Source of the DNA: Nocardioides daedukensis
Lineage (GTDB): Bacteria; Actinomycetota; Actinomycetes; Propionibacteriales; Nocardioidaceae
DNA length: 64,000 nucleotides
Assembly (NCBI RefSeq): GCF_013408415.1
Contig: NZ_JACCAA010000001.1
Span: 186,001-250,000 of the forward strand
Direction of reading: 5' to 3'
Shown here: positions 1-64,000 of the stretch, one piece after another
How the letters are laid out: each line of letters starts with the position of its first letter
Numbering within the stretch: the stretch's first letter is position 1
Translations under genes and position numbers: made by a program
The notes under the pieces: generated by a model
Database searches by the model: none
Told to the model about the DNA's origin: nothing
Seen by the model: the letters and a program-made list of their open reading frames with translations, nothing else

Positions 1-165
1 ATCCAGGCTCCCCGCGTAGCCGAGGCCAACAGCCTCGACCTCGATCGGATCGAACAACTCATCGACGAGAACACCGACGGGCGCACCCTAGGGTTCCTGG
101 GTGAGCCCGGTGTCAACGTGCTCGAGCTGAATCTCGCCGTCCAGGACGCCGCGCGGGACGCCTAG
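1..165 (+). CDS. kdpC: KdpC C-terminal fragment (K+-transporting ATPase subunit C)
   Basis: Open from the left edge in frame 1 to a TAG at 163-165, giving 54 residues. The run GRTLGFLGEPGVNVLELNLA is the conserved C-terminal signature of KdpC, the small membrane-anchored subunit that stabilises the KdpFABC potassium pump. The 5' part lies outside the window. kdpD and kdpE follow on the same strand, as in typical actinobacterial kdp loci. Identity rests on the C-terminal motif plus context. Confidence 0.9.
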   Translation: MQAPRVAEANSLDLDRIEQLIDENTDGRTLGFLGEPGVNVLELNLAVQDAARDA

Positions 166-442
166 GGAGGATCGGAGGGGGCCGAGCAGCAGTGACCGGG
201 CCATCCGTCATGGTGGAGACTGGCCGCCGGCGCGCACCCCAGGAGCCCAGGTCGAGCGTGAGAGTGCCTCCGTACCTCATTGGTCTTCGAGCGTTACCGT
301 CACTGGTGACACCACGCTCCGTTCGCCCGTGAACCTACCGGCGGCGTCTCAGCGTCGTCCCGGCGAGAACGCGGGGTGTGCCTGTCCCGACTGGCCGACG
401 TGCGGTGCTGCTCGGTCTAGTGATGAACAGAGACGAGGGATC

Positions 443-3424
443 ATGGATCGAGGCAAACTGCGGGTCTACCTTGGCGCGGCGCCGGGTGTGGGCAAGACGT
501 TCGCGATGCTGCAGGAGGGGCACCGCAGAGCAGATCGCGGCACCGACCTGGTGGTCGGATACGTCGAGAGCCACGCCCGCCCCACGACCACCCGAGCCGT
601 CCAGGGCCTCGAGGTCATCCCGCGCCGCACCCTGGTCTACAAGGGGACCAGCCAGGAGGAGATGGACCTCGACGCGATCCTGCTGCGATCACCATCGGTC
701 GTGCTGGTCGATGAGCTAGCGCACACCAATGTGCCCGGCAGTCGGCACGAGAAGCGGTGGCAGGACGTGCAGACGCTGCGTGAGGCCGGCATCGAGGTCA
801 TCTCGACCGTCAACATTCAGCACCTCGAATCGCTCAACGACGTCACCGAAGCCATCACCGGCATCCGACAGCGCGAAACGGTTCCCGACGACGTGGTCAG
901 AGCGGCCGATCAAATCGAACTGGTCGACATGAGCCCCCAGGCCCTACGCCGGCGCATGGCCCACGGCAACATCTACACCGCGGACAAGGTCGATGCCGCC
1001 CTGTCGCAGTACTTCCGCGAGGGGAACCTGACCGCGCTACGGGAGCTAGCGCTCCTGTGGTTGGCTGACCGGGTCGAAGAAGGAATGGACCGCTACCGGG
1101 AGAAGCACCAGATCGACTCAACCTGGGCCACCAGGGAACGCATCATCGTCCCGGTCAGCGGGGGACCGGAGTCCAGCACCCTCATGCGGAGGGCCTCCAG
1201 GATCGCCTCACGCGCTGCCGCAGGGGAATGGTCCGCGCTTTATGTTGCCCGCCGCGACGGTCTCACCGGTGTCTCCCCAGACGTCCTCACCGGGCTGCGC
1301 CAGAAGGCCGAGCAGCTCGGCGGCACCTTCCACACCGTCGTCAGCGACGACCCCGCCGAGGGAATCCTCGACTTTGCTCGCGCCGAAAATGCCTCTCAGG
1401 TCGTGGTCGGGGCCAGTCGACGCGGTCGGATCTCCGCACTGCTCCGGCCAGGGGTCGGGGAACGTGTCGTCGCCGCGTCAGGCGATATCGACGTCCACAT
1501 CGTCGCCCATGACTATTCTCGCGGGACGATGATCGGACCCCGTTCACCCGAGACGCTCAGTCGCCGGCGTCGCACGCTCGGCTACGTTTTCGGGGTCCTT
1601 ACTCCCACCCTAGTCAGTCTCCTGCTGTGGCTGACCCACCAGTGGCACGGCCTGACCACCGAAGCTCTGATCCTCATGGTCGTCGTGGTCGCCACCGCGC
1701 TTGTCGGGGGACTGCTGCCTGCGGTAATCGCCGCGCTGGCCAGCGGGATACTGCTCAATCTGTTCTTCGTGCCACCCTTGTACGTCCTGACCATCAACGA
1801 GCCCGAGAACGCGCTAGCAATACTTCTGTTCGTCCTCGTCGGGGTCGCCGTCGCCACGGTCGTCGACAACGCCGCGCGGCGAACCAAACAGGCCATCAAG
1901 GCGCGCGCCGAGGCCGACGCGCTCACCGTTCTCTCACACAGCCTCCTCAACGCCACCGACGATCCCCAAGGGCTTCTCTCGTCTGCATGCGAGCTGTTCA
2001 ATGCGCGCGGGGCTGCGATCATCCGCAGCAGCCGCACGGACACCGAGCCTGCCAGTGGCGGCAGCGGCGCCGACATGGGCAACGGGACCAACGGAGCCGA
2101 GACAGAGATCACAGCTCGCAGAGACGGCCCTGGTACTGGCGCCGAGCAGTCACACGGTGAGGGCGTCCCGCGGGTCGAGGTCCTCGCCAGCTGCGGAGAA
2201 CCGCCGCTCACAATCGAGGCCGCCGACATGGTCGCCGACATCGACGACGTCACGGTCCTGGCGCTGGCAGGCACAAAACTGCCCGCCTCGCAGCGAGGTC
2301 TGCTCAACGCATACGCTGCCTACGCCAGGGTGATGACAGAGCGTCGTGCCGCGACCGCGGCCGAGGTCGAACGACTCCGGCTCACTGAGGTCGACCGGAC
2401 CCGCACCGCTCTGCTGGCAGCGGTCTCCCACGACCTGCGCTCTCCACTCTCAGCGGTGAAGATGGCCGTCGACAGTCTGGGGGCACTCGACGTCACCTGG
2501 TCCGAGGAAGACAAGGCGGACTTCCTGGAGACCATCCGTGAAGCCACCGAGCGGCTCATCACCTTGGTCAACAACCTGCTGGACATGAGTCGCATCCACA
2601 CCGGATCGATCCGCGCCGCCGTCAGCGAGATCTCGCTGGCCCGCGCGGTCCGCAACAGCCTGGTCCCACTCGATGGCGGCGTCAGGATCCAGGTCGACAT
2701 CGACGAGGAGCTCGTAGTGCTGGCCGATCCAGGCCTGCTCGACCGGGTCTTGGCCAATATCGCGGAGAACGCCCTGAAGTACACACCCGACCAGGCGACG
2801 ATCACCATCGACGCCGCCCCCGTCGGGTCGGATAGGGTCGCTCTGCGAATTGCCGACACCGGGCCCGGCGTGCGAGATCGTGACCACGACAGGCTGTTCG
2901 CCCCCTTCCAACGCCTCGGTGACGTGCCCGGCCAAGACGGGGTAGGACTGGGGCTCGCGGTGGCTCGAGGACTCCTCGAGGCCATCGGTGGCACCGTGAC
3001 CACCGAGGACACACCCGGCGGCGGACTCACCTTTCTCCTGGAGCTACGCAGACCACCAGACCCACCACACGACCACCCATCAGAGATCGGCGAGGACCCT
3101 GCAGCAGCGCGTCTTAACCCAGAAGGTGGGGGATCGCAGGCGAACGTAGCGTTCCCGGACGCAGCAGACCCGGATGGAAGGGGGCCGGATGCGGAAGGGC
3201 TCAGCCAACACGCCTCTCATTCCAAGCAGCGGACCGAGTCAGACCGTGCTGCAGAAGAACGCGCCGGGGCAGGACCCGAACGAGACACTCTGTCGGGGCC
3301 AAAGAATCAGCAGACCCAGCATCCCGGGAAGAGCCAGGCTCAAAGGCATGTAGGACACGACAAGGCTGAGGGCAGAGCTTGCGACACGAGAAGCTCCCGG
3401 CCGCCGGAAGGAGAAACACCATGA
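443..3424 (+). CDS. kdpD: KdpD sensor histidine kinase
   Basis: Membrane sensor kinase for K+ limitation or turgor, partner of KdpE. The 993-residue protein starts with the KdpD sensor domain (about 1-210), with a Walker A GAAPGVGKT at residues 11-19 and VVLVDELAHTN as Walker B. A Usp-like domain (about 230-350), four membrane segments (about 390-490) and a divergent GAF-like region follow. The kinase core has the H-box HDLRSPLSAV (His about 663) and a GHKL ATPase ending near 865. I chose ATG 443, preceded by GAGGGA, over the GTG at 329, because the family begins at the GKLRVYLG segment. An acidic, low-complexity tail of about 125 residues after the ATPase domain is unusual. The stop overlaps the kdpE start as ATGA, implying coupled translation. 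The 277 bp between kdpC and this start hold no ORF I can support. Confidence 0.95.
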   Translation: MDRGKLRVYLGAAPGVGKTFAMLQEGHRRADRGTDLVVGYVESHARPTTTRAVQGLEVIPRRTLVYKGTSQEEMDLDAILLRSPSVVLVDELAHTNVPGSRHEKRWQDVQTLREAGIEVISTVNIQHLESLNDVTEAITGIRQRETVPDDVVRAADQIELVDMSPQALRRRMAHGNIYTADKVDAALSQYFREGNLTALRELALLWLADRVEEGMDRYREKHQIDSTWATRERIIVPVSGGPESSTLMRRASRIASRAAAGEWSALYVARRDGLTGVSPDVLTGLRQKAEQLGGTFHTVVSDDPAEGILDFARAENASQVVVGASRRGRISALLRPGVGERVVAASGDIDVHIVAHDYSRGTMIGPRSPETLSRRRRTLGYVFGVLTPTLVSLLLWLTHQWHGLTTEALILMVVVVATALVGGLLPAVIAALASGILLNLFFVPPLYVLTINEPENALAILLFVLVGVAVATVVDNAARRTKQAIKARAEADALTVLSHSLLNATDDPQGLLSSACELFNARGAAIIRSSRTDTEPASGGSGADMGNGTNGAETEITARRDGPGTGAEQSHGEGVPRVEVLASCGEPPLTIEAADMVADIDDVTVLALAGTKLPASQRGLLNAYAAYARVMTERRAATAAEVERLRLTEVDRTRTALLAAVSHDLRSPLSAVKMAVDSLGALDVTWSEEDKADFLETIREATERLITLVNNLLDMSRIHTGSIRAAVSEISLARAVRNSLVPLDGGVRIQVDIDEELVVLADPGLLDRVLANIAENALKYTPDQATITIDAAPVGSDRVALRIADTGPGVRDRDHDRLFAPFQRLGDVPGQDGVGLGLAVARGLLEAIGGTVTTEDTPGGGLTFLLELRRPPDPPHDHPSEIGEDPAAARLNPEGGGSQANVAFPDAADPDGRGPDAEGLSQHASHSKQRTESDRAAEERAGAGPERDTLSGPKNQQTQHPGKSQAQRHVGHDKAEGRACDTRSSRPPEGETP

Positions 3425-4104
3425 CCTTCGTGCTCGTTGTCGACGACGATCCGGCAATTCGCCGCACCCTGTCGGTCAACCTCCGGGCGCGAGGCTATGA
3501 GGTCGAGACCGCCGGTGATGGCCGCTCGGCGCTGCAAATAGTCGGCGAACGAATGCCCGACGCGATCCTGCTCGACCTCGGTCTCCCTGACGTCGACGGG
3601 GTCGCCGTGCTAGCCAAGCTGCGCACCTTCACCGCCGTCCCGGTCGTGGTTGTTTCGGCGCGTACCGAGTCCGACGACAAGGTCGAAGCTCTCGACCTCG
3701 GAGCGGACGACTACGTCAGCAAGCCGTTCTCACTCGAGGAGCTGCTCGCACGCGTGAGGGTGGCAACCCGCCGCAGCGCCGTCGCATCACCGTCACTGCG
3801 CCTCGAGATCGACGATCTGGTCCTAGACGTCACCGACTCTCGAGCTAGCCGCGACGGAGAGGTCATCCATCTGACCCCGACCGAGTGGAAGCTCGTGGAG
3901 TACCTCGCCCGCCGCCGCGGTCGGCTGGTCCGACAATCTGAGCTCCTCCAGGCGGTGTGGGGCCCAAGCTACGAGCGCCACAGCAACTACCTCCGCGTTC
4001 ACCTGTCAGCGATACGACACAAGCTCGAACGCGACCCTGCCAACCCCACATTGTTCATCACCGAGCCTGGAATGGGCTACCGGTTCGCTCCCGAGACGAG
4101 CTAA
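3421..4104 (+). CDS. kdpE: KdpE response regulator (OmpR/PhoB family)
   Basis: Transcriptional activator of the kdpFABC pump genes, phosphorylated by KdpD. The 227-residue protein has a receiver domain with acidic pocket DDD (8-10), phospho-acceptor Asp52 in LLDLGLPDVDG and the conserved Lys in SKPFSLEELLARV. A winged-helix DNA-binding domain (about 130-225) follows, with LTPTEWKLVEYLARRRGRLV. ATG 3421 overlaps the kdpD stop by 4 bp. An upstream in-frame ATG at 3379 lies inside kdpD and would add a non-conserved leader. The length is typical. After the stop, gene density collapses until the insertion elements. Confidence 0.95.
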   Translation: MTFVLVVDDDPAIRRTLSVNLRARGYEVETAGDGRSALQIVGERMPDAILLDLGLPDVDGVAVLAKLRTFTAVPVVVVSARTESDDKVEALDLGADDYVSKPFSLEELLARVRVATRRSAVASPSLRLEIDDLVLDVTDSRASRDGEVIHLTPTEWKLVEYLARRRGRLVRQSELLQAVWGPSYERHSNYLRVHLSAIRHKLERDPANPTLFITEPGMGYRFAPETS

Positions 4105-4689
4105 CCGCCGCACTGCAGCGCCTTTTGCATGCATACAGCCATCTCGGAAGTGGGGTCAGGCCGGCCGCTCTCGGCGCCGCGACAATACCGCGTCAACGGC
4201 CGCCAATCCTTCGTTAAGCCTGGCGCTCACGTCCGTTTCGGTGCCTACCGTGAAGCGGTGACGTACCACGGCCTCGACACCTCTCGCCACCGCTCCGAGC
4301 CGGTGACGGCGTTGAGGATTGACACTCGGCCGCGACCGTCGCAGGGCTCGCAGCACGCCCTGTCGTCCAGCGCAACCGGGGCATACGCTGCACCCGATCA
4401 TCGCGCGCTGGACGACGGGCGAGAAGGCCTCTCTCTGGGCGCGGTTGCCCCTCCCAACACACGCGTCGGCCCAGCCCTTGCGCTGTGGGCGTCGCACAGC
4501 GACCTTGCCGTCTCAGTTGCCGCCGACCCGTGTCCCACCAGCCCGCGGAGCTTTAGGGCCGTAACCGCCCTGGACTCGCCCGCGCCTGACTTAGCGGGTG
4601 GGCTGGTCGACGCCGAAGCAATGTCGATACCGACCCGGGTCCCGGCGTGGGCTCGCCTCCTGCCGTTGCGCCGCGCAGCGGCGGACACC
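4105..4689. other. Gene-poor, probably degraded DNA between kdpE and the IS elements
   Basis: About 585 bases with open frames on both strands but no product I recognise. The longest frame (from ATG 4129, plus strand) reads as Arg/Ala/Pro/Ser-rich composition-driven sequence in this part, without a domain or a convincing ribosome-binding site. It continues in frame into a more protein-like stretch after about 4690. I read it as the decayed remains of DNA once next to kdp. No promoter or RNA gene was seen. Confidence 0.5.
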
Positions 4690-5083
4690 GAGGAGATTCG
4701 CCCCCACCTGCCCCAGACGCGCCGGTCCGAGCCAGCGCCAGTCGCGCTCGCGCTCCTCGCGCGAGTGGACGAGGATGCCTGCCACGCGGTCGACATAGCT
4801 GCGGGATTGGCGCCGACCGTGGTCGCGGTCCACGCCTGCAACTCGGCAACGCCTTCGGCGAGCGCTCGGTTCGTGCACGATTGGGAGGCTTCCGATCTGG
4901 ATGTGCGGCTGGTGCTGATAGCCGCCGATCCCGGCTGCCTCGGCGTCGAGGTGGCCGACTACATCGCACGACAGTTCACGCATCGGCAAGTGCACGTCGT
5001 CCTCTGCGCCACTCCTTCCGCAGCCGAGTACCTTCCTGCCAGCGCGGATCTCGCCGCCCGGAAGACCGCTCAGCTCGAGCGGG
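4690..5083 (+). pseudogene. Possible remnant of an APC/KimA-type permease C-terminal domain
   Basis: In the frame open from 4129, this part changes from composition-driven sequence to protein-like sequence. It has hydrophobic beta-type segments VALALLARVDEDACHAV, APTVVAVHACN, DVRLVLIAADPG and HVVLCATPSAAEYL. The order resembles the cytoplasmic USP-like C-terminal domain of APC-superfamily potassium/amino-acid permeases often found near kdp genes. No membrane segments precede it, and the frame runs straight into the left inverted repeat of the IS3 element, so any gene is truncated at both ends. The family match comes from pattern recognition only. It could also be a stand-alone decayed Usp protein. 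Confidence 0.35.
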
Positions 5084-5134
5084 TGAATCGCCCCGGGTCT
5101 GATGGAGGCTCTCAATCCATGGAGGATGAGAGTC

Positions 5135-5397
5135 ATGGCAGCACCCAGGAAGTACCCCGACGAGTTGCGTGAGCGGGCCACCCGGATGGCGGTGGAGCTG
5201 CGGCAGGACCCGGCGACGAAGCAGGGCGCGATCGCTCGGGTGGCTGAGCAGCTCGGGATGCACCCGGAGACCCTGCGCAACTGGGTCCGCCAGGCCGAGA
5301 TCGACGGTGGCGTCCGCCCGGGTACCACGACCAGTGACGCGCAGCGGCTGGCCGAACTCGAGCGCGAGAACCGCGAGCTGCGGCGGGCCAACCACAT
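5135..5397 (+). pseudogene. IS3 transposase OrfA, 5' part (disrupted)
   Basis: The N-terminal 87 codons of the IS3 DNA-binding subunit: MAAPRKYPDELRERATRMAV, then the helix-turn-helix around GAIARVAEQLGMHPETLRNWV and the leucine-zipper-like segment RLAELERENRELRRAN. ATG 5135 follows GAGGATGAG. The frame is broken at 5397 by the IS30 element. The ORF that reads on into the inserted DNA to 5617 is an artefact of the insertion. The remaining codons of orfA lie at 6625-6682. Confidence 0.92.
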
Positions 5398-6621
5398 GGC
5401 GGAATCAACCGGTGAGCGCAACGGTCCTGTGACACTTCGTAGTCACGCGACCAAGGAGCGCTCTGATGGCAGGGATCCTCACGCACGAACAGAAGCAGCT
5501 GGCGTTCCGACTTCACGCGCGGGGGTGGCGCCTCGTGGACATCGCACGCGAGATCGGCTGCAGCGCACCGATGGTGGGCTTGATGGTCCGCGCCGGGCGG
5601 TTCACGACGGGCGTTGAGGACCCGTGGCAACCGCGGCTGGGTTGTCTCGGCATCGCCGAGCGTGAGGACATCCTGGTGGGCCTTCGTGCTGGGGCTTCGC
5701 TTGCCGAGATCGGCCGGAGACTCGGGCGAGCGACGTCGACGATCAGCCGAGAGGTGAACGCCAACGGCGGCCGCCCGGGCTACTCCGCGTGGCGTGCTCA
5801 CCAGCGGGCGCGAAGCGAAGCGCGCCGCCCCAAGGACTGCAGGCTCCAACAGGGTCGGCTGCACGACGAGGTCGGCCGCCGGCTACAGGAGCTGTGGTCG
5901 CCCGATGAGATCGCTCGCCGCTTACCGTTGGACTTCCCCGACGATCCGGAGATGCGGGTGAGCCACGAGACCATCTATCAGTCGCTCTACGTCCAAGGCC
6001 GGGGCGAGTTGCGCCGTGAACTGGCCCGCTGCCTGCGCTCGGGACGCACCGCACGCAAGCAGCGCGGCACCCCCGACGGGCGCGGCAGGATCCCCGGCAT
6101 GGTGATGATCTCCCAACGCCCGCCCGAGGTCGCTGATCGCGCCGTCGCAGGGCATTGGGAAGGTGACCTGATCCTGGGCGAGAACGGTCGCAGCGCCGTG
6201 GGCACCCTGGTCGAACGCACCACCCGGCTCGTCCTCCTGCTTCACCTCGAGGGAGGTCGCGCCGCAGTCAACGTCGAGGCCGCGATGCGTAAGGCGATCG
6301 CCACCCTGCCTGACGAGCTCAAGCGCTCGATCACCTGGGACCAGGGGGCGGAGATGTCGACGCACGTCAGCTTCACCATGGCCACTGGGATCCCGATCTA
6401 TTTCTGTGACCCGCACTCGCCCTGGCAGCGAGGCTCGAACGAGAACACCAATGGGCTCCTGCGCCAGTACCTGCCCAAGGGCACCGACCTGTCCGTGCAT
6501 ACGGCTGCAGATCTGCAACGGATCCAGCGCAGCCTCAATGACCGACCTCGCAAGACCCTCGAGTACATGACACCATCAGAGGCCTACGCACAGGTCATTG
6601 CGGCCACCGGTTGATTCCGCC
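5398..6621 (+). mobile_element. IS30-family insertion sequence inside IS3 orfA
   Basis: A 1,224-bp element with inverted repeats of about 25 bp: the left end is GGCGGAATCAACCGGT at 5398-5413 and its complement ends at 6621. The repeats extend a further 9 bp or so with about three mismatches. A 3-bp duplication CAT flanks it (5395-5397 and 6622-6624). Deleting 5398-6624 restores an unbroken IS3 orfA reading RRANHILKTSAAFFAAELD, which proves the boundaries. The single transposase gene ends inside the right repeat. Confidence 0.95.
5466..6614 (+). CDS. IS30-family transposase
   Basis: A complete 382-residue DDE transposase that excises and inserts the element. The N-terminus has two helix-turn-helix regions (RGWRLVDIAREIGCS and AGASLAEIGRRLGRATSTIS). 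The catalytic core (about 225-375) shows GHWEGDLILG (first Asp), SITWDQGAEM (second Asp) and SPWQRGSNENTNGLLRQYLP (Glu). The length and all three acidic residues are intact, so the protein is probably functional. The stop TGA (6612-6614) lies inside the right inverted repeat. Confidence 0.95.
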   Translation: MAGILTHEQKQLAFRLHARGWRLVDIAREIGCSAPMVGLMVRAGRFTTGVEDPWQPRLGCLGIAEREDILVGLRAGASLAEIGRRLGRATSTISREVNANGGRPGYSAWRAHQRARSEARRPKDCRLQQGRLHDEVGRRLQELWSPDEIARRLPLDFPDDPEMRVSHETIYQSLYVQGRGELRRELARCLRSGRTARKQRGTPDGRGRIPGMVMISQRPPEVADRAVAGHWEGDLILGENGRSAVGTLVERTTRLVLLLHLEGGRAAVNVEAAMRKAIATLPDELKRSITWDQGAEMSTHVSFTMATGIPIYFCDPHSPWQRGSNENTNGLLRQYLPKGTDLSVHTAADLQRIQRSLNDRPRKTLEYMTPSEAYAQVIAATG

Positions 6622-6682
6622 CATTCTGAAGACCTCGGCGGCTTTCTTCGCGGCGGAGCTCGACCGCCCCACGAACAAGTAG
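6622..6682 (+). pseudogene. IS3 transposase OrfA, 3' part (disrupted)
   Basis: Begins with the right-hand copy of the CAT duplication and continues the orfA frame as ILKTSAAFFAAELDRPTNK to TAG at 6680-6682. The segment is typical of IS3 OrfA C-termini. The overlap with the orfB frame (shifted -1) contains GGCTTTCTTC, a plausible slippage region. OrfAB synthesis is impossible while IS30 separates the two halves. Confidence 0.88.
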
Positions 6683-7656
6683 TCGCCTACATCGACGCCC
6701 ACCGCCACGACGTGGTCGATGGGCGCGAGGTCGGGGTCGAGCCGATCTGCGCGGTGTTGAAGAACGCCGGCGTGCAGATCGCCCCGAGCAGCTACTACGC
6801 CGCCAAGACCAGGCCTGTCTCGGCACGCGCGATCCGCGACGCCGACCTCGTCGAGGACATCAAGACAGCCCACAAGGCCAACCTCGGCGTCTACGGCGCA
6901 AGGAAGATCCACGCCGAGCTCAACCGCGAGGGCATCCGCGTCGCCCGCTGCACCGTCGAGCGCCTGATGAGGGCCGAGGGCCTGCGCGGGATCCCGCGGG
7001 AGAAGTCCCGCAAGACCACCATCGGTGACGGTGCTGAGACCGAGCAACCCGAGGATCTGGTGAAGCGGAAGTTCGTCGCGAGCGCACCGAACCAGCTCTG
7101 GGTCGCGGACCTGACCTACGTCAGAACGCACGCGGGCTGGACCTACGTCGCGTTCGTCCTCGACGTCTTCAGCCGGATGATCGTGGGCTGGCAGGTGTCC
7201 ACCTCACTGCGCACCGACCTCGCACTCGACGCCCTCGACATGGGCCTGTGGAACCGGCAACGAGCGGGTCGGGACGTCACCGGTCTGACGCATCATTCGG
7301 ACCGTGGAGTCCAGTATCGAGCGATTCGATACACCGAGCGGCTCGCCGAAGCAGAGGCCGTCGCATCGGTCGGATCCAAGGGCGATTCCTATGACAACGC
7401 GATGGCCGAGGCACTCAACTCGCTGTTCAAGGCCGAGTGCATCCGGAACCCGGTGATGCGTCCGAAGGGCGGCTGGAAGAGCGTCGGTGATGTCGAGATC
7501 GCGGTCGCTGAATACGTCGACTGGTTCAACCACCGACGCCTTCACGGCGAGATCGGCCTCGTCCCGCCCGCCGAGTTCGAGGCCAGCCACTGGGCCAAGC
7601 ACAACGTCACCGACTACGTTGAAACACCTGTCCCGACCGGGGCTCGTTCCAAGTAA
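6625..7656 (+). CDS. IS3-family transposase OrfB (catalytic part)
   Basis: Integrase-type catalytic subunit. It has the HTH_21 region (YGARKIHAELNREGIRVARC) followed by an rve domain: LWVADLTYVRTHAGWTYVAF (Asp), LTHHSDRGVQY (Asp) and GSKGDSYDNAMAEALNSLFK (Glu). The DDE triad is intact. IS3 normally makes OrfB only as a -1 frameshift fusion with OrfA. The ATG available at 6598 lies inside the IS30 right end and would add a foreign leader. The protein therefore has no natural start here, and the left boundary is approximate. It is likely silenced, or supplied in trans by another copy. Confidence 0.85.
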   Translation, partial: SEDLGGFLRGGARPPHEQVVAYIDAHRHDVVDGREVGVEPICAVLKNAGVQIAPSSYYAAKTRPVSARAIRDADLVEDIKTAHKANLGVYGARKIHAELNREGIRVARCTVERLMRAEGLRGIPREKSRKTTIGDGAETEQPEDLVKRKFVASAPNQLWVADLTYVRTHAGWTYVAFVLDVFSRMIVGWQVSTSLRTDLALDALDMGLWNRQRAGRDVTGLTHHSDRGVQYRAIRYTERLAEAEAVASVGSKGDSYDNAMAEALNSLFKAECIRNPVMRPKGGWKSVGDVEIAVAEYVDWFNHRRLHGEIGLVPPAEFEASHWAKHNVTDYVETPVPTGARSK

Positions 7657-7771
7657 CCGAGCCTCCACGAAACCCGGGGCGATTCAAAGAGTCCCCTGAG
7701 GACCGTGTGGCAGGAGATGGCGCTACCCAAATTTGTACCGGATTTGTAACAGACGAGCGGCTACCAACAGC

Positions 7772-7811
7772 AAACGCCGCCGAACGACCAAAAGGTCGCT
7801 CGGCGGCGTTT
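7772..7811 (-). terminator. Intrinsic terminator of glnA
   Basis: A stem of about 18 bp with a single mismatch: left arm at 7772-7789 around CGCCGCCGA, loop AAAA at 7790-7793, right arm at 7794-7811. It lies 67 bp beyond the glnA stop and also shields glnA from IS3 transcripts. The T-tract on the minus strand is short. Confidence 0.75.
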
Positions 7812-7877
7812 GTGCAGGTCAGCGGCTGTTCTTTGCGGTCGTTCGGCGTTGCTAAATGACCGCAGCCGGAGGCCCGG

Positions 7878-9308
7878 TTAGATGTCGTAGTACAGCTCGA
7901 ACTCGTGCGGGTGCGGACGCTGCTGCACCGGCGCGATCTCCTGCGTGCGCTTGTAGTCGATCCAGGTCTCGAGCAGGTCGGGGGTGAAGACATTCCCGAC
8001 GGTGAGGAAGTCCTGGTCCTCCTCCAGTGCGAGCAGCACGGCGTCGAGTGTGGTCGGCACCTGGGCGATGTCGGCCATCTCGTCCGGCGGCAGCTCGTAG
8101 ATGTCCTTGTCGATCGGGTCGGCCGGCTCGATCTTGTTCTTGATGCCGTCGAGCCCGGCCAGCAGGAGCGCGGAGAATGCGAGGTAGGGGTTCGCCGACG
8201 GGTCGGGGCACCGGAACTCGATGCGCTTGGCCTTCGGGTTCGAGCCCGTGATCGGGATCCGGACGCAGGCCGAGCGGTTGCGCTGGGAGTAGACCAGCGA
8301 GATCGGGGCCTCGAAACCCGGAACCAGGCGGTGGTAGGAGTTCACCGTCGGGTTGGTGAAGGCCAGCAGCGCCGGAGCGTGCTTCAGGATGCCGCCGATG
8401 TAGTAGCGCGCCATGTCGGACAGGCCGCCATAACCGGTCTCGTCATAGAACAGGGGCTCGCCCTCGTTCCAGATCGACTGGTGCACGTGCATGCCGGAGC
8501 CGTTGTCACCGAAGATCGGCTTGGGCATGAAGGTCGCGGTCTTGCCGTTGCGCCACGCGACGTTCTTGATGATGTACTTGAACTTCATCACGTCGTCGGC
8601 GGCCTTGAGCAGCTCGTCGAACTTGTAGTTGATCTCTGCCTGGCCGGCGGTGCCGACCTCGTGGTGGGCACGCTCGACCAGCAGGCCGGACTTCTCCAGC
8701 TCGATGACCATCTCGTCGCGGAGCTCACCGAAGTGGTCATAGGGGGCGACCGGGAAGTAGCCACCCTTGTACTTCACCTTGTAGCCGCGGTTCGGGCTCT
8801 CCTCGGTGCCGACCTTGCCCGAGTTCCAGGCACCGGCCTCGGAGTCGATGTGATAGAAGCCCTCGTTGGCGCCGGTCGCGAAGCGGACCTTGTCGAACAC
8901 GTAGAACTCGGCCTCGGGGGCGAAGAATGCCTTGTCACCGATGCCGGTGCTGGCCATGTAGGCCATCGCCTTGCGGGCAATGTTGCGCGGGTCGCGTGAG
9001 TAGGCCTCGCCCGTGATCGGGTCGTGGATGAAGAAGTTCACGACCAGGGTCTTGGCGACCCGGAACGGGTCGAGGTAGGCCGTGGTCGGGTCCGGGTAGA
9101 GCTGCATGTCGGACTCGTGGATGGCCTGGAAGCCCCGGATCGAGGAACCGTCGAAGCCCAGGCCGTCATCGAAGACGGACTGGTCGAACGAGGAAACCGG
9201 GATGGTGAAGTGCTGCATGACCCCGGGAAGGTCACAGAACCGAACGTCGACCATCTCGACCTTCTCGTCCTTGAGGTACTTCAGCAACTCGTCGCTATTT
9301 GCGAACAT
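7878..9308 (-). CDS. glnA: Glutamine synthetase, type I
   Basis: The cytosolic enzyme makes glutamine from glutamate, ammonia and ATP. The 476-residue protein has the beta-grasp N-domain ([12 protein letters not shown]) and the catalytic signatures [24 protein letters not shown] and [10 protein letters not shown]. The adenylylation loop KDIYELPP carries Tyr404, so regulation by an adenylyltransferase (GlnE) is expected, which marks the GSI-beta class. ATG 9308 is preceded by a strong AAGGAGG site. A GlnR operator lies about 110 bp upstream and a terminator follows. It is monocistronic. Confidence 0.97.
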
Positions 9309-9415
9309 TCGTCCTCCTTGGCCGCCGTCATCCGAGGCGACCGCAAATGGATGCGGATTTGTAGTTCTCGATGCGGCACTGCACCAGGAAGTTGTCCAGA
9401 TCGTAGAACCTGGCA

Positions 9416-9453
9416 GTTTCCTGACCGTATCCGGTTTGTTTCGTCCATGTAAC
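9416..9453 (-). promoter_or_regulatory. GlnR operator upstream of glnA
   Basis: On the minus strand it reads GTTAC-n6-GAAAC-n6-GATAC-n6-GAAAC. This matches the actinobacterial GlnR consensus of alternating GTnAC and GAAAC half-sites at exact 6-nt spacing. It lies 108-145 nt before the glnA start, a normal place for nitrogen-dependent control by the OmpR-type regulator GlnR. The motif is read directly; binding is inferred. Confidence 0.82.
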
Positions 9454-9517
9454 AGCGGTCCCTGAACAAACTACCCCGCGACCGGGGCCGGAAGCCTCTC
9501 GCAGGTAGGGTTCGGAC

Positions 9518-9916
9518 GTGCAGCAAACCGCCTCCTGGCTCCAACGCGTGGCCGCCCTGTTCATCGACTGGATCGCCTGCACCCTCGTGGTGATGTTCAT
9601 CCTCGGCGCCGACGGATTCAGCGAGAACCAGGCCTCCGGGTTCTATGTCTTGCTCGCCTTCGTCCTCGAGACTGCCTTCTTCACAGGCCTGATGGGCGGC
9701 TCCTTCGGCAAGCTCCTCGTGCGTCTGCGCACGGTCCGCGCCGATGGAAAGGGCTATCCGACGTTGCTGCGCGCCCTGGTGCGCCAGGTGATGGTCGCCC
9801 TGCTGATCCCTCCGCTGGTCTTCCGCCCCGATGGCCGCGGTCTGCATGACATGGCCGCCGGCACCGTCACGGTTCGACTGAAGAACATCGCCACCAACCT
9901 TGGCGCCCGCGGCTAG
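9518..9916 (+). CDS. RDD family membrane protein
   Basis: A 132-residue protein starting at GTG. Its first lines show the RDD signature (LQRVAALFIDWIACTLVVMF), followed by a second membrane segment (GFYVLLAFVLETAFFTGLMG) and the conserved GGSFGKLLVRLRTVR loop, then a third hydrophobic segment. RDD proteins are small integral membrane proteins, some proposed as ion exchangers or assembly factors. The substrate is unknown here. It is divergent from glnA, and the lipoprotein gene follows 10 bp after its stop. Confidence 0.85.
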   Translation: MQQTASWLQRVAALFIDWIACTLVVMFILGADGFSENQASGFYVLLAFVLETAFFTGLMGGSFGKLLVRLRTVRADGKGYPTLLRALVRQVMVALLIPPLVFRPDGRGLHDMAAGTVTVRLKNIATNLGARG

Positions 9917-9926
9917 GTTGTTGGCC

Positions 9927-10751
9927 ATGCGTCTCACCCGCCCCCTGGCCTCCGCGGCCGTGGCCTCCTCACTCGTGCTCGCCATGTCCGCCTGCGGGCC
10001 GGACGAATCCGATGAGACGTCGGGGCAGCCGGTCAACCGGCCGAGCGCGAGCAGCGACGTGGCGCCAGCCGGGCAGAAGGTCGACACCCGCGAGTTCGCC
10101 ACCCTGATCGCGGACGCCTTCGGCAAGGATGACACGGCCGACATGTCGATGCAGTTGATCAGCAACGGCTATGTCACCGAGGCCGAGGGCCAGATCGACT
10201 ACTCCGCCAAGACGCCCCGGATGGCGATGACCATGTCGGTCCCGGCTTCCGGCCAGGGCGACATGAGGACGGTCGTGGTCGACAACACGATGTACGTCGC
10301 CCTGCCCACCGGCGGCAAGGAGGCGAGCGAGGTCTACTACGAGCTGGATCTGCGCGACGAGGACAACCCGTTGGTCAAGCAGCTCGGCGGCCTCTCCTCC
10401 TTCGACCCGAAGTCATCGGTCGAGGTCTTCGCCCAGGGCCTGGAAGAGGTGCTCCTGGTCGGCAACGATTCCGTCGAGGGCGTCCCGACCAAGCACTACG
10501 TCGTGACCACCAGCACCGAGGGCCTCGGCGATCTCGGGGTGGAGGAGTCGGGCGGCGAGCTGCCGCCCAGCGTCACCTATGACGTCTGGCTCGACGACAA
10601 GGGTCGCCTGGCAAAGATGGAGTCAGAGTTCGAGGGACAGGGCTCGATGAAGCTGACCATGAGCAACTGGGGCGGCAAGGTGGACATCGCCGCTCCTCCG
10701 GCCGATCAGGTCCAGCCCTATCCCAGCGAGAGCGCCAGCCCGACGCCCTGA
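9927..10751 (+). CDS. LppX/LprG-like lipoprotein
   Basis: A 274-residue exported lipoprotein. The signal peptide ends in SLVLAMSAC, so Cys would be lipidated. A low-complexity linker (GPDESDETSGQPVNRPSAS) then leads into a domain with repeated beta segments (QIDYSAKTPRMAMTMSV, TVVVDNTMYVALP, YDVWLDDKGRLAKMESEF). This pattern fits the actinobacterial LppX_LprAFG fold, which binds lipids in a hydrophobic cavity. ATG 9927 was chosen over 9900, which overlaps the RDD gene and spoils the signal peptide. The ligand is unknown. Confidence 0.8.
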   Translation: MRLTRPLASAAVASSLVLAMSACGPDESDETSGQPVNRPSASSDVAPAGQKVDTREFATLIADAFGKDDTADMSMQLISNGYVTEAEGQIDYSAKTPRMAMTMSVPASGQGDMRTVVVDNTMYVALPTGGKEASEVYYELDLRDEDNPLVKQLGGLSSFDPKSSVEVFAQGLEEVLLVGNDSVEGVPTKHYVVTTSTEGLGDLGVEESGGELPPSVTYDVWLDDKGRLAKMESEFEGQGSMKLTMSNWGGKVDIAAPPADQVQPYPSESASPTP

Positions 10752-10764
10752 GCTCGACCGGGGC

Positions 10765-11472
10765 TCAGCGCCCGCGCAGGTTGCCGCGCTGGCCCTTCAT
10801 GCTGGTCGGCATCGGACCCTTGGGGATCGGCGTGTTGCCGCGGGTTGCGTCCAGGGCGCGCAGTCGGCCGAGTACGTCGGTCATCTGGGCACCCTTGATG
10901 TTCTTGCCCAGCTTGGTGACGTGCTTGAGCAGCTTGTTCAGCGGGACCTGACCCTCGCCATCGCCGCAGACGACCTCGTGGATCGGGGTGTCGGGGCAGA
11001 CACGGGAATGCTTGCGACGCTCGTTGATCAGCAGCTGCTTGACGCGAGTGGGGGAGCCCTCGCCGACCAGGACGATGCCGGGAGGACCCACGACGCGGTG
11101 GACGACGTCCTGCTGCTTGGTGAAGCCCACGGCCGGCTCGGTCTTCCATCCGCGGCGCAGCATGCCGAGAGCCGCAGCGGCGGCGCCGGGCTGGCCGTTC
11201 ATCTGGTTGAACGCGGCGGCCTGGGCACGACGACCGAAGATGATCATCATCGCCAGGAAGCCGATCAGCAGACCACCGACCACGCTGAGGACGAGACCGA
11301 GCACACCTGAGCCGGGCAGGATCCAGAAGATGCCGAAGCCGACGGCGAAGCCCAGGAGGAAGGCCCCGAGCATCCACAGCCCGATCCTGGTGTCGCTCTT
11401 CCGAGCCATCTTGTAGGTCTGGACGAGCTGCTGGCGACGGCTCAACTTCTCGGGGGGAACAGGAGTCGACAT
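10765..11472 (-). CDS. DUF4191 membrane protein
   Basis: A 235-residue conserved actinobacterial protein usually encoded beside lipA, as here (lipA stops 20 bp upstream). It has two adjacent membrane segments (IGLWMLGAFLLGFAVGFGIF and VLGLVLSVVGGLLIGFLAMM) and then a cytosolic region with FNQMNGQPGAAAAAL and GPPGIVLVGEG. The function is unknown. Persistent linkage to lipoate genes suggests, but does not show, a role near lipoyl metabolism. It converges on the lipoprotein gene. Confidence 0.85.
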   Translation of the reverse strand: MSTPVPPEKLSRRQQLVQTYKMARKSDTRIGLWMLGAFLLGFAVGFGIFWILPGSGVLGLVLSVVGGLLIGFLAMMIIFGRRAQAAAFNQMNGQPGAAAAALGMLRRGWKTEPAVGFTKQQDVVHRVVGPPGIVLVGEGSPTRVKQLLINERRKHSRVCPDTPIHEVVCGDGEGQVPLNKLLKHVTKLGKNIKGAQMTDVLGRLRALDATRGNTPIPKGPMPTSMKGQRGNLRGR

Positions 11473-11491
11473 GGGTGGTGAGGCCTTCTTG

Positions 11492-12490
11492 TCAGGATGC
11501 GGATGCGGTGGAGCGATTCTCCAGCGCCTGACGGTACAGCCGTCCGGCGCGGTAGGACGAACGGACCAGTGGTCCGGACAGGACGCCCGAGAACCCGATG
11601 TCCTCCGCCTCCTCCGAGAGCTCGACGAACTCCTGGGGCTTGACCCAGCGCTCGACGGGGTGGTGACGCACCGAGGGACGGAGATACTGGGTGATCGTGA
11701 TCAGCTCACACCCGGCGTCGTGGAGGTCCTGCAGCGCCTGTGAGATCTCCTCGCGGGTCTCACCCATGCCCAGGATCAGGTTGGACTTGGTGACCAGGCC
11801 GAACGCTCGAGCCTGGGTGATCACGTCGAGGGAGCGGTCGTAGCGGAAAGCAGGACGGATCCGCTTGAAGATCCGGGGCACCGTCTCCACGTTGTGGGCC
11901 AGCACCTCGGGACGGCTCTCGAAGACCTCCTGGAGGAGGTCAGGCTTGCCGTTGAAGTCAGGGATCAGGTTCTCGACACCGGTGCCGGGGTTGAGCTCAT
12001 GGATCTTCCGCACGGTCTCGGCATAGAGCCACGCTCCACCGTCGGGAAGATCGTCGCGAGCGACGCCGGTGATGGTGGCATACTTGAGCTCCATCTTCTG
12101 GACGCTCTCGGCCACACGTCGCGGCTCGTCGCGGTCCAGCGGCGACGGCTTCCCGGTGTCGATCTGGCAGAAGTCACAGCGACGGGTGCACTGCTCGCCG
12201 CCGATCAGGAAGGTTGCCTCGCGGTCTTCCCAGCACTCGAAGATGTTCGGGCAGCCGGCCTCTTGGCAGACCGTGTGCAGGCCCTCGCTCTTCACGAGCT
12301 TCATCAGCTCGTTGTATTCGGGGCCCATCTTGGCCTTGGTCTTGATCCACTCCGGCTTGCGCTCGATCGGGGTCTCCGCGTTGCGCACCTCGAGCCGCAG
12401 GAGCTTGCGACCGTTCGGAGCAGTGGGTGACTCGGGGCCCGCGGGTGTGGCCGAGTTCTGGGCGGCAGGAGCTTGCGTCACGCGGGCCAC
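11492..12490 (-). CDS. lipA: Lipoyl synthase (radical SAM)
   Basis: Inserts two sulfur atoms into protein-bound octanoate to make lipoyl groups. The 332-residue enzyme has the auxiliary cluster cysteines in [13 protein letters not shown] and the radical-SAM CxxxCxxC in [15 protein letters not shown]. The conserved tail motif RSSYRAG supplies the Ser ligand of the auxiliary cluster. The start is GTG 12490; a GTG three codons later is also possible. It acts with LipB (14576-15304). The main client in this window is SucB. Confidence 0.96.
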
Positions 12491-12536
12491 TCTACGCCGG
12501 TGACGAAGGCCACCCCAATCCGCTGTGGGCTCGCTG

Positions 12537-13532
12537 TCAGGGGACGTCGCGGCGCCGGAAGCTCAGCACGGAAGCGGCAAGGATCAGGGCCAGGATCACC
12601 GCGAAGTAGACGATGCCGTGCGTCATCGACACGTGCAGCATCGCCGCGTTGCAGCTCTCCAGTGAATCACACGAGTAGCCGTCCGGAGGGTAGTACTCAT
12701 AGCCTCCTTGGAGCACCGCCAGACCGTTGGCGTGCACCATCCACGGCTCCGGGTCGTCGAGGAACGGGAAGACGAAGATCAGCACGGAGCTGCCGACGAT
12801 GGCGGCCACCATCAACCCGAGTGTGGCGATGGTGTTGCGGAACAGCATGGTCAGCGCACAGCCGCCGACAGCCGCCATGCCCGCTGTCAGGGCGGCCCGG
12901 ATCCAGCGTCCTCCTGCCGACTGCCAGTCAGAGGAGGTGACAGTGACGTCGCGCAGCGCAAAGAGCCCTGTGAACAGCACCCACAGGAACGCAAGGGCCA
13001 GGGCAGCGACGACAAAGGCGCCGATGAACGCGGCGGAGACCTTGGCCGACCAGACCCGTCCGCGGCGACTCTCGAAGAGCAACTGGTTGCTCATCGAGCC
13101 GCTCGACCAGTCCGCGCCGGCGAAGGTCGCTCCGGCCAACAGCATCATCACGACCACCAGGACTGCCGCAGCGATGGCCGTGTCGCTCGCCGTGCTGAAC
13201 GTGATCGGCTGGCGCTCGAGATAGTTCACATAATCGGTGTCCGGGTTGGGCGGTGTGCCGATGAGCTCCTCACAGGTCGCATCCGGCGGTCCGCCCCACT
13301 CCTCGGCGTACGTCTCCGGGTCCTTCGCGCATCGGTCGAGTTCCTCGCTCTGGAACTTCGCGTTCTCGCTTGCCTGCGCCTTCGCGGTGGCGACCTCGGA
13401 GTCGCTCACCGGCCTGGTGCTCCAGGTGGTGCCCGCCCACATCAGGGTCGGCAACACGAAGGCAGCCAGCGACAACAGCAGAACGGCACGACGCCAACGC
13501 AGTCGGGTCAGCTCGACCCACAGCAACCTCAT
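12537..13532 (-). CDS. ABC transporter permease (ABC-2 type)
   Basis: A 331-residue membrane protein. One segment near the N-terminus ([17 protein letters not shown]) precedes an extracellular domain of about 110 residues with paired cysteines ([22 protein letters not shown]). Five further hydrophobic segments include [20 protein letters not shown]. It is the membrane partner of the ATPase whose stop overlaps its start by 4 bp. The cargo cannot be named; drug, lipid or peptide export are all possible. Confidence 0.85.
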
Positions 13533-14509
13533 CGGGTACCCCCGTCGCCGCGGTGACTGCCCGGCAGGGCCTCGCCTGCCCCCACGTCGGGTCCGTGGCC
13601 GAGGGTCGAGTCCTCGGTCAGCTGGAGGAAGACCGACTCAAGATCTGCGTGTTGGGGCACCAGCTCGCCGAGATAGAGGCCGGCCTCGGCCAGGACCCGG
13701 GTGATGGCCGACGAGTCCTCCTCCGACTGGACCCACAGCAACCGGTCACGCTGCTCCACGACGTACCCCGCGTCGACCAGGACCGCTTCGGCGCGGTCTG
13801 GCTCGGCGACGGCGACCCGATAGGACGAGCTCGTACCGATCAGGTCCTCGACCTTGCCCGAGGCGAGCATCCGGCCGTGGCCGATGATGGTCGCCGAGTC
13901 ACACACCTGCTGCACCTCGGCGAGGATGTGCGAGCTGAGCAGGACCGTGACGCCGCGGGCGCCGAGATCGCGGATCGTCTCCCGGATCTCGCGGATCCCA
14001 GCCGGGTCGAGCCCGTTCGTGGGCTCGTCGAGGATCAGCAGGTCCGGCTTCTTGATCAGTGTCGCGGCGATCGCCAGTCGCTGCTTCATCCCGAGTGAGT
14101 AGGACCGGAAACGGTCGTCGTCGCGACCGTCGAGGGACACCGTCTCGAGGGCCTCGTCAACGGCCGAGTCCGGCGCGCCGATCGAGCGAGCGAGCAGGAG
14201 GAGGTTCTGGCGCCCGGTGAAGGTGGGGGCGAACTTGGGGGACTCGACCACGGCCCCGATCCGGGGCAGCACCTGGGGCAGGTGCTTGGGGACCTCGCGC
14301 CCGAAGAGCAGCATCGACCCGGCACTGGCTCGGGACAGGCCGAGCAGCATCCGGATCGTCGTGGTCTTGCCGGAGCCGTTCGGGCCCAGGAAGCCATGCA
14401 CCCCGCCAGCAGGGACTGCGAGGTCGAGGTCGCGCACGGCGACGCGTTTGCCCTTGCGGCTCGTGAAGGACTTCTGCAGCCCGCGGGTCTCGATGACCAT
14501 TCCATCCAT
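13529..14509 (-). CDS. ABC transporter ATP-binding protein
   Basis: A 326-residue ATPase of the CcmA/DrrA type. Walker A is GPNGSGKTT, the signature is YSLGMKQRLAIAA (LGMKQR variant), Walker B is LLILDEPTNGLD, and the switch His is in LLSSHIL. A C-terminal extension of about 100 residues is typical of ABC-2 exporters. Two starts are possible (ATG 14509 or 14500). It forms a two-gene operon with the permease. Confidence 0.9.
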   Translation of the reverse strand: MDGMVIETRGLQKSFTSRKGKRVAVRDLDLAVPAGGVHGFLGPNGSGKTTTIRMLLGLSRASAGSMLLFGREVPKHLPQVLPRIGAVVESPKFAPTFTGRQNLLLLARSIGAPDSAVDEALETVSLDGRDDDRFRSYSLGMKQRLAIAATLIKKPDLLILDEPTNGLDPAGIREIRETIRDLGARGVTVLLSSHILAEVQQVCDSATIIGHGRMLASGKVEDLIGTSSSYRVAVAEPDRAEAVLVDAGYVVEQRDRLLWVQSEEDSSAITRVLAEAGLYLGELVPQHADLESVFLQLTEDSTLGHGPDVGAGEALPGSHRGDGGTR

Positions 14510-14575
14510 GGGGTGATCGTGACAGCGCGCTGGACGATCGGGCGGTATGGCGCGCCGGTGTGCCGCGCCGGAAGA

Positions 14576-15304
14576 TCAGCCGCCGGGACGGATCAGGTTC
14601 AGCCGCGGCGGCTCGGGGCGGGCCTCGTAGTCGGGGGTCGGCACGTAGTCATTCCACGCCAGCAGGTCCGTGAGGTGCTTCTCCACGCTCGGGATCACGT
14701 CGGTGACCTTGACGTCGCGGCCGAGCTCTCGGGACAGGGAGGTGACCCCCGCGTCGTTGATGCCACACGGCACGAAGCGGTCATACCACGCCAGGTCGAC
14801 GTCGCAGTTGAGCGAGAAGCCGTGCATCGTCACCCGCTGGGAGACCCGGAGCCCGATCGCGGCGATCTTGCGCTCGGGACCGCGAGCGTCGGCCTGCAAC
14901 CACACTCCCGAGCGGCCGGGCACGCGAGCGGTCGTGACCCCGAAGTCGGTGCACACGTGGATGAGCGCCTCCTCCACCCGGCGTACGTAGTCGACGACCT
15001 TGACCCGCTCGGGCAGCTTCACGATCGGATAGCCGACGAGCTGCCCGGGGCCGTGGAAGGTGATCTTCCCGCCGCGGTTCACGTCGATCACCGGAGCGCC
15101 GCCGGAGTCGACGGGCCGCTCATGGTCGTCGGTGCGGGTGCCCGCGGTGTAGACCGGGGGGTGCTCGAGGAGGAGCACGGTGTCGTCGCCGCCGGCGGCA
15201 ACGTCGGCATGGACCCGGCCCTGCATCTCCCAGGCAGCGAGATAGTCGACGGCGTTGTCGCCCAGGCCTGCTTCACGGAACTCGAGTGGCACGCCTTCGA
15301 CCAT
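14576..15304 (-). CDS. lipB: Octanoyl-[ACP]:protein octanoyltransferase
   Basis: Moves octanoate from acyl carrier protein to the lipoyl lysine of E2 and GcvH proteins, before LipA acts. The 242-residue enzyme shows [14 protein letters not shown], the Gly-rich [17 protein letters not shown], catalytic Cys in [14 protein letters not shown], and [11 protein letters not shown]. The frame is open to 15613 upstream, but that leader is low-complexity and overlaps the divergent gene at 15378. ATG 15304 fits the family start. Confidence 0.95.
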
Positions 15305-15377
15305 ACCCCTGGGCGTGGACCCGGTGGCCTGTGGATGAGCGGATGCGGAGTATGGCGATCCGGGTGATGGTTGTCGG

Positions 15378-15908
15378 GTGAAGTCCAGGTTGCTGATCAT
15401 CGTCCTCGCTGTGGTGCTGGTGGTGCTCGCCGTGTCCACGGGTCTCTTCTCCAGGATGCGTGGGACCGAGAGCGCTGTTGCGGCCACCGGCACCGTGGCG
15501 GGAGTGGTGGCGGCCGCCCCCGTGGTCCGACAACAACAGCCGGGCGCCCCGCGCCGGGTGCTCGCCGGATGGGACGAGAGACGTGCCGCGGCATGGGCGA
15601 TCGGCTCCGTCACGGACCTGCGTGCGCTCTATGTCGAGGGCTCTGCCGCGGGGCGCGTCGACGTCCGGATGCTCAAGGCGTGGCTGCGCAAGGGGGTGAG
15701 GGTGGAGGGCATGCAGACCCAGGTCCTCGACTTCACCGTGGTCAGTCACACGTCCGACGAGCTGGTCCTCGACGTGACGGACCGACTCAGCGGTGGTGTC
15801 GCGGTGGGCGCGGGGGACGAGATCGCCTTGCCCGTCGACCGGGCCGACCGGCGGCGGATCGCCCTGGTGCGCAGACAGGGGGAGTGGCTGGTCAGTTCTG
15901 TGCGCTGA
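15378..15908 (+). CDS. Hypothetical membrane-anchored protein
   Basis: A 176-residue protein starting at GTG. It has one N-terminal membrane anchor ([20 protein letters not shown]) and an extracytoplasmic domain beginning [20 protein letters not shown] and ending in beta-rich sequence ([20 protein letters not shown]). No enzymatic motif is visible. It looks like one of the small anchored proteins conserved in Nocardioidaceae. It is divergent from lipB, and its 3' end overlaps the convergent epimerase gene by 17 bp. Confidence 0.65.
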
Positions 15909-16803
15909 GGGCAGTTGCGACGACGTCGCGCACATCGTGATCGGCGAAGTCGTAGCCGGTCTCGATCAGCGCTTCAGGCACCGCGCGCACCGACCCCAGG
16001 ACCTCGGGCGACATCGGTCCCGCCGCCTTGTCGAGGACGAAGGCAGGCACTGCCAGGCGGGCCCGACGACCGACTGACTTGGCGACCACACAGGTGTAGT
16101 CCGCATTGGTAGGGGTCTCGGGGCAGCACAGGTTGAACGGACCGCTGGCGGTCTCGTGCTCGGCCAGATGGGTGACCGCGCCAACCCAGTCCCGCAGCGA
16201 GATGATCGGGAAGTGCTGGCTCCCGTCGCCCAGACGCGCACCGAGACCGAGTCGGAAGGGGAGCAGCATCGGCTTCAACGGCGGATGGCTCTTGTCGATC
16301 ACCGGGGCAGTGCGGAGTACGACGACCCGGGCGCCGGACTCCTGCGCCGGGGCGGTCGCGTCCTCCCACAGCCGCGTCACTGCGGTGAGCAGCGCATCGC
16401 CACGTGACTCGGTGTCCTCAGTGACCGGTTGGTCACCGTGATCGCCATAGATCGAGATGCCGTTGCCCGCCAGATAGGCCGGCGTGCCACGACCACCGCG
16501 ATGGGCCTCGGCGATCCGGTCCGCGAGCAGCCGGGTGGTGGTGACCCGGCTCTCGACGAGCTCTGAGGCCCACTTCTTCGAATGGGGATTCCCGATCAGG
16601 GGCGAACCGGCCAGGTTGATCACCACGTCCGCGCGGTCGATCAGGTCCTGGTCCACGTCTGCTGCATAGGGATCCCACTGCGCCTCGTCCGGGGCGCTCG
16701 GGGCACGCCGTACGAGCTGGGTCACCGCATGACCCTGCTGCCTCAGGTGAGGAACCAGGTGGCTGCCGAGGAATCCCGATGCTCCTGCGATGACGATGCG
16801 CAT
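15892..16803 (-). CDS. TIGR01777-type epimerase (NAD-binding Rossmann protein)
   Basis: About 303 residues of the extended-SDR class. It has nucleotide-binding GASGFLGSHL, a conserved DVVINLAGSPL, GNGISIYGDHGD in place of the classical YxxxK centre, and the C-terminal DUF1731 region (MSPEVLGSVRAVPEALIETG). This subgroup (YfcH-like) has no established reaction. ATG 16803 begins with MRIVIAGASG; an ATG three codons upstream is possible. Its stop overlaps the convergent gene at 15908. Confidence 0.88.
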   Translation of the reverse strand: MRIVIAGASGFLGSHLVPHLRQQGHAVTQLVRRAPSAPDEAQWDPYAADVDQDLIDRADVVINLAGSPLIGNPHSKKWASELVESRVTTTRLLADRIAEAHRGGRGTPAYLAGNGISIYGDHGDQPVTEDTESRGDALLTAVTRLWEDATAPAQESGARVVVLRTAPVIDKSHPPLKPMLLPFRLGLGARLGDGSQHFPIISLRDWVGAVTHLAEHETASGPFNLCCPETPTNADYTCVVAKSVGRRARLAVPAFVLDKAAGPMSPEVLGSVRAVPEALIETGYDFADHDVRDVVATALSAQN

Positions 16804-16835
16804 GGTGCCCACCCTGCCACGCAGGTCATGAAATG

Positions 16836-16878
16836 CGCCGAGCCGGCACGTGCTGTGTCAACACGTGCCGGCTCGGCG
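16836..16878 (-). terminator. Terminator downstream of sucB
   Basis: A perfect 17-bp stem (arms 16836-16852 and 16862-16878, CGCCGAGCCGGCACGTG) with a 9-nt loop, 12 bp after the sucB stop. On the minus strand it is followed by CATTTCATG, a weak T-rich stretch. The strong stem suggests it ends the lpd-sucB transcript before the epimerase gene. Confidence 0.75.
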
Positions 16879-16889
16879 GGTGGGGGGTA

Positions 16890-18701
16890 TCAGACCTCGA
16901 AGGCGCCCGACTCCACGCGCTGCTTGACGTCCTGCAGGAAGCGGGCGGCGTCGGCGCCGTCCACGATCCGGTGGTCGTAGGTCAGCGAGAGGTAGCACAT
17001 GTGACGCACGGCGATCGTCTCGCCGAGGTTCGGGTCATCGATGACGACGGCGCGCTTCACGACGGTGCCGGTGCCGAGGATGGCCACCTGCGGCTGGTTG
17101 ATGATCGGCGTGTCGAACAGGGCGCCCACGCTGCCGGTGTTGGTCAGCGTGAAGGTGCCACCGGACAGCTCGTCCGGCTTGACCTTGTTGTTGCGGGTGC
17201 GGTCGGCGAGGTCGGCGATCTTCCGGGCCAGGCCCGCCACGCTCAGGTCGCCCGCGTTGTGGATCACGGGGCTGAGCAGACCGCGCTCGGTGTCGACCGC
17301 GATGGCCAGGTGCTCGGCGTCGAAGTAGGTGACCTCGGACTTCTCCGCGTCAACCTGTGCGTTCAGGGCCGGGTGGGCCTTCAACGCGTCGATCGTGGCC
17401 TTGGCGAAGAACGGGAAGTAGGAGAGCTTCACGCCTTCACGGGCGTGGAAGTCAGCCTTCACCTGGTCACGCAGCCGGGCGACGTTGGTGACGTCCACCT
17501 CGACGACTTGGGTCAGCTGCGCGGAGATCTGCAGCGACTCGACCATCCGCTTGGCGATCACCTTGCGCAGACGGCTCATCGGCTCGGTCTTGCCACGCAG
17601 CGGCGAGGGGGAGCTCGCGGCGGGTGCCTTGGACTCCGCAGCGCTGGTGGCTGCTGCGACGGGTGCGGCGGCCTCGGCCGGAGCCTCCTTGGCCTTGGCG
17701 GCGTCGAGCACGTCCTGCTTGCGGATCCGGCCGCCGACACCGGAACCGGTGACGGAGCTCAGGTCGACACCGTGCTGGTTGGCGAGCTTGCGCACCAGCG
17801 GAGTGACGTAGCCGGCGTCCTCGTTGCCAGAGCTGGCCTGCTGCTTGGGGGCCTCCTGCTTGAGTGCTTCCTTCTCCGGGGCCGCGTGCTTGGGTGCCTC
17901 TTCCTTGGGAGCCTCCTGCTTCGGGGCCTCTTCCTTCGGAGCTTCCTCCTTGGGGGCCTCCTGCTTCGGGGCTTCCTCCTTGGGCGCTTCCTGCTTGGGA
18001 GCCTCTTCCTTGGGAGCGGCCTCCTCGGCAGGTGCGGCACTTCCGTCACCGATGATCGCGAGGACCGCGCCGACCTCGACGGTCTCGTCCTCGGAGACGG
18101 TCTGCTCCTGGAGCGTGCCCGCAACGGGCGAGGGGATCTCGGTGTCGACCTTGTCGGTGGAGACCTCGAGCAGGGGCTCGTCGACGGCGACCTCGTCACC
18201 GACCTGCTTGAGCCAGCGGGTGACGGTGCCCTCGGTGACGGACTCGCCGAGCTCGGGGAGCTTCACCTCGGTGCCGGAGCCTCCGGCACCACCGGTGTCG
18301 GCCTTGGGGGCCGGGGTGTCTTCCTTGCCTTCGGGCGCCTCGGCCGGAGCCTCGTCGGCCGGCTCCTCGTCGCTCGACTCTTCCTTCGGCTCCTCGGCAG
18401 GCTCTTCCTCGGAGGACTCGTCCTCCTGGGCGGAGGAGTCCTCGGAGGAGCCACCGCCCTCGCCCTCATCGCCGATCACGGCGAGCAGTCCACCGACCTC
18501 GACGGTGTCGTCCTCGGAGACCTTCTGCTCCAGCAAGGTCCCGGCAGCCGGGGAGGGGATCTCGGTGTCGACCTTGTCGGTCGAGACCTCGAGCAGTGGC
18601 TCGTCCATGGCCACCGAATCGCCGACCTGCTTCAGCCAGCGGGTGACGGTGCCTTCGGTGACGGATTCGCCCAGCTCCGGGAGAGTGACTTCGGTGGCCA
18701 T
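16890..18701 (-). CDS. sucB: 2-oxoglutarate dehydrogenase E2 (dihydrolipoamide succinyltransferase), two lipoyl domains
   Basis: E2 core of a 2-oxoacid dehydrogenase complex, 603 residues. Two lipoyl domains carry the modified Lys in [14 protein letters not shown] (near residues 40 and 170). They are joined by Glu/Ala/Ser and then Ala/Pro/Glu/Lys linkers, the second with repeated [10 protein letters not shown] units. A peripheral-subunit-binding domain ([20 protein letters not shown]) and the catalytic domain with [14 protein letters not shown] follow. Actinobacteria use this protein in mixed PDH/ODH complexes, so it may serve both. lpd lies 34 bp upstream on the same strand. The upstream reading to 18833 lies inside lpd and is excluded; ATG 18701 has the family start. 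Confidence 0.93.
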
Positions 18702-18735
18702 GTTTGTCCTTCGCTCGAATCTTCTCTGTGTGTTC

Positions 18736-20130
18736 TCAGGCGTGTGCGTGCAGGGGCTTGCCGGCGAGGGCCAGGTGGGCCTCGCCGAGGGCTTCGTTCT
18801 GGGTCGGGTGGGCGTGCACCAGCGGCGCCACATCCTCGGCGTACCCCTCCCAGTTGTAGATCAACTGGGCCTCGCCGATCAGTTCGCCGACGCGCGCGCC
18901 GACCATGTGCACCCCGACCACGGGGCCGTCCTTGCGACGGACCAGCTTGACGAAGCCCTGGGTCTTGAGGATCTGGCTCTTGCCGTTGCCGCCGAGGTCG
19001 TAGGTCAGCGCCTCGACCTCGCCATACTTCTCGGCAGCCTGCTCCTCGGTGAGGCCGACGGAGGCGAGCTCGGGGTCGGAGTAGGTGACCCGCGGGATCC
19101 CCGACTCGTCGATGGTCGCCGGGTTGAGACCGGCGAGCTCCTCGGCGACGAAGATGCCCTGCTGGAACCCGCGGTGCGCCAGCTGCAGACCCGGGACGAT
19201 GTCACCGACGGCATAGACGCCCTCGACGTTGGTGCGCAGTCGATCGTCGGTGGTGACGAAGCCGCGGTCCATCGCGACCCCGACCTCCTCATAGCCCAGG
19301 CCACTGGTGGTCGGGCCACGACCGACGGCGACGAGGAGGATCTCCGCCTCATATGTCTTGCCGCCCTCGACGGTCACCACGACGCCGTCGTCGGTGGTCT
19401 TGACCGACTCGAACCGGGTGCCGGTCGCGAAGTTGATCTTCCGCTTGCGGAAGGCGCGCTCGAGCACCTTCGAGGATGCGGCGTCCTCGGCAGCCACCAG
19501 TCGCGGCAGTGCTTCGATGATCGTGACGTCGGCGCCGAAGGACTTCCAGACCGAGGCGAACTCGCACCCGATCACACCGCCGCCGAGGACGATCGCGGAG
19601 CGGGGGACCCGGTCGAGGCTCAGCGCGTGCTCGGAGCTGAGCACTCGCTCGCCGTCGAGGTCGAGGCCGGGCAGCGTCCTGGAGTAGGAGCCGGTGGCCA
19701 GCACGACGTTCTTCCCGGTGTACGTCGTGCCTGCGACGTCCACGGTCGTCGGGGAGGTCAACCTGCCCTCACCCTCGACGACGGTGATGCCGCGAGACTT
19801 GATGAGTCCGGTCAGGCCCTTGAAGAGACGGGAGACCACACCGTCCTTGTAGGCGTTGACTCCGGCCATGTCGATGCCCTCGAGAGTCGCCTTGACGCCG
19901 AACTGGGCGGCGTCCTTCGCGTTCTCTGCGACCTCGGCTGCGTGCAGCAACGCCTTGGTCGGGATGCATCCGACATGGAGGCAAGTGCCTCCGAGGTTGC
20001 CCTTCTCCACGAGGGCCACGGTGAGGCCCAGTTGTGCTGCGCGCAGGGCACAGGCATAACCGCCCGAGCCAGCGCCGAGAATGACCACGTCGAAACTGTT
20101 GCCGGGTTGCGGTGTTGCCGCGTCCGTCAC
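18736..20130 (-). CDS. lpdA: Dihydrolipoyl dehydrogenase (E3)
   Basis: FAD enzyme that reoxidises dihydrolipoyl groups of E2 with NAD+. The 464-residue protein has [17 protein letters not shown] (FAD site), the redox pair in [16 protein letters not shown], a second Rossmann motif [13 protein letters not shown] and the C-terminal His-Glu in [14 protein letters not shown] chose GTG 20130 because GGAGG sits 5 nt before it. ATG 20166 would add 12 residues with a poor site. It is probably co-transcribed with sucB. Confidence 0.95.
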
Positions 20131-20254
20131 GCTGTCCTCCACTCCTGATGAAACGACGTCGCCCATCTTTGCACTACTTCGATGAGAGACGACACCACCC
20201 TTGCAACTCGTCGGTAGCGACCCGCAGCATGGGCCGATAGGTCACACTGTTCAC

Positions 20255-20611
20255 ATGGGCCTGTTCGACCGATTCCGCCGCAGCTCCCGTGTCAGTCGTC
20301 CCACCGGGGGCGCACGCACCGGGTCGACGAGCGTGCGCGCGGCCAACTCTGCCGATGAGCAGCACCTGCACGAATGGGTCGCGAGTCGCCGCGGCGTGGA
20401 GGGATTCGTCGAGCCTCGTACTGCCGTCAGCGACGTGACACTCCTGCTGGTCGCACACGACGGTGAGTGGACCCGTCGTCGAGTGTCGTCGGTGCAGTGG
20501 GCACACCAGTTCGCCAACAAGCATCAGGTGCCGTCCTATGACGCGGCCGTGGTCGGCATACCCCAGCGCATGCGGGACTGGAACCGCCGCCAGAAGGACA
20601 AGCCCCTCTGA
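20255..20611 (+). CDS. Conserved hypothetical protein
   Basis: A 118-residue basic protein without signal or membrane segments. The first part (MGLFDRFRRSSRVSRPTGG) is Arg-rich and flexible, and the rest is compact (DEQHLHEWVASRRGVEGFVE, VTLLLVAHDGEWTRRRV, FANKHQVPSYDAAVVGIPQR). I recall similar proteins in Nocardioides but know no function. The upstream in-frame ATG at 20201 overlaps the lpd promoter region. Repeat array 1 begins 4 bp after the stop. Confidence 0.7.
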   Translation: MGLFDRFRRSSRVSRPTGGARTGSTSVRAANSADEQHLHEWVASRRGVEGFVEPRTAVSDVTLLLVAHDGEWTRRRVSSVQWAHQFANKHQVPSYDAAVVGIPQRMRDWNRRQKDKPL

Positions 20612-20614
20612 CCT

Positions 20615-20723
20615 CGACCCGGCAGTTGTTGACACATTCAGGCGTCAATAACTGCCGACTCGACGACGTTAGGGTCAACAACTGCCGGCTCGGCAACGTC
20701 AGGCGTCAGCAACTGCCGGGTCG
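20615..20723. repeat. Array 1 of the 19-bp repeat (4 copies: F R R R)
   Basis: The forward copy at 20615-20633 is CGACCCGGCAGTTGTTGAC. Reverse copies lie at 20644-20662 (three mismatches), 20674-20692 (one) and 20705-20723 (one). Starts are 29, 30 and 31 bp apart. The array separates two convergent genes. The last copy overlaps the pepA 3' end and encodes its terminal residues. Copies 1 and 2 can pair across a 10-nt loop. Confidence 0.93.
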
Positions 20724-22225
20724 GCGTGGGCGGCGACGAACTCCACCAGTGTCGCCACACCGAAACCGGTGCCACCGGACGGCGTGAAGCCGTGCGGACC
20801 GCCGGGGTTGAAGCCCGGGCCGGCGATGTCGAGGTGGCCCCAGGGCAGGCCGTCAGTGAACTCGCGCAGGAAGGCCGCGGCGAAGAGCCCGCCGCCCCAA
20901 CGCACCCAGTCGTGCTGGGCGATGTCGGCGACCTTGCTGCTGCGCACGCGGGAGTGCATCTCCTCGGGGATTGGCATGTGCCACAGCGCCTCACCGGTGG
21001 TGCTCGCCGCGGACTTGAGCCCGGCGACCACGTCATCGGTGCCCAGCACGCCGGCAACCCTCTCGCCGAGCGCGACGACCATCGCACCGGTCAGCGTGGC
21101 GATGTCAACGATCGCGTCCGGCTTCTCCTCGGCGGCCATCACCAGTGCGTCGGCGAGGATCAGTCGACCCTCTGCGTCGGTGTTGGTCATCTCGACTGTG
21201 GTGCCGCCACGGATGGTGAGCACGTCACCGGGGCGCATGGCCGAGCCGGAGATCATGTTCTCCGCCATCGGGGCCCACGCGGTGACCTTCACCGGCAGCC
21301 CCAGCTTGGCGATCAGGAAGATGGACTGGATCACCGAAGCGGCACCGGCCATGTCCTCCTTCATCGAGATCATCGAGTTGGCCGGCTTGATCGTGTAGCC
21401 GCCGGAGTCATAGGTGACGCCCTTGCCGACCAGGGCGACGTGCTTGGTCGCACCCGCCGGCGACCAGGTCAGCTTGACCAGGCGCGGGGGAGCATCCGAA
21501 CCGCCGCCGACGGCCAGGATGCCGCCGCAGCCCTCGTCCGCGAGCTGCTGCTCGTCCCAGACCTTGATGTCGAGCTTCGGGGCACCCTTGCCCTTGGTGA
21601 GCTTGGCGTGCGCGTCGACGACCGCGTCGGCGAAGACGGGAGGGTTGAGGTCGCTGGCGGGCAGGTTCACCCACTGGCGGGTCGCGTTGACGGCCTCGGC
21701 GACCAGCTGGGCGTGTTCGAATGCCTGCGTGGCCCCACCCTGGCGGGCGATCGGGGAGAGCACCACGATCTCGCTCGGTGCGGTGCTCGACGGCTTGCTG
21801 TCGCGCTTGTAGTCGGTGAACGCATAGGAGCCGAGCAGGAAGCCCTCGGCCACGGCAGCCACCAGCTCGGGGGAGTCCGCAGGCAGGGCCAACGACACGG
21901 ACGCGGCGTTGGTCAGCGAGCGGGCGACCACACCGGCGGCACGGCGTACAGCGACTGCGTCGACGTCCTTGGCGGCGCCGAGCCCGACGACGACGAGCAG
22001 CGGCGAGTTGATCACGTCCGCGGTGGGAATCTTCGCGACCTCGCCGGCCTTGCCGGAGAAGCCGAGGCTCTGCAGCAGCGGGCGGAACTTGCGGCCCCAG
22101 GCCTCGCTGACGTCCTCACCTCCCGCCGCAGCGATCAACCCCTTGGGGGTCGAGGCGACACCGATGATCACGGCGTCGGCGCGGGTCTTGGCAGGGCTGG
22201 CGGAGCGGAGGGTGTACGTCGTCAC
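20699..22225 (-). CDS. pepA: Leucyl aminopeptidase (M17)
   Basis: Cytosolic metallo-aminopeptidase of 508 residues. The C-terminal catalytic domain has GKGVTYDSGGYTIKPANS (Lys and Asp ligands), KEDMAGAA and the signature NTDAEGRLILADAL. The N-terminal domain is typical. GTG 22225 was chosen; the frame is open to 22270 but that would run into divergent gcvT (ATG 22258). The last residues ADPAVADA are encoded by a copy of the 19-bp repeat, so the C-terminus looks added or replaced. Confidence 0.95.
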   Translation of the reverse strand: MTTYTLRSASPAKTRADAVIIGVASTPKGLIAAAGGEDVSEAWGRKFRPLLQSLGFSGKAGEVAKIPTADVINSPLLVVVGLGAAKDVDAVAVRRAAGVVARSLTNAASVSLALPADSPELVAAVAEGFLLGSYAFTDYKRDSKPSSTAPSEIVVLSPIARQGGATQAFEHAQLVAEAVNATRQWVNLPASDLNPPVFADAVVDAHAKLTKGKGAPKLDIKVWDEQQLADEGCGGILAVGGGSDAPPRLVKLTWSPAGATKHVALVGKGVTYDSGGYTIKPANSMISMKEDMAGAASVIQSIFLIAKLGLPVKVTAWAPMAENMISGSAMRPGDVLTIRGGTTVEMTNTDAEGRLILADALVMAAEEKPDAIVDIATLTGAMVVALGERVAGVLGTDDVVAGLKSAASTTGEALWHMPIPEEMHSRVRSSKVADIAQHDWVRWGGGLFAAAFLREFTDGLPWGHLDIAGPGFNPGGPHGFTPSGGTGFGVATLVEFVAAHADPAVADA

Positions 22226-22257
22226 ACGAGCACTGTAGTTGGGATAGGTTCGGGCGC

Positions 22258-23385
22258 ATGACGGACGCATCCTCGTTGCTCACCTCGCCCCTCCACGAGC
22301 GGCACGTCGCCCTCGGCGCCAAGTTCTCCGAGTTCGGCGGCTGGTCGATGCCGCTGGAATATGCGAACGGCACCGTCAAGGAGCACCACGCAGTGCGTGA
22401 GTCGGTCGGCATCTTCGACGTCAGCCACCTGGGCAAGGCGATGGTGATCGGGCCCGGCGCCGTCGACTTCGTCAACGCCACGCTCTCCAACGACCTGGGC
22501 AAGATCCGCCCGGGGATGGCGCAGTACACCCTCTGCATCGACGACCAGACCGGCGGCATCGTCGACGACCTGATCGCCTACTACCAGGACGACGAGCACG
22601 TGCTGCTGGTCCCCAACGCGGCCAACACCGCCGAGGTCGTACGCCGTCTCGAGGCCGCCGCCCCGCAGGGCGTGACTATCAAGAACCTCCACCAGGACTA
22701 CGCGATCCTGGCCGTCCAGGGCACCAAGTCCGACGAGGTGCTCGCGGGCGTCGGGATGCCGGTCGGGCATGACTACATGACCTTCGAGGAAGCCCGGTTC
22801 GACGGCGGCGACGGCGAGCCCGTCGGGGTGGTCGTCTGCCGCACCGGCTACACCGGCGAGCGTGGCTATGAGCTGATCGTCGCCAACTCCGCCGCACCGG
22901 CACTGTGGGACGCGTTGATCGCGGCCGGGCAGCAGTTCGCGATCGCACCGTGCGGGCTGGGCTCGCGCGACACGCTGCGCACCGAGATGGGCTACCCGCT
23001 GCACGGCCAGGACATCTCGCTGGACGTGAACCCGATCGAGGGTCGCGTCGGCTGGGCGGTCGGCTGGAAGAAGGAGGCGTTCTGGGGTCGTGACGTGCTC
23101 CTGGCCGCGAAGGAGAAGGGCGCCGAGCGCCTGCTCCGCGGCCTGGTCGCCGTCCGTCGCGGGATCCCGCGACCCGGCATGTCGGTCTCGCTGACCAGTC
23201 ACGTGCTCCTGTGCGAGGTCACCTCGGGCACCTTCTCGCCGACCCTGAAGAAGGGCATCGGCCTGGCCCTGGTCCCGAAGTTCGTCGAGGACGGCGCCGA
23301 GGTCGGCGTCGACATCCGAGGGCGTCGCGAGATCTTCACGGTGGTCAAGCCGCCGTTTGTGGACACCTCGGTCCGCGAGAGCTGA
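22258..23385 (+). CDS. gcvT: Aminomethyltransferase (glycine cleavage T-protein)
   Basis: Transfers the methylene group of aminomethyl-GcvH to tetrahydrofolate. The 375-residue protein has LHERHVALGAKFSEFGGWSM, VGIFDVSHLGK, GYTGERGYEL and the C-terminal beta-barrel with TSGTFSPTLKKGIGLALVP. All are family signatures, and the length is normal. It is divergent from pepA across a 32-bp gap, so the promoters must overlap. No gcvH or gcvP lies nearby in the window. Confidence 0.94.
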   Translation: MTDASSLLTSPLHERHVALGAKFSEFGGWSMPLEYANGTVKEHHAVRESVGIFDVSHLGKAMVIGPGAVDFVNATLSNDLGKIRPGMAQYTLCIDDQTGGIVDDLIAYYQDDEHVLLVPNAANTAEVVRRLEAAAPQGVTIKNLHQDYAILAVQGTKSDEVLAGVGMPVGHDYMTFEEARFDGGDGEPVGVVVCRTGYTGERGYELIVANSAAPALWDALIAAGQQFAIAPCGLGSRDTLRTEMGYPLHGQDISLDVNPIEGRVGWAVGWKKEAFWGRDVLLAAKEKGAERLLRGLVAVRRGIPRPGMSVSLTSHVLLCEVTSGTFSPTLKKGIGLALVPKFVEDGAEVGVDIRGRREIFTVVKPPFVDTSVRES

Positions 23386-23590
23386 CCGGCCCGCGGTCGA
23401 CTACGCCGATGACACCGTGGCCGCACTGCAGCAGGCCGTCCCTTCCATCGTTGACGGGATAGGAACGCAGGGCGATCGGCAGGAGTTCTCCCGGGATGCT
23501 TCGAGGCGCACCGTAGGGATGAACAGCCTTGCCGACGGCACTGTCTTGGCCCAGGAAACCCACCACTAGACCGGCAACTCGGATACGCCC

Positions 23591-23878
23591 GTGTGGACGC
23601 AGACCAAGAAACGTCCCAGCGCCATCGACCCCTGGGTCACGGCCTGGACACGCAACATCGATGACCTCACCGGCGGACTCACCCTGGAGGATTTGTTGTT
23701 TTCTCGATCGCGTTCCGTATTGGGACTCATACACCTGGCGATACTGATAATCGGGTGGGGCCTCGCAGGCGGTTTTATCGCTCAGGTCCTAGGTATGGGC
23801 GACCTCAAGTATGCGGCTGCCCTTGGCGGTGCCCTGACGGCGGGGATGGTGCTTATCCGAGAAAGGAGCTCTCCGTAG
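23591..23878 (+). CDS. Small hypothetical membrane protein
   Basis: A 95-residue ORF from GTG with two likely membrane segments (VLGLIHLAILIIGWGLAGGF and YAAALGGALTAGMVLI) and a basic C-terminus. Bases around 23690-23760 are noticeably less GC-rich than the neighbours. No family was recognised. The 205 bp between gcvT and this ORF contain no gene I can support. The coding call rests on hydrophobic periodicity only. Confidence 0.45.
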   Translation: MWTQTKKRPSAIDPWVTAWTRNIDDLTGGLTLEDLLFSRSRSVLGLIHLAILIIGWGLAGGFIAQVLGMGDLKYAAALGGALTAGMVLIRERSSP

Positions 23879-23903
23879 TTGCATATGGTCATCCTGCGAT
23901 TGA

Positions 23904-24689
23904 TCAGAGCACGACGGCGGCGAACAGCAGCGTCGCGGTGAACGTGGTCTCCACGCCGGCGCCGTAGACGTCGCCGTTCACCCCACCGAAGCGGTTGCGG
24001 GCCCGCAGGGCCAGCAGCAGACCGGGCACCAGCGCGGCCACCGATGCCGCAGCCAGGCGGAGACAGGTCGGCGCGTCGAGGTCGCTGGACCCGAGCAACC
24101 AGACCAGACCGGCCGAGAGCACCACGGTCAACGCCGCGGAGGCCAGCAACCGGCTCGTGCCCACGCTGGTGGCGACCGTGGCACCGAGCCCGTCGGGTCG
24201 TGCGGCGGGGAACCACTGGGTGCACAGCAGGGGCAGCAGTCCGCGGCTCACCACGAGAGCCAGCACCAGTACGGCGGCACCCTCGCCGCTCGAGATCGCC
24301 TGCGCCAGTGCGGCTGCCTGCAACAGCAGGGCCAGCAGCAGCGTGACGACACCGAACGGGCCGATGTCGGAGCGCTTCATGATCGCCAGCCCGGCCTCGC
24401 CGCGTCGTCCGGACCCGAGTCCGTCGGCCACGTCGGCGAGCCCGTCCAGGTGCATGCCTCGGGTCAACAGGGCCAATGCGGCGAGCACCGCGGCGGCGAG
24501 CACCAGCGCGCTGGGACTCCACTGCTGCTCGGTGAGCAACCACAACGGCACGGCAGTGAGCACAGCCAGCACCGCTCCGCCGACCGGTGCCAGAATCATC
24601 GCCGTTCCGGCGACGCTGCGATCAACCCGCGTGGGGGCGGGAACCCGGAGCACGCTCAGCGTCCCCAGCATCAGGAACCAGGCGTTCAC
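23904..24689 (-). CDS. cobS: Adenosylcobinamide-GDP ribazoletransferase
   Basis: Membrane enzyme joining alpha-ribazole to adenosylcobinamide-GDP, the last assembly step of B12. It has 261 residues, mostly hydrophobic, with the family motif RGMHLDGLADVADGLGSGR near residue 80 and the C-terminal GGVNGDVYGAGVE. Its start overlaps the stop of the CobU fusion gene by 4 bp. It is the last gene of the riboswitch operon. Confidence 0.93.
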   Translation of the reverse strand: MNAWFLMLGTLSVLRVPAPTRVDRSVAGTAMILAPVGGAVLAVLTAVPLWLLTEQQWSPSALVLAAAVLAALALLTRGMHLDGLADVADGLGSGRRGEAGLAIMKRSDIGPFGVVTLLLALLLQAAALAQAISSGEGAAVLVLALVVSRGLLPLLCTQWFPAARPDGLGATVATSVGTSRLLASAALTVVLSAGLVWLLGSSDLDAPTCLRLAAASVAALVPGLLLALRARNRFGGVNGDVYGAGVETTFTATLLFAAVVL

Positions 24690-25999
24690 AGCAGGCTCAC
24701 CCTGCCGGCGACGACCAGGCGGACCTCGTCGCTGGCCGCTGCGATAGCGGCGTTCAGGCGGCCCATCTCGTCACGGAACCGGCGCAAGGACGCCCGTTGC
24801 GGGACGAGTCCCTGCCCGATCTCGTTGGTGACTGCCACGACCCGTCGCGAGGTGGCGCGCCAGGCCTCGACGAGTGCGGTGACCTCGGCGAGGACTGCGG
24901 CTTCTCCGCCGTCGGCCCAGGCCTCGTCGGACCAGCCGTCGTGGCGGTCCATGATCCGGGTCAACCACAGGGTCAGGCAGTCGATCAGCAACGGTCCGCC
25001 GTCGTGGGCCAGGAGCCCGACCAGATCCAGCGACTCGACGGTCGTCCACTGCGCCGGTCGCTGCGACTGGTGCAGCCGCACCCGCTCGACCCATTCCGGA
25101 TCGTCCGAGCGCGGATAGGAGGTGGCCACATAGGTCACGTCGGGCTCGGCGGCCAACAGCCGCTCGGCCTCGCGCGACTTCCCGCTGCGGGCCCCACCGA
25201 TGCACAGCGTGCGGACCGGGCCGCGTCCCAGCGGGGTTCCGTCGTCGACCATCCGGGCTCCGATCGTGGCGAGCCTGCGCGCCAGCTCGGCCGCGGGCGG
25301 GTTGTGGTGCGAGAGGTGCACGGCGATCAGGTCGGTGGACGCAACGATCGCGCCGACGTCGCGCAGCCGGCGTACCTGCTCGGTGAACGTGGTCAGGTCC
25401 AGGTGCGCGGTGCCGTGTGAGGTGAAGTCACCGAAGGTCTGCTCGAGCAGTACGACGTCGTAGGCCGCGTCCGTCGTCGCGGCCATCGTTGCCTCGGGCA
25501 GCGGGCCGGTATCGGTCGCATAGAGGAGCCGGGTGTCCTCGGTGCTCAGGTCGTAGAGGACGGCGTCGCCGTCGTGGGCCGCCTCGAGCACCCGGACCGT
25601 GCCGTCTGTGAAGGTGAGCTCGTCCCCGGGTCGCGCCTCGTGGAAGACCACGTGGGTGTCGGGCGCCAGCCATTGCCGGGCCGAGGCGATCACCGACGGC
25701 GGACCGACCACGTCGAGCGGCGCGTCGCCGGCCACCCAGGAGCGATAGAGCAGGAACGCCGGCGCGGTGTGGTCGGGATGGTCGTGGGTCAGCAGCACAT
25801 GCCGTACGCCGTGCAGCGCGACGCCGGCGCGCTCGGCCGTGCGCGCGGTCTCGGGCCCGCAGTCGAGCAGGAAGGTGCCGGCCAGCGCGCAGGTCTGGGC
25901 GCGGATCGTGCGCGCGGCCCGCGCGGACTCGCACGAGGCGCAGGCACAGAAGGGGTTCGGCCAGCCGTCGGCGGCGCCGGTCCCGAGCACCCGGATCAT
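24686..25999 (-). CDS. cobU: Fusion: MBL-fold hydrolase + CobU (adenosylcobinamide kinase/guanylyltransferase)
   Basis: A 437-residue two-domain protein. Residues 1 to about 255 form a metallo-beta-lactamase fold of the PhnP/PqqB type, with four cysteines near the start (CACASC and nearby) and the metal motif LTHDHPDH. Residues about 260-437 are CobU, with P-loop GGARSGKSREAERLL, VTYVATSYPR, LIDCLTLWL and VTNEIGQGLVP. CobU phosphorylates adenosylcobinamide and transfers GMP to it. The MBL domain may hydrolyse a phosphate ester in lower-ligand or nucleotide handling; that role is inferred. It overlaps cobS and the S-component gene by 4 bp each. Confidence 0.9.
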   Translation of the reverse strand: MIRVLGTGAADGWPNPFCACASCESARAARTIRAQTCALAGTFLLDCGPETARTAERAGVALHGVRHVLLTHDHPDHTAPAFLLYRSWVAGDAPLDVVGPPSVIASARQWLAPDTHVVFHEARPGDELTFTDGTVRVLEAAHDGDAVLYDLSTEDTRLLYATDTGPLPEATMAATTDAAYDVVLLEQTFGDFTSHGTAHLDLTTFTEQVRRLRDVGAIVASTDLIAVHLSHHNPPAAELARRLATIGARMVDDGTPLGRGPVRTLCIGGARSGKSREAERLLAAEPDVTYVATSYPRSDDPEWVERVRLHQSQRPAQWTTVESLDLVGLLAHDGGPLLIDCLTLWLTRIMDRHDGWSDEAWADGGEAAVLAEVTALVEAWRATSRRVVAVTNEIGQGLVPQRASLRRFRDEMGRLNAAIAAASDEVRLVVAGRVSLL

Positions 26000-26799
26000 G
26001 GCTCGAACCTGACCGGAGCGTCGAAGGCGGCGCGTCGCGAGACCCGTCTCAGGGCGCGCAGCATCGGGGTGCCGACGAGCAGGAGGAGCAGGAACGTGAA
26101 GTTGGCGCGGGCCAGGTCCCAGATCACCGACGTGGTCACGTAGTAGCGGAGGTAGTTGGCCAGGTTCACGTGGACCGGCTCGCCGGCAAGGAAACTGATC
26201 GAGTCGCCGTACTCACCGAACGGCCAGAACCACAGGTTCATCAGGGCTCCGTAGAAGAGGCCCAGCACGAAGCCGAGGCAGGCGAGCATCAGCACCTCGG
26301 GTCGGCCCTTGGCTCGTGGGAGGCTGCCGGAGAGGAACCCGACCCAGCCGGCGGTCATCATCTGGAACGGCAGCCAGGGACCCACTCCTCCGGTGATCAA
26401 GGCGCCGACGAACAGCGACAGCGCGCCGAGGACGAAGCCGAAGCCACGCCCGAAGACCCGGCCACCGAGCATGATCACCGCGAAGCTCGGCTCCAGCCCG
26501 GCGACGCCGGGGGACAGGGCACGCAGGGCGCCCCCGACCGAGGCGAGCATGCCGAGCAGTGCGATCGCCTTGGCGTCGATGTTGCCGGCGTTGAGCTCGG
26601 CCAGCACGATCGCTGCCAGCAGTGGCAGAACCATCGCGAAGATCCAGGGGGCGTCCGTCCCGTGCGAGCTGGCGCTCAGGTGCCCACCCGGCTCGAGGAG
26701 GAACGGCCAGCCGAAGGCACCCAGGGTGACCAAGGTGGCCAGGAACAGCGCCACCGCCGCGGGGGCGTGGACGCGGATCGCGGTGACGTCACTGGCCAT
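25996..26799 (-). CDS. ECF transporter substrate-binding (S) component, probably cobalamin or precursor
   Basis: A 267-residue integral membrane protein with about six or seven hydrophobic segments, a typical ECF S-subunit (FAVIMLGGRVFGRGFGFVLG, VGPWLPFQMMTAGWVGFLSG). It captures the vitamin and couples to the T and A subunits encoded upstream. ATG 26799 lies 11 bp inside the ATPase gene, so translation is likely coupled; an ATG at 26823 is the alternative. The substrate is inferred from the cobalamin riboswitch and the flanking cobU and cobS. Confidence 0.87.
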   Translation of the reverse strand: MASDVTAIRVHAPAAVALFLATLVTLGAFGWPFLLEPGGHLSASSHGTDAPWIFAMVLPLLAAIVLAELNAGNIDAKAIALLGMLASVGGALRALSPGVAGLEPSFAVIMLGGRVFGRGFGFVLGALSLFVGALITGGVGPWLPFQMMTAGWVGFLSGSLPRAKGRPEVLMLACLGFVLGLFYGALMNLWFWPFGEYGDSISFLAGEPVHVNLANYLRYYVTTSVIWDLARANFTFLLLLLVGTPMLRALRRVSRRAAFDAPVRFEP

Positions 26800-28357
26800 C
26801 GAGTGCCGCCCGGATGTCGGCAACCGTGAGCCATTCCTGGGGTGCCATCACCTTGGCCACCTGCGGCGCGAAGGCCGGGGAGGAGACCACGACCTCGGGG
26901 ACCGGACCGTCGGCGACGATCTCGCCGTCGCCCAGGAGCACCACCCGGGTGGCCAGCTCCGCGACCAGCTCCACGTCGTGGGTGGCCAGCATGATCCCGT
27001 GACCGCGGGTCGACAGGTCCGCCAAAATCTCCACCAGTCGATGCTTGGCGATGTAGTCCAGGCCGCGGGTCGGCTCGTCGAGGAGCAGCAGCTTCGGCCG
27101 CGCGGCCAGCACGATGGCCAGGGTGAGACAGAGCTTCTGTCCCTCCGACAGGTCACGGGGGTGGCGGTCGTCGGGGATCTCCGGGGCGAGCTCGTCGACC
27201 AGGGCGCGGGTGGTGCCCGCGGGGGCGCCGGCGTCGCGGTCCGAGGTCGCGCACTCCTTCGCCACTGTCGCGGCATAGAGGAGATCGGCGGGGACCTGGG
27301 GGACCAGTCCGACCTGGACTGCCTGCACCTTGCCGTGGGTGGGCTTGTGCAGGCCGACCAGCGTCCGCATCAGCGTCGACTTGCCGGCTCCGTTGCGGCC
27401 CATCAGGGCGACGACCTCACCCGCGCGGATCATCAGGTCGATGCCGTTGAGCACCGGTTGGCGCGGGAACCCAGCTACCAGGTCGTGGGCCGTGCCGACC
27501 ATGTCGCCCAGCTGCGGGGGCTGGTGGGCGGGTGGGGTGACGGTGGCCAGGCGTTCGCGCAGGGAGACCGACATCCGGCGGGCGTTGCGCACGGTGAGTG
27601 GCAACGGGGACCAGCCGGCGGCCCGGCCGAGGTCGACCACCGGGGGCGCGATCGGCGTACGCGCCATGATCTCTGCGGGCTCGCCGATCTCGACCGGACC
27701 GCCCTGGTCGGGCACGTGGATGATCCGGTCGACGTGCGGGACGACGCGCTCGAGGCGGTGCTCGGCCACGATGACGGTCATCCCGAGATCGTGGACCAGT
27801 CGCTGCAGGGTGGCCAGGACGTCCTCGGCGCTGAGCGGGTCGAGGGCCGAGGTCGGTTCGTCGAGGACCAGGACCCGGGGGTGCGCGGTGAGCACCGCGC
27901 CGATCGCGACCCGCTGCTGCTGTCCGCCGGAGAGGTGGGTGAGTGGTCGGCCGCGGAGGTCGGCCAGGCCGAGCAGGTCGAGGGTCTCCTCGACCCGGCG
28001 GCGCATCGTGGTCTGGGAGAGCCCGAGCGACTCCATGCCGTAGGCGAGCTCGTCCTCGACGTTGTCGGTGATGAAGCCGGCCAACGGGTCCTGCCCGACG
28101 AAGCCGACGACATCGGCCAGGTCCCGGGGTCGGTGGGTCTCGGTCGAGCGGCCGTCCACGGTGACCCGGCCACGCAGGGTGCCGCCGGAGAAGTGCGGGA
28201 CCAGGCCGTTGATGGTGCGCAGCAGGGTGGACTTGCCGCTCCCGGTGCGGCCCATCACCAGCACCATCTCGCCCTCGTCGACGACGAAGTCGACGCCGTG
28301 CAGCGCGGGCTTCTCGGCGTCGGCATAGGTCACCGACACGTTCTCGAAGCGGATCAT
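26789..28357 (-). CDS. ECF transporter fused ATPase (A and A' in one chain)
   Basis: A 522-residue protein with two complete ATP-binding cassettes. The first has GRTGSGKSTLLRTI, LSGGQQQRVAIG and VLVLDEPTSALD. The second has GRNGAGKSTLMRTL, a degenerate signature LSEGQKLCLTLA and LLLLDEPTRGLD. It drives ECF uptake together with the T subunit. ATG 28357 overlaps the T-component stop by 4 bp. The open frame to 28564 lies in the T gene and lacks conservation. Confidence 0.93.
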   Translation of the reverse strand: MIRFENVSVTYADAEKPALHGVDFVVDEGEMVLVMGRTGSGKSTLLRTINGLVPHFSGGTLRGRVTVDGRSTETHRPRDLADVVGFVGQDPLAGFITDNVEDELAYGMESLGLSQTTMRRRVEETLDLLGLADLRGRPLTHLSGGQQQRVAIGAVLTAHPRVLVLDEPTSALDPLSAEDVLATLQRLVHDLGMTVIVAEHRLERVVPHVDRIIHVPDQGGPVEIGEPAEIMARTPIAPPVVDLGRAAGWSPLPLTVRNARRMSVSLRERLATVTPPAHQPPQLGDMVGTAHDLVAGFPRQPVLNGIDLMIRAGEVVALMGRNGAGKSTLMRTLVGLHKPTHGKVQAVQVGLVPQVPADLLYAATVAKECATSDRDAGAPAGTTRALVDELAPEIPDDRHPRDLSEGQKLCLTLAIVLAARPKLLLLDEPTRGLDYIAKHRLVEILADLSTRGHGIMLATHDVELVAELATRVVLLGDGEIVADGPVPEVVVSSPAFAPQVAKVMAPQEWLTVADIRAALDGQ

Positions 28358-29451
28358 CGGCTCACCCCCGTGCTCGGAAGCGGCGGGGCCAGGAAGGCGG
28401 GGAGCGCTGCGACGATCACGCCAACGAGCGCGAGCAGCGGCACCGGGGGGACCTGGGTGGGCGAGGTCAGCACGAGCAGCCCCGGGTCGAGCGAGAGCTG
28501 GGTGAACATCAGCACCGCGGCCACGATTCCGCTCCCGGCGACCAGGAACTCCGGGACCGCCCACGGGTCGGGGCGATAGCGGGTGCGGCCGGTACGTCGT
28601 CCGCCGGCGACCAGCCCCAGGACGCCGAGCGCGACGCCGACGACCAGCATCGGCAGGCCCATCCAGGAGGTGGCCGTGCCGTTGAGGAGTCCGTAGAGGC
28701 CCAGGCAGAGTCCGACGGAGCCGAGGGTGACCAGGGCAACGGTCAGGCGGCGCGCCCGCGGGTCGGTGACCGTGGTGCGGCCGTAGCCGCGTGAGTCCAT
28801 CGCCGCGGCCAGGTCGACCGAACGCTCGAGTGCTCCCTCGAGCATCGGCATGGCCAGGCGACCGAAACGACGGAACCGGCCCTTCTGCCCGCCGCGCAGC
28901 CGGGCCGCGTCGCGGACCCGGCGAGCATCCGTGGCCAGCTGCGGCGCGAAGGTCAGGGCGATGATGCAGGCGATGCCGATCTCATAGAGGGCACCGGGGA
29001 CATAGCGCAGCAGCTGCCTGGCCGAGCCGAGGGCGTTGGCGGCGCCCACGCAGCAGAAGATGGCGGCGAGCTGCAGGGCGACGTACAACGAACCCAGCAC
29101 CGTCTCCAGCGTGACGGCCCCACCGATCCGGAGACCGGTGCGGTCCGGGAGGGGGAGCTCGGGGAGGGTGAAGAGCACGGTGAGTCCTTGGGTGTTGCCC
29201 GCGAAGAGGGCCTGGAAGACCAGGTGGATGAGCACCACGAACATCGCGAGCTTGAAGAAGAGTGCGTAGGACGATGCCCACGGGGTGTCACCGCGGCGGG
29301 CCGAGACCACGAACCAGGTGACCGCGATGATCACCACGAGCGGGACGGGGTTGAGCGTGCGGCTGGCAGCGGCAGCGAGCCCGATCGCCCACAGCCACCA
29401 CGCCACCGGGTGCAGGGCACGCGGGTGGGTGACGAGGTGGTGTGGGCGCAT
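28354..29451 (-). CDS. ECF transporter transmembrane (T) component, CbiQ-like
   Basis: A 365-residue membrane protein. The N-terminal segments include the conserved RTLNPVPL, and the coupling helices carry the T-subunit Arg motif in LAAAMDSRGYGR. The C-terminal half adds extra membrane segments, longer than the usual 250-270 residues. It bridges the ATPases and the S component. It starts 17 bp after the stop of the surface-protein gene. Confidence 0.9.
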   Translation of the reverse strand: MRPHHLVTHPRALHPVAWWLWAIGLAAAASRTLNPVPLVVIIAVTWFVVSARRGDTPWASSYALFFKLAMFVVLIHLVFQALFAGNTQGLTVLFTLPELPLPDRTGLRIGGAVTLETVLGSLYVALQLAAIFCCVGAANALGSARQLLRYVPGALYEIGIACIIALTFAPQLATDARRVRDAARLRGGQKGRFRRFGRLAMPMLEGALERSVDLAAAMDSRGYGRTTVTDPRARRLTVALVTLGSVGLCLGLYGLLNGTATSWMGLPMLVVGVALGVLGLVAGGRRTGRTRYRPDPWAVPEFLVAGSGIVAAVLMFTQLSLDPGLLVLTSPTQVPPVPLLALVGVIVAALPAFLAPPLPSTGVSR

Positions 29452-29467
29452 CGTGTGACGCTCCGGC

Positions 29468-30184
29468 TCAGGCGCCTGAGGAACGACGGCGGCTCATCAG
29501 CACGCCGCCCGCACCGAGCAGGACGATCACGACGCCGACTCCGATCAGGACCGGGGTGTTGCTGTCGTCGTCCTTGTCCGAGTCGCCGGCAGCAGTGTCC
29601 GAGCCGGTGTTGAAGTCGACCGGTTCGCCATCGACCGGAGTGCCCTTGTCGGCCTTCTCGTCGGCGCAGCCGGTGGCCGGATAGCCGCCGATGCCGCACA
29701 GCATCGGACCGAAGGAACCGGTCTCGACGCGCACGTCGGGTGCCACCTTCTGGAGCACCTGGAGGCCGTTGGCCTTCTCCTCGACGACTGAGCACAGGGC
29801 CTCGGGTGCCGGGGGAGCCTCGTCGCCGGAGGCGTCCTGCTCGACGCCGTAGTCGATCAGGACGGCGACGCGCTTCTCGCCGGCCTTCGCCTCGGTGTCG
29901 CCGCACACGGACTCGAAGGTGACCTTCGCCAGGTCCGCACGCGGGAGGTTGGGCTTGGTGAAGTCGGCCGGCGCGGCGAAGCGGTAGCCCTCGATCGAGC
30001 CGTCTGCCGGCGTGGCCTGGGAGGGGCCGGTGCTGGCGGCCACGAACTTGTCGTCGGTGACGTTGAAGTAGGCCCAGTAGCGATAGATGTCTGCTGCGTG
30101 GGCAGTGCCCGGCGTGAGCCCGATCGCGATCGTGGCCAAGGCCATCGCGAACATGGAGATGAAGACGGAACGGATGGTGCGCAT
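29468..30184 (-). CDS. SCO2322-like surface-anchored protein, first gene of the B12 operon
   Basis: A 238-residue exported protein. The signal peptide ends GTAHA before ADIYRYWAYFN. An extracellular domain of about 170 residues contains four Cys (VCGDTEAKAG, ALCSVV, LCGIGGYPATGC). A Ser/Asp/Gly linker, one membrane segment (VLIGVGVVIVLLGAGGVLM) and RRR finish it. It resembles the SCO2322 family next to ECF transporters in Streptomyces. As the first gene behind the cobalamin riboswitch it may bind corrinoid outside the membrane; this is inferred. GAAGGAAGGG precedes ATG 30184. Confidence 0.82.
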   Translation of the reverse strand: MRTIRSVFISMFAMALATIAIGLTPGTAHAADIYRYWAYFNVTDDKFVAASTGPSQATPADGSIEGYRFAAPADFTKPNLPRADLAKVTFESVCGDTEAKAGEKRVAVLIDYGVEQDASGDEAPPAPEALCSVVEEKANGLQVLQKVAPDVRVETGSFGPMLCGIGGYPATGCADEKADKGTPVDGEPVDFNTGSDTAAGDSDKDDDSNTPVLIGVGVVIVLLGAGGVLMSRRRSSGA

Positions 30185-30209
30185 GGGGCTGGTTGCCCTT
30201 CCTTCTGAT

Positions 30210-30385
30210 GCGGCACACGGAGTGAAAGCCGGACCAGGTCCGGCCCCGACCGTAGACCTCGACGGTGTTGGAGTGGAGCCTGATCCCGCCCGGTATTCCG
30301 GCTTTACGGCTGCGGGTCAGCGCCGGACTCTCACCGACTTCCCCGGAGCGGGACACGGATCCCCTTCGCAGGGGACCTGTGCGCA
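30210..30385 (-). ncRNA. Cobalamin riboswitch
   Basis: The minus strand carries the conserved cobalamin-aptamer core at 30303-30343: GGGGAAGTCGGTGAGAGTCC, then the B12-box-like GCTGACCCGCAGCCGTAA. Paired elements lie around it. A strong hairpin GCCGGACC-A-GGTCCGGC (30228-30244), followed by TTT, lies 44 bp before the first start codon and could be the expression platform. High B12 would switch the operon off. The outer limits are approximate. Confidence 0.92.
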
Positions 30386-30443
30386 ATCTGCCACCGGGCG
30401 TGCGTTCCGTCAAAGGGACCCGGACTGCCCGTAGGCTTGCGGC

Positions 30444-30701
30444 ATGGCACTCCCACCCGAGCCCCCGACGTTCAAGTCCGCCTCACCGCAGCCCAAGTCG
30501 TGGACCTGGCGACTCGAGGACGCCGACGGCGGCGTGGTTGAGATCACAGGTGACCTGGCCGGCGAGTCGTTCACCAGCCAGGCCGATGCGGAGTCCTGGG
30601 TGGGTGAGTTCTATGCCGACCTGGCGGAGCAGGGTGTGCACGCCGTGTCGCTCTTCGAGGCAGATCGGTTCGTCTACGGGCCGATGTCGCTGCACCCGTG
30701 A
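30444..30701 (+). CDS. Conserved hypothetical protein
   Basis: An 85-residue protein with a Pro-rich start and a compact domain (SWTWRLEDADGGVVEITGDL, SWVGEFYADLAEQGVHAVSL). It has no signal peptide. It resembles small actinobacterial proteins of unknown function. It starts near the 5' end of the riboswitch on the opposite strand. Its stop overlaps the next start (GTGA). Confidence 0.7.
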   Translation: MALPPEPPTFKSASPQPKSWTWRLEDADGGVVEITGDLAGESFTSQADAESWVGEFYADLAEQGVHAVSLFEADRFVYGPMSLHP

Positions 30702-31522
30702 ACGATGCCGCGCGAGCGGCGACTGTCGGTCGGACCGAGCGCCTGCCGGCCGAGGTGCTGCTCCTGTGCTGTGACTGGCTGGAGCAGGTGCATCGGTTGG
30801 CGCCGGGCCTGGTCACTGGGCTGCACCTACGCGGTGGCATCGGCTTCGGCGAATATGTCCGCGGCAAGAGCGACGTGGACTTCGTGGCGCTGCTCGCGCA
30901 TCGCCCCTCGTCGACTGAGCTCGACGCGCTGGAGGACGCCCACCTGGCTGTGGCCGAGCTCCATCACGAGCTCTTCTTCGACGGCGCGCACCTGCTGGCC
31001 AGTGACCTGGCGGCCGACCCGCAGCTGTGTCCGGACGTGCCGTGCACCCTGCACCGGATCTTCGAGCCCGAGGCCCGGCGCGACATCAGCCCGGTGACGT
31101 GGCACGAGCTGGCCCACCACGGCGTCACCGTGCACGGGACCGACCTCTCAGCGCTGCAGGTCTGGACCTCGCAGCAAGCCCTGCTCGACTTCACCCGGGA
31201 CAACCTCGACACCTATTGGCGCGAGCATGCCGAGGCGCTTCCCAGGTTCCCCGGTGAGGCGGCCACCGAGGCCAACTGTGAATGGTGCGTCCCCGGAGTG
31301 GCCCGCCTGCACCACCTGCTGGTGACGGGGGAGCAGACCTCGAAGTCGGCTGCGCTTCGGTGGGGGCTGGAGTTCTATCCCTCGCGGTTCCACCCGGTCC
31401 TGGCCGAGGCGCTGCGGATCCGTGAGGACCCGGGCGCGCCCTCGGGTTATCCGGATCCACTCCAACGGGGACGCGACGTGGCCGCGTTCACGGCGTACGT
31501 CGTCACCACCGGGACGGCCTGA
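30698..31522 (+). CDS. Nucleotidyltransferase (aminoglycoside adenylyltransferase-like)
   Basis: A 274-residue protein starting at GTG. The N-terminal domain has the nucleotidyltransferase pattern RGGIGFGEYVRGKSDVDFVA (paired Asp). The C-terminal helical part (GVARLHHLLVTGEQTSKSAA, LEFYPSRFHPVLAEALRIRE) resembles the AadA/DUF4111 C-domain. It might transfer AMP to small molecules; the real substrate is unknown. The stop codon lies inside the first unit of a 23-bp tandem repeat. Confidence 0.78.
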   Translation: MNDAARAATVGRTERLPAEVLLLCCDWLEQVHRLAPGLVTGLHLRGGIGFGEYVRGKSDVDFVALLAHRPSSTELDALEDAHLAVAELHHELFFDGAHLLASDLAADPQLCPDVPCTLHRIFEPEARRDISPVTWHELAHHGVTVHGTDLSALQVWTSQQALLDFTRDNLDTYWREHAEALPRFPGEAATEANCEWCVPGVARLHHLLVTGEQTSKSAALRWGLEFYPSRFHPVLAEALRIREDPGAPSGYPDPLQRGRDVAAFTAYVVTTGTA

Positions 31523-31610
31523 TCAGCACCGCCGGCACGGCCTGATCGATACCGCCGGCACGGCCTGATCGATACCGCCGGCACGGCCTGATCGATACCG
31601 CCGGGACGGC
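31514..31610. repeat. 23-bp tandem repeat at a gene 3' end
   Basis: Units starting ACGGCCTGATC at 31514, 31537, 31560 and 31583, with a fragment at 31606. The first unit differs by two bases and contains the stop codon of the upstream gene; the others are near identical. The run fills the gap before thyA, ending 16 bp before its GTG. Confidence 0.93.
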
Positions 31611-31626
31611 GCATTAGGCTGGGCTC

Positions 31627-32436
31627 GTGCAGGCCTACCTCGATCTCGTCCAACGCATTCTCGATGAAGGTGTCGAGAAGGGCGACCGCACCGGGACCGG
31701 GACGCTGAGCGTCTTCGGGCACCAGATGCGCTTCGATCTGTCCGCGGGCTTCCCGCTGGTCACCACCAAGAAGGTGCACACCCGCTCCGTGTTCGGTGAG
31801 CTGTTGTGGTTCCTTCGCGGCGACACCAATGTGAAGTGGCTCCAGGACCGCGGCATCTCGATCTGGGACGAGTGGGCCGACGACAACGGTGACCTCGGGC
31901 CGGTCTACGGCTACCAGTGGCGCTCCTGGCCCACCCCGGCCGGCACCCACGTGGACCAGATCGCGCGGCTGGTCGAGGGCATCCGCACCAACCCGGACTC
32001 GCGCCGGCACATCGTGTCGGCCTGGAACGTCGCCGACGTGGACGACATGGCGCTGCCGCCGTGCCACACCATGTTCCAGTTCTACGTCGAGCCGGCGGAC
32101 GACGGGCCGGCACGGCTGAGCTGCCAGCTCTACCAGCGCTCGGCCGACGTGTTCCTCGGCGTGCCGTTCAACATCGCCTCCTATGCGCTCCTCACGCACA
32201 TGGTCGCCCAGGTGACCGGGCTGCGGGTCGGCGACTTCGTGCACACGTTGGGCGATGCACACCTCTACGTGAACCACCTCGACCAGGCGCGGCTGCAGCT
32301 CACCCGCGAGCCGCGGCCGCTGCCACGGCTCGTGCTGGACCCGTCGATCACCGAGATCGACGGCTTCGACCTCGAGCACATCAGTGTCGAGGGCTATGAC
32401 CCGCACCCGGGGATCAAGGCACCGATTGCCGTATGA
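31627..32436 (+). CDS. thyA: Thymidylate synthase
   Basis: Methylates dUMP to dTMP using methylene-tetrahydrofolate. The 269-residue enzyme has [11 protein letters not shown], active-site Cys in [32 protein letters not shown] and the C-terminal IAV. It starts at GTG. It overlaps the DHFR gene by 4 bp, consistent with a joint thymidylate-cycle operon. Confidence 0.97.
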
Positions 32437-33395
32437 GCGCTGGCCGACGCATCGTGATGGTCGCCGCGTTCGCCCGGAACAGGGTGATCGGCAACAAGGG
32501 TGAGATCCCGTGGCACATCCCCGAGGACTTCGCGCACTTCAAACGGACCACGCTGGGCCACACCCTGGTGATGGGGCGGGCGACGTGGGACTCGATCGGG
32601 CGGCCGTTGCCCGGGCGTACGACGATCGTGGTCACCCGGGATCGTTCCTGGTCGACTCCGTGGACGCCCGGGACCTCGACCGAATCCGGCCTCTCTCGCA
32701 GCGAGGAGCGGGCGAACGACCGGCTGGACGATGGGGCCCAGCCGCACGTGTACATCGCGCACTCGGTGCAGGCCGCCATCGACCTGGCCGCCACGCTGCC
32801 CGGCGACACCATGATCGCCGGGGGGACCCAGGTCTATGAGCAGGCGATGGCCCTGGCCACGCACCAGGTGCTGACCGAGGTCGACCTCGAGCCCGAGGGC
32901 GATGCGCACTATCCGTACCTGCCCGACCAGGAGTGGGCCGAGATCTCGCGTGAGGTCCACGACGGCTACGCTTTCGTCGAGTGGGAGCGGGTTGCTCCCG
33001 CGCCGACCATCGACGTCTCGGCGGTGGCCCTGGTCCGCGACGGCAGCGTGCTGACCGTGCGCAAGCGCGGCACGGACCGGTTCATGCTGGTCGGCGGCAA
33101 GCCCGATCCGGGGGAGTCCGCCGCCGCTGCGGGACGACGCGAGTTCGCCGAAGAGGTGTCCCTCTCACTGACATCGCACGAGCCCCTGGGCTCGTTCACC
33201 GCGCTGGCCGCCAACGAGCCCGGTCACCTGGTCCGCTCCGAGGTCTTCCTCGGTCATGCCACCGGTGAGCCGGAGGTCGCTGCGGAGATCGAGGAGCTGC
33301 GCTGGACCTCGCTGGATGAGGGCGCGGTGTACGACGACCTTGCGCCGTTGCTCGAGCATCTCCTTCCCCTCCTGCGCCGACCCGGCACTTGTTGA
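32433..33395 (+). CDS. folA: Fusion: dihydrofolate reductase + Nudix hydrolase
   Basis: A 320-residue protein. Residues 1 to about 185 are DHFR, which regenerates tetrahydrofolate: [40 protein letters not shown] and [12 protein letters not shown]. An insertion of about 30 residues (about 73-104, [20 protein letters not shown]) sits after VVTRDRSW. Residues about 191-315 are a Nudix domain with [20 protein letters not shown], one deviation from the Nudix box (Ser for the last Gly). The last residues RRPGTC and the stop come from the first 19-bp repeat of array 2. Cleanup of damaged or excess nucleotides is a possible Nudix role. Confidence 0.92.
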
Positions 33396-33520
33396 CGCCG
33401 TAATTCGTCGACCCGTCAGTTGTTGACGTGCTGATTCGTCGACCCGGCAGTTGTTGACCGGGGACCAGATGTCAACAACTGCCGGGTCGACGAGGTGGAG
33501 TGTCAACAACTGCCGGGTCG
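33378..33520. repeat. Array 2 of the 19-bp repeat (5 copies: F F F R R, exact 31-bp period)
   Basis: Forward copies at 33378-33396 (one mismatch), 33409-33427 (one) and 33440-33458 (perfect). Reverse copies at 33471-33489 and 33502-33520 (both perfect). All starts are exactly 31 bp apart with 12-nt spacers. The third and fourth copies form a perfect 19-bp stem over a 12-nt loop. The array lies between the convergent folA-Nudix and DUF3099 genes. The first copy supplies the folA stop. Confidence 0.96.
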
Positions 33521-33538
33521 ACGGGGTGGGGCGGGTGG

Positions 33539-33790
33539 TCAGGCGCCGAGGTCCCGGTTGGCCATGATCGCCGCGACCGGGGGGATGAACATCGCCACCA
33601 CGGACATCACCACGGCAGCACCGGTCGACCAGAACCGGACCACGTTCCAGGCGAGCAGGATCAGCACCAGGCAGACGCCCATCATGATCAGATATCGACG
33701 CCGCCGGATCCTCAGCCGCTCGCTCATCGCGAGCGGAACATCGGTGACTCGGTGCGGGCGCTCCACCGGATGCCTGTCCTCGCGCTCCAT
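33539..33790 (-). CDS. DUF3099 membrane protein
   Basis: An 83-residue protein. A basic stretch (MSERLRIRRRRYLIMMG) is followed by two close membrane segments (VCLVLILLAWNVVRFW and VVMSVVAMFIPPVAAIMA). The arrangement matches the actinobacterial DUF3099 family of unknown function. It converges on folA with repeat array 2 between, and is divergent from the LLM oxidoreductase gene. Confidence 0.8.
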   Translation of the reverse strand: MEREDRHPVERPHRVTDVPLAMSERLRIRRRRYLIMMGVCLVLILLAWNVVRFWSTGAAVVMSVVAMFIPPVAAIMANRDLGA

Positions 33791-33861
33791 CCCTCCACGG
33801 TAGTCCGCGTGCGCCAGGGTCCGGCGTCGCTCGATGTGGCCCGGGCTGGCAGGCTGGAACC

Positions 33862-34794
33862 ATGAGCATCGAACTGCGGATCTTCACCGAACCCCAGCAG
33901 GGAGCGACATACGACGACCTCCTGCGCGTGGCACTGGCCGCCGAGGAACTCGGCTTCGGAGCGTTCTTCCGCTCCGACCACTACTTGGGGATGGGCACCG
34001 AGGGCCTGCCCGGCTCGACGGATGCGTGGACCACCCTGGCCGGCCTGGCCAGGGACACCACGACGATTCGGCTCGGGACGATGATGACCTCGGCGACCTT
34101 CCGGCACCCCGGTGTCCTCGCGATCCAGGTCGCGCAGGTCGACCAGATGAGCGGTGGGCGCGTAGAGCTCGGCATCGGTGCCGGGTGGTTCGAGGAGGAG
34201 CACCGCCAGTACGGCATCCCGTTTCCCTCGACCGGCGAGCGCTTCGACCGGTTCGAGGAGCAGCTCGAGATCATCACTGGCCTGTGGAACACCCCGCTCG
34301 GCGAACGGTTCACCCACGAGGGCGCGACCTGGCCGATCACCGAGTCCCGGGCCCTGCCCAAGCCGGTCCAGAGTCCGGCCCCGCCGGTGCTGATCGGAGG
34401 CCTCGGGAAGCGACGTACGCCCGAGCTGACCGCGCGCTTCGCCAACGAGTTCAACCTGCCGTTCTGCTCGCTCGAGACCACCCGCGACCAGTTCGCCCGG
34501 GTCCGCGCCGCGTGCGAGGCGATCGGTCGCGATCCCGAGGACCTGGTCTGGTCGAACGCCCTGGTGCTGTGCGTCGGCCGGGACGAGGCCGAGATCAAGC
34601 GCCGTGCCGACGCCATCGGCCGCGACGTCGACGAGCTGCGGGAGAACGGACTGGCCGGGACACCCGAGGAAGTCGTGACCAGGATGCAGGAGTACGGCGC
34701 AGCCGGGGCGCAGCGCCTCTATCTGCAGACACTGGACCTGACCGACCTGGACCACCTGACCCTGGTGGCCGAACAGGTGATGCCGCACGTGTGA
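33862..34794 (+). CDS. LLM-class F420-dependent oxidoreductase
   Basis: A 310-residue TIM-barrel protein of the luciferase-like family. It has ELGFGAFFRSDHYLGMG, TIRLGTMMTSATFRHPGVLA, GGRVELGIGAGWFEEEH and a C-terminal NGLAGTPEEVVTRMQEYGAA. These residues suit F420 (or FMN) binding. The substrate is unknown. It stands alone, divergent from DUF3099. Confidence 0.88.
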   Translation: MSIELRIFTEPQQGATYDDLLRVALAAEELGFGAFFRSDHYLGMGTEGLPGSTDAWTTLAGLARDTTTIRLGTMMTSATFRHPGVLAIQVAQVDQMSGGRVELGIGAGWFEEEHRQYGIPFPSTGERFDRFEEQLEIITGLWNTPLGERFTHEGATWPITESRALPKPVQSPAPPVLIGGLGKRRTPELTARFANEFNLPFCSLETTRDQFARVRAACEAIGRDPEDLVWSNALVLCVGRDEAEIKRRADAIGRDVDELRENGLAGTPEEVVTRMQEYGAAGAQRLYLQTLDLTDLDHLTLVAEQVMPHV

Positions 34795-34886
34795 GCCGGG
34801 TTTGCCCAAAACCCGCACACGGTCATCGATCCGGTGGCACGATTTGCCCAGGACCAAGGTGGTCCGACGCAGGCGAGGAGTGTCAG

Positions 34887-34961
34887 ATGTTCACCTTGGT
34901 CATGATTGGCGCGTTGATGGGCATCGCCGCGATCAACGAGCGGCGCTCGTCGAAGCACTGA
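34887..34961 (+). CDS. Possible 24-residue membrane microprotein
   Basis: ATG 34887 follows GAGGAG at a good distance (7 nt). It encodes a hydrophobic helix (MFTLVMIGALMGIAAINERR) with a basic tail, ending at 34959-34961. It lies in the gap between two clear genes. The strong ribosome-binding site and the amphipathic end are the only support. It is too short to test for family membership by eye. Confidence 0.45.
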   Translation: MFTLVMIGALMGIAAINERRSSKH

Positions 34962-34995
34962 AGCCTCGGCCTGACCCGAGCGCGGAGACCCGGAG

Positions 34996-35457
34996 TCAGA
35001 TCCAGGCGTCCCCGGCGAGAGCCGCGACAGCCTCCCGATAGGGGACCAGGTCGGAAGTGGTCGAGCGGCAGCGAGAGGCCACCAGGTGAAGGGCGTCACC
35101 GCCGTTGCTCGTAGCTTCGAGCAGGATGACTGCCTGCCCGGACTCGAACAGCAGTCGCAGGGCAACCCTGCCGGGACCCGACGCACGGTTCAGCTCCACG
35201 AAGTCAGCGGTGATGGCCTCGCACGAGCAGCCCCGGAGCCTGCCCTTGAGCCGCTCGACGACGATGCCGTCCTCGAACACGTGGAGCAGCAACCGACCGG
35301 GGCGGTTCCGGCGAGCCGAGAAGAGGCCGGCCCGTTGGCGCCCGTTGCCCTCCTCGTGGTGGGACAGCACGTGGGCGCTGCACTCCCAGGTGCCCAGCCC
35401 CTGCCCCAGGGCGAACTCATAGGCGCGGTGCGTCAGGTCAGCACCTGCATAAGCCAT
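34996..35457 (-). CDS. Hypothetical cytosolic protein
   Basis: A 153-residue protein without membrane segments, alpha/beta in character (WECSAHVLSHHEEGNGRQRA, GRLLLHVFEDGIVVERLKGR, VALRLLFESGQAVILLEATS). No family was recognised. ATG 35457 follows GGAGG by 5 nt; a GTG two codons earlier is possible. It is divergent from dapA. Confidence 0.6.
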   Translation of the reverse strand: MAYAGADLTHRAYEFALGQGLGTWECSAHVLSHHEEGNGRQRAGLFSARRNRPGRLLLHVFEDGIVVERLKGRLRGCSCEAITADFVELNRASGPGRVALRLLFESGQAVILLEATSNGGDALHLVASRCRSTTSDLVPYREAVAALAGDAWI

Positions 35458-35593
35458 GTCCACCTCCGATCCGAGAGCGAAGTCAGGCTAGTTGGGTTCT
35501 CACCATGTGTCGAGGGTCACAAAAGATCGCCGTAGTCGACAAAGCCGCGAGCCCTTCTGCATTGAAGTGGCCGGCGAGGGATAACCTCATGTC

Positions 35594-36493
35594 ATGACCT
35601 CCGCTTCTCCCGCCGCGCCCTTCGGCCGCGTGCTCACTGCGATGGCCACGGCATTCGGGGAGGACGGCGCGGTCGACCTCGAGGCGACGGCCCGGATCGC
35701 GACCCACCTCGTCGACAACGGTCACGACGGACTCGTCGTCTCCGGGACCACCGGGGAGTCACCGACCACCTCCGTGGAGGAGGACGGCAGGATCCTGGCA
35801 GCAGTCATCGAGGCCGTCGGCGAGCGCGCAACGATCGTTGCCGGCGTCGGGACCAACACCACCGAGCACTCGGTCGAGCTGGCCCACCAGGCCGCGAAGC
35901 TCGGTGCCGACGGACTGCTACTGGTCACGCCCTACTACAACAAGCCCTCCCAGAAGGGCGTGCTGCACCACTTCAGCCAGGTCGTGGCCGCCACCGACGT
36001 GCCGGTGATGCTCTACGACGTGCCGGGTCGCACCGGCACCACGATCTCGCTGGAGACGTTCGCCGAGGCGATCAAGCTCGAGCCCGTGGTCGCGGTCAAG
36101 GACGCCGTGGGCGACTTCGCGCGCGGAGTCCGACTGCGCGAGATGGGCTACGCCGTCTATTCTGGCGACGACATCGCCAACCTGGGTTGGTTGGCACACG
36201 GCGCGGCCGGTGTGGTCTCGGTCGTCGGGCACGTGGCCGGCAACGAGATCAAGGCGATGACCGACGCGTTCCACGCCGGCGACCACGCCGAGGCCCTCAC
36301 CATCTTCACGCGGATGCTCCCCGCGATCGACGCCGTCATGGGCGTCGCCAACTATGGAGCAACCACCGCCAAGGCAGCGCTCCAGCTGCTCGGCGTCATC
36401 GACAACCGGCACGTCCGCAGCCCCCTCGTCGAACTCGACGATGACGAAGTCGCAGCACTTCGCACCGGGCTCGAGGCCGCCGGTCTCATCTGA
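35594..36493 (+). CDS. dapA: 4-hydroxy-tetrahydrodipicolinate synthase
   Basis: Condenses pyruvate with aspartate semialdehyde, the first step toward diaminopimelate and lysine. It is a 299-residue TIM barrel with GTTGESPTTSVEED, LLLVTPYYNKPSQKG (catalytic Tyr) and the Schiff-base Lys in VVAVKDAVGDF. It lies 10 bp upstream of rnj, the normal actinobacterial pairing. Confidence 0.97.
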   Translation: MTSASPAAPFGRVLTAMATAFGEDGAVDLEATARIATHLVDNGHDGLVVSGTTGESPTTSVEEDGRILAAVIEAVGERATIVAGVGTNTTEHSVELAHQAAKLGADGLLLVTPYYNKPSQKGVLHHFSQVVAATDVPVMLYDVPGRTGTTISLETFAEAIKLEPVVAVKDAVGDFARGVRLREMGYAVYSGDDIANLGWLAHGAAGVVSVVGHVAGNEIKAMTDAFHAGDHAEALTIFTRMLPAIDAVMGVANYGATTAKAALQLLGVIDNRHVRSPLVELDDDEVAALRTGLEAAGLI

Positions 36494-36503
36494 GGAGAAC
36501 AAC

Positions 36504-38192
<1,689 letters not shown>

Positions 38193-38209
38193 GGCCTCTT
38201 CGTGACCGA

Positions 38210-38241
38210 GACCTGCCCGGGCTTGCGCAGCCGGGCAGGTC
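38210..38241. terminator. Terminator between convergent rnj and phosphotransferase genes
   Basis: An 11-bp stem GACCTGCCCGG/CCGGGCAGGTC (38210-38220 and 38231-38241) with a 10-nt loop. It is placed 18 bp after rnj and 13 bp from the stop of the minus-strand gene, so it could serve both. No clear T-run follows. Confidence 0.7.
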
Positions 38242-38253
38242 GAAGCGTCGACC

Positions 38254-39351
38254 TCAGCCGACGAGTTCCAGCGTGCCGAGCTCCCTGATCGCAGCACAGG
38301 ACCGCTCGGCCATCGCGGCGAACATCTGGTCGCCGCGCTCGGTACGGGTGCCGTAGGCGCAGCCGAACACGGTCACCAGCGGACCCTGCACCATCGCGAA
38401 CCGGTAGTCGTCCCAGGCCTCGGCGAGCGTGTAGCCGTCCACCCCGAGCCGGACCAGGGCGGCGTGCCAGGCCTCGACGATCCCTCGCTCATGGGTACGT
38501 CGATCCGCGGGCGCAAGGCCGGTGCCGAGCAGATAGGCCAGGTCGCGGGCGGGCAACCCGATGCTCAAGGTCTGCCAGTCGACGGCCACCACCTCCTCGT
38601 CGACGGTGGAGAACATCAGGTTGTCCAGTCGGTAGTCACCGTGGACCAGCGCGAACCTCTCGGTGCGGGCCTTCAACCAGGGCCCGAACAGCGAGGGCAA
38701 CTCGGTGAGCGTGCTCCGGGCCTCCGCGCTCAGCAGGTGGCCGACCTGGTCCAGGAATGCAGACACGGTCGGGCCGGCCAGCTCGGTGAGTAGGGCGGTG
38801 TCGTCCTCGCCTGCCGGGTTGATCCACCCCAGCTCGAGCAGCGCCGGGTCGCACCAGCGCGGCGCGTGCAGCCCGGCGAGATTGACCGCAGCTGCGCGGG
38901 CCTGCCCCGGCGTGCACCCCGCGACCTGATCGCCCTGCTCGGCCCGAACGGCCTCCTCGAGCAGGATCACCACGTGGCCGTCGTCGTCGACCTCGGTGGC
39001 CAGGCGGCAGTCGGGGATCCGGATCGACAGGCCCTCGGCGAGCTCGGCGTAGAAGCGGCTCTCGGTGCGGTAGGCGCCGGCGAGCATGGCCCGGGCGGTG
39101 GCATCGGCTGCGCCGAGCTTGGCGATCATCCGCTCCGTGCCTGCCTCGCCGTGGAGAGTCAGCCGGTGGCAGCTGCCGATCTGCCCGGAGCCGACCTGTG
39201 CGGCCACGACCCGGTCGATGCGGCGGCCCAGTGCGGTGCTGAGCCACTCGGCGGTGAGCTCCTCAACAGAGGCGACTGGGTCAGCGCTGACAGGAACCGT
39301 GGTGACAGCAGCAGGGGAGGGGCGCATCAGTTCATCCATCAGTTCATCCAT
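38254..39351 (-). CDS. Phosphotransferase (APH/choline kinase fold)
   Basis: A 365-residue protein with a kinase-like fold: LVHGDYRLDNLMF (catalytic loop) and VVAVDWQTLSIGLPARDLAY (metal-binding Asp). Such proteins phosphorylate hydroxyls of small molecules. In a catabolic cluster it may act on an alcohol intermediate, but the substrate is unknown. The start is ambiguous because ATGGATGAACTG is duplicated at the 5' end (ATGs at 39351, 39339, 39327), where it overlaps the LLM gene. Confidence 0.85.
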   Translation of the reverse strand: MDELMDELMRPSPAAVTTVPVSADPVASVEELTAEWLSTALGRRIDRVVAAQVGSGQIGSCHRLTLHGEAGTERMIAKLGAADATARAMLAGAYRTESRFYAELAEGLSIRIPDCRLATEVDDDGHVVILLEEAVRAEQGDQVAGCTPGQARAAAVNLAGLHAPRWCDPALLELGWINPAGEDDTALLTELAGPTVSAFLDQVGHLLSAEARSTLTELPSLFGPWLKARTERFALVHGDYRLDNLMFSTVDEEVVAVDWQTLSIGLPARDLAYLLGTGLAPADRRTHERGIVEAWHAALVRLGVDGYTLAEAWDDYRFAMVQGPLVTVFGCAYGTRTERGDQMFAAMAERSCAAIRELGTLELVG

Positions 39352-40424
39352 CCGGGGTTCGCTGGGAGCTCATCGAGGTCTGTCGGCCTGGCCGCCGCCC
39401 ACGAGGTGAGCACGTCGGCGACCTCATCAGGCTGGACGCCATGCAGGATCACGCTGTCGGCACCAGCCGTGAACTGGTCCGCGATCCGCCCGGCGCATTG
39501 ATCCGCGCCACCGGTTGCCGAGGCGGCCAACCACGCGGCCGGAAGGAGGCGCTCGCGCAGTTCGAGGAGCTGCTCGGTGGTGCCCACCGCATCGATCGCC
39601 CCGGTGATGCCCTGGACCAGCGGGTCCTCGCGAAAGCGCTGCAGCACCGCGGGGTCCCAGCCGTTGGCCCGAACCAGCACGTCGCCGTATCCCTGCAGAT
39701 AGGTGGCCAGTCGGCCGACCAGCTTGACCAGTCGCGCGTCCTCGCTGATCTGGTCGGGAACCGTGGCGAGAACGGACCAGATCCGCACCGAGCCTGGGTC
39801 CCGACCGGCCTGCTCGGCAGCACGGCGTACGACGGCGACCGCGCGGGCGAGGGTCTCGTCGGTGAAGAAGGTGTGCAGTACGACGCCGTCCGCGATCCGC
39901 CCGGCCAGCTCGAGGGAGCGGTCCCCGATCGCCATCATCAGGATCGGGATGCGCTCGTTCTGGGTGGAGTCCTGCTGCAGCCACGGGAACTGGCCGGCGG
40001 GACCGTCGTGGCCGGCCACTGCCTCGCCCTGCCAGAGGCGGCGATAGATGCCCATCACGTCCTCGAGCTGGGCACCGGTGACGCGGGGGAGTCCCATCAC
40101 GTCGAAGAGCATGTCGAAGCCGCGGCCCAGACCGAGGGCATAGCGCCCGTGCGAGAGCCGGTGCATCGTGGTCGCCATCGTCGCGGTCACCAGCGGATGC
40201 CGGGTGTTGTGGTTGGTGGCGGCGGTGCCGATCCCGATCGAGGTGGTGGATGCAGCGACCGCACCGGCGAGCACCCCGGCGTCCTTGGTGGTGAACCGCT
40301 CGGAGAGGAACATCGCCCCGAACCCCAGCTCCTCGGCGCGCCGCGCCTCGTCCAGGACCAGGTCGGGCGCCGCGGCGTGACCGGCGAGGCCGTAACAGCC
40401 GAGCTCGGGGAAGCGGACGGTCAC
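39339..40424 (-). CDS. LLM-class F420-dependent oxidoreductase (TIGR03857-like)
   Basis: A 361-residue luciferase-like TIM barrel. It has ELGFGAMFLSERFTTKDAGV, TSIGIGTAATNHNTRHPLVT, GRYALGLGRGFDMLFDVMGL and IPILMMAIGDRSLELAGRIA. The members I know are actinobacterial F420 enzymes in lipid or sterol-type catabolic clusters. It overlaps the hydrolase gene by 4 bp and the phosphotransferase gene by 13 bp, so it belongs to the minus-strand operon. Confidence 0.85.
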   Translation of the reverse strand: MTVRFPELGCYGLAGHAAAPDLVLDEARRAEELGFGAMFLSERFTTKDAGVLAGAVAASTTSIGIGTAATNHNTRHPLVTATMATTMHRLSHGRYALGLGRGFDMLFDVMGLPRVTGAQLEDVMGIYRRLWQGEAVAGHDGPAGQFPWLQQDSTQNERIPILMMAIGDRSLELAGRIADGVVLHTFFTDETLARAVAVVRRAAEQAGRDPGSVRIWSVLATVPDQISEDARLVKLVGRLATYLQGYGDVLVRANGWDPAVLQRFREDPLVQGITGAIDAVGTTEQLLELRERLLPAAWLAASATGGADQCAGRIADQFTAGADSVILHGVQPDEVADVLTSWAAARPTDLDELPANPGWMN

Positions 40425-41437
40425 TGCGGTGCCTGCGTGCGCTCGGGAGCGAGGTGCCGGGACAGGAAGGTGACTGCGTGCCGCACGGCGGACTCGTGCC
40501 AGGGCTTGCCGGGGAAGAGGTCGAAGTGCTCGCCGGGGTAGTGCCGGACCTCGGCTCCCGCCTTGAACGCCGCCTTGGCTGCGGCGTGGGGTGGGGCGGA
40601 GCTGTCGAAGTCGGCGATCTGGACCAGGGTCGGGCAGCGCACCTCCGCAGCAGCCTTGGCCGCTCTGCGAGACCCCAGCTCTAGGGTTACGTCGGCGGCG
40701 ATCTCATTGCGCCAGGTCGGCCCGGCGATCGAGTGGTAGTCCTCCCACGCGCCGGGCAGGGTGAGGGCGCCGGGCTCACCGGGACGACCGACCAGCGGCA
40801 TCATCATCGGCGCCCGCCCGAGGCGGGTGCTGGCCCGTCCGCGGATGCCACGTCCGGTGGCGCGGAGCAGGTCGGTCGGTCGGTGCGAGCCCCACGCGTG
40901 ACGCGCGGCGGCCAGTCCGTCGACCATCGGCACGACCGCCACGACGGCGGCCACATCGTCCCGGCCGGCTGCGGCGGTGAGCACGTGGCCACCGGCCAGC
41001 GACACGCCCCACAGCACCAGCCGCGTGGGGTCGACTCCCGGCAGCTGTGCTGCCGCGGCCATCGCTGCGAGATAGTCGTCGACCTGCCCGGCCAGCGAGA
41101 CCACCTGTCGCGGTGATCCTCCACTGGTGCCGAAGCCGCGGTAGTCGAAGACGAAGGCGTCCGCGCCGGCCGCGGCGAAGGCCTCGGCGAACGGGAGCAG
41201 CCCGGAGTCGCGAGTGCCTCCCAAGCCGTGCGCCAGGACGACGACCGGCCGGCCGCGTGGCCCGGTGAGCGCATCACTTGTCGCGGGCAGGTGCCATGCC
41301 TCGCACCGGGTGCCCCGGGCGTCGAACGACACCGTGGCCGGAGTCGGGTGGTCGACGGCAGGGCCAGCGCCAGAGTCGGGGCCAGAGTCAGGGCCGGTCC
41401 CGATCGAGTTGGCGTTGTCGGAGGTCTGGGTGCTCAA
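40421..41437 (-). CDS. Alpha/beta hydrolase
   Basis: A 338-residue serine hydrolase. It has an oxyanion motif LAHGLGGTRDSG, FVFDYRGFGTSGG, nucleophile Ser in WGVSLAGGH and a late His in YPGEHFDLFPGKPW. It has a flexible Asp/Ser/Gly/Pro-rich N-terminus with a short internal duplication (GPDSGPDSG). A likely role is hydrolysis of an ester or lactone formed by the monooxygenase; this is inferred. It overlaps both neighbours by 4 bp. Confidence 0.87.
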   Translation of the reverse strand: MSTQTSDNANSIGTGPDSGPDSGAGPAVDHPTPATVSFDARGTRCEAWHLPATSDALTGPRGRPVVVLAHGLGGTRDSGLLPFAEAFAAAGADAFVFDYRGFGTSGGSPRQVVSLAGQVDDYLAAMAAAAQLPGVDPTRLVLWGVSLAGGHVLTAAAGRDDVAAVVAVVPMVDGLAAARHAWGSHRPTDLLRATGRGIRGRASTRLGRAPMMMPLVGRPGEPGALTLPGAWEDYHSIAGPTWRNEIAADVTLELGSRRAAKAAAEVRCPTLVQIADFDSSAPPHAAAKAAFKAGAEVRHYPGEHFDLFPGKPWHESAVRHAVTFLSRHLAPERTQAPQ

Positions 41438-42072
41438 CGTGTGCTCCTCGAGGAAGGGGTGGGGTCGGTGCCGTAGACGCTGCGGAGCCAGATGGAGGCC
41501 AGGGCAGCCACTTGGTGTTTTCGGGGTCGGGTGCTGCCCAGCGCATAGCGCTCGACCGCGCGGTCGTTGAGCTCGAGCAGCATGCTCGCCAGGGCCCGGG
41601 CGTCCGCTCCGGCTGGGGCGTTGCCGGCGCGGCGTTCCGCGGTGATCATCCGGGCGACTTGGCGGGCGTAGTCGTCGCGGCCCTCCTCCCAGACCGTGCG
41701 CAGGTCCGGGTCGGCGGCACGCGCCTCGAGGGCGGCCCGGAAGGCATAACCGTGTCGGTCGATGGAGTCGAACAGGACGGTGATCATCGAGGTGATCCGC
41801 TGTGAGGGAGGGGTCTGGGCGTCGAGCAGCAGCTCGGTCGCGCTGGACGCGTCGTCGTACAATGGCTCGACCAGGGCGGCGACCGCCATCGGCAGGTTGG
41901 GGAAGTAGAAGTAGAACGCCGAGCGGGTTACGCCCGCCCGGCGGGCGACGTCGGCGATGGTGATCGAGGCGAGTCCCTCCCCGGCGAGCAGGAGCCCGTC
42001 GAGTGCGGCCAGGAGCGCGGCTCGACGCTCGTCACCCCGGTTGGGGGTACGCCGGTCGAACCCGGTGCTCAC
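41434..42072 (-). CDS. TetR/AcrR family transcriptional regulator
   Basis: A 212-residue repressor. The N-terminal helix-turn-helix is ITIADVARRAGVTRSAFYFY with YFPN after it, followed by an all-helical ligand domain (TSMITVLFDSIDRHGYAFRA). It is the only regulator in the catabolic cluster and overlaps the monooxygenase gene by 4 bp. The palindromes at 43421-43461 are candidate operators. Confidence 0.9.
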   Translation of the reverse strand: MSTGFDRRTPNRGDERRAALLAALDGLLLAGEGLASITIADVARRAGVTRSAFYFYFPNLPMAVAALVEPLYDDASSATELLLDAQTPPSQRITSMITVLFDSIDRHGYAFRAALEARAADPDLRTVWEEGRDDYARQVARMITAERRAGNAPAGADARALASMLLELNDRAVERYALGSTRPRKHQVAALASIWLRSVYGTDPTPSSRSTR

Positions 42073-43394
42073 GAGGCCCGGACCCGTCCCGCCGGCAGCT
42101 CGCGAGTGCGGAGGTCGTGCTCGTAGAGGAAGTAGTCGACCTGTTGCGTGTGCCGGGCGCTGTTCTGCATGTGACCGATGTATTTCTGCTCGTCCGCGGT
42201 GATGGTCTGTTCCATCTCGGCGGGATCGGGCAGCTCGTAGGCACCGACGAGGTGTGCGGCCAGGAGGCGGGTCTGCGCCTCGACGAAGGGAAACAGGGTC
42301 GGGGTCGACTGGGCGAAGCCGATGAAGGCGAGGTCCGGGATCCCGGGGCGGAACATCCGCTTGTAGAGCCGGAGCTGGTTGTCCGGGGCGCTGAGGAAGT
42401 CGGGGTCGAAGAACGGGAAGGTGATGTTGTAGCCGGTCGCATAGATGATCACATCGATCTCTCGCGTCGTGCCGTCGACGAAGTGGACGGTGTGACCGTC
42501 GAAGCGAGCGATGTCGGGCTTGGGCACCACGTCCCCGGAGCCCAGGCGCAGCGGCAGCTCGACCGACTGGGTGGGGTGGGCCTCGAAGAACTTGTGGTTG
42601 GGCGTGGGCAGCCCGTAGTCCTCGGGTCGTCCCGCGGTCATCGGCTGCATCACCTGGACGAACTTGCGTTGCCAGGCCACTGGGATGTGCGGCGAGGTCC
42701 GATAGAACTTGTCGGCTGGCTTGCCGGCGAAATATTTCGGCACGATCCAGGCGCCCGACCTGGTGGAGAGGGTGACCTCGTTCTCCAGGGCCCGACTGGA
42801 GAGCTCGACGGTGATGTCGGCCGCGCTGTTGCCCAAGCCGACGACCAGGATCCGTTTGCCGGTGAGCTCGAGTGGCGTGCGCGGATCGACGTAGTGGTGG
42901 GAGTGGAAGCTCTCGCCGGCGAACTCCCCGGGGAAGTCGGGGAGGCGAGGGTCCCAGTGGTGCCCGTTGGCCACCACCAGGAAGTCCACGTGCCGGGTGC
43001 TGCCGTCCTGCAGGTTCAGCTCCCAGCCGGCGCCGTCGAGGTGGCGGGCCTGCTCGACCCCGTTGCGGAACTCGATCGACTCCTCGAGGTCGAAGGCGGC
43101 CGCATAGGAGTCCAGGTAGGCCTTGATTTCGGAGTGGTGCGGGAAGTCCGGATAGCTGTCCGGCATCGGGAAGTCGCGGAAGGACAACTGGTGCTTGGAG
43201 GTGTCGATGTGCAGCGAGCGATAGGCGCTGCTGTGCCCGTTCGGGTTGCCGAAGGCCCAGTTGCCGCCGATCCGGTCCGAGGACTCGAAACAGGTGTAGG
43301 GCACCCCGTAGTCGCCGAGCATCTTGGAGGCGGTGAGACCGCTGATGCCGGCACCGATGATCGCTGTGCTCGGACGGTCGTGAGTGCGCGGCAT
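42069..43394 (-). CDS. Flavin-containing monooxygenase
   Basis: A 441-residue FAD/NADPH enzyme. The FAD site is IIGAGISGLTASKMLGD, the NADPH site is VVGLGNSAADITVELSS, and the fingerprint FAGESFHSHHY (FxGxxxHxxxY) fits class B FMOs. It may oxygenate a ketone or a soft heteroatom; the substrate is unknown. ATG 43394 has GAGG at 6 nt. The GTG at 43433 would start within the candidate operator. Confidence 0.9.
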   Translation of the reverse strand: MPRTHDRPSTAIIGAGISGLTASKMLGDYGVPYTCFESSDRIGGNWAFGNPNGHSSAYRSLHIDTSKHQLSFRDFPMPDSYPDFPHHSEIKAYLDSYAAAFDLEESIEFRNGVEQARHLDGAGWELNLQDGSTRHVDFLVVANGHHWDPRLPDFPGEFAGESFHSHHYVDPRTPLELTGKRILVVGLGNSAADITVELSSRALENEVTLSTRSGAWIVPKYFAGKPADKFYRTSPHIPVAWQRKFVQVMQPMTAGRPEDYGLPTPNHKFFEAHPTQSVELPLRLGSGDVVPKPDIARFDGHTVHFVDGTTREIDVIIYATGYNITFPFFDPDFLSAPDNQLRLYKRMFRPGIPDLAFIGFAQSTPTLFPFVEAQTRLLAAHLVGAYELPDPAEMEQTITADEQKYIGHMQNSARHTQQVDYFLYEHDLRTRELPAGRVRAS

Positions 43395-43489
43395 CGGGAA
43401 CCTCGGAATCGCAGATGGGGTGACAGGCGTCACACTATGGGCGTAATTTGACGCGCGTCAACAATTTTCGACGAGTGTCAGGAGTCCGG
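43395..43489. promoter_or_regulatory. Divergent promoter with palindromic TetR-type operators
   Basis: The gap between the monooxygenase and SDR operons. It contains a perfect 14-bp palindrome TTGACGCGCGTCAA at 43448-43461 and a related imperfect one, TGACAGGCGTCA, at 43421-43432; the two dyad centres are 28 bp apart. Such paired TGAC/GTCA dyads in a divergent promoter are typical operators for the cluster's own TetR regulator. Confidence 0.7.
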
Positions 43490-44266
43490 ATGGACCAGCA
43501 GGTCACCCGACAGGTCACTGTGGTCATCGGCGCCGCATCGGGCATCGGTCGCGCCACCGCGACAACACTGGCCGCAAGCGGTCACACCGTCGTGGCGGTG
43601 GACCGCGACCGAGAGGCAGTCGACGAGGCCGCCGGTGCGCTCGATGTGATGAGCCAGGTCGCAGACGTCACCGACGAGGCGTCGGTGGCCGCGATGTTCG
43701 ACGCCGTGGTGCAACGCTTCGGTGCCCCGACCGGGGTGGTGAACTGCGCCGGCGTGAGCACCCTGGCACCGCTCGTGGAGCACGACGTCGCCGAGTTCCG
43801 TCGGGTCGTCGATGTCTGCCTCAGTGGCGCGATGGTCGTGCTCAAGCACGCCGGCAGGTCGGTCGAGGACGGGGCCTCCCTGGTCAACGTGGCCTCGCTG
43901 AACGCCAGGCGGCCCGGCACCGGGATGGCTGCCTACTGCGCAGCCAAGGCGGGACTGCTGATGCTGACCCAGGTGGCGGCGCTCGAGCTGGCACCTCGCC
44001 GGATCAGGGTCAATGCGGTGTCGCCAGGCCTGGTCGTCACGCCCCTGACCGCACCGGCGATGGACCTTCCGGGGATCCCCGAGGCCTACCTCGAGAACAC
44101 TCCGCTTGGCCGAAACGGCACGCCGGGCGAGGTCGCGGCCACGATCCGGTTCCTGCTGTCCGGCGACTCCGCCTGGATCACCGGTGAGGACATCCAGCTC
44201 GACGGGGGCTCGCACCTGATGCGCTATCCGGACCTGCACGGCCTCGTGATGGCGGCGTTGGCGTGA
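43490..44266 (+). CDS. Short-chain dehydrogenase/reductase
   Basis: A 258-residue classical SDR. It has cofactor motif GAASGIGRATATTLA, NCAG, and the catalytic site AYCAAKAGLLML with an upstream Ser in LVNVASLNA. It probably oxidises a secondary alcohol in the catabolic pathway. ATG 43490 follows GGAG by 5 nt. It overlaps the next SDR by 4 bp. Confidence 0.9.
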   Translation: MDQQVTRQVTVVIGAASGIGRATATTLAASGHTVVAVDRDREAVDEAAGALDVMSQVADVTDEASVAAMFDAVVQRFGAPTGVVNCAGVSTLAPLVEHDVAEFRRVVDVCLSGAMVVLKHAGRSVEDGASLVNVASLNARRPGTGMAAYCAAKAGLLMLTQVAALELAPRRIRVNAVSPGLVVTPLTAPAMDLPGIPEAYLENTPLGRNGTPGEVAATIRFLLSGDSAWITGEDIQLDGGSHLMRYPDLHGLVMAALA

Positions 44267-45171
44267 GCGGCCGCGCCGGGGGTACGTCGTACCCCGAGCG
44301 TTCTGCCGGGAAATCCGTCGGGCGCTCCGCTGGTCACCTCGCCGATCGATTCACTGGCCGCAGCGCGCTCGTCACCGGAGCCGGCTCCGGCATCGGGGCC
44401 GCACTGGCCCGCGCGCTGGCGGCCGCGGGAGCGGAGGTCACCTGCGCAGACATCGACCTGGCCGCTGCCGTCGCGGTCGCGGAGCCGCTGGGGGCGCACG
44501 CGGTGCACCTCGACGTCACCGACGCCGCCGCCGTCCAGGCCGCAGTTGACGAGATCGTCGAGCGGCACGGACGGCTCGACCTGCTCTTCAACAACGCCGG
44601 GATCACCCTCGGCGGTGAGACCGAACAGCTGACGCTCCAGCAGTGGAACGACATCATCGACGTCAACCTGCGGGGCGTCGTACACGGTGTGGTCGCGGCC
44701 TATCCGCAGATGATTGCCCAGGGCTCGGGCCACATCATCAACACCGCGTCGATGGGAGGCCTGATGGCGGCCGGGTTGCTGACCAGCTATGTCACGACCA
44801 AGCACGCGGTGGTGGGGCTGTCGCTCGCGTTGCGCACCGAGGCCGCGGCCAAGGGAGTCGGCGTCACCGTGGTCTGCCCCTCGGCCGTCGACACCCCGAT
44901 CCTCGACAAGGGCGAGGTCGGCCGGTTCAACGGCCGCGACTACTACCTCAAGGGGCAAGGCATTCGACAGCCACTGCCGCCCGAGGTGCTGGCCGGGGAG
45001 GTGCTGGAGGCGGTCGCCGCCAACCGGGCGATGCTGGTGACGCCACGGGTGTCTCGGATTGCCTGGCGGATCGGCCGACTCGCGCCACGCTTCGTCCAAT
45101 GGTCGGCGATCAGGTTCGTGGCCAAGCAACGTCGCCTCCAGGCCCGACGCGCCGCCACCGGCGGTGCCTGA
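44263..45171 (+). CDS. Short-chain dehydrogenase/reductase
   Basis: A 302-residue SDR starting at GTG. About 38 variable residues precede the Rossmann motif GAGSGIGAALARALA. It has NNAGITLGG, TASMGG and the catalytic SYVTTKHAVVGLSL. A C-terminal region of about 60 residues (RIAWRIGRLAPRFVQWSAIR) suggests membrane association, as in steroid- or lipid-type SDRs. The second gene of the plus-strand operon. Confidence 0.88.
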   Translation: MSGRAGGTSYPERSAGKSVGRSAGHLADRFTGRSALVTGAGSGIGAALARALAAAGAEVTCADIDLAAAVAVAEPLGAHAVHLDVTDAAAVQAAVDEIVERHGRLDLLFNNAGITLGGETEQLTLQQWNDIIDVNLRGVVHGVVAAYPQMIAQGSGHIINTASMGGLMAAGLLTSYVTTKHAVVGLSLALRTEAAAKGVGVTVVCPSAVDTPILDKGEVGRFNGRDYYLKGQGIRQPLPPEVLAGEVLEAVAANRAMLVTPRVSRIAWRIGRLAPRFVQWSAIRFVAKQRRLQARRAATGGA

Positions 45172-46157
45172 TGGCGCGGACCCACTTCGTGGTGCGCTAC
45201 GACTTCCGGATGACCGGCACCGACCGGTCCCAGCGCCAGGAGCTCTACGCCCGCGCCCTCGAGCAGGCGGCATACGCAGACCAGCGCGGCCACGACGCAC
45301 TGGTCCTCTCCGAGCACCACGGTGCCGAGGACGGCTACCTGCCGAGCCCGGTGCCGGTCGCTGCGGCGATGGCGGCAGTGACCAGCCGGATCCGGATCAG
45401 CATCGCGGCACTTCTGGTCAACCTCCATGAACCGCTCCGGCTGGCCGAGGACCTGGCCGTGCTCGACCACCTCAGCGGCGGACGGGTCAGCCACACCATC
45501 GGCCTGGGCTACCGGCGTGAGGAATATGCCCTGTTCGGTCGGCCGTGGAGCACCCGTGGCGCCGACCTCGAAGCACGGATCCGGGTGCTCCTGGACGCGT
45601 GGAGCGGTGAGGAGTTCAGCCACGAGGGACGCCGGGTGCGGGTGAGCCCCACGCCGTTCACGCAACCCCACCCGATCCTGTTCCTCGGCGGAGGCAGCCT
45701 TGCCGCGGCACACCGTGCGGCGCGACTGGGCCTGCACTTCCAACCGCAGCGTCATGACCGCGACCTGCGCGCGGCCTACCAGGACGAGTGCCGGGCCCAG
45801 GGCCGGGAGCCGGGGCTGGTGGTGATGCCGGGCCGTGGGCCGGCCACGATCTTCTGCGCCGAGGACCCGGACGAGTTCTGGGCACGGCACGGCGAGCACT
45901 TGCTGGCAGACGCCGCGGCCTACCGAGCGTGGCAGGGCGCTGTTCCGTCGGCAGTGGCGGACGGCTCCACGACCGTTGACGAGATGCGGGCTGCCGGCGT
46001 CTATGCGGTGTTCACGCCGGACGACCTGGAGGCCCGCTGCCGTAGTGGCGAGATCGCCGTGGTGACCAGTCATCCGGGCTGTGGCGGGCTTCCGGCCGAA
46101 CCGTCCTGGGAGAGCCTGCGGTTGGTCAGCGACGTGCTGGAGCGACTGCGGAGCTGA
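45171..46157 (+). CDS. LLM-class flavin/F420-dependent oxidoreductase
   Basis: A 328-residue luciferase-like protein. It has HFVVRYDFRM, GHDALVLSEHHGAEDGYLPS, RIRISIAALLVNLHEPLRLA and GGRVSHTIGLGYRREEYALF. The ATG shares its first base with the stop of the SDR gene. The C-terminal 32 bp overlap the convergent cydDC gene. It may be the flavin or F420 step of the cluster; the substrate is unknown. Confidence 0.86.
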   Translation: MARTHFVVRYDFRMTGTDRSQRQELYARALEQAAYADQRGHDALVLSEHHGAEDGYLPSPVPVAAAMAAVTSRIRISIAALLVNLHEPLRLAEDLAVLDHLSGGRVSHTIGLGYRREEYALFGRPWSTRGADLEARIRVLLDAWSGEEFSHEGRRVRVSPTPFTQPHPILFLGGGSLAAAHRAARLGLHFQPQRHDRDLRAAYQDECRAQGREPGLVVMPGRGPATIFCAEDPDEFWARHGEHLLADAAAYRAWQGAVPSAVADGSTTVDEMRAAGVYAVFTPDDLEARCRSGEIAVVTSHPGCGGLPAEPSWESLRLVSDVLERLRS

Positions 46158-49100
46158 GCACCTTCGGCCGTGCGGGGTCCAGGTCGAGCACCTCGTCCAT
46201 CGCCTCGAGACCGACGTGGTCATGGGTGATCCAGACAACGGTGCGACCCGAGCTCGCGGCCAGCAGGTCGCGGGCGACCCCGCGCGCGGTGGCGGTGTCG
46301 AGATGGGCGGTGGGCTCGTCGAGCACGAGCACCTCGCGGGCGGCCAGGATGGCACGGGCCAGACCGATCCTGGCCCGCTCACCGCCCGAGACGTCGACGC
46401 CGCCGTCACCGATCCGGGTGTCGGCGCCGTGGGGCAACGCGTCGATCCAGTCACCCAGGTGTGCCCCGCGCAGGGCCAGCTCGACGGCGAGATCATCGGC
46501 CTCGGGCGCGGCCAACCGCACGTTCTCGGTCACCGTCGATCCGAAGAGATGCGGGTCGTCGGTGAGCAGCCCGACCACACGACGTACGTCGTCCGCGGCG
46601 AGCTCGCCGACCGGTGTGCCGTTGACGGTGTGGGTGCCCTCGGTGAGGTCGAGGAAGCGCGTGATCGTCAGTGCCAGGCTCGACTTCCCGGACCCGGAGG
46701 GGCCGGTGATACCGATGTGGCGCCCGGGCGTCAGGTCCAGGTCGATGCCGTGGAATGCGGGCTCGCCGGGAGTCCACTCGGCACCCGCTCCGGTGAGCTG
46801 GATCGTGTGCGGAGCCCGGGGGAGCGGTGCCGGATGGCTCGGGTCGGTGACCGCGGGCTCGGTGCCCAACAGGTCGGCCAGCCTGCGCTCGGCGGCACGA
46901 GTCCGCACCCGCAGTGCGCCCGCGTCGGCCAGCGGCGCGGTCACCTCGGCGAGGGCGAGGGGGAGCAGCATCAGCAGCGCGAGCATCGGGCCGGAGACGC
47001 TGCCCTCGTCGAGGCCAGGGGCGCCCAGGGCGGCGATCGCCAGGACGCCGAGTCCCGCGAGCAGGGTGGCGAGACCACGACCGATCGCGGTGGCCGTGCC
47101 CGACGCGGTGCTGGCGCGGGCCAGGTTGCTTCCGGACGCGTCCACGTCGTCGAGGGCACGGCCATCCGCCTGCCACAGGACGAGCTGGCGGGCGTCGGTG
47201 ACCAGCGAGGTCGTACGCCGTCCCAGCTCGCCGCGGGCGGCCACGAACCGGGCCTCGTTGCGGCGCGCGCCGAGCCAGCCGGTGAAGCCGGCGAGCAGGC
47301 CTCCAGCCAGGCAGACCACGAGCACCACCGGAGCGGTCGTTGGCAGGACCAGCCATGCGGTGAGCACGGCGAGGACGGTGACGCCGAGCCAGGTGGCGAC
47401 CGGGAGCCGCACCCGCAGCCGGTCGTCGAGCTCGGCGTCGACGTCGTCGACGATCCCGGTCAGCAGGTCGCCGTGGCGGCCGAGTCGGGCGGGGACGAGC
47501 GGGATCAGGCGGGCGAAGACGTCCGCGCGCCGCTCGGCCAGGACGCTCAGTGCGACGTCGTGACCGAGCAGCCGCTCGACGTAGTGCAGGGCCGGGCGGG
47601 CCAGTCCGAAGGTCCGGACCCCGACGATCGCGACGGTCAGCATCAGCACCGGAGGCTGCTCGGCCGCGCGGGCGATCAGCCAGCCGGCGGTCGCGGTCAG
47701 CGCGACGCCGGAGATCGAGGCGAGCGAGCCCAGGACGACGGCAAGAGCCCACCGCCAGCGAGGCGGTCGCGCAGGTGATGTCGGTGCGACCTCGCCGCGA
47801 ACACTCGCCGAGTCGGCAGTTGTTGACGCGAGCTCCCGCACCGAGTCGGCAGTTGTTGACGCCAGCACATGCGCCGAGTCGGCAGTTGTTGACGCCGGCA
47901 CTCGCCGACCCGGCAGTTGTTGACGCCCCTGGGCGTCAACAACTGCCGACTCGGCGGAGGCGGAGAGGTCGATGACGGTGTCGGCGGCGTCGACGACGGC
48001 CTGTCGGTGCGCCACCACGATCACGGTGCTGGTCTCGGCGAGCAGGCGCATCACGTCGATCATGATCCGCTCGGAGTCGGCATCGAGGTGCGCTGTCGGC
48101 TCGTCGAGCAGCACGTAGGGGCGCTCGGCCAGGACCACGCGAGCGAGGGCGAGGCGGGCCCGCTGACCCGCAGAGAGTCCGAGGCCATCCTCGCCGAGCG
48201 GCGTCTCGATCCCGTGGGGGAGGTCCGCGACGTGGCTGGCCAGGTCGACTGCGGCGAGCGCGGCCCACACCTCGGCATCGTCGGCTCCGGGTCGACCGAT
48301 CCGCACGTTGGCCGCGATCGTGTCGGGGACCAACCACGGGCGCTGGGGCAGGTGCGCGACCGCCTTGCGCCACGACGTACGGTCGATGTCTGCGTGATCG
48401 CGATTGCCGACGGCGACCAGGCCCGAGGCCCGCGGGAGCTCGCCCAGAAGCACCTGCAGCAGCGTGCTCTTGCCGCACCCGGACGGGCCGACGATCGCCG
48501 TGATGCCACCCGCAGGAATGCGTGCGGACAGGGCCTCGACGACTGGATCGCGGTCTGGCCAGGCCACGGAGAGGTCGATCAGGTTGATCGGCCGGGCGAC
48601 ATTCTCGGGACCACAAGAAGTGCCGGTTCGACCATCCAGAACTGCAGGTTCGCGACGCAAGAACTGCTGGTTCGTCAGCTCGTGGATGGCTTCGAAGGTG
48701 GCGGTGCCCTCGGCGGCGGAGTGGAACTCGGCGCCGACCCGGCGCAGCGGCCAGTAGGCCTCGGGAGCCAGCAGCAGCACGGTCAACGCCACCTGGAACT
48801 CGATGCCGCCGGAGGCGAGTCGCAGCCCGACCACGACGGCGACCAACGCCACCGAGATCGTGGCGATCAGCTCGAGTGCGGCAGAGGAGGCGAAGGCCAG
48901 CTTGAGGGTCTCGCCGGTGCGCTTGCGATAGGTCTCGGTGACGGTGCGGATCTTCGGCACCTGGGCCTCGGCCCGGCGGTGGGCCACCAGTGTCGGCAGG
49001 CCGCGCACCACGTCGAGGAAGTGGCCGGCCAGGTCGCCCAACGCGCGCCACTGCCGATCGGCGGACTCCTTGGTGGTCAACCCGATCAAGATCGCGAAGA

Positions 49101-49614
49101 CCGGGACCAGGGGGATCGTGGCCACGACGATCATCGCGCTCCAGCCGTCCTGGGTCGCGATGGCGCCAATCGTCAACAGGGGCAGGGCTCCGGCGAGTAC
49201 CAGCGCCGGCAGGTAGCGGGTCAGGTAGGGCTCGACGGCACCCACACCACGGGTCGCCAGGGTGGAGAGCTGGCCGGTTTGCCGCGAGCCCAGCGCGCCG
49301 GCGTCCTGGTCGAGCACCGCGCGGAGCACGATCCGGCGCAGGCGTACGCCGACCTGCCCCGCCGCGCGTGCCGCTGCCGAGTCGACCAACCAGCCGATGA
49401 GTGCGCGCAGCACGGTGATGCCGGCCAGCCACCCGGCCGCCGCATGCCACGACGTACCGGCCGGGTCCTCGAGCAGGCGCACGACCAGGGCCGCGACGGC
49501 GAAGGCCTGCCCGACCACGAGTCCGCCCGCGACCAGGTTGCCGGCGACGACGACCGCCAGCGGGCCGCGGGCAACGGCCAGGTGGGGCAGGACCCGTGGG
49601 TCGAGTGGCTTCAC
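46126..49614 (-). CDS. cydDC: CydDC fusion: thiol reductant ABC exporter
   Basis: A 1,162-residue fusion of CydD (about 1-545) and CydC (about 620-1162). This heterodimeric ABC exporter of cysteine/glutathione-type thiols is needed for bd oxidase assembly. Each half has about six membrane segments and an ATPase: GPSGCGKSTLLQVL and LSAGQRARLALAR in CydD, GPSGSGKSSLALTI and VSGGERARIGLAR in CydC. Actinobacteria often carry this fusion. The linker between the halves (about residues 554-602) is encoded by five copies of the 19-bp repeat (ASTTADS motifs), and another loop (about 314-334) by three copies of a variant. It starts at GTG, 14 bp after cydB. Confidence 0.94.
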   Translation of the reverse strand: MKPLDPRVLPHLAVARGPLAVVVAGNLVAGGLVVGQAFAVAALVVRLLEDPAGTSWHAAAGWLAGITVLRALIGWLVDSAAARAAGQVGVRLRRIVLRAVLDQDAGALGSRQTGQLSTLATRGVGAVEPYLTRYLPALVLAGALPLLTIGAIATQDGWSAMIVVATIPLVPVFAILIGLTTKESADRQWRALGDLAGHFLDVVRGLPTLVAHRRAEAQVPKIRTVTETYRKRTGETLKLAFASSAALELIATISVALVAVVVGLRLASGGIEFQVALTVLLLAPEAYWPLRRVGAEFHSAAEGTATFEAIHELTNQQFLRREPAVLDGRTGTSCGPENVARPINLIDLSVAWPDRDPVVEALSARIPAGGITAIVGPSGCGKSTLLQVLLGELPRASGLVAVGNRDHADIDRTSWRKAVAHLPQRPWLVPDTIAANVRIGRPGADDAEVWAALAAVDLASHVADLPHGIETPLGEDGLGLSAGQRARLALARVVLAERPYVLLDEPTAHLDADSERIMIDVMRLLAETSTVIVVAHRQAVVDAADTVIDLSASAESAVVDAQGRQQLPGRRVPASTTADSAHVLASTTADSVRELASTTADSASVRGEVAPTSPARPPRWRWALAVVLGSLASISGVALTATAGWLIARAAEQPPVLMLTVAIVGVRTFGLARPALHYVERLLGHDVALSVLAERRADVFARLIPLVPARLGRHGDLLTGIVDDVDAELDDRLRVRLPVATWLGVTVLAVLTAWLVLPTTAPVVLVVCLAGGLLAGFTGWLGARRNEARFVAARGELGRRTTSLVTDARQLVLWQADGRALDDVDASGSNLARASTASGTATAIGRGLATLLAGLGVLAIAALGAPGLDEGSVSGPMLALLMLLPLALAEVTAPLADAGALRVRTRAAERRLADLLGTEPAVTDPSHPAPLPRAPHTIQLTGAGAEWTPGEPAFHGIDLDLTPGRHIGITGPSGSGKSSLALTITRFLDLTEGTHTVNGTPVGELAADDVRRVVGLLTDDPHLFGSTVTENVRLAAPEADDLAVELALRGAHLGDWIDALPHGADTRIGDGGVDVSGGERARIGLARAILAAREVLVLDEPTAHLDTATARGVARDLLAASSGRTVVWITHDHVGLEAMDEVLDLDPARPKVLSSAVAPARR
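47809..47953. repeat. Array 3 of the 19-bp repeat inside cydDC (5 copies: F F F F R)
   Basis: Forward copies at 47809-47827, 47842-47860, 47875-47893 (all CGAGTCGGCAGTTGTTGAC) and 47906-47924 (CGACCCGGCAGTTGTTGAC). A reverse copy lies at 47935-47953. Spacing is 33, 33, 31 and 29 bp. The first three are read as ASTTADS, the fourth as QQLPG, the fifth as ESAVVDA, so all orientations and frames stay open. The fourth and fifth can form a hairpin (17 of 19 pairs, extended by GCCC/GGGC). Confidence 0.95.
48614..48674. repeat. Variant 17-bp repeat inside cydDC (3 copies, 22-bp period)
   Basis: CAAGAAGTGCCGGTTCG at 48614-48630, CCAGAACTGCAGGTTCG at 48636-48652 and CAAGAACTGCTGGTTCG at 48658-48674. 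Reverse-complemented, the third matches the 19-bp repeat at 14 of 17 positions. The 22-bp period makes each copy read in a different frame (NQQFL, EPAVL, RTGTSC). Confidence 0.85.
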
Positions 49615-49628
49615 GGTTGCTCAGTCCT

Positions 49629-50630
49629 TCAGTGGGTGGCCGGGATGTGGTGGGTGCCGATCCGTTTGCGGAACACCCAATAGCTCCACGCCTGGTACAT
49701 CAGCACGATCGGCGTGAACGCGATCGCCACCCACGACATCACCTTCAACGTGTACGCCGTGGCCGCGGCGTTGGTGGTGGTCAGCGAGTTGGCCACGTCC
49801 GTCGAGGACGGCATCACGTCGGGGAACAGGGCCAGGAAGAGGCCCGAGACGGCGAGGGCGATCGTCCCGAAGGTGCCGGTGAAGGCCCAGCCCTCGCGGC
49901 CCTTGGCAGCAGCGAAGAGACCCGCGAGCAACACCACCGCGGCCAGGACGAACGCGATCGCCGAGCGGGCGTTCCCGGTGTCGGCCTGGGTCCAGACCAT
50001 GAACACCACGGCCAGCACAGCAGCGACGAGGCCCAGCTTGATCGCCAGCGCCCGGGCCCGGTGCCGGATGTCACCGACCGTCTTCAGCGCGATGAACATC
50101 GCTCCGTGGGTCAGGAACAGGCTCAGGGTGACCATGCCGCCGAGCAGCCCATAGGGGTTCAGCAGCGTGAAGACGGTGCCGGTGAACTCGAAGTCGGCGT
50201 CGATCGGCACGCCGCGCACGATGTTCGCGAAGGCGACGCCCCACAGGAACGCCGGGATCACGGAGCCGAAGATGATCGCCCGGTCCCAGTTCGCCTGCCA
50301 CTTGGCCTCGGGCCGCTTGTGCCGATACTCGAAGGCGAGGCCGCGCAGGATCAGTGCGACCAGGATCAGCAGCAGTGGCAGGTAGAACCCGCTGAAGAGC
50401 GTGGCGTACCACTCCGGGAACGCCGCGAAGGTGGCACCGCCGGCGACCAGCACCCAGACCTCGTTGCCGTCCCAGACCGGGCCGATGGTGTTGATCATCA
50501 CCCGGCGCTCGGTGTCGTTGCGGGCCAGGAACGGGAGCAGCGTGCCGACGCCGAAGTCGAAGCCCTCGAGTGCGAAGTAGCCGACCCAGAGGAAGGCGAT
50601 GATGATGAACCAGAGTGTCGTCAGTTCCAT
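49629..50630 (-). CDS. cydB: Cytochrome bd ubiquinol/menaquinol oxidase subunit II
   Basis: A 333-residue membrane subunit with eight or so segments. It starts with TLWFIIIAFLWVGYFALEGF and has GPVWDGNEVWVLVAGGATFA, both typical. It pairs with CydA in the high-affinity terminal oxidase. Its ribosome-binding site GAGGAGGACGAC overlaps the cydA stop region. Confidence 0.96.
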   Translation of the reverse strand: MELTTLWFIIIAFLWVGYFALEGFDFGVGTLLPFLARNDTERRVMINTIGPVWDGNEVWVLVAGGATFAAFPEWYATLFSGFYLPLLLILVALILRGLAFEYRHKRPEAKWQANWDRAIIFGSVIPAFLWGVAFANIVRGVPIDADFEFTGTVFTLLNPYGLLGGMVTLSLFLTHGAMFIALKTVGDIRHRARALAIKLGLVAAVLAVVFMVWTQADTGNARSAIAFVLAAVVLLAGLFAAAKGREGWAFTGTFGTIALAVSGLFLALFPDVMPSSTDVANSLTTTNAAATAYTLKVMSWVAIAFTPIVLMYQAWSYWVFRKRIGTHHIPATH

Positions 50631-50640
50631 GTCGTCCTCC

Positions 50641-52095
50641 TCAGTAGGCGAAGTTCATCGGGGCGTCGTCGTCGGCGTCGTCGCCGCGCAGCGTCGGGTC
50701 CGGTGGCTCCACGAAGTCGTCGGCGCCCTTCTTGATGTAGTGGGTGAGCAGCCCGAACTCGATCACCGCGAGCACGGCGTACAGCCCGGTCAGGGTGAGC
50801 AGTGAGATCCAGGCCTCGGTGGTGCTCACGCCGGGGGAGACGGCGTTGTCGACTGTCATCAGCCCGTAGACCACCCACGGTTGGCGGCCCATCTCGGTGA
50901 AGATCCAGCCGAACGAGTTGCCGAACACGGCCAGGAACGGGATGGCCAGGGCCATCACCGACCACCACTTCGCGGTCGGGCGGCGGCCCTTGCGGGTGCC
51001 CCACAGGAGCAGTGCCGCGCCGGCGGCAGCGGCCATCCCGAGTCCGATCATGAAGCGGAAGGACCAATAGGTCACCGGGATGATCGGGACGTAGTCCTCG
51101 GGGTGGTAGTAGGTCGCGCCCGGGTCGGTGCCGTAGGTCTCGGCGTACTTCTCACGCAGCGGGTTGATCCCCTCGACCTTGCCGTCGAAGGTGCCGGTGC
51201 CCAGGAAGGAGAGCAGGCACGGCACGGTCACCGCGAACTTCTCCTCCTTGCCGTCGGGAGTGCCCAGGGTGAACACCGAGAACGGCGCGCAGGAGTCGGA
51301 GGTCTCGTAGAGCCCCTCGGCCGCGGCCATCTTCATCGGCTGCACCTCGGTCATGACCTTGCCCTGCAGGTCTCCGGTGATCGCGACACCGAGGCCGCCG
51401 ATCAGGGTCACCCAGGCAGCGACGCGGACGGCGGTGAGATACATCGGCCGGTCCTCGTCACGAGTCCTCCGGCGCAGGTAGAGCCAGGCCGCGATGCCCA
51501 GCACGAAGGCGCCTCCGGTCAGGTAGCACGCGGTGACCACGTGCGGGAAGGCGACCAGCTGCACCTTGTTGAACATCACCGCCCAGAAGTCGGTCAGCTC
51601 GGCACGGCCGGTGACCTCGTTGTAGGTGTGGCCGACCGGGTGCTGCATCCAGGAGTTGGCAGCGAGGATGAAGTAGGAGGAGAGCAGGGTGCCGATGTGG
51701 ACCAGCCACATGCAGCTCGCGTGCAGCATCCGGGGCAGCTTGTCCCACCCGAAGATCCACAGGCCAAGGAACGTGGACTCGAGGAAGAACGCGAGCAGTC
51801 CCTCGATGGCCAGCGGGGCGCCGAAGACGTCGCCGACGAAGCGCGAGTAGTCCGACCAGTTCATCCCGAACTGGAATTCCTGGACGATGCCGGTCACCAG
51901 GCCGATCGCGAAGTTGATCAGGAAGAGCTTGCCGAAGAACTTCGTCAGCCGCAGCCAGTGCTCGTTCTGGGTGCGCACCCAGCAGGTCTCGAAGAGGGCG
52001 ATGATGAAGGAGAGCCCGATCGTGATCGGGACGAAGAGGAAGTGGTAGACGGTGATGATCCCGAACTGCCACCGAGCGATGTCGACAACTTCCAT
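50641..52095 (-). CDS. cydA: Cytochrome bd oxidase subunit I
   Basis: A 484-residue heme-bearing subunit that oxidises quinol and reduces O2. It has ARWQFGIITVYHFLFVPITI (axial His), FQFGMNWSDYSRFVGDVFGA, GWIFTEMGRQPWVVYGLM and a short periplasmic Q-loop. ATG 52095 was chosen; the open frame to 52335 runs across the divergent blaI gene. It heads the cydA-cydB-cydDC operon, and BlaI-type operators lie 30-70 bp upstream. Confidence 0.96.
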   Translation of the reverse strand: MEVVDIARWQFGIITVYHFLFVPITIGLSFIIALFETCWVRTQNEHWLRLTKFFGKLFLINFAIGLVTGIVQEFQFGMNWSDYSRFVGDVFGAPLAIEGLLAFFLESTFLGLWIFGWDKLPRMLHASCMWLVHIGTLLSSYFILAANSWMQHPVGHTYNEVTGRAELTDFWAVMFNKVQLVAFPHVVTACYLTGGAFVLGIAAWLYLRRRTRDEDRPMYLTAVRVAAWVTLIGGLGVAITGDLQGKVMTEVQPMKMAAAEGLYETSDSCAPFSVFTLGTPDGKEEKFAVTVPCLLSFLGTGTFDGKVEGINPLREKYAETYGTDPGATYYHPEDYVPIIPVTYWSFRFMIGLGMAAAAGAALLLWGTRKGRRPTAKWWSVMALAIPFLAVFGNSFGWIFTEMGRQPWVVYGLMTVDNAVSPGVSTTEAWISLLTLTGLYAVLAVIEFGLLTHYIKKGADDFVEPPDPTLRGDDADDDAPMNFAY

Positions 52096-52125
52096 GCAGG
52101 ACTCCGATCCTCGTACCCGGGGGCA

Positions 52126-52163
52126 ACTACGACGCACTGTAGTAATTACGACAGACTGTAGTA
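52126..52163. promoter_or_regulatory. Two tandem BlaI/MecI-type operators between cydA and blaI
   Basis: Dyads at 52126-52143 (ACTACgacgcaCTGTAGT) and 52146-52163 (TTACGACAGACTGTAGTA), 20 bp apart, that is two helical turns. Both match the TACnACA...TGTAGTA operator family of BlaI repressors. They overlap the divergent cydA and blaI promoters. Confidence 0.82.
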
Positions 52164-52192
52164 CGACGAAATCCGTAGGTACAATCGGACCC

Positions 52193-52591
52193 ATGCCTCG
52201 GATTCCGCGCCCCTCGCCCCGCTTGGGGGACCTCGAACGTGCCGTCATGGACGTGCTCTGGACCGCTCCTGAAGGAGAAGAACAGTGGTGGACGGTGCGC
52301 GACGTGCACGCGAACCTGGCCGAGGACCGCGACATCGCCTACACGACGGTGATGACGGTGCTGGATCGGCTGGCCAAGAAGTCGGTGGTCCTGCAGCACA
52401 AGGAGGGCCGGGCCTACCGCTATCGCGCCGCCGCCTCCCAGGGGGCGATGACCGCCGAGCTGATCCGCGACAGTCTCTCCGAGCTCAAGCAGGGCACCCG
52501 CGAGTCGGCACTCGTCGCCTTCGTCGAGGAGGCCAGTGAGGACGACATCGCAGCCCTCAAACAGGCCCTGGCAGACCTGACCGACCGATGA
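52193..52591 (+). CDS. blaI: BlaI/MecI family repressor
   Basis: A 132-residue winged-helix repressor: LGDLERAVMDVLWTAPEGEE, WTVRDVHANLAEDRDIAYTT, VMTVLDRLAKKSVVLQHKEG, and a dimerisation tail. It resembles mycobacterial BlaI. It lies divergent from cydA and overlaps the M56 protease gene by 4 bp, the classic blaI-blaR pairing. No beta-lactamase is nearby. Confidence 0.93.
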   Translation: MPRIPRPSPRLGDLERAVMDVLWTAPEGEEQWWTVRDVHANLAEDRDIAYTTVMTVLDRLAKKSVVLQHKEGRAYRYRAAASQGAMTAELIRDSLSELKQGTRESALVAFVEEASEDDIAALKQALADLTDR

Positions 52592-53451
52592 CACCCCTCG
52601 TCCTGGGCTGCCTCGCCGTACTGCTGGCCGGGCCGGTCCCGAGCCTGATGAGCCGCTGGCCCGCCCTGCGCCGTACGCCGGTGGCAGCCATGCTGCTGTG
52701 GCAGAGCGTGGCGATGGCAGCAGTGCTCTCGGCGATTGGCGCCGGCCTTTCGCTGACCACCGCCAAGGCGTGGCGCAACAACGGCACGATCCTCGAGTAC
52801 GCCGTCGCCACGATCGCCCTGGGCCTGACCCTGCTGGTCGTGGGTCGGCTGTTGCTCAGCGGGCACCGGGTGGGAACGAACCTGCGCGCGCTGCGTCGTC
52901 GCCACCGGGCCCAGCTCGACCTGCTCGCACGCACCGAGCGCGGGGCCCGGGTCGTCGAGCACGACGTCCCCGTCGCCTACTGCCTGCCCGGTGTGGCCGG
53001 GTCGCGGGTCGTCGTCTCCGCGGGTGCGCTGGAGCGGTTGCGCAGTGATGAGGTGGACGCGGTCCTGGCCCACGAACGGGCGCACCTCAAGGCACGCCAC
53101 GACCTAGTCCTGGAGGGATTCAGCGTGCTGCACCGGGCGTTTCCGCACTGGGTCTCCAGCGAGGCGGCGCTTATCGAGGTGCAGTTGCTGGCGGAGGTCC
53201 TGGCCGACCGAGCCGCCGTACGCCGTACCGGTCGGCTCCCACTGGCCCGGGCCCTGGTGGCGCTGGCCGAGGGCCGGGCGCCGCTGGCGGCGATGGGTGC
53301 CGCCGGACCGGCCCTGGCCGATCGGGTCCGCCTCCTCGGCGACGTCGAACCGCACCGGGGCCAGTCGGCACTCGTCGTACTCCTCGCTCTTGGCGTGCTC
53401 GCCGTGCCGACCACGTTCGTGGTCGTGCCCTGGCTCCAGTCACTCACCTGA
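52588..53451 (+). CDS. M56 (BlaR1/MecR1-like) membrane metalloprotease
   Basis: A 287-residue protein with membrane segments at both ends and a zinc site VLAHERAHLKARHDL (HExxH). It lacks an extracellular penicillin-binding sensor domain, as do the mycobacterial homologues. It probably cleaves BlaI in response to an unknown signal. A 14-bp tandem repeat and a terminator follow the stop. Confidence 0.88.
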   Translation: MTPLVLGCLAVLLAGPVPSLMSRWPALRRTPVAAMLLWQSVAMAAVLSAIGAGLSLTTAKAWRNNGTILEYAVATIALGLTLLVVGRLLLSGHRVGTNLRALRRRHRAQLDLLARTERGARVVEHDVPVAYCLPGVAGSRVVVSAGALERLRSDEVDAVLAHERAHLKARHDLVLEGFSVLHRAFPHWVSSEAALIEVQLLAEVLADRAAVRRTGRLPLARALVALAEGRAPLAAMGAAGPALADRVRLLGDVEPHRGQSALVVLLALGVLAVPTTFVVVPWLQSLT

Positions 53452-53464
53452 CCTGGCCGCCCAA

Positions 53465-53531
53465 CGTCGCCGCCCAGGCGTCGCCGCCCAGGCGTCGCCG
53501 CCCAGGCGTCGCCGCCCGGACGTCGACGCCC
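53465..53531. repeat. 14-bp tandem repeat
   Basis: CGTCGCCGCCCAGG is repeated at 53465, 53479 and 53493, then diverging copies start at 53507 and 53521. It begins 13 bp after the protease stop, in the gap between convergent genes. Confidence 0.92.
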
Positions 53532-53554
53532 GAAAGCCGGCACCACGAAATGCC

Positions 53555-53594
53555 CGAACGCCCACTCCCAGGAGATCCAGGGAGTGGGCGTTCG
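53555..53594. terminator. Terminator between convergent protease genes
   Basis: A perfect 15-bp stem CGAACGCCCACTCCC (53555-53569) with its complement at 53580-53594 and a 10-nt loop. It lies 24 bp from the M4 protease stop and about 100 bp after the M56 gene. It could end both transcripts. Confidence 0.8.
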
Positions 53595-53618
53595 AGATTC
53601 AATCAATGAGCTTTCGCG

Positions 53619-56600
53619 TCAGCGGACGACCTTCACATAGAAGGTCTTGCCCGTGCTGGGCGCGAAGTTGGCCGAGCCGTTGAAGCGCGGCCGGATCTTG
53701 TTGGTGCCGATCCTGAGCGACGTGCCCTTGATGTTGATCCGCACCTTGCCGCCGCGGAGCCACGCCGTGCCGACGGACTTGCCGTTGGCGACCAGGGTGA
53801 CCGTTCCGGTGGGCTTGCCACCAGTGCTCGCCCGGACCGTGACAGTGGCATTCGTCGAGCCGGAGCGCCTGATCTTGGTGGGCCAGGCCTTCGCGCTGGT
53901 GCTGGTGCGCGCCCGGCTCACGGTGATCGGGAGTTCCTCGGTGACGGCCTCGAAAGTGTCGTCACCCGAATACCTCACGGTCAGCGTGTAGCTGCCGGCC
54001 TTGAGGTTGGTCGGGACCTTCACGCTCGCCTTGCCCTCACTGTCCACCGTGTCGGTGCCCAGGGTCTTCCAGCTGTGCTTGACGGTGACCTTGCCGGTCG
54101 GGACGGTGCCGTCACCGGAGGTGAGGCTGACCTTGACGTCGGAGGCCTGGCCGTAGCGCGACGGCTCGGGGTCGTGGACCGCGGACATCGTGGCGACTGC
54201 CTCGCAGACCTCGAGCTCGACGTTGTCGACGTACCAGCCGTCGAAGCCGTTGCAGCCGTCACGGCCTGCCACGAACGCGACCTGCACGCTGTCACCGGCC
54301 TTGACGCCGATCTTCGACAGGTCGATGCGCGAGGTGCCCCACGAGCCGTGCAGCTCGCCACCGTCCGTGCCCGAGAAGCCTTCCTCACCGGCGAGCGGGC
54401 TGGTGTTGCCCGCGTCCGCGGTCTCCATGGTCATGTTCGGACCGTTGACCAAGTAGGCGTCGGACGGAACGGTCTCGAACTGGCCGTTGTTGACCTTGAC
54501 CCGGACCAGACCACCGTCCCAGCCGCTCTCGGTGGCCACGTAGTGGTCGAACGAGACGACGGCCGAGACGCCGTTGGGAACCTCGATCTCGGGGCTGATC
54601 AGCGAGTTGGCACTGGAGATGTCATCGCTGCCCGGAACACAGTCACCCTCGATGGGGTCGGGGCCGAAGGCCACGCCACCCTCGTGGTCGGGTGCCTGGT
54701 TCGAGGTCTCCCAGGCGAAGCCGCGCTGGGCGCCCTCGGCCAGTTCCTCGGCCTGGGTCCAGTCGCCGAAGCCCTCGTCGAAGGTCTCCTCGAAGACGCT
54801 GGTGGTCTTGAAGCCCTCGCCACATGCGCTGCCGGCCTCGTCGGGGAGCAGCGGTTCGAACTCGCACTGCACCGGCTCGGTGCGGAGCTCGACGGCCTTG
54901 ATCATCGCGGCGACCTGCGCGCAGTCGTCGGTGCTGATCTTCTCGGTGGCGCTCTGGGCGTCGTCCTCGCTGGTGCTGAGCTTGGTCAACCGCTTGTCGG
55001 TCAGGTCGACGCACGAGGCCTCGAGCGAGTCAGCGTGGTCCACGAAGTTGCTGACCGGCGTCTGGTACTCGTTCATCGCCTTGAAGTAGATGTGCGCAGC
55101 CTTGGTGAGACCGATCCCCTTCACGGCGGTGCCGTTGTAGGTGCCACCGTCGACGAGCAGTGCATAGCCGTGGTTCGGCACACCGGAGTTGCTGTGCACA
55201 CCGCCGTTGTCGTCGGTGGCGCACTTGTACTCGGCGTCGGTGACCTTGCCCGGGTCGCCGTAGCAGGTCGGGTTCCACATGTCGCGGATCGCGCCACCGA
55301 AGGCGTCGGACTTCTCGCCCATCAGCCAGCGGTACGACGGGGCACGATCGCCGCCGGCGTCCTTCATGGTGATGTTGACCGTGTCGCCACCGGCGATCGC
55401 GGTGCGGATCAGTTCGCGGTCGGTCAGGCCGATCGAGACCGTGGCCGGCAGCGTCTCGTCCGTGCCGGACATGCCCAGCGCGGCGTCATCGTTGTTGCCG
55501 ATGATCAGCGCAGCAGCGCCCTCGGCCTTGGCAACCTCGGCCTTCTGGGTGAAGGCGCACATGCCGCGGTCGACCAGGACCACCTTGCCGGTGACGTCCT
55601 CGTTGTACGGCGAGCAACCGTCGGTGGCCGTGCCGCCCTCCTCCACAGCATCGGTCGGAGCCGCGACGTCACCGGTGATCCCGGTCGCGTCGAGCTGGGC
55701 ACCGAACGAGGCGCCACCGGTGAGGCAGTCGCGAGCGATCGAGCTCGGGCTGTTGATGGTCAACAGCGGCTTCGCGGGGGAGTAGGACGAGCAGGCGTTG
55801 ACCGTGCGCGGGGTGCTCAGGTCGCCCTCACCCTCGTCGAGCCGCCCGTTGATCAGGTCGATGGTCTCGCCCCAGATGTCGGAGTAGGACTCGTTGAGGG
55901 CACCGGCCTGCCACTGGTAGATCAGACCGTGGGTGAACTCGGTGTAGGCGTGACCCCACTCGTGCGCGACCACGTCGTCGGAGCTGACGCCGTCGCAGTA
56001 GTTGGTGGTCTGCCCGTTCCAGTTGGCGTTCGGGCACGAGATGGCCGGGTCGTTGTTGATGGTGTACATCGTGGCGCCCTTGCCGTCGAACGAGTCACGT
56101 CCGAAGGCGTTCTGGAAGAACCAGTAGGACTCGCCGGTGGAGCGGACCATGCTCTCCTGGTCCTCGTTCAGGGTGCCGGGCAGCGCATCGCCCTCCTCCC
56201 AGACCTGGGTCAGGTTCCGGTCGGCGTCTGCCTCGAAGAGAACCCGGTCGAGTGCGTCGTGGATCATCGAGTAGCGGTTCACCGGCTTGCCGTAGTCGGC
56301 GGAGATGAACACGATGTCGCGAACGTTCTTCTCGTTGGTGACCTCGACGCGATAGACCAAGGTGTTCTCGCCCTCGGAGCCGTTGACCAGGCCCGTGCGA
56401 TAGACCATCAGCTCGGTGCTGGCCGCCTTGATGCCCTTGGTGTCGCCCTTGGCGCCGTCGTGGCCCGGCGGGTTCGCCCGCACCGCACGGATCGCGTTCG
56501 CTGCCGCTTGCTTCTTCGTGATCTTCGGGGTGACCGAGAGCTTGAGGTCCGGGACGGTCTCACCGTTGACGCTGGTCAGGTCGCCGTCGGCGTCGACGTG

Positions 56601-56999
56601 TGCGCGGACCAGGCTGCCGAAGACCGGGACACCCTTGTACTCCTGGACGTAGTTGACCGTCGAGCCGCTGACGCCCTTGGTCACGCTGTCGCGCACCAGC
56701 TGCCCGCGAGGAGCGCCGAAGGCGGGAGCGAAGTCATCGAGATAGGCGTCAGCCTTGGCGGTGGCCCCGCCGGAGTTGCCCGGCATCAGGTCGCCGCCAC
56801 GGCCGGCGCGGATGAAGCCCACCTTGCCGGTCGCCTTCTCCTTGCGGATGGTCGTTGACCCGTCGGCCTGGCTGCGCATGGCCTGGATCTTCGTCGATGT
56901 GTCGTCCTTTGCCGCTGCCGGCGCAGACGCGAGTGTGGGTATGGCTGCGAGGCCAGCTCCCACAACGGTCAGGGCGATGCCCTGCCTGAGGAACTTCAC
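53619..56999 (-). CDS. Secreted M4 (thermolysin-type) metalloprotease with PA insert and Ig-like repeats
   Basis: A 1,126-residue exported protease. A signal peptide (about 1-30) is followed by an FTP/PepSY propeptide (about 50-220). The catalytic domain has HEWGHAYTEFTHG (near residue 343), GALNESYSDIWGE (Glu ligand) and VHSNSGVPNHGYALL (near 600). A protease-associated domain is inserted between them (about 420-560: GKVVLVDRGMCAFTQKAEVA). A jelly-roll-like region (about 740-920) and two Ig-like repeats (GTVPTGKVTVKHSWKTLG and GKPTGTVTLVANGKSVGTAW) follow. GTG 56999 is preceded by GGAGGGCACCATC. It degrades extracellular protein; the C-terminal repeats may bind the cell wall or substrate. 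Confidence 0.92.
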   Translation of the reverse strand: MKFLRQGIALTVVGAGLAAIPTLASAPAAAKDDTSTKIQAMRSQADGSTTIRKEKATGKVGFIRAGRGGDLMPGNSGGATAKADAYLDDFAPAFGAPRGQLVRDSVTKGVSGSTVNYVQEYKGVPVFGSLVRAHVDADGDLTSVNGETVPDLKLSVTPKITKKQAAANAIRAVRANPPGHDGAKGDTKGIKAASTELMVYRTGLVNGSEGENTLVYRVEVTNEKNVRDIVFISADYGKPVNRYSMIHDALDRVLFEADADRNLTQVWEEGDALPGTLNEDQESMVRSTGESYWFFQNAFGRDSFDGKGATMYTINNDPAISCPNANWNGQTTNYCDGVSSDDVVAHEWGHAYTEFTHGLIYQWQAGALNESYSDIWGETIDLINGRLDEGEGDLSTPRTVNACSSYSPAKPLLTINSPSSIARDCLTGGASFGAQLDATGITGDVAAPTDAVEEGGTATDGCSPYNEDVTGKVVLVDRGMCAFTQKAEVAKAEGAAALIIGNNDDAALGMSGTDETLPATVSIGLTDRELIRTAIAGGDTVNITMKDAGGDRAPSYRWLMGEKSDAFGGAIRDMWNPTCYGDPGKVTDAEYKCATDDNGGVHSNSGVPNHGYALLVDGGTYNGTAVKGIGLTKAAHIYFKAMNEYQTPVSNFVDHADSLEASCVDLTDKRLTKLSTSEDDAQSATEKISTDDCAQVAAMIKAVELRTEPVQCEFEPLLPDEAGSACGEGFKTTSVFEETFDEGFGDWTQAEELAEGAQRGFAWETSNQAPDHEGGVAFGPDPIEGDCVPGSDDISSANSLISPEIEVPNGVSAVVSFDHYVATESGWDGGLVRVKVNNGQFETVPSDAYLVNGPNMTMETADAGNTSPLAGEEGFSGTDGGELHGSWGTSRIDLSKIGVKAGDSVQVAFVAGRDGCNGFDGWYVDNVELEVCEAVATMSAVHDPEPSRYGQASDVKVSLTSGDGTVPTGKVTVKHSWKTLGTDTVDSEGKASVKVPTNLKAGSYTLTVRYSGDDTFEAVTEELPITVSRARTSTSAKAWPTKIRRSGSTNATVTVRASTGGKPTGTVTLVANGKSVGTAWLRGGKVRINIKGTSLRIGTNKIRPRFNGSANFAPSTGKTFYVKVVR

Positions 57000-57203
57000 G
57001 ATGGTGCCCTCCAGAATCTTTCCGAGATGTCATGGCGGGGGTGTGCACATGACTTGGGTCACATTAGGGAGAACGCCCGCGATGGTCCAGACCTGACGCA
57101 AGGCTTTCGGATAACGGGTTGATCACCGAAAGATCTCCGACGCCCTGCGACACGCATCCTGTTATCCCTGTGACTGGTGTGACGATCGCCTAGAGTCCTG
57201 AGC

Positions 57204-59819
57204 ATGGCGACCCGTACGTCTTCCCCGCCGGGTTCGCGGAGCAAGAGCACGTCCAGGAGCAGTTCTGCAAAGAATCGTTCCGGGGCATCCTCGAGCACCC
57301 GACCCCGGAGTACAGGCAGCCAGGCCAAGCGAAAGCCGACGACGAAGCGCAAGCCCACTGGGGGCTCGCGCCCAGCGCCTCGAGCTGTTCGTTCTGGACC
57401 TGGACCGATTCTGCGCGTCTTCGTGGCCCTTGGCAGCGCGATCGCAGCCCTCTGGCTGGGCATCGCCCACGCCGTCGGCGCGACCGCGCGGTCGATCGGT
57501 CGCAGCGCGCGAGACATCAACCCGGAGCAGCGCCGCGACGGGATCGGACTGGCCCTGTTCGGCCTGGCCCTGGTCGTCGCCGCCGCCGTGTGGTGGCAGC
57601 TGCCGGGTGGCGTGATGGACGCCTTCCGCACGATGATCGCCGGCTCGGTCGGCAAGCTGGCCTGGTTCGTACCGCTGGTGCTGGTCTACGTCGGCTGGCG
57701 CAACCTGCGCGACCCCGAGCGCAACGGGCCGGTGGGTCGCCAGATCATCGGCTGGGCCGCTCTCTGCTTCGGTGTGCTCGGCATCGTGCACATCGCCAAC
57801 GGCAGCCCGCGCCCCGTGATGGGCGACACCGAGCGTCTCCAGCAGGCCGGGGGAGCGATCGGCTACGTCGTTTCCAGCCTGCTGCTGGACCTGCTGCGCT
57901 CGGCGTACGTCGTGGTGCCGCTGCTGGCGCTGCTCGCCGTGTTCGGCGTGCTGATCGTCTCGGCGACGCCCGTCTACCAGATCCCCGCCCGGATGGCCCA
58001 GACACGCGACTGGCTGCTCGGACGCTCCGTCCCCGAGACCGATGAGGAGAGCACCGAGCCGATCCGCGCCCGCCGCTCCCGCAAGAGTGCCGGCGACGAG
58101 GAGATCGACCCGGACCTCGGCGACCCCGCCTACGACACCCCGGTGCTCGAGGACCGCGAGGTGAAGAAGCGTCGCCGCAAGAAGGACGCACTCGACGTCG
58201 CCCAGGAGCTGGACGGCGACGTGAGCGTTCCCGAGCCGCCGACCCCGGTCGTGCCCGACCCGATCCAGGCCGACGAGGTCAAGCCCGGCCTCGAGCCGCC
58301 GTCGCACGCACAGCTCCCGCAGCGGGTCGAGCAGCTCGCCCTCTCCGGCGACATCACCTACTCCCTGCCCCAGAGCGACGCGCTCAAGCCGGGCTCGGTG
58401 CACAAGGCGAAGTCCAAGGCCTCCGATGCCGTGGTCGACCGCCTGACCCAGGTGCTCGACGAATTCGGCATCGACGCCCACGTGACCGGCTACACCCGCG
58501 GTCCCACGGTGACCCGCTACGAGGTCGAGCTGGGCCCCGGCATCAAGGTCGAGAAGGTCACGGCGCTGTCCAAGAACATCGCCTACGCCGTCGCCTCGGC
58601 CGACGTCCGGATCCTCAGCCCGATCCCGGGGAAGTCGGCGATCGGTGTCGAGATCCCCAACGTGGACAAGGAGATCGTCACCCTCGGCGACGTCCTGCGC
58701 TCCAACACCGCACGCTCCGACCACCACCCGATGGTGGTCGGGCTCGGCAAGGACGTCGAGGGTGGATTCGTCGTCGCCAACCTGGCGAAGATGCCGCACC
58801 TCCTGGTCGCCGGTGCGACCGGGTCCGGAAAGTCCAGCTTCATCAACTCGATGATCACCTCGCTGCTGATGCGCTCGACCCCGGACGAGGTCCGGATGAT
58901 CATGGTCGACCCCAAGCGGGTCGAGCTGAACGCCTACGAGGGCATCCCGCACCTGATCACGCCGATCATCACGAACCCCAAGAAGGCCGCCGAGGCCCTC
59001 CAGTGGGTCGTGCGCGAGATGGACCAGCGCTATGACGACCTGGCCAACTTCGGCTTCCGTCACGTCGACGACTTCAACAAGGCGGTGCGTGCGGGCAAGG
59101 TCGAGCTTCCCGCTGGCAGCGAGCGCGAGCTCGCTCCCTACCCCTACCTGTGCGTCGTGGTCGACGAGCTCGCGGACCTGATGATGGTCGCTCCGCGCGA
59201 CGTCGAGGACGCGGTCGTCCGGATCACCCAGCTGGCCCGCGCTGCCGGGATCCACCTGATCCTGGCAACGCAACGCCCCAGCGTCGACGTCGTCACCGGC
59301 CTGATCAAGGCCAACGTCCCGTCCCGGCTCGCCTTCGCGACCTCGTCGCTGGCCGACAGTCGGGTCATCCTCGACCAGCCCGGCGCCGAGAAGCTGGTCG
59401 GACAGGGTGACGGGCTGTTCCTTCCGATGGGCGCCAGCAAGGCCGTGCGCGTGCAGGGCTCCTGGGTGAGTGAGGCCGAGATCGCCGCGGTCGTCAAGCA
59501 CGTCAAGGAGCAGCTGGAGCCGACCTACCGCGAGGACGTCACGGCCCCGGCCCAGAGCAAGCGCGACCTGGACGACGACATCGGCGACGACCTCGACCTG
59601 GTGGTCCAGGCCGTCGAGCTCGTGGTGTCGACGCAGTTCGGGTCGACCTCGATGCTTCAGCGCAAGCTGCGCGTCGGCTTCGCCAAGGCCGGACGCCTGA
59701 TGGACATCATGGAGAGCAGGGGAGTGGTGGGCCCAAGTGAGGGATCCAAGGCCCGCGACGTCCTGATCAAGCCCGACGAACTCGATTCAGTCATTGCGAC
59801 CCTGCAGGGGGAGATGTGA
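57204..59819 (+). CDS. ftsK: DNA translocase FtsK/SpoIIIE
   Basis: An 871-residue motor that clears the chromosome from the division septum. A basic Ser/Arg-rich N-terminus is followed by four membrane segments (about 70-270), an acidic linker and the motor domain. The motor has AGATGSGKSSFINS, LCVVVDELADLMMV and LATQRPSVDVVTGLIKANVP. The C-terminal gamma winged helix (TSMLQRKLRVGFAKAGRLMD) reads the chromosome orientation sites. Its stop overlaps the next start (GTGA). Confidence 0.97.
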   Translation: MATRTSSPPGSRSKSTSRSSSAKNRSGASSSTRPRSTGSQAKRKPTTKRKPTGGSRPAPRAVRSGPGPILRVFVALGSAIAALWLGIAHAVGATARSIGRSARDINPEQRRDGIGLALFGLALVVAAAVWWQLPGGVMDAFRTMIAGSVGKLAWFVPLVLVYVGWRNLRDPERNGPVGRQIIGWAALCFGVLGIVHIANGSPRPVMGDTERLQQAGGAIGYVVSSLLLDLLRSAYVVVPLLALLAVFGVLIVSATPVYQIPARMAQTRDWLLGRSVPETDEESTEPIRARRSRKSAGDEEIDPDLGDPAYDTPVLEDREVKKRRRKKDALDVAQELDGDVSVPEPPTPVVPDPIQADEVKPGLEPPSHAQLPQRVEQLALSGDITYSLPQSDALKPGSVHKAKSKASDAVVDRLTQVLDEFGIDAHVTGYTRGPTVTRYEVELGPGIKVEKVTALSKNIAYAVASADVRILSPIPGKSAIGVEIPNVDKEIVTLGDVLRSNTARSDHHPMVVGLGKDVEGGFVVANLAKMPHLLVAGATGSGKSSFINSMITSLLMRSTPDEVRMIMVDPKRVELNAYEGIPHLITPIITNPKKAAEALQWVVREMDQRYDDLANFGFRHVDDFNKAVRAGKVELPAGSERELAPYPYLCVVVDELADLMMVAPRDVEDAVVRITQLARAAGIHLILATQRPSVDVVTGLIKANVPSRLAFATSSLADSRVILDQPGAEKLVGQGDGLFLPMGASKAVRVQGSWVSEAEIAAVVKHVKEQLEPTYREDVTAPAQSKRDLDDDIGDDLDLVVQAVELVVSTQFGSTSMLQRKLRVGFAKAGRLMDIMESRGVVGPSEGSKARDVLIKPDELDSVIATLQGEM

Positions 59820-61789
59820 GCGCACAGGAGTCCTACGACCTGGTCGGCGACCCTCGGGAGGAGACCACGGGCAACGTGCTCGGCACCGCCCCCGAGATCA
59901 TCGAGATCCGTCGCAACTCGGGGCTGGCCGGCCTGGTCGGCGTGGTGTCGTCCGCGGTGGCCATCGCCTGGCTCGGCCGTGCCGTGCAGACCGGCGCAGT
60001 CCTGGACTGGACGTTGTTCGCCATCACCGGCGTGCTCGGCGCTGTCTGGCTGCACGCCCTGGTCGACGCCCGTACGCCGCTGCTCGTTGCGGACAGCCAG
60101 GGCGTCCGCCTGCGACTCGGTCGCGTGTGGCGGGGACTCCCGTGGGGAGCGCTGGAGTCGATCGAGCACACCCCGCGTCGTGGACTCTTCCGCGACGGCC
60201 TGATCGTGCTGCACCCGCACAACGTGGACCGTGTCCTGACCGAGCTCGACTCGTCGGGCCGACGCCAGAGCACGTGGAGCCAGCGACTGCACGGTGCGCC
60301 CCTGGCGGTGCCGCTCGGGCTCTCCACCCGGGTCGGCGACCTGTCCGAGGACCTGACCACCTCGCTGCGGATGCTGGCCGGTGCCACCACCCACGTGGTG
60401 GAGGTTGCGCCGTCAGCCCCCGAATCCGCAGACGCAGCTGACTTCGGCGCCCCGGTCGACGACCACCGGGTCTCGCATGACTCCGAGACCGACGGTCAGT
60501 ACGTCGAGACCAGGTCGAGCGATGGGACCGGGATCCGTGACGCCGGTCCGTTCCGTGATCCAGAGTCGATCCACGAGAGCGGGTCGAGCGATGCGGAGAC
60601 GAGCGACGACCGTACGCACGACACCGCGGAGCCCCGCCCCGCCCGTTTCGTGACGGCTCTCACCACGCTCCGCACCCGTGTCGCCGAGCGCCTGGTCCGA
60701 GCGGACCGAACCGCGGACGACGCCGACCTCGAACCTGGCGAGACCCCCGTCGGGGCCGGCTCTGGCGCCACCGGCGAGAGCACCGCACCGATCGTCGCCA
60801 GTCCCACCCCGCAGCCGCTGCGCGAGGCCACCTCGGTGGCCCGCATCGAGATCCGCAGCAACTTGGTCCTGGAGGGCACGGCCGCGCGCAAACTGGACGA
60901 GTCCACCTCGGACCGCACTCTGCCCGAGGGGCGCGAGCTGCGCCGCGACGGCAGCGTGAGCCTGGTCGAGGACACCGTCATGTGGGGCGACCGGGTGCGC
61001 CCGATCGCGACCGCGGGCGACGTGGTCGAGCCACTGGTGATCGACGACTTCGCCGTGGAGCCGGCCAGCGAGCCGGTGATCGGTCCCGACATCGCCGCGG
61101 CCCGCACCCGGATCGGGCTGAGCATCGACGCTCTCGCCGACCGGACCCGGATCCGTCCGCACGTGCTTGAGTCGATCGAGGTCGACGACTTCCACGCATG
61201 CGGTGGCGACTTCTATGCCCGCGGTCACCTGCGGACGTTGGCACGGGTCCTCGGTCTTGACGCGGCGCCGCTGCTGACGGCGTACGACGAGAAGTATGCG
61301 GACGCCCCGATCAACGCGCGCCGGGTGTTCGAGGCCGAGCTCGGCACAGGTGCCGGGGGAGGGCTGCGCGCGACCAAGGGTGGCCCCAACTGGTCGCTGA
61401 TGATCGCCGTGGTGATGACCCTGGTCCTGGCCTGGTCGATCGCCCGTCTGGCGATGGACTCGCCCGTCGAGATCCAGAACCCTGCCCCGATCCTCAACGG
61501 ATCCGACGGCCCCAACCAGACCGCGCCGATGAGCGAGAACGTCACCCTCAAGGTGAGCTCGACCAGCTCGACCCAGCTCGAGGTGCGAGACGGCAACAAG
61601 AAGGTCGTCTTCGACGACAGCGTCGACTACGGCGAGGTGCACCGCATCGACGTGCTCCCGCCGGTCCGGGTCACTGCCGAGGACGCCGGCGCGATCGAGG
61701 TCGAGATCGACGGAGAACCGCGCGGCAGCCTGGGCCAGGACGGCAAGGAAGCCAGCAAGTCCTATCGCGCAGCCACCGACAAGGACTGA
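59816..61789 (+). CDS. Helix-turn-helix RodZ-like membrane protein with N-terminal PH-like domain
   Basis: A 657-residue protein from GTG. Residues about 1-200 have two membrane segments and a PH-like part (GVRLRLGRVWRGLPWGALES). A disordered acidic region spans about 200-420. The RodZ core follows: HTH (IAAARTRIGLSIDALADRTR near 425-490), one membrane segment (LMIAVVMTLVLAWSIARLAM near 530) and a DUF4115 C-domain. RodZ links cell-shape machinery to the membrane. The long N-terminal addition is unusual for RodZ. A 13-bp tandem duplication starts at its 3' end. Confidence 0.85.
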   Translation: MSAQESYDLVGDPREETTGNVLGTAPEIIEIRRNSGLAGLVGVVSSAVAIAWLGRAVQTGAVLDWTLFAITGVLGAVWLHALVDARTPLLVADSQGVRLRLGRVWRGLPWGALESIEHTPRRGLFRDGLIVLHPHNVDRVLTELDSSGRRQSTWSQRLHGAPLAVPLGLSTRVGDLSEDLTTSLRMLAGATTHVVEVAPSAPESADAADFGAPVDDHRVSHDSETDGQYVETRSSDGTGIRDAGPFRDPESIHESGSSDAETSDDRTHDTAEPRPARFVTALTTLRTRVAERLVRADRTADDADLEPGETPVGAGSGATGESTAPIVASPTPQPLREATSVARIEIRSNLVLEGTAARKLDESTSDRTLPEGRELRRDGSVSLVEDTVMWGDRVRPIATAGDVVEPLVIDDFAVEPASEPVIGPDIAAARTRIGLSIDALADRTRIRPHVLESIEVDDFHACGGDFYARGHLRTLARVLGLDAAPLLTAYDEKYADAPINARRVFEAELGTGAGGGLRATKGGPNWSLMIAVVMTLVLAWSIARLAMDSPVEIQNPAPILNGSDGPNQTAPMSENVTLKVSSTSSTQLEVRDGNKKVVFDDSVDYGEVHRIDVLPPVRVTAEDAGAIEVEIDGEPRGSLGQDGKEASKSYRAATDKD

Positions 61790-61830
61790 CCGGGAAGACT
61801 GACCGGGAAGACTGACCCAGAAGGACTGAA
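61785..61830 (+). repeat. 13-bp imperfect tandem repeat across a stop codon
   Basis: Units starting GACTGA occur at 61785, 61798 and 61811, and a fourth, altered copy at 61825. The first contains the TGA stop of the HTH/RodZ-like gene. The duplicated units continue downstream as non-coding DNA. Confidence 0.85.
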
Positions 61831-61974
61831 CAGCCAGGCAGCACCCGACGCCGGCGCCGACATCCGCAAGGAGATCGACGCCGGCGTCGATGCATTTCTC
61901 ACCGGGTGTGGGGCCTCTCACCGGGTCGTCGTTGTGCCGAAAGGCCTCGTCGCAAGGCATACTCAGGACCAACC

Positions 61975-63444
61975 ATGACGACTTCAGACACACGCCCCAC
62001 GGACGGACTGATCTCCGTCTCCATGGTGACCCTCGGTTGTGCCCGCAACGAGGTCGACTCCGAGGAACTCGCGGGCCGGCTCGAGGCCGACGGCTTCCGG
62101 CTCGTCGATGACCCCGAGGACGCAGACACCGTCGTGGTCAACACGTGTGGCTTCGTGGAGGCGGCCAAGAAGGACTCCGTCGACACCCTGCTCGCGGCAT
62201 CCGACCTCAAGGCCGATGGCCGCGCCCGCGCCGTCGTCGCCGTCGGCTGCCTCGCCGAGCGCTACGGCAAGGACCTCGCGGCCTCGTTGCCCGAGGCTGA
62301 TGCCGTCCTGGGCTTCGACGACTACCCCGACATCGCGGACCGGTTGCGCTCGATCCTGGCGGGGGAGACCCACCACCCGCACACGCCCGCGGACCGTCGC
62401 CTGCTGCTGCCGATCTCTCCGGTCGACCGCGACGCCAGCACGCTCAGCGTCCCCGGCCACGGCGCACCCGCGGTGGACGCACCGGACCTGTCCGCCGACC
62501 AGGCCCCGGCCTCCGGCCCTCGCGCCGTACGCCGTCGTCTCGACGGTGGCCCGATGGCTCCGCTCAAGCTGGCCTCCGGATGCGACCGACGCTGCTCGTT
62601 CTGCGCCATCCCGAGCTTCCGTGGCTCGTTCGTCAGCCGACGCCCCAGTGACGTGCTCGCCGAGGGCCAGTGGCTTGCCGAGCAGGGCGTCAAGGAGCTG
62701 TTCCTGGTCAGCGAGAACTCCACGTCCTACGGCAAGGACCTGGGAGATCTGCGACTGCTCGAGACGATGCTCCCCGAGCTCGCCGCCATCGACGGCCTCG
62801 AGCGGGTGCGGGTCTCCTACCTGCAGCCGGCCGAGACCCGGGACGGTCTGATCGAGACGATCGCAAACACCCCCGGCGTCGTTCCCTACTTCGACCTCTC
62901 CTTCCAGCACGCCTCCGCGCCTGTGTTGCGCCGGATGCGTCGCTTCGGTGACCCGGAGAGCTTCCTGGGCCTGCTCGACAAGGTCCGCCGCTTGGCTCCC
63001 ACGGCCGGCGTCCGCTCCAACGTGATCGTCGGGTTCCCCGGCGAGACCGAGGACGACCTGCAGACCCTGTGTGACTTCCTGGTCGCCGCCCGGATGGATG
63101 TGACCGGCGTGTTCGGCTATTCCGACGAGGACGGCACCGAGGCCGAGGGCTTCGACTCCAAGCTCGACGAGGACGAGGTGCGCGAGCGCACCGAGCACGT
63201 CACGGCACTCGTGGAGGAGCTCAACGCGCAGCGCGCCGAGGAGCGGATCGGCGAGCACGTCGACGTACTGCTCGAGAGCATCGTCGACGGCGTGGGTGAG
63301 GGACGCGGCGCCCACCAGGGCCCCGAGGTCGACGGCACCACTACGATCGAGGACCTCCCTGAGGGTGCAGTGATCGGTGACATGGTCGCGGCCACCGTCG
63401 TCGGCACCGACGGCGTCGACCTGATCGCGCAGGCGGCTCGATGA
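61975..63444 (+). CDS. rimO: Ribosomal protein S12 methylthiotransferase
   Basis: A radical-SAM enzyme that methylthiolates an Asp of S12. The 489-residue protein has an N-terminal cluster domain with Cys in [28 protein letters not shown] and [12 protein letters not shown]. The SAM cluster is [17 protein letters not shown], and a TRAM domain ends it. ATG 61975 matches the family start. It overlaps pgsA by 4 bp. Confidence 0.96.
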
Positions 63445-64000
63445 GCGGCGAGATCGAGGCAAGGCCCAGCAACTGGAACCTGCCCAACGCGCTGACCACG
63501 CTGCGGATCGTGCTCGTCCCGTTCTTTGCATGGGCACTGCTCATGGACGGCGGCGACTCGATCACCTGGCGCCTGGTCGCGTTCACGATCTTCGTGGTCG
63601 CGATGATCACCGACAAGGTCGACGGCGACATCGCCCGCGCCCGCAACCTGGTCACCGACTTCGGCAAGATCGCCGACCCGATCGCGGACAAGGCGATCAC
63701 CGGGATGGCCTTCATCGGCCTCTCGATCGTCGGCGACATCTGGTGGTGGGTGACCATCCTGGTGCTGCTGCGCGAGTGGAGCGTGACGCTCCTGCGGCTC
63801 TCGATCATGAAGAACGTGGTCATCGCCGCCGCCCGGAGCGGCAAGATCAAGACCATGCTCCAGGCCGTGGCGTTGGCCGGCCTGTGCCTGCCCCTGCGCC
63901 AGGTGGAGGGCAGCCTCGAGCTGCTCGGCGAGATCCTCTTCTACGCCAGCCAGGTGCTCCTTGCCGGTGCTGTCGTGATGACCCTCTGGTCGGGCTACGA
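63441..64000 (+). CDS. pgsA: CDP-diacylglycerol-glycerol-3-phosphate 3-phosphatidyltransferase (partial)
   Basis: Makes phosphatidylglycerol phosphate in the membrane. The first 186 residues are present, and the gene runs off the right edge. It has [20 protein letters not shown] and the CDP-alcohol phosphotransferase site [20 protein letters not shown] with ADPIADK. Its place after rimO is conserved in actinobacteria. Confidence 0.94.

Follow-up and report, generated by a model that had tools for sequence, protein, structure and literature searches.

Phased tandem repeats at gene ends in Nocardioides daedukensis and their translated copies in protein linkers, including that of a fused CydD-CydC exporter

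In Nocardioides daedukensis, the gene encoding the fused thiol-reductant ABC exporter CydDC carries an in-frame array of short DNA repeats, which settled in a pre-existing linker; the fusion of the CydD and CydC halves did not arise from it. The array belongs to a group of phased tandem repeats found in this genome, as in several congeners, at the 3' ends of transcription units. We favor, at a probability only a little above even, an explanation in which the repeats, multiplied by a copying process and tolerated within linkers, are phased sites for a putative DNA-binding protein. The starting point was a stretch of 64,000 nucleotides (contig NZ_JACCAA010000001.1, positions 186,001 to 250,000), here referred to as the window; its repeat features are listed in Table 1.

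The cydDC reading frame is open over its whole length. In the product, NCBIfam models assign residues 16-550 to CydD and 615-1132 to CydC, both far above cut-off, and the array corresponds to residues ~553-603, i.e., it is found precisely at the joint of the two halves, where it makes up ~50 of the residues that separate them. The motif GGCAGTTGTTGACGC occurs there five times, at 47815, 47848, 47881 and 47912 on the plus strand and at 47947 on the minus strand, and the peptide over the array reads ...ESAVVDAQGRQQLPGRRVPASTTADSAHVLASTTADSVRELASTTADSA.... Copies 4 and 5 pair with each other in a 26-nt stem. A preliminary description had placed the array in frame within cydDC and listed its peptides, and both statements are confirmed by the open frame and its translation; the location given there (47809-47953) was also correct, except that the 22-bp cores together extend slightly further, over 47806-47956. 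The unit had further been described as free of stop codons in the used frame in either orientation. This is true of the frames used in cydDC but does not extend to every frame: one of the six contains a TGA (TGT TGA C), so that not every insertion would be harmless.

Table 1. Positions of cydDC and of the repeat features in the window.
Feature	Position	Strand	Remarks
Family A array, + - - -, gene 3' region	20612..20726		
Family A array, + + + - -, between convergent genes	33375..33523		
cydDC, fused thiol-reductant ABC exporter CydD-CydC, 1162 aa	46126..49614	-	open frame; NCBIfam
Family A copy 1	47806..47827	+	antisense to cydDC; translated ASTTADS
Family A copy 2	47839..47860	+	33 bp from copy 1; ASTTADS
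Family A copy 3	47872..47893	+	33 bp from copy 2; ASTTADS
Family A copy 4	47903..47924	+	31 bp from copy 3; other frame, QQLPG
Family A copy 5, inverted	47935..47956	-	sense to cydDC; ESAVVDA
Family B array, three 22-bp units	48609..48674	-	TRF period 22; CydD TMD-NBD linker, residues ~314-335

The extent of the array between both halves (~50 residues) is in line with the earlier proposal that the fused exporter may owe its linker to an insertion, and with a fusion created by that insertion. Linker length would then vary in steps of 19-33 bp among relatives, and strains without the array would have separate halves or shorter linkers. When the whole CydDC protein was used as a query against 58 congeners, 21 full-length matches were found besides that of the genome itself, 19 of them without any stop, and tblastn located CydD and CydC halves in one frame in further species. 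At least 19 species of the genus thus have an uninterrupted CydD-CydC frame from which the repeat is absent. Congener linkers, measured between fixed anchors, are 65-121 aa long compared with 98 aa here, without steps of the proposed size; they are rich in Ala and Pro, unconserved and in some cases contain other repeats. In the nearest relative, G003 (66% identical), the linker is 110 aa long and has no family-A copy at this spot. Because linkers are long and variable also in congeners without the array, the cydDC array lies in a linker that already had its length and its freedom to vary, and the fusion-by-insertion proposal, contradicted by the fused congeners, was rejected as having hardly any probability. 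In two other species, G015 and G001, the same linker contains 21-bp repeats in frame that match their own genome-wide variants, which indicates that the site has been repeatedly occupied rather than created. The Ala/Pro-rich, variable linkers of the relatives, some with repeats of other kinds, could also be taken to reflect a low-complexity protein repeat of the ordinary kind, expanded at the protein level. This explanation was likewise rejected, and we give it next to no weight: it is contradicted by the presence of the DNA unit genome-wide outside genes, in non-coding copies, and by the translation of the copies in different frames and from both strands, one linker copy being inverted.

The repeat found in cydDC, referred to as family A, has a conserved core of 22 bp, CGYCGASYCGGCAGTTGTTGAC. 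In the window, 14 matches to the motif with at most two mismatches were found, as compared to 0.21 expected from shuffles, and these form three arrays, i.e., that in cydDC and two others (Table 1). The 3.81-Mb genome contains 59 exact copies of the family-A 15-mer, which is absent from 58 congeners, and 173 copies of a looser 13-mer, found 0-2 times in each of 215 congeners. Among 84,980 named species genomes the unit gave only two single chance matches, in unrelated taxa, and viral contigs gave one single match; the motif is private to this genome. Near-identical 24-mers are found at scattered sites, and in total ~57 arrays with 193 units were counted, which are lower bounds obtained from pattern searches and retrieved stretches of the genome. 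The window also contains other tandem repeats, namely 4.6 copies of the 23-bp unit ACCGCCGGCACGGCCTGATCGAT that are 92% alike and unrelated to families A and B (31505-31610), as well as 5.5 copies of the 14-bp unit GCCGCCCAGGCGTC (53456-53531). At 6640-6786 a match to the Rfam ALIL pseudoknot, unexpected outside IS elements, scores barely above the gathering score (51.1 compared to 50).

Neighboring family-A units in the same direction are spaced by 31 bp in 50 cases and by 28-33 bp in all; beyond this range direct spacings are 41-44, 51-53 or 62 bp, with nothing between, and the distances between converging (+ to -) units are 33-37, 44-46, 55 or 57 bp. The spacings of 31, 42, 52 and 62 bp are steps of ~10.5 bp, i.e., helical steps. 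In a periodicity test that used one value per array and only spacings >34 bp, the non-modal spacings rejected a uniform null (0 of 100,000 random sets were as periodic), and part of this pattern could stem from duplication history rather than selection. A second family, B, has the unit CGTCGAACCTGCAGTTGTTGCG and is arranged in ~30 direct runs in the genome, with 2-8 units per run spaced by exactly 22 bp; the sequence AACCTGCASTTGTTG has 53 exact copies here and none in 97 congeners. Although adjacent family-B units differ at 20-25% of bases, the 22-bp spacing is kept in 196 of the 202 pairs from this genome and G003, and six deviate.

According to gene calls from our own codon model, used in place of a curated annotation, runs are typically located downstream of the gene with which they share their sense (73:18 for family A, 28:2 for family B and 27:5 in G003) and start at a median of 9, 3 and 2 nt, respectively, after the upstream stop codon. 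Most arrays are found between convergent genes. Among the likely transcription-unit ends of the stretches sampled, 48-69% are convergent in any case, and convergence is not specially favored once operon-internal gaps are set aside. Plus copies of family A precede minus copies in every array save one double (+-+-), an order that follows from each convergent gene bringing its own run. The cydDC copies depart from the 3'-end rule, being mostly antisense and inside a gene. Two distant inverted family-B arrays (L096, L098) were considered as transposon ends, which was rejected because each array belongs to a separate gene, whose stop codon it adjoins. At L098, on either side of an IS256-like transposase ORF (2367-3614, identified by reading alone), a family-B array directly follows the stop codon of a neighboring glycosyltransferase-like gene.

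For counts across genomes lag-specific self-matching was used, a generic tandem-repeat count having been dropped as too noisy. The G003 unit, CTGCGCGAACGGGCAGTTCTTG, is spaced strictly by 22 bp, and arrays occupy the same gene ends in both genomes at L101/L157 (both sides), L096/L148, L097/L144, L084/L150 and at cydD, where a 22-bp array built from the G003 variant occupies the place in the CydD TMD-NBD linker that corresponds to the family-B array of Table 1. Among the retrieved loci compared, some arrays are not common to the two species, which implies gain and loss. The L101 locus has an array in a third species, G181, as well, and in all three species (L101/L157/L112) the array follows the TGA and precedes the hairpin of an intrinsic terminator; it is therefore part of the transcript there, and the terminator is a separate element. 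One family-A element (L046/L216) is shared with G003, with the outer 13 bp and the flank identical and the core different. At a further G003 locus (L141, 676170-676240) a third 22-bp variant, CGAACCGCGGGTTGTTGAG, is found where the present genome has a family-A array. More distant counterparts include the variant CGAATCTGCAGTTGTGG in G236 and G015, as well as 22-bp arrays with the unrelated unit TCGAGTTGGGCCTTCCTCACGG in G055, which have the same converging distance of 45-46 bp and at one locus start 2 nt after the TGA. Judged from these sequences, the geometry and place of the arrays are kept between species while the consensus changes. Such look-alike arrays, each with its own spelling, suggest a factor that may read them.

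Family-A arrays are found in frame in three genes beyond cydDC, in agreement with the preliminary description, which held that the element can enter genes without truncating them. In a cobaltochelatase-like protein (L082) the array separates the AAA lid from the VWA domain, and its spacing of 30 bp is divisible by three. The array of an E2 acyltransferase (L063) directly follows the lipoyl domain, and that of an acyl-CoA ligase (L074) is found within the AMP-binding region. The translated frames mostly yield E-S/P-A/S-V-V-D or A-S-T-T/S-A/D-D/G-S. In the cobaltochelatases of congeners the linkers are long, variable and without the array. One of these linkers (L176) has a repeated peptide of its own, DDSTGES/SQTSVES, which suggests that this linker gathers repeats.

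The observations may be viewed as the outcome of a selfish or neutral dispersed repeat, similar to RPEs, MITEs or REPs, that spreads through a putative copying activity and survives where it is harmless, i.e., at gene 3' ends and in disordered linkers, the spacing then reflecting the mode of copying. We regard this as a possible though rather unlikely account. It would explain the many near-identical 24-mers at scattered sites, the restriction of family A to one genome, gain and loss relative to G003, and the four genes with in-frame insertions, comparable to those of Rickettsia RPEs (PMC10969869). However, the genome has no Y1_Tnp/RAYT gene (the PF01797 profile gave no match there and was positive in E. 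coli and four other controls), neither clean empty sites nor target duplications were observed, the spacing of family B is nearly indel-free despite the divergence of the units, and the same positions are occupied in a sister species with a changed consensus. That the arrays act as RNA structures, i.e., as bidirectional terminators or mRNA-stabilizing hairpins at convergent gene ends, is improbable. Most arrays do lie between convergent genes and converging arrays form very stable folds (z -6 to -10), but this strong folding results from their inverted arrangement only: many arrays run in one direction and are unstructured (z -1.5 to 0.3, no better than shuffled). In addition, a normal terminator lies beyond the array at L101/L157/L112, loop-length steps of ~10 bp are not expected of RNA hairpins, and no Rfam family above its gathering score was found on the arrays of the window or at ten array loci.

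In the explanation based on phased protein-binding sites, the units would be recognized by a candidate sequence-specific protein bound on one face of the helix, as the tight spacing would imply, and the specificity of this protein may drift between lineages. The near-identical 24-mers at scattered sites call for a copying process as well, by which units and arrays would also multiply; the analysis found neither a binding factor nor a copying enzyme. In cydDC and the three other genes an array presumably landed in, or grew from, the DNA of a flexible linker, where the frame used gives small hydrophilic residues; the array is translated and presumably tolerated, given that the cydDC linker was already long and variable. 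A broader, more speculative possibility, to which we attach less than an even chance by a clear measure, is a genus-level system in which a putative binder decorates 3' ends via phased 22-bp arrays: rapid coevolution of binder and sites would give each species its own "dialect", with positions and geometry kept, and stray arrays would become translated linkers.

Several known repeat classes share some of these features. REP/BIME elements are short repeats found outside genes as inverted pairs and clusters, often between convergent genes. In the present case, no Y1_Tnp/RAYT gene is found, many arrays are purely direct, and the units share the orientation of the upstream gene and have helical spacing; unlike REP/RAYT repeats, they are not imperfect palindromes, the unit being palindromic in its CCGnnnCGG part only. 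MIRUs are actinobacterial tandem units of fixed orientation beside stop codons, but these are longer, coupled between operon genes and encode small ORFs, whereas the arrays described here are found at transcription-unit ends. The DNA uptake sequence dialects of Neisseriaceae are species-specific short motifs, often in inverted pairs at gene ends; here copies are far fewer and the 22-bp units form phased tandem arrays. With respect to MITEs, inverted pairs are common, and no target duplication was identified, the flanks being too diverged from G003 save at the element L046/L216. In a comparison of repeats and spacers, the arrays differ from those of CRISPR in that the repeats vary and invert, with spacers of 0-9 or 20 nt.

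Bacterial interspersed repeats are usually viewed as palindromes left by transposases. In the literature searched, the exact family-A motif was not found, nor were helically phased arrays described that directly follow stop codons and have a consensus private to each species (most subscription journals lay outside this search). In-frame dispersed repeats as such are already known from Rickettsia, where the palindromic RPEs are found in frame in unrelated coding genes and are translated (PMC10969869). The insertion in unrelated genes (cydDC, L082, L063 and L074) resembles that of RPEs; however, an RPE is a single element of ~100-150 bp with a common sequence, whereas here 22-bp units vary in number and order, and the arrays are overwhelmingly located right after stop codons. 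The spacing, the position at stop codons, the common sense with the upstream gene and the retention of array positions under a changed consensus suggest that something reads the DNA. These pointers make the arrays a testable case, either of a binder that coevolves with its sites or of copying without a known enzyme, and the cydDC array and its three counterparts provide four natural cases of non-coding repeats adopted into proteins in frame.
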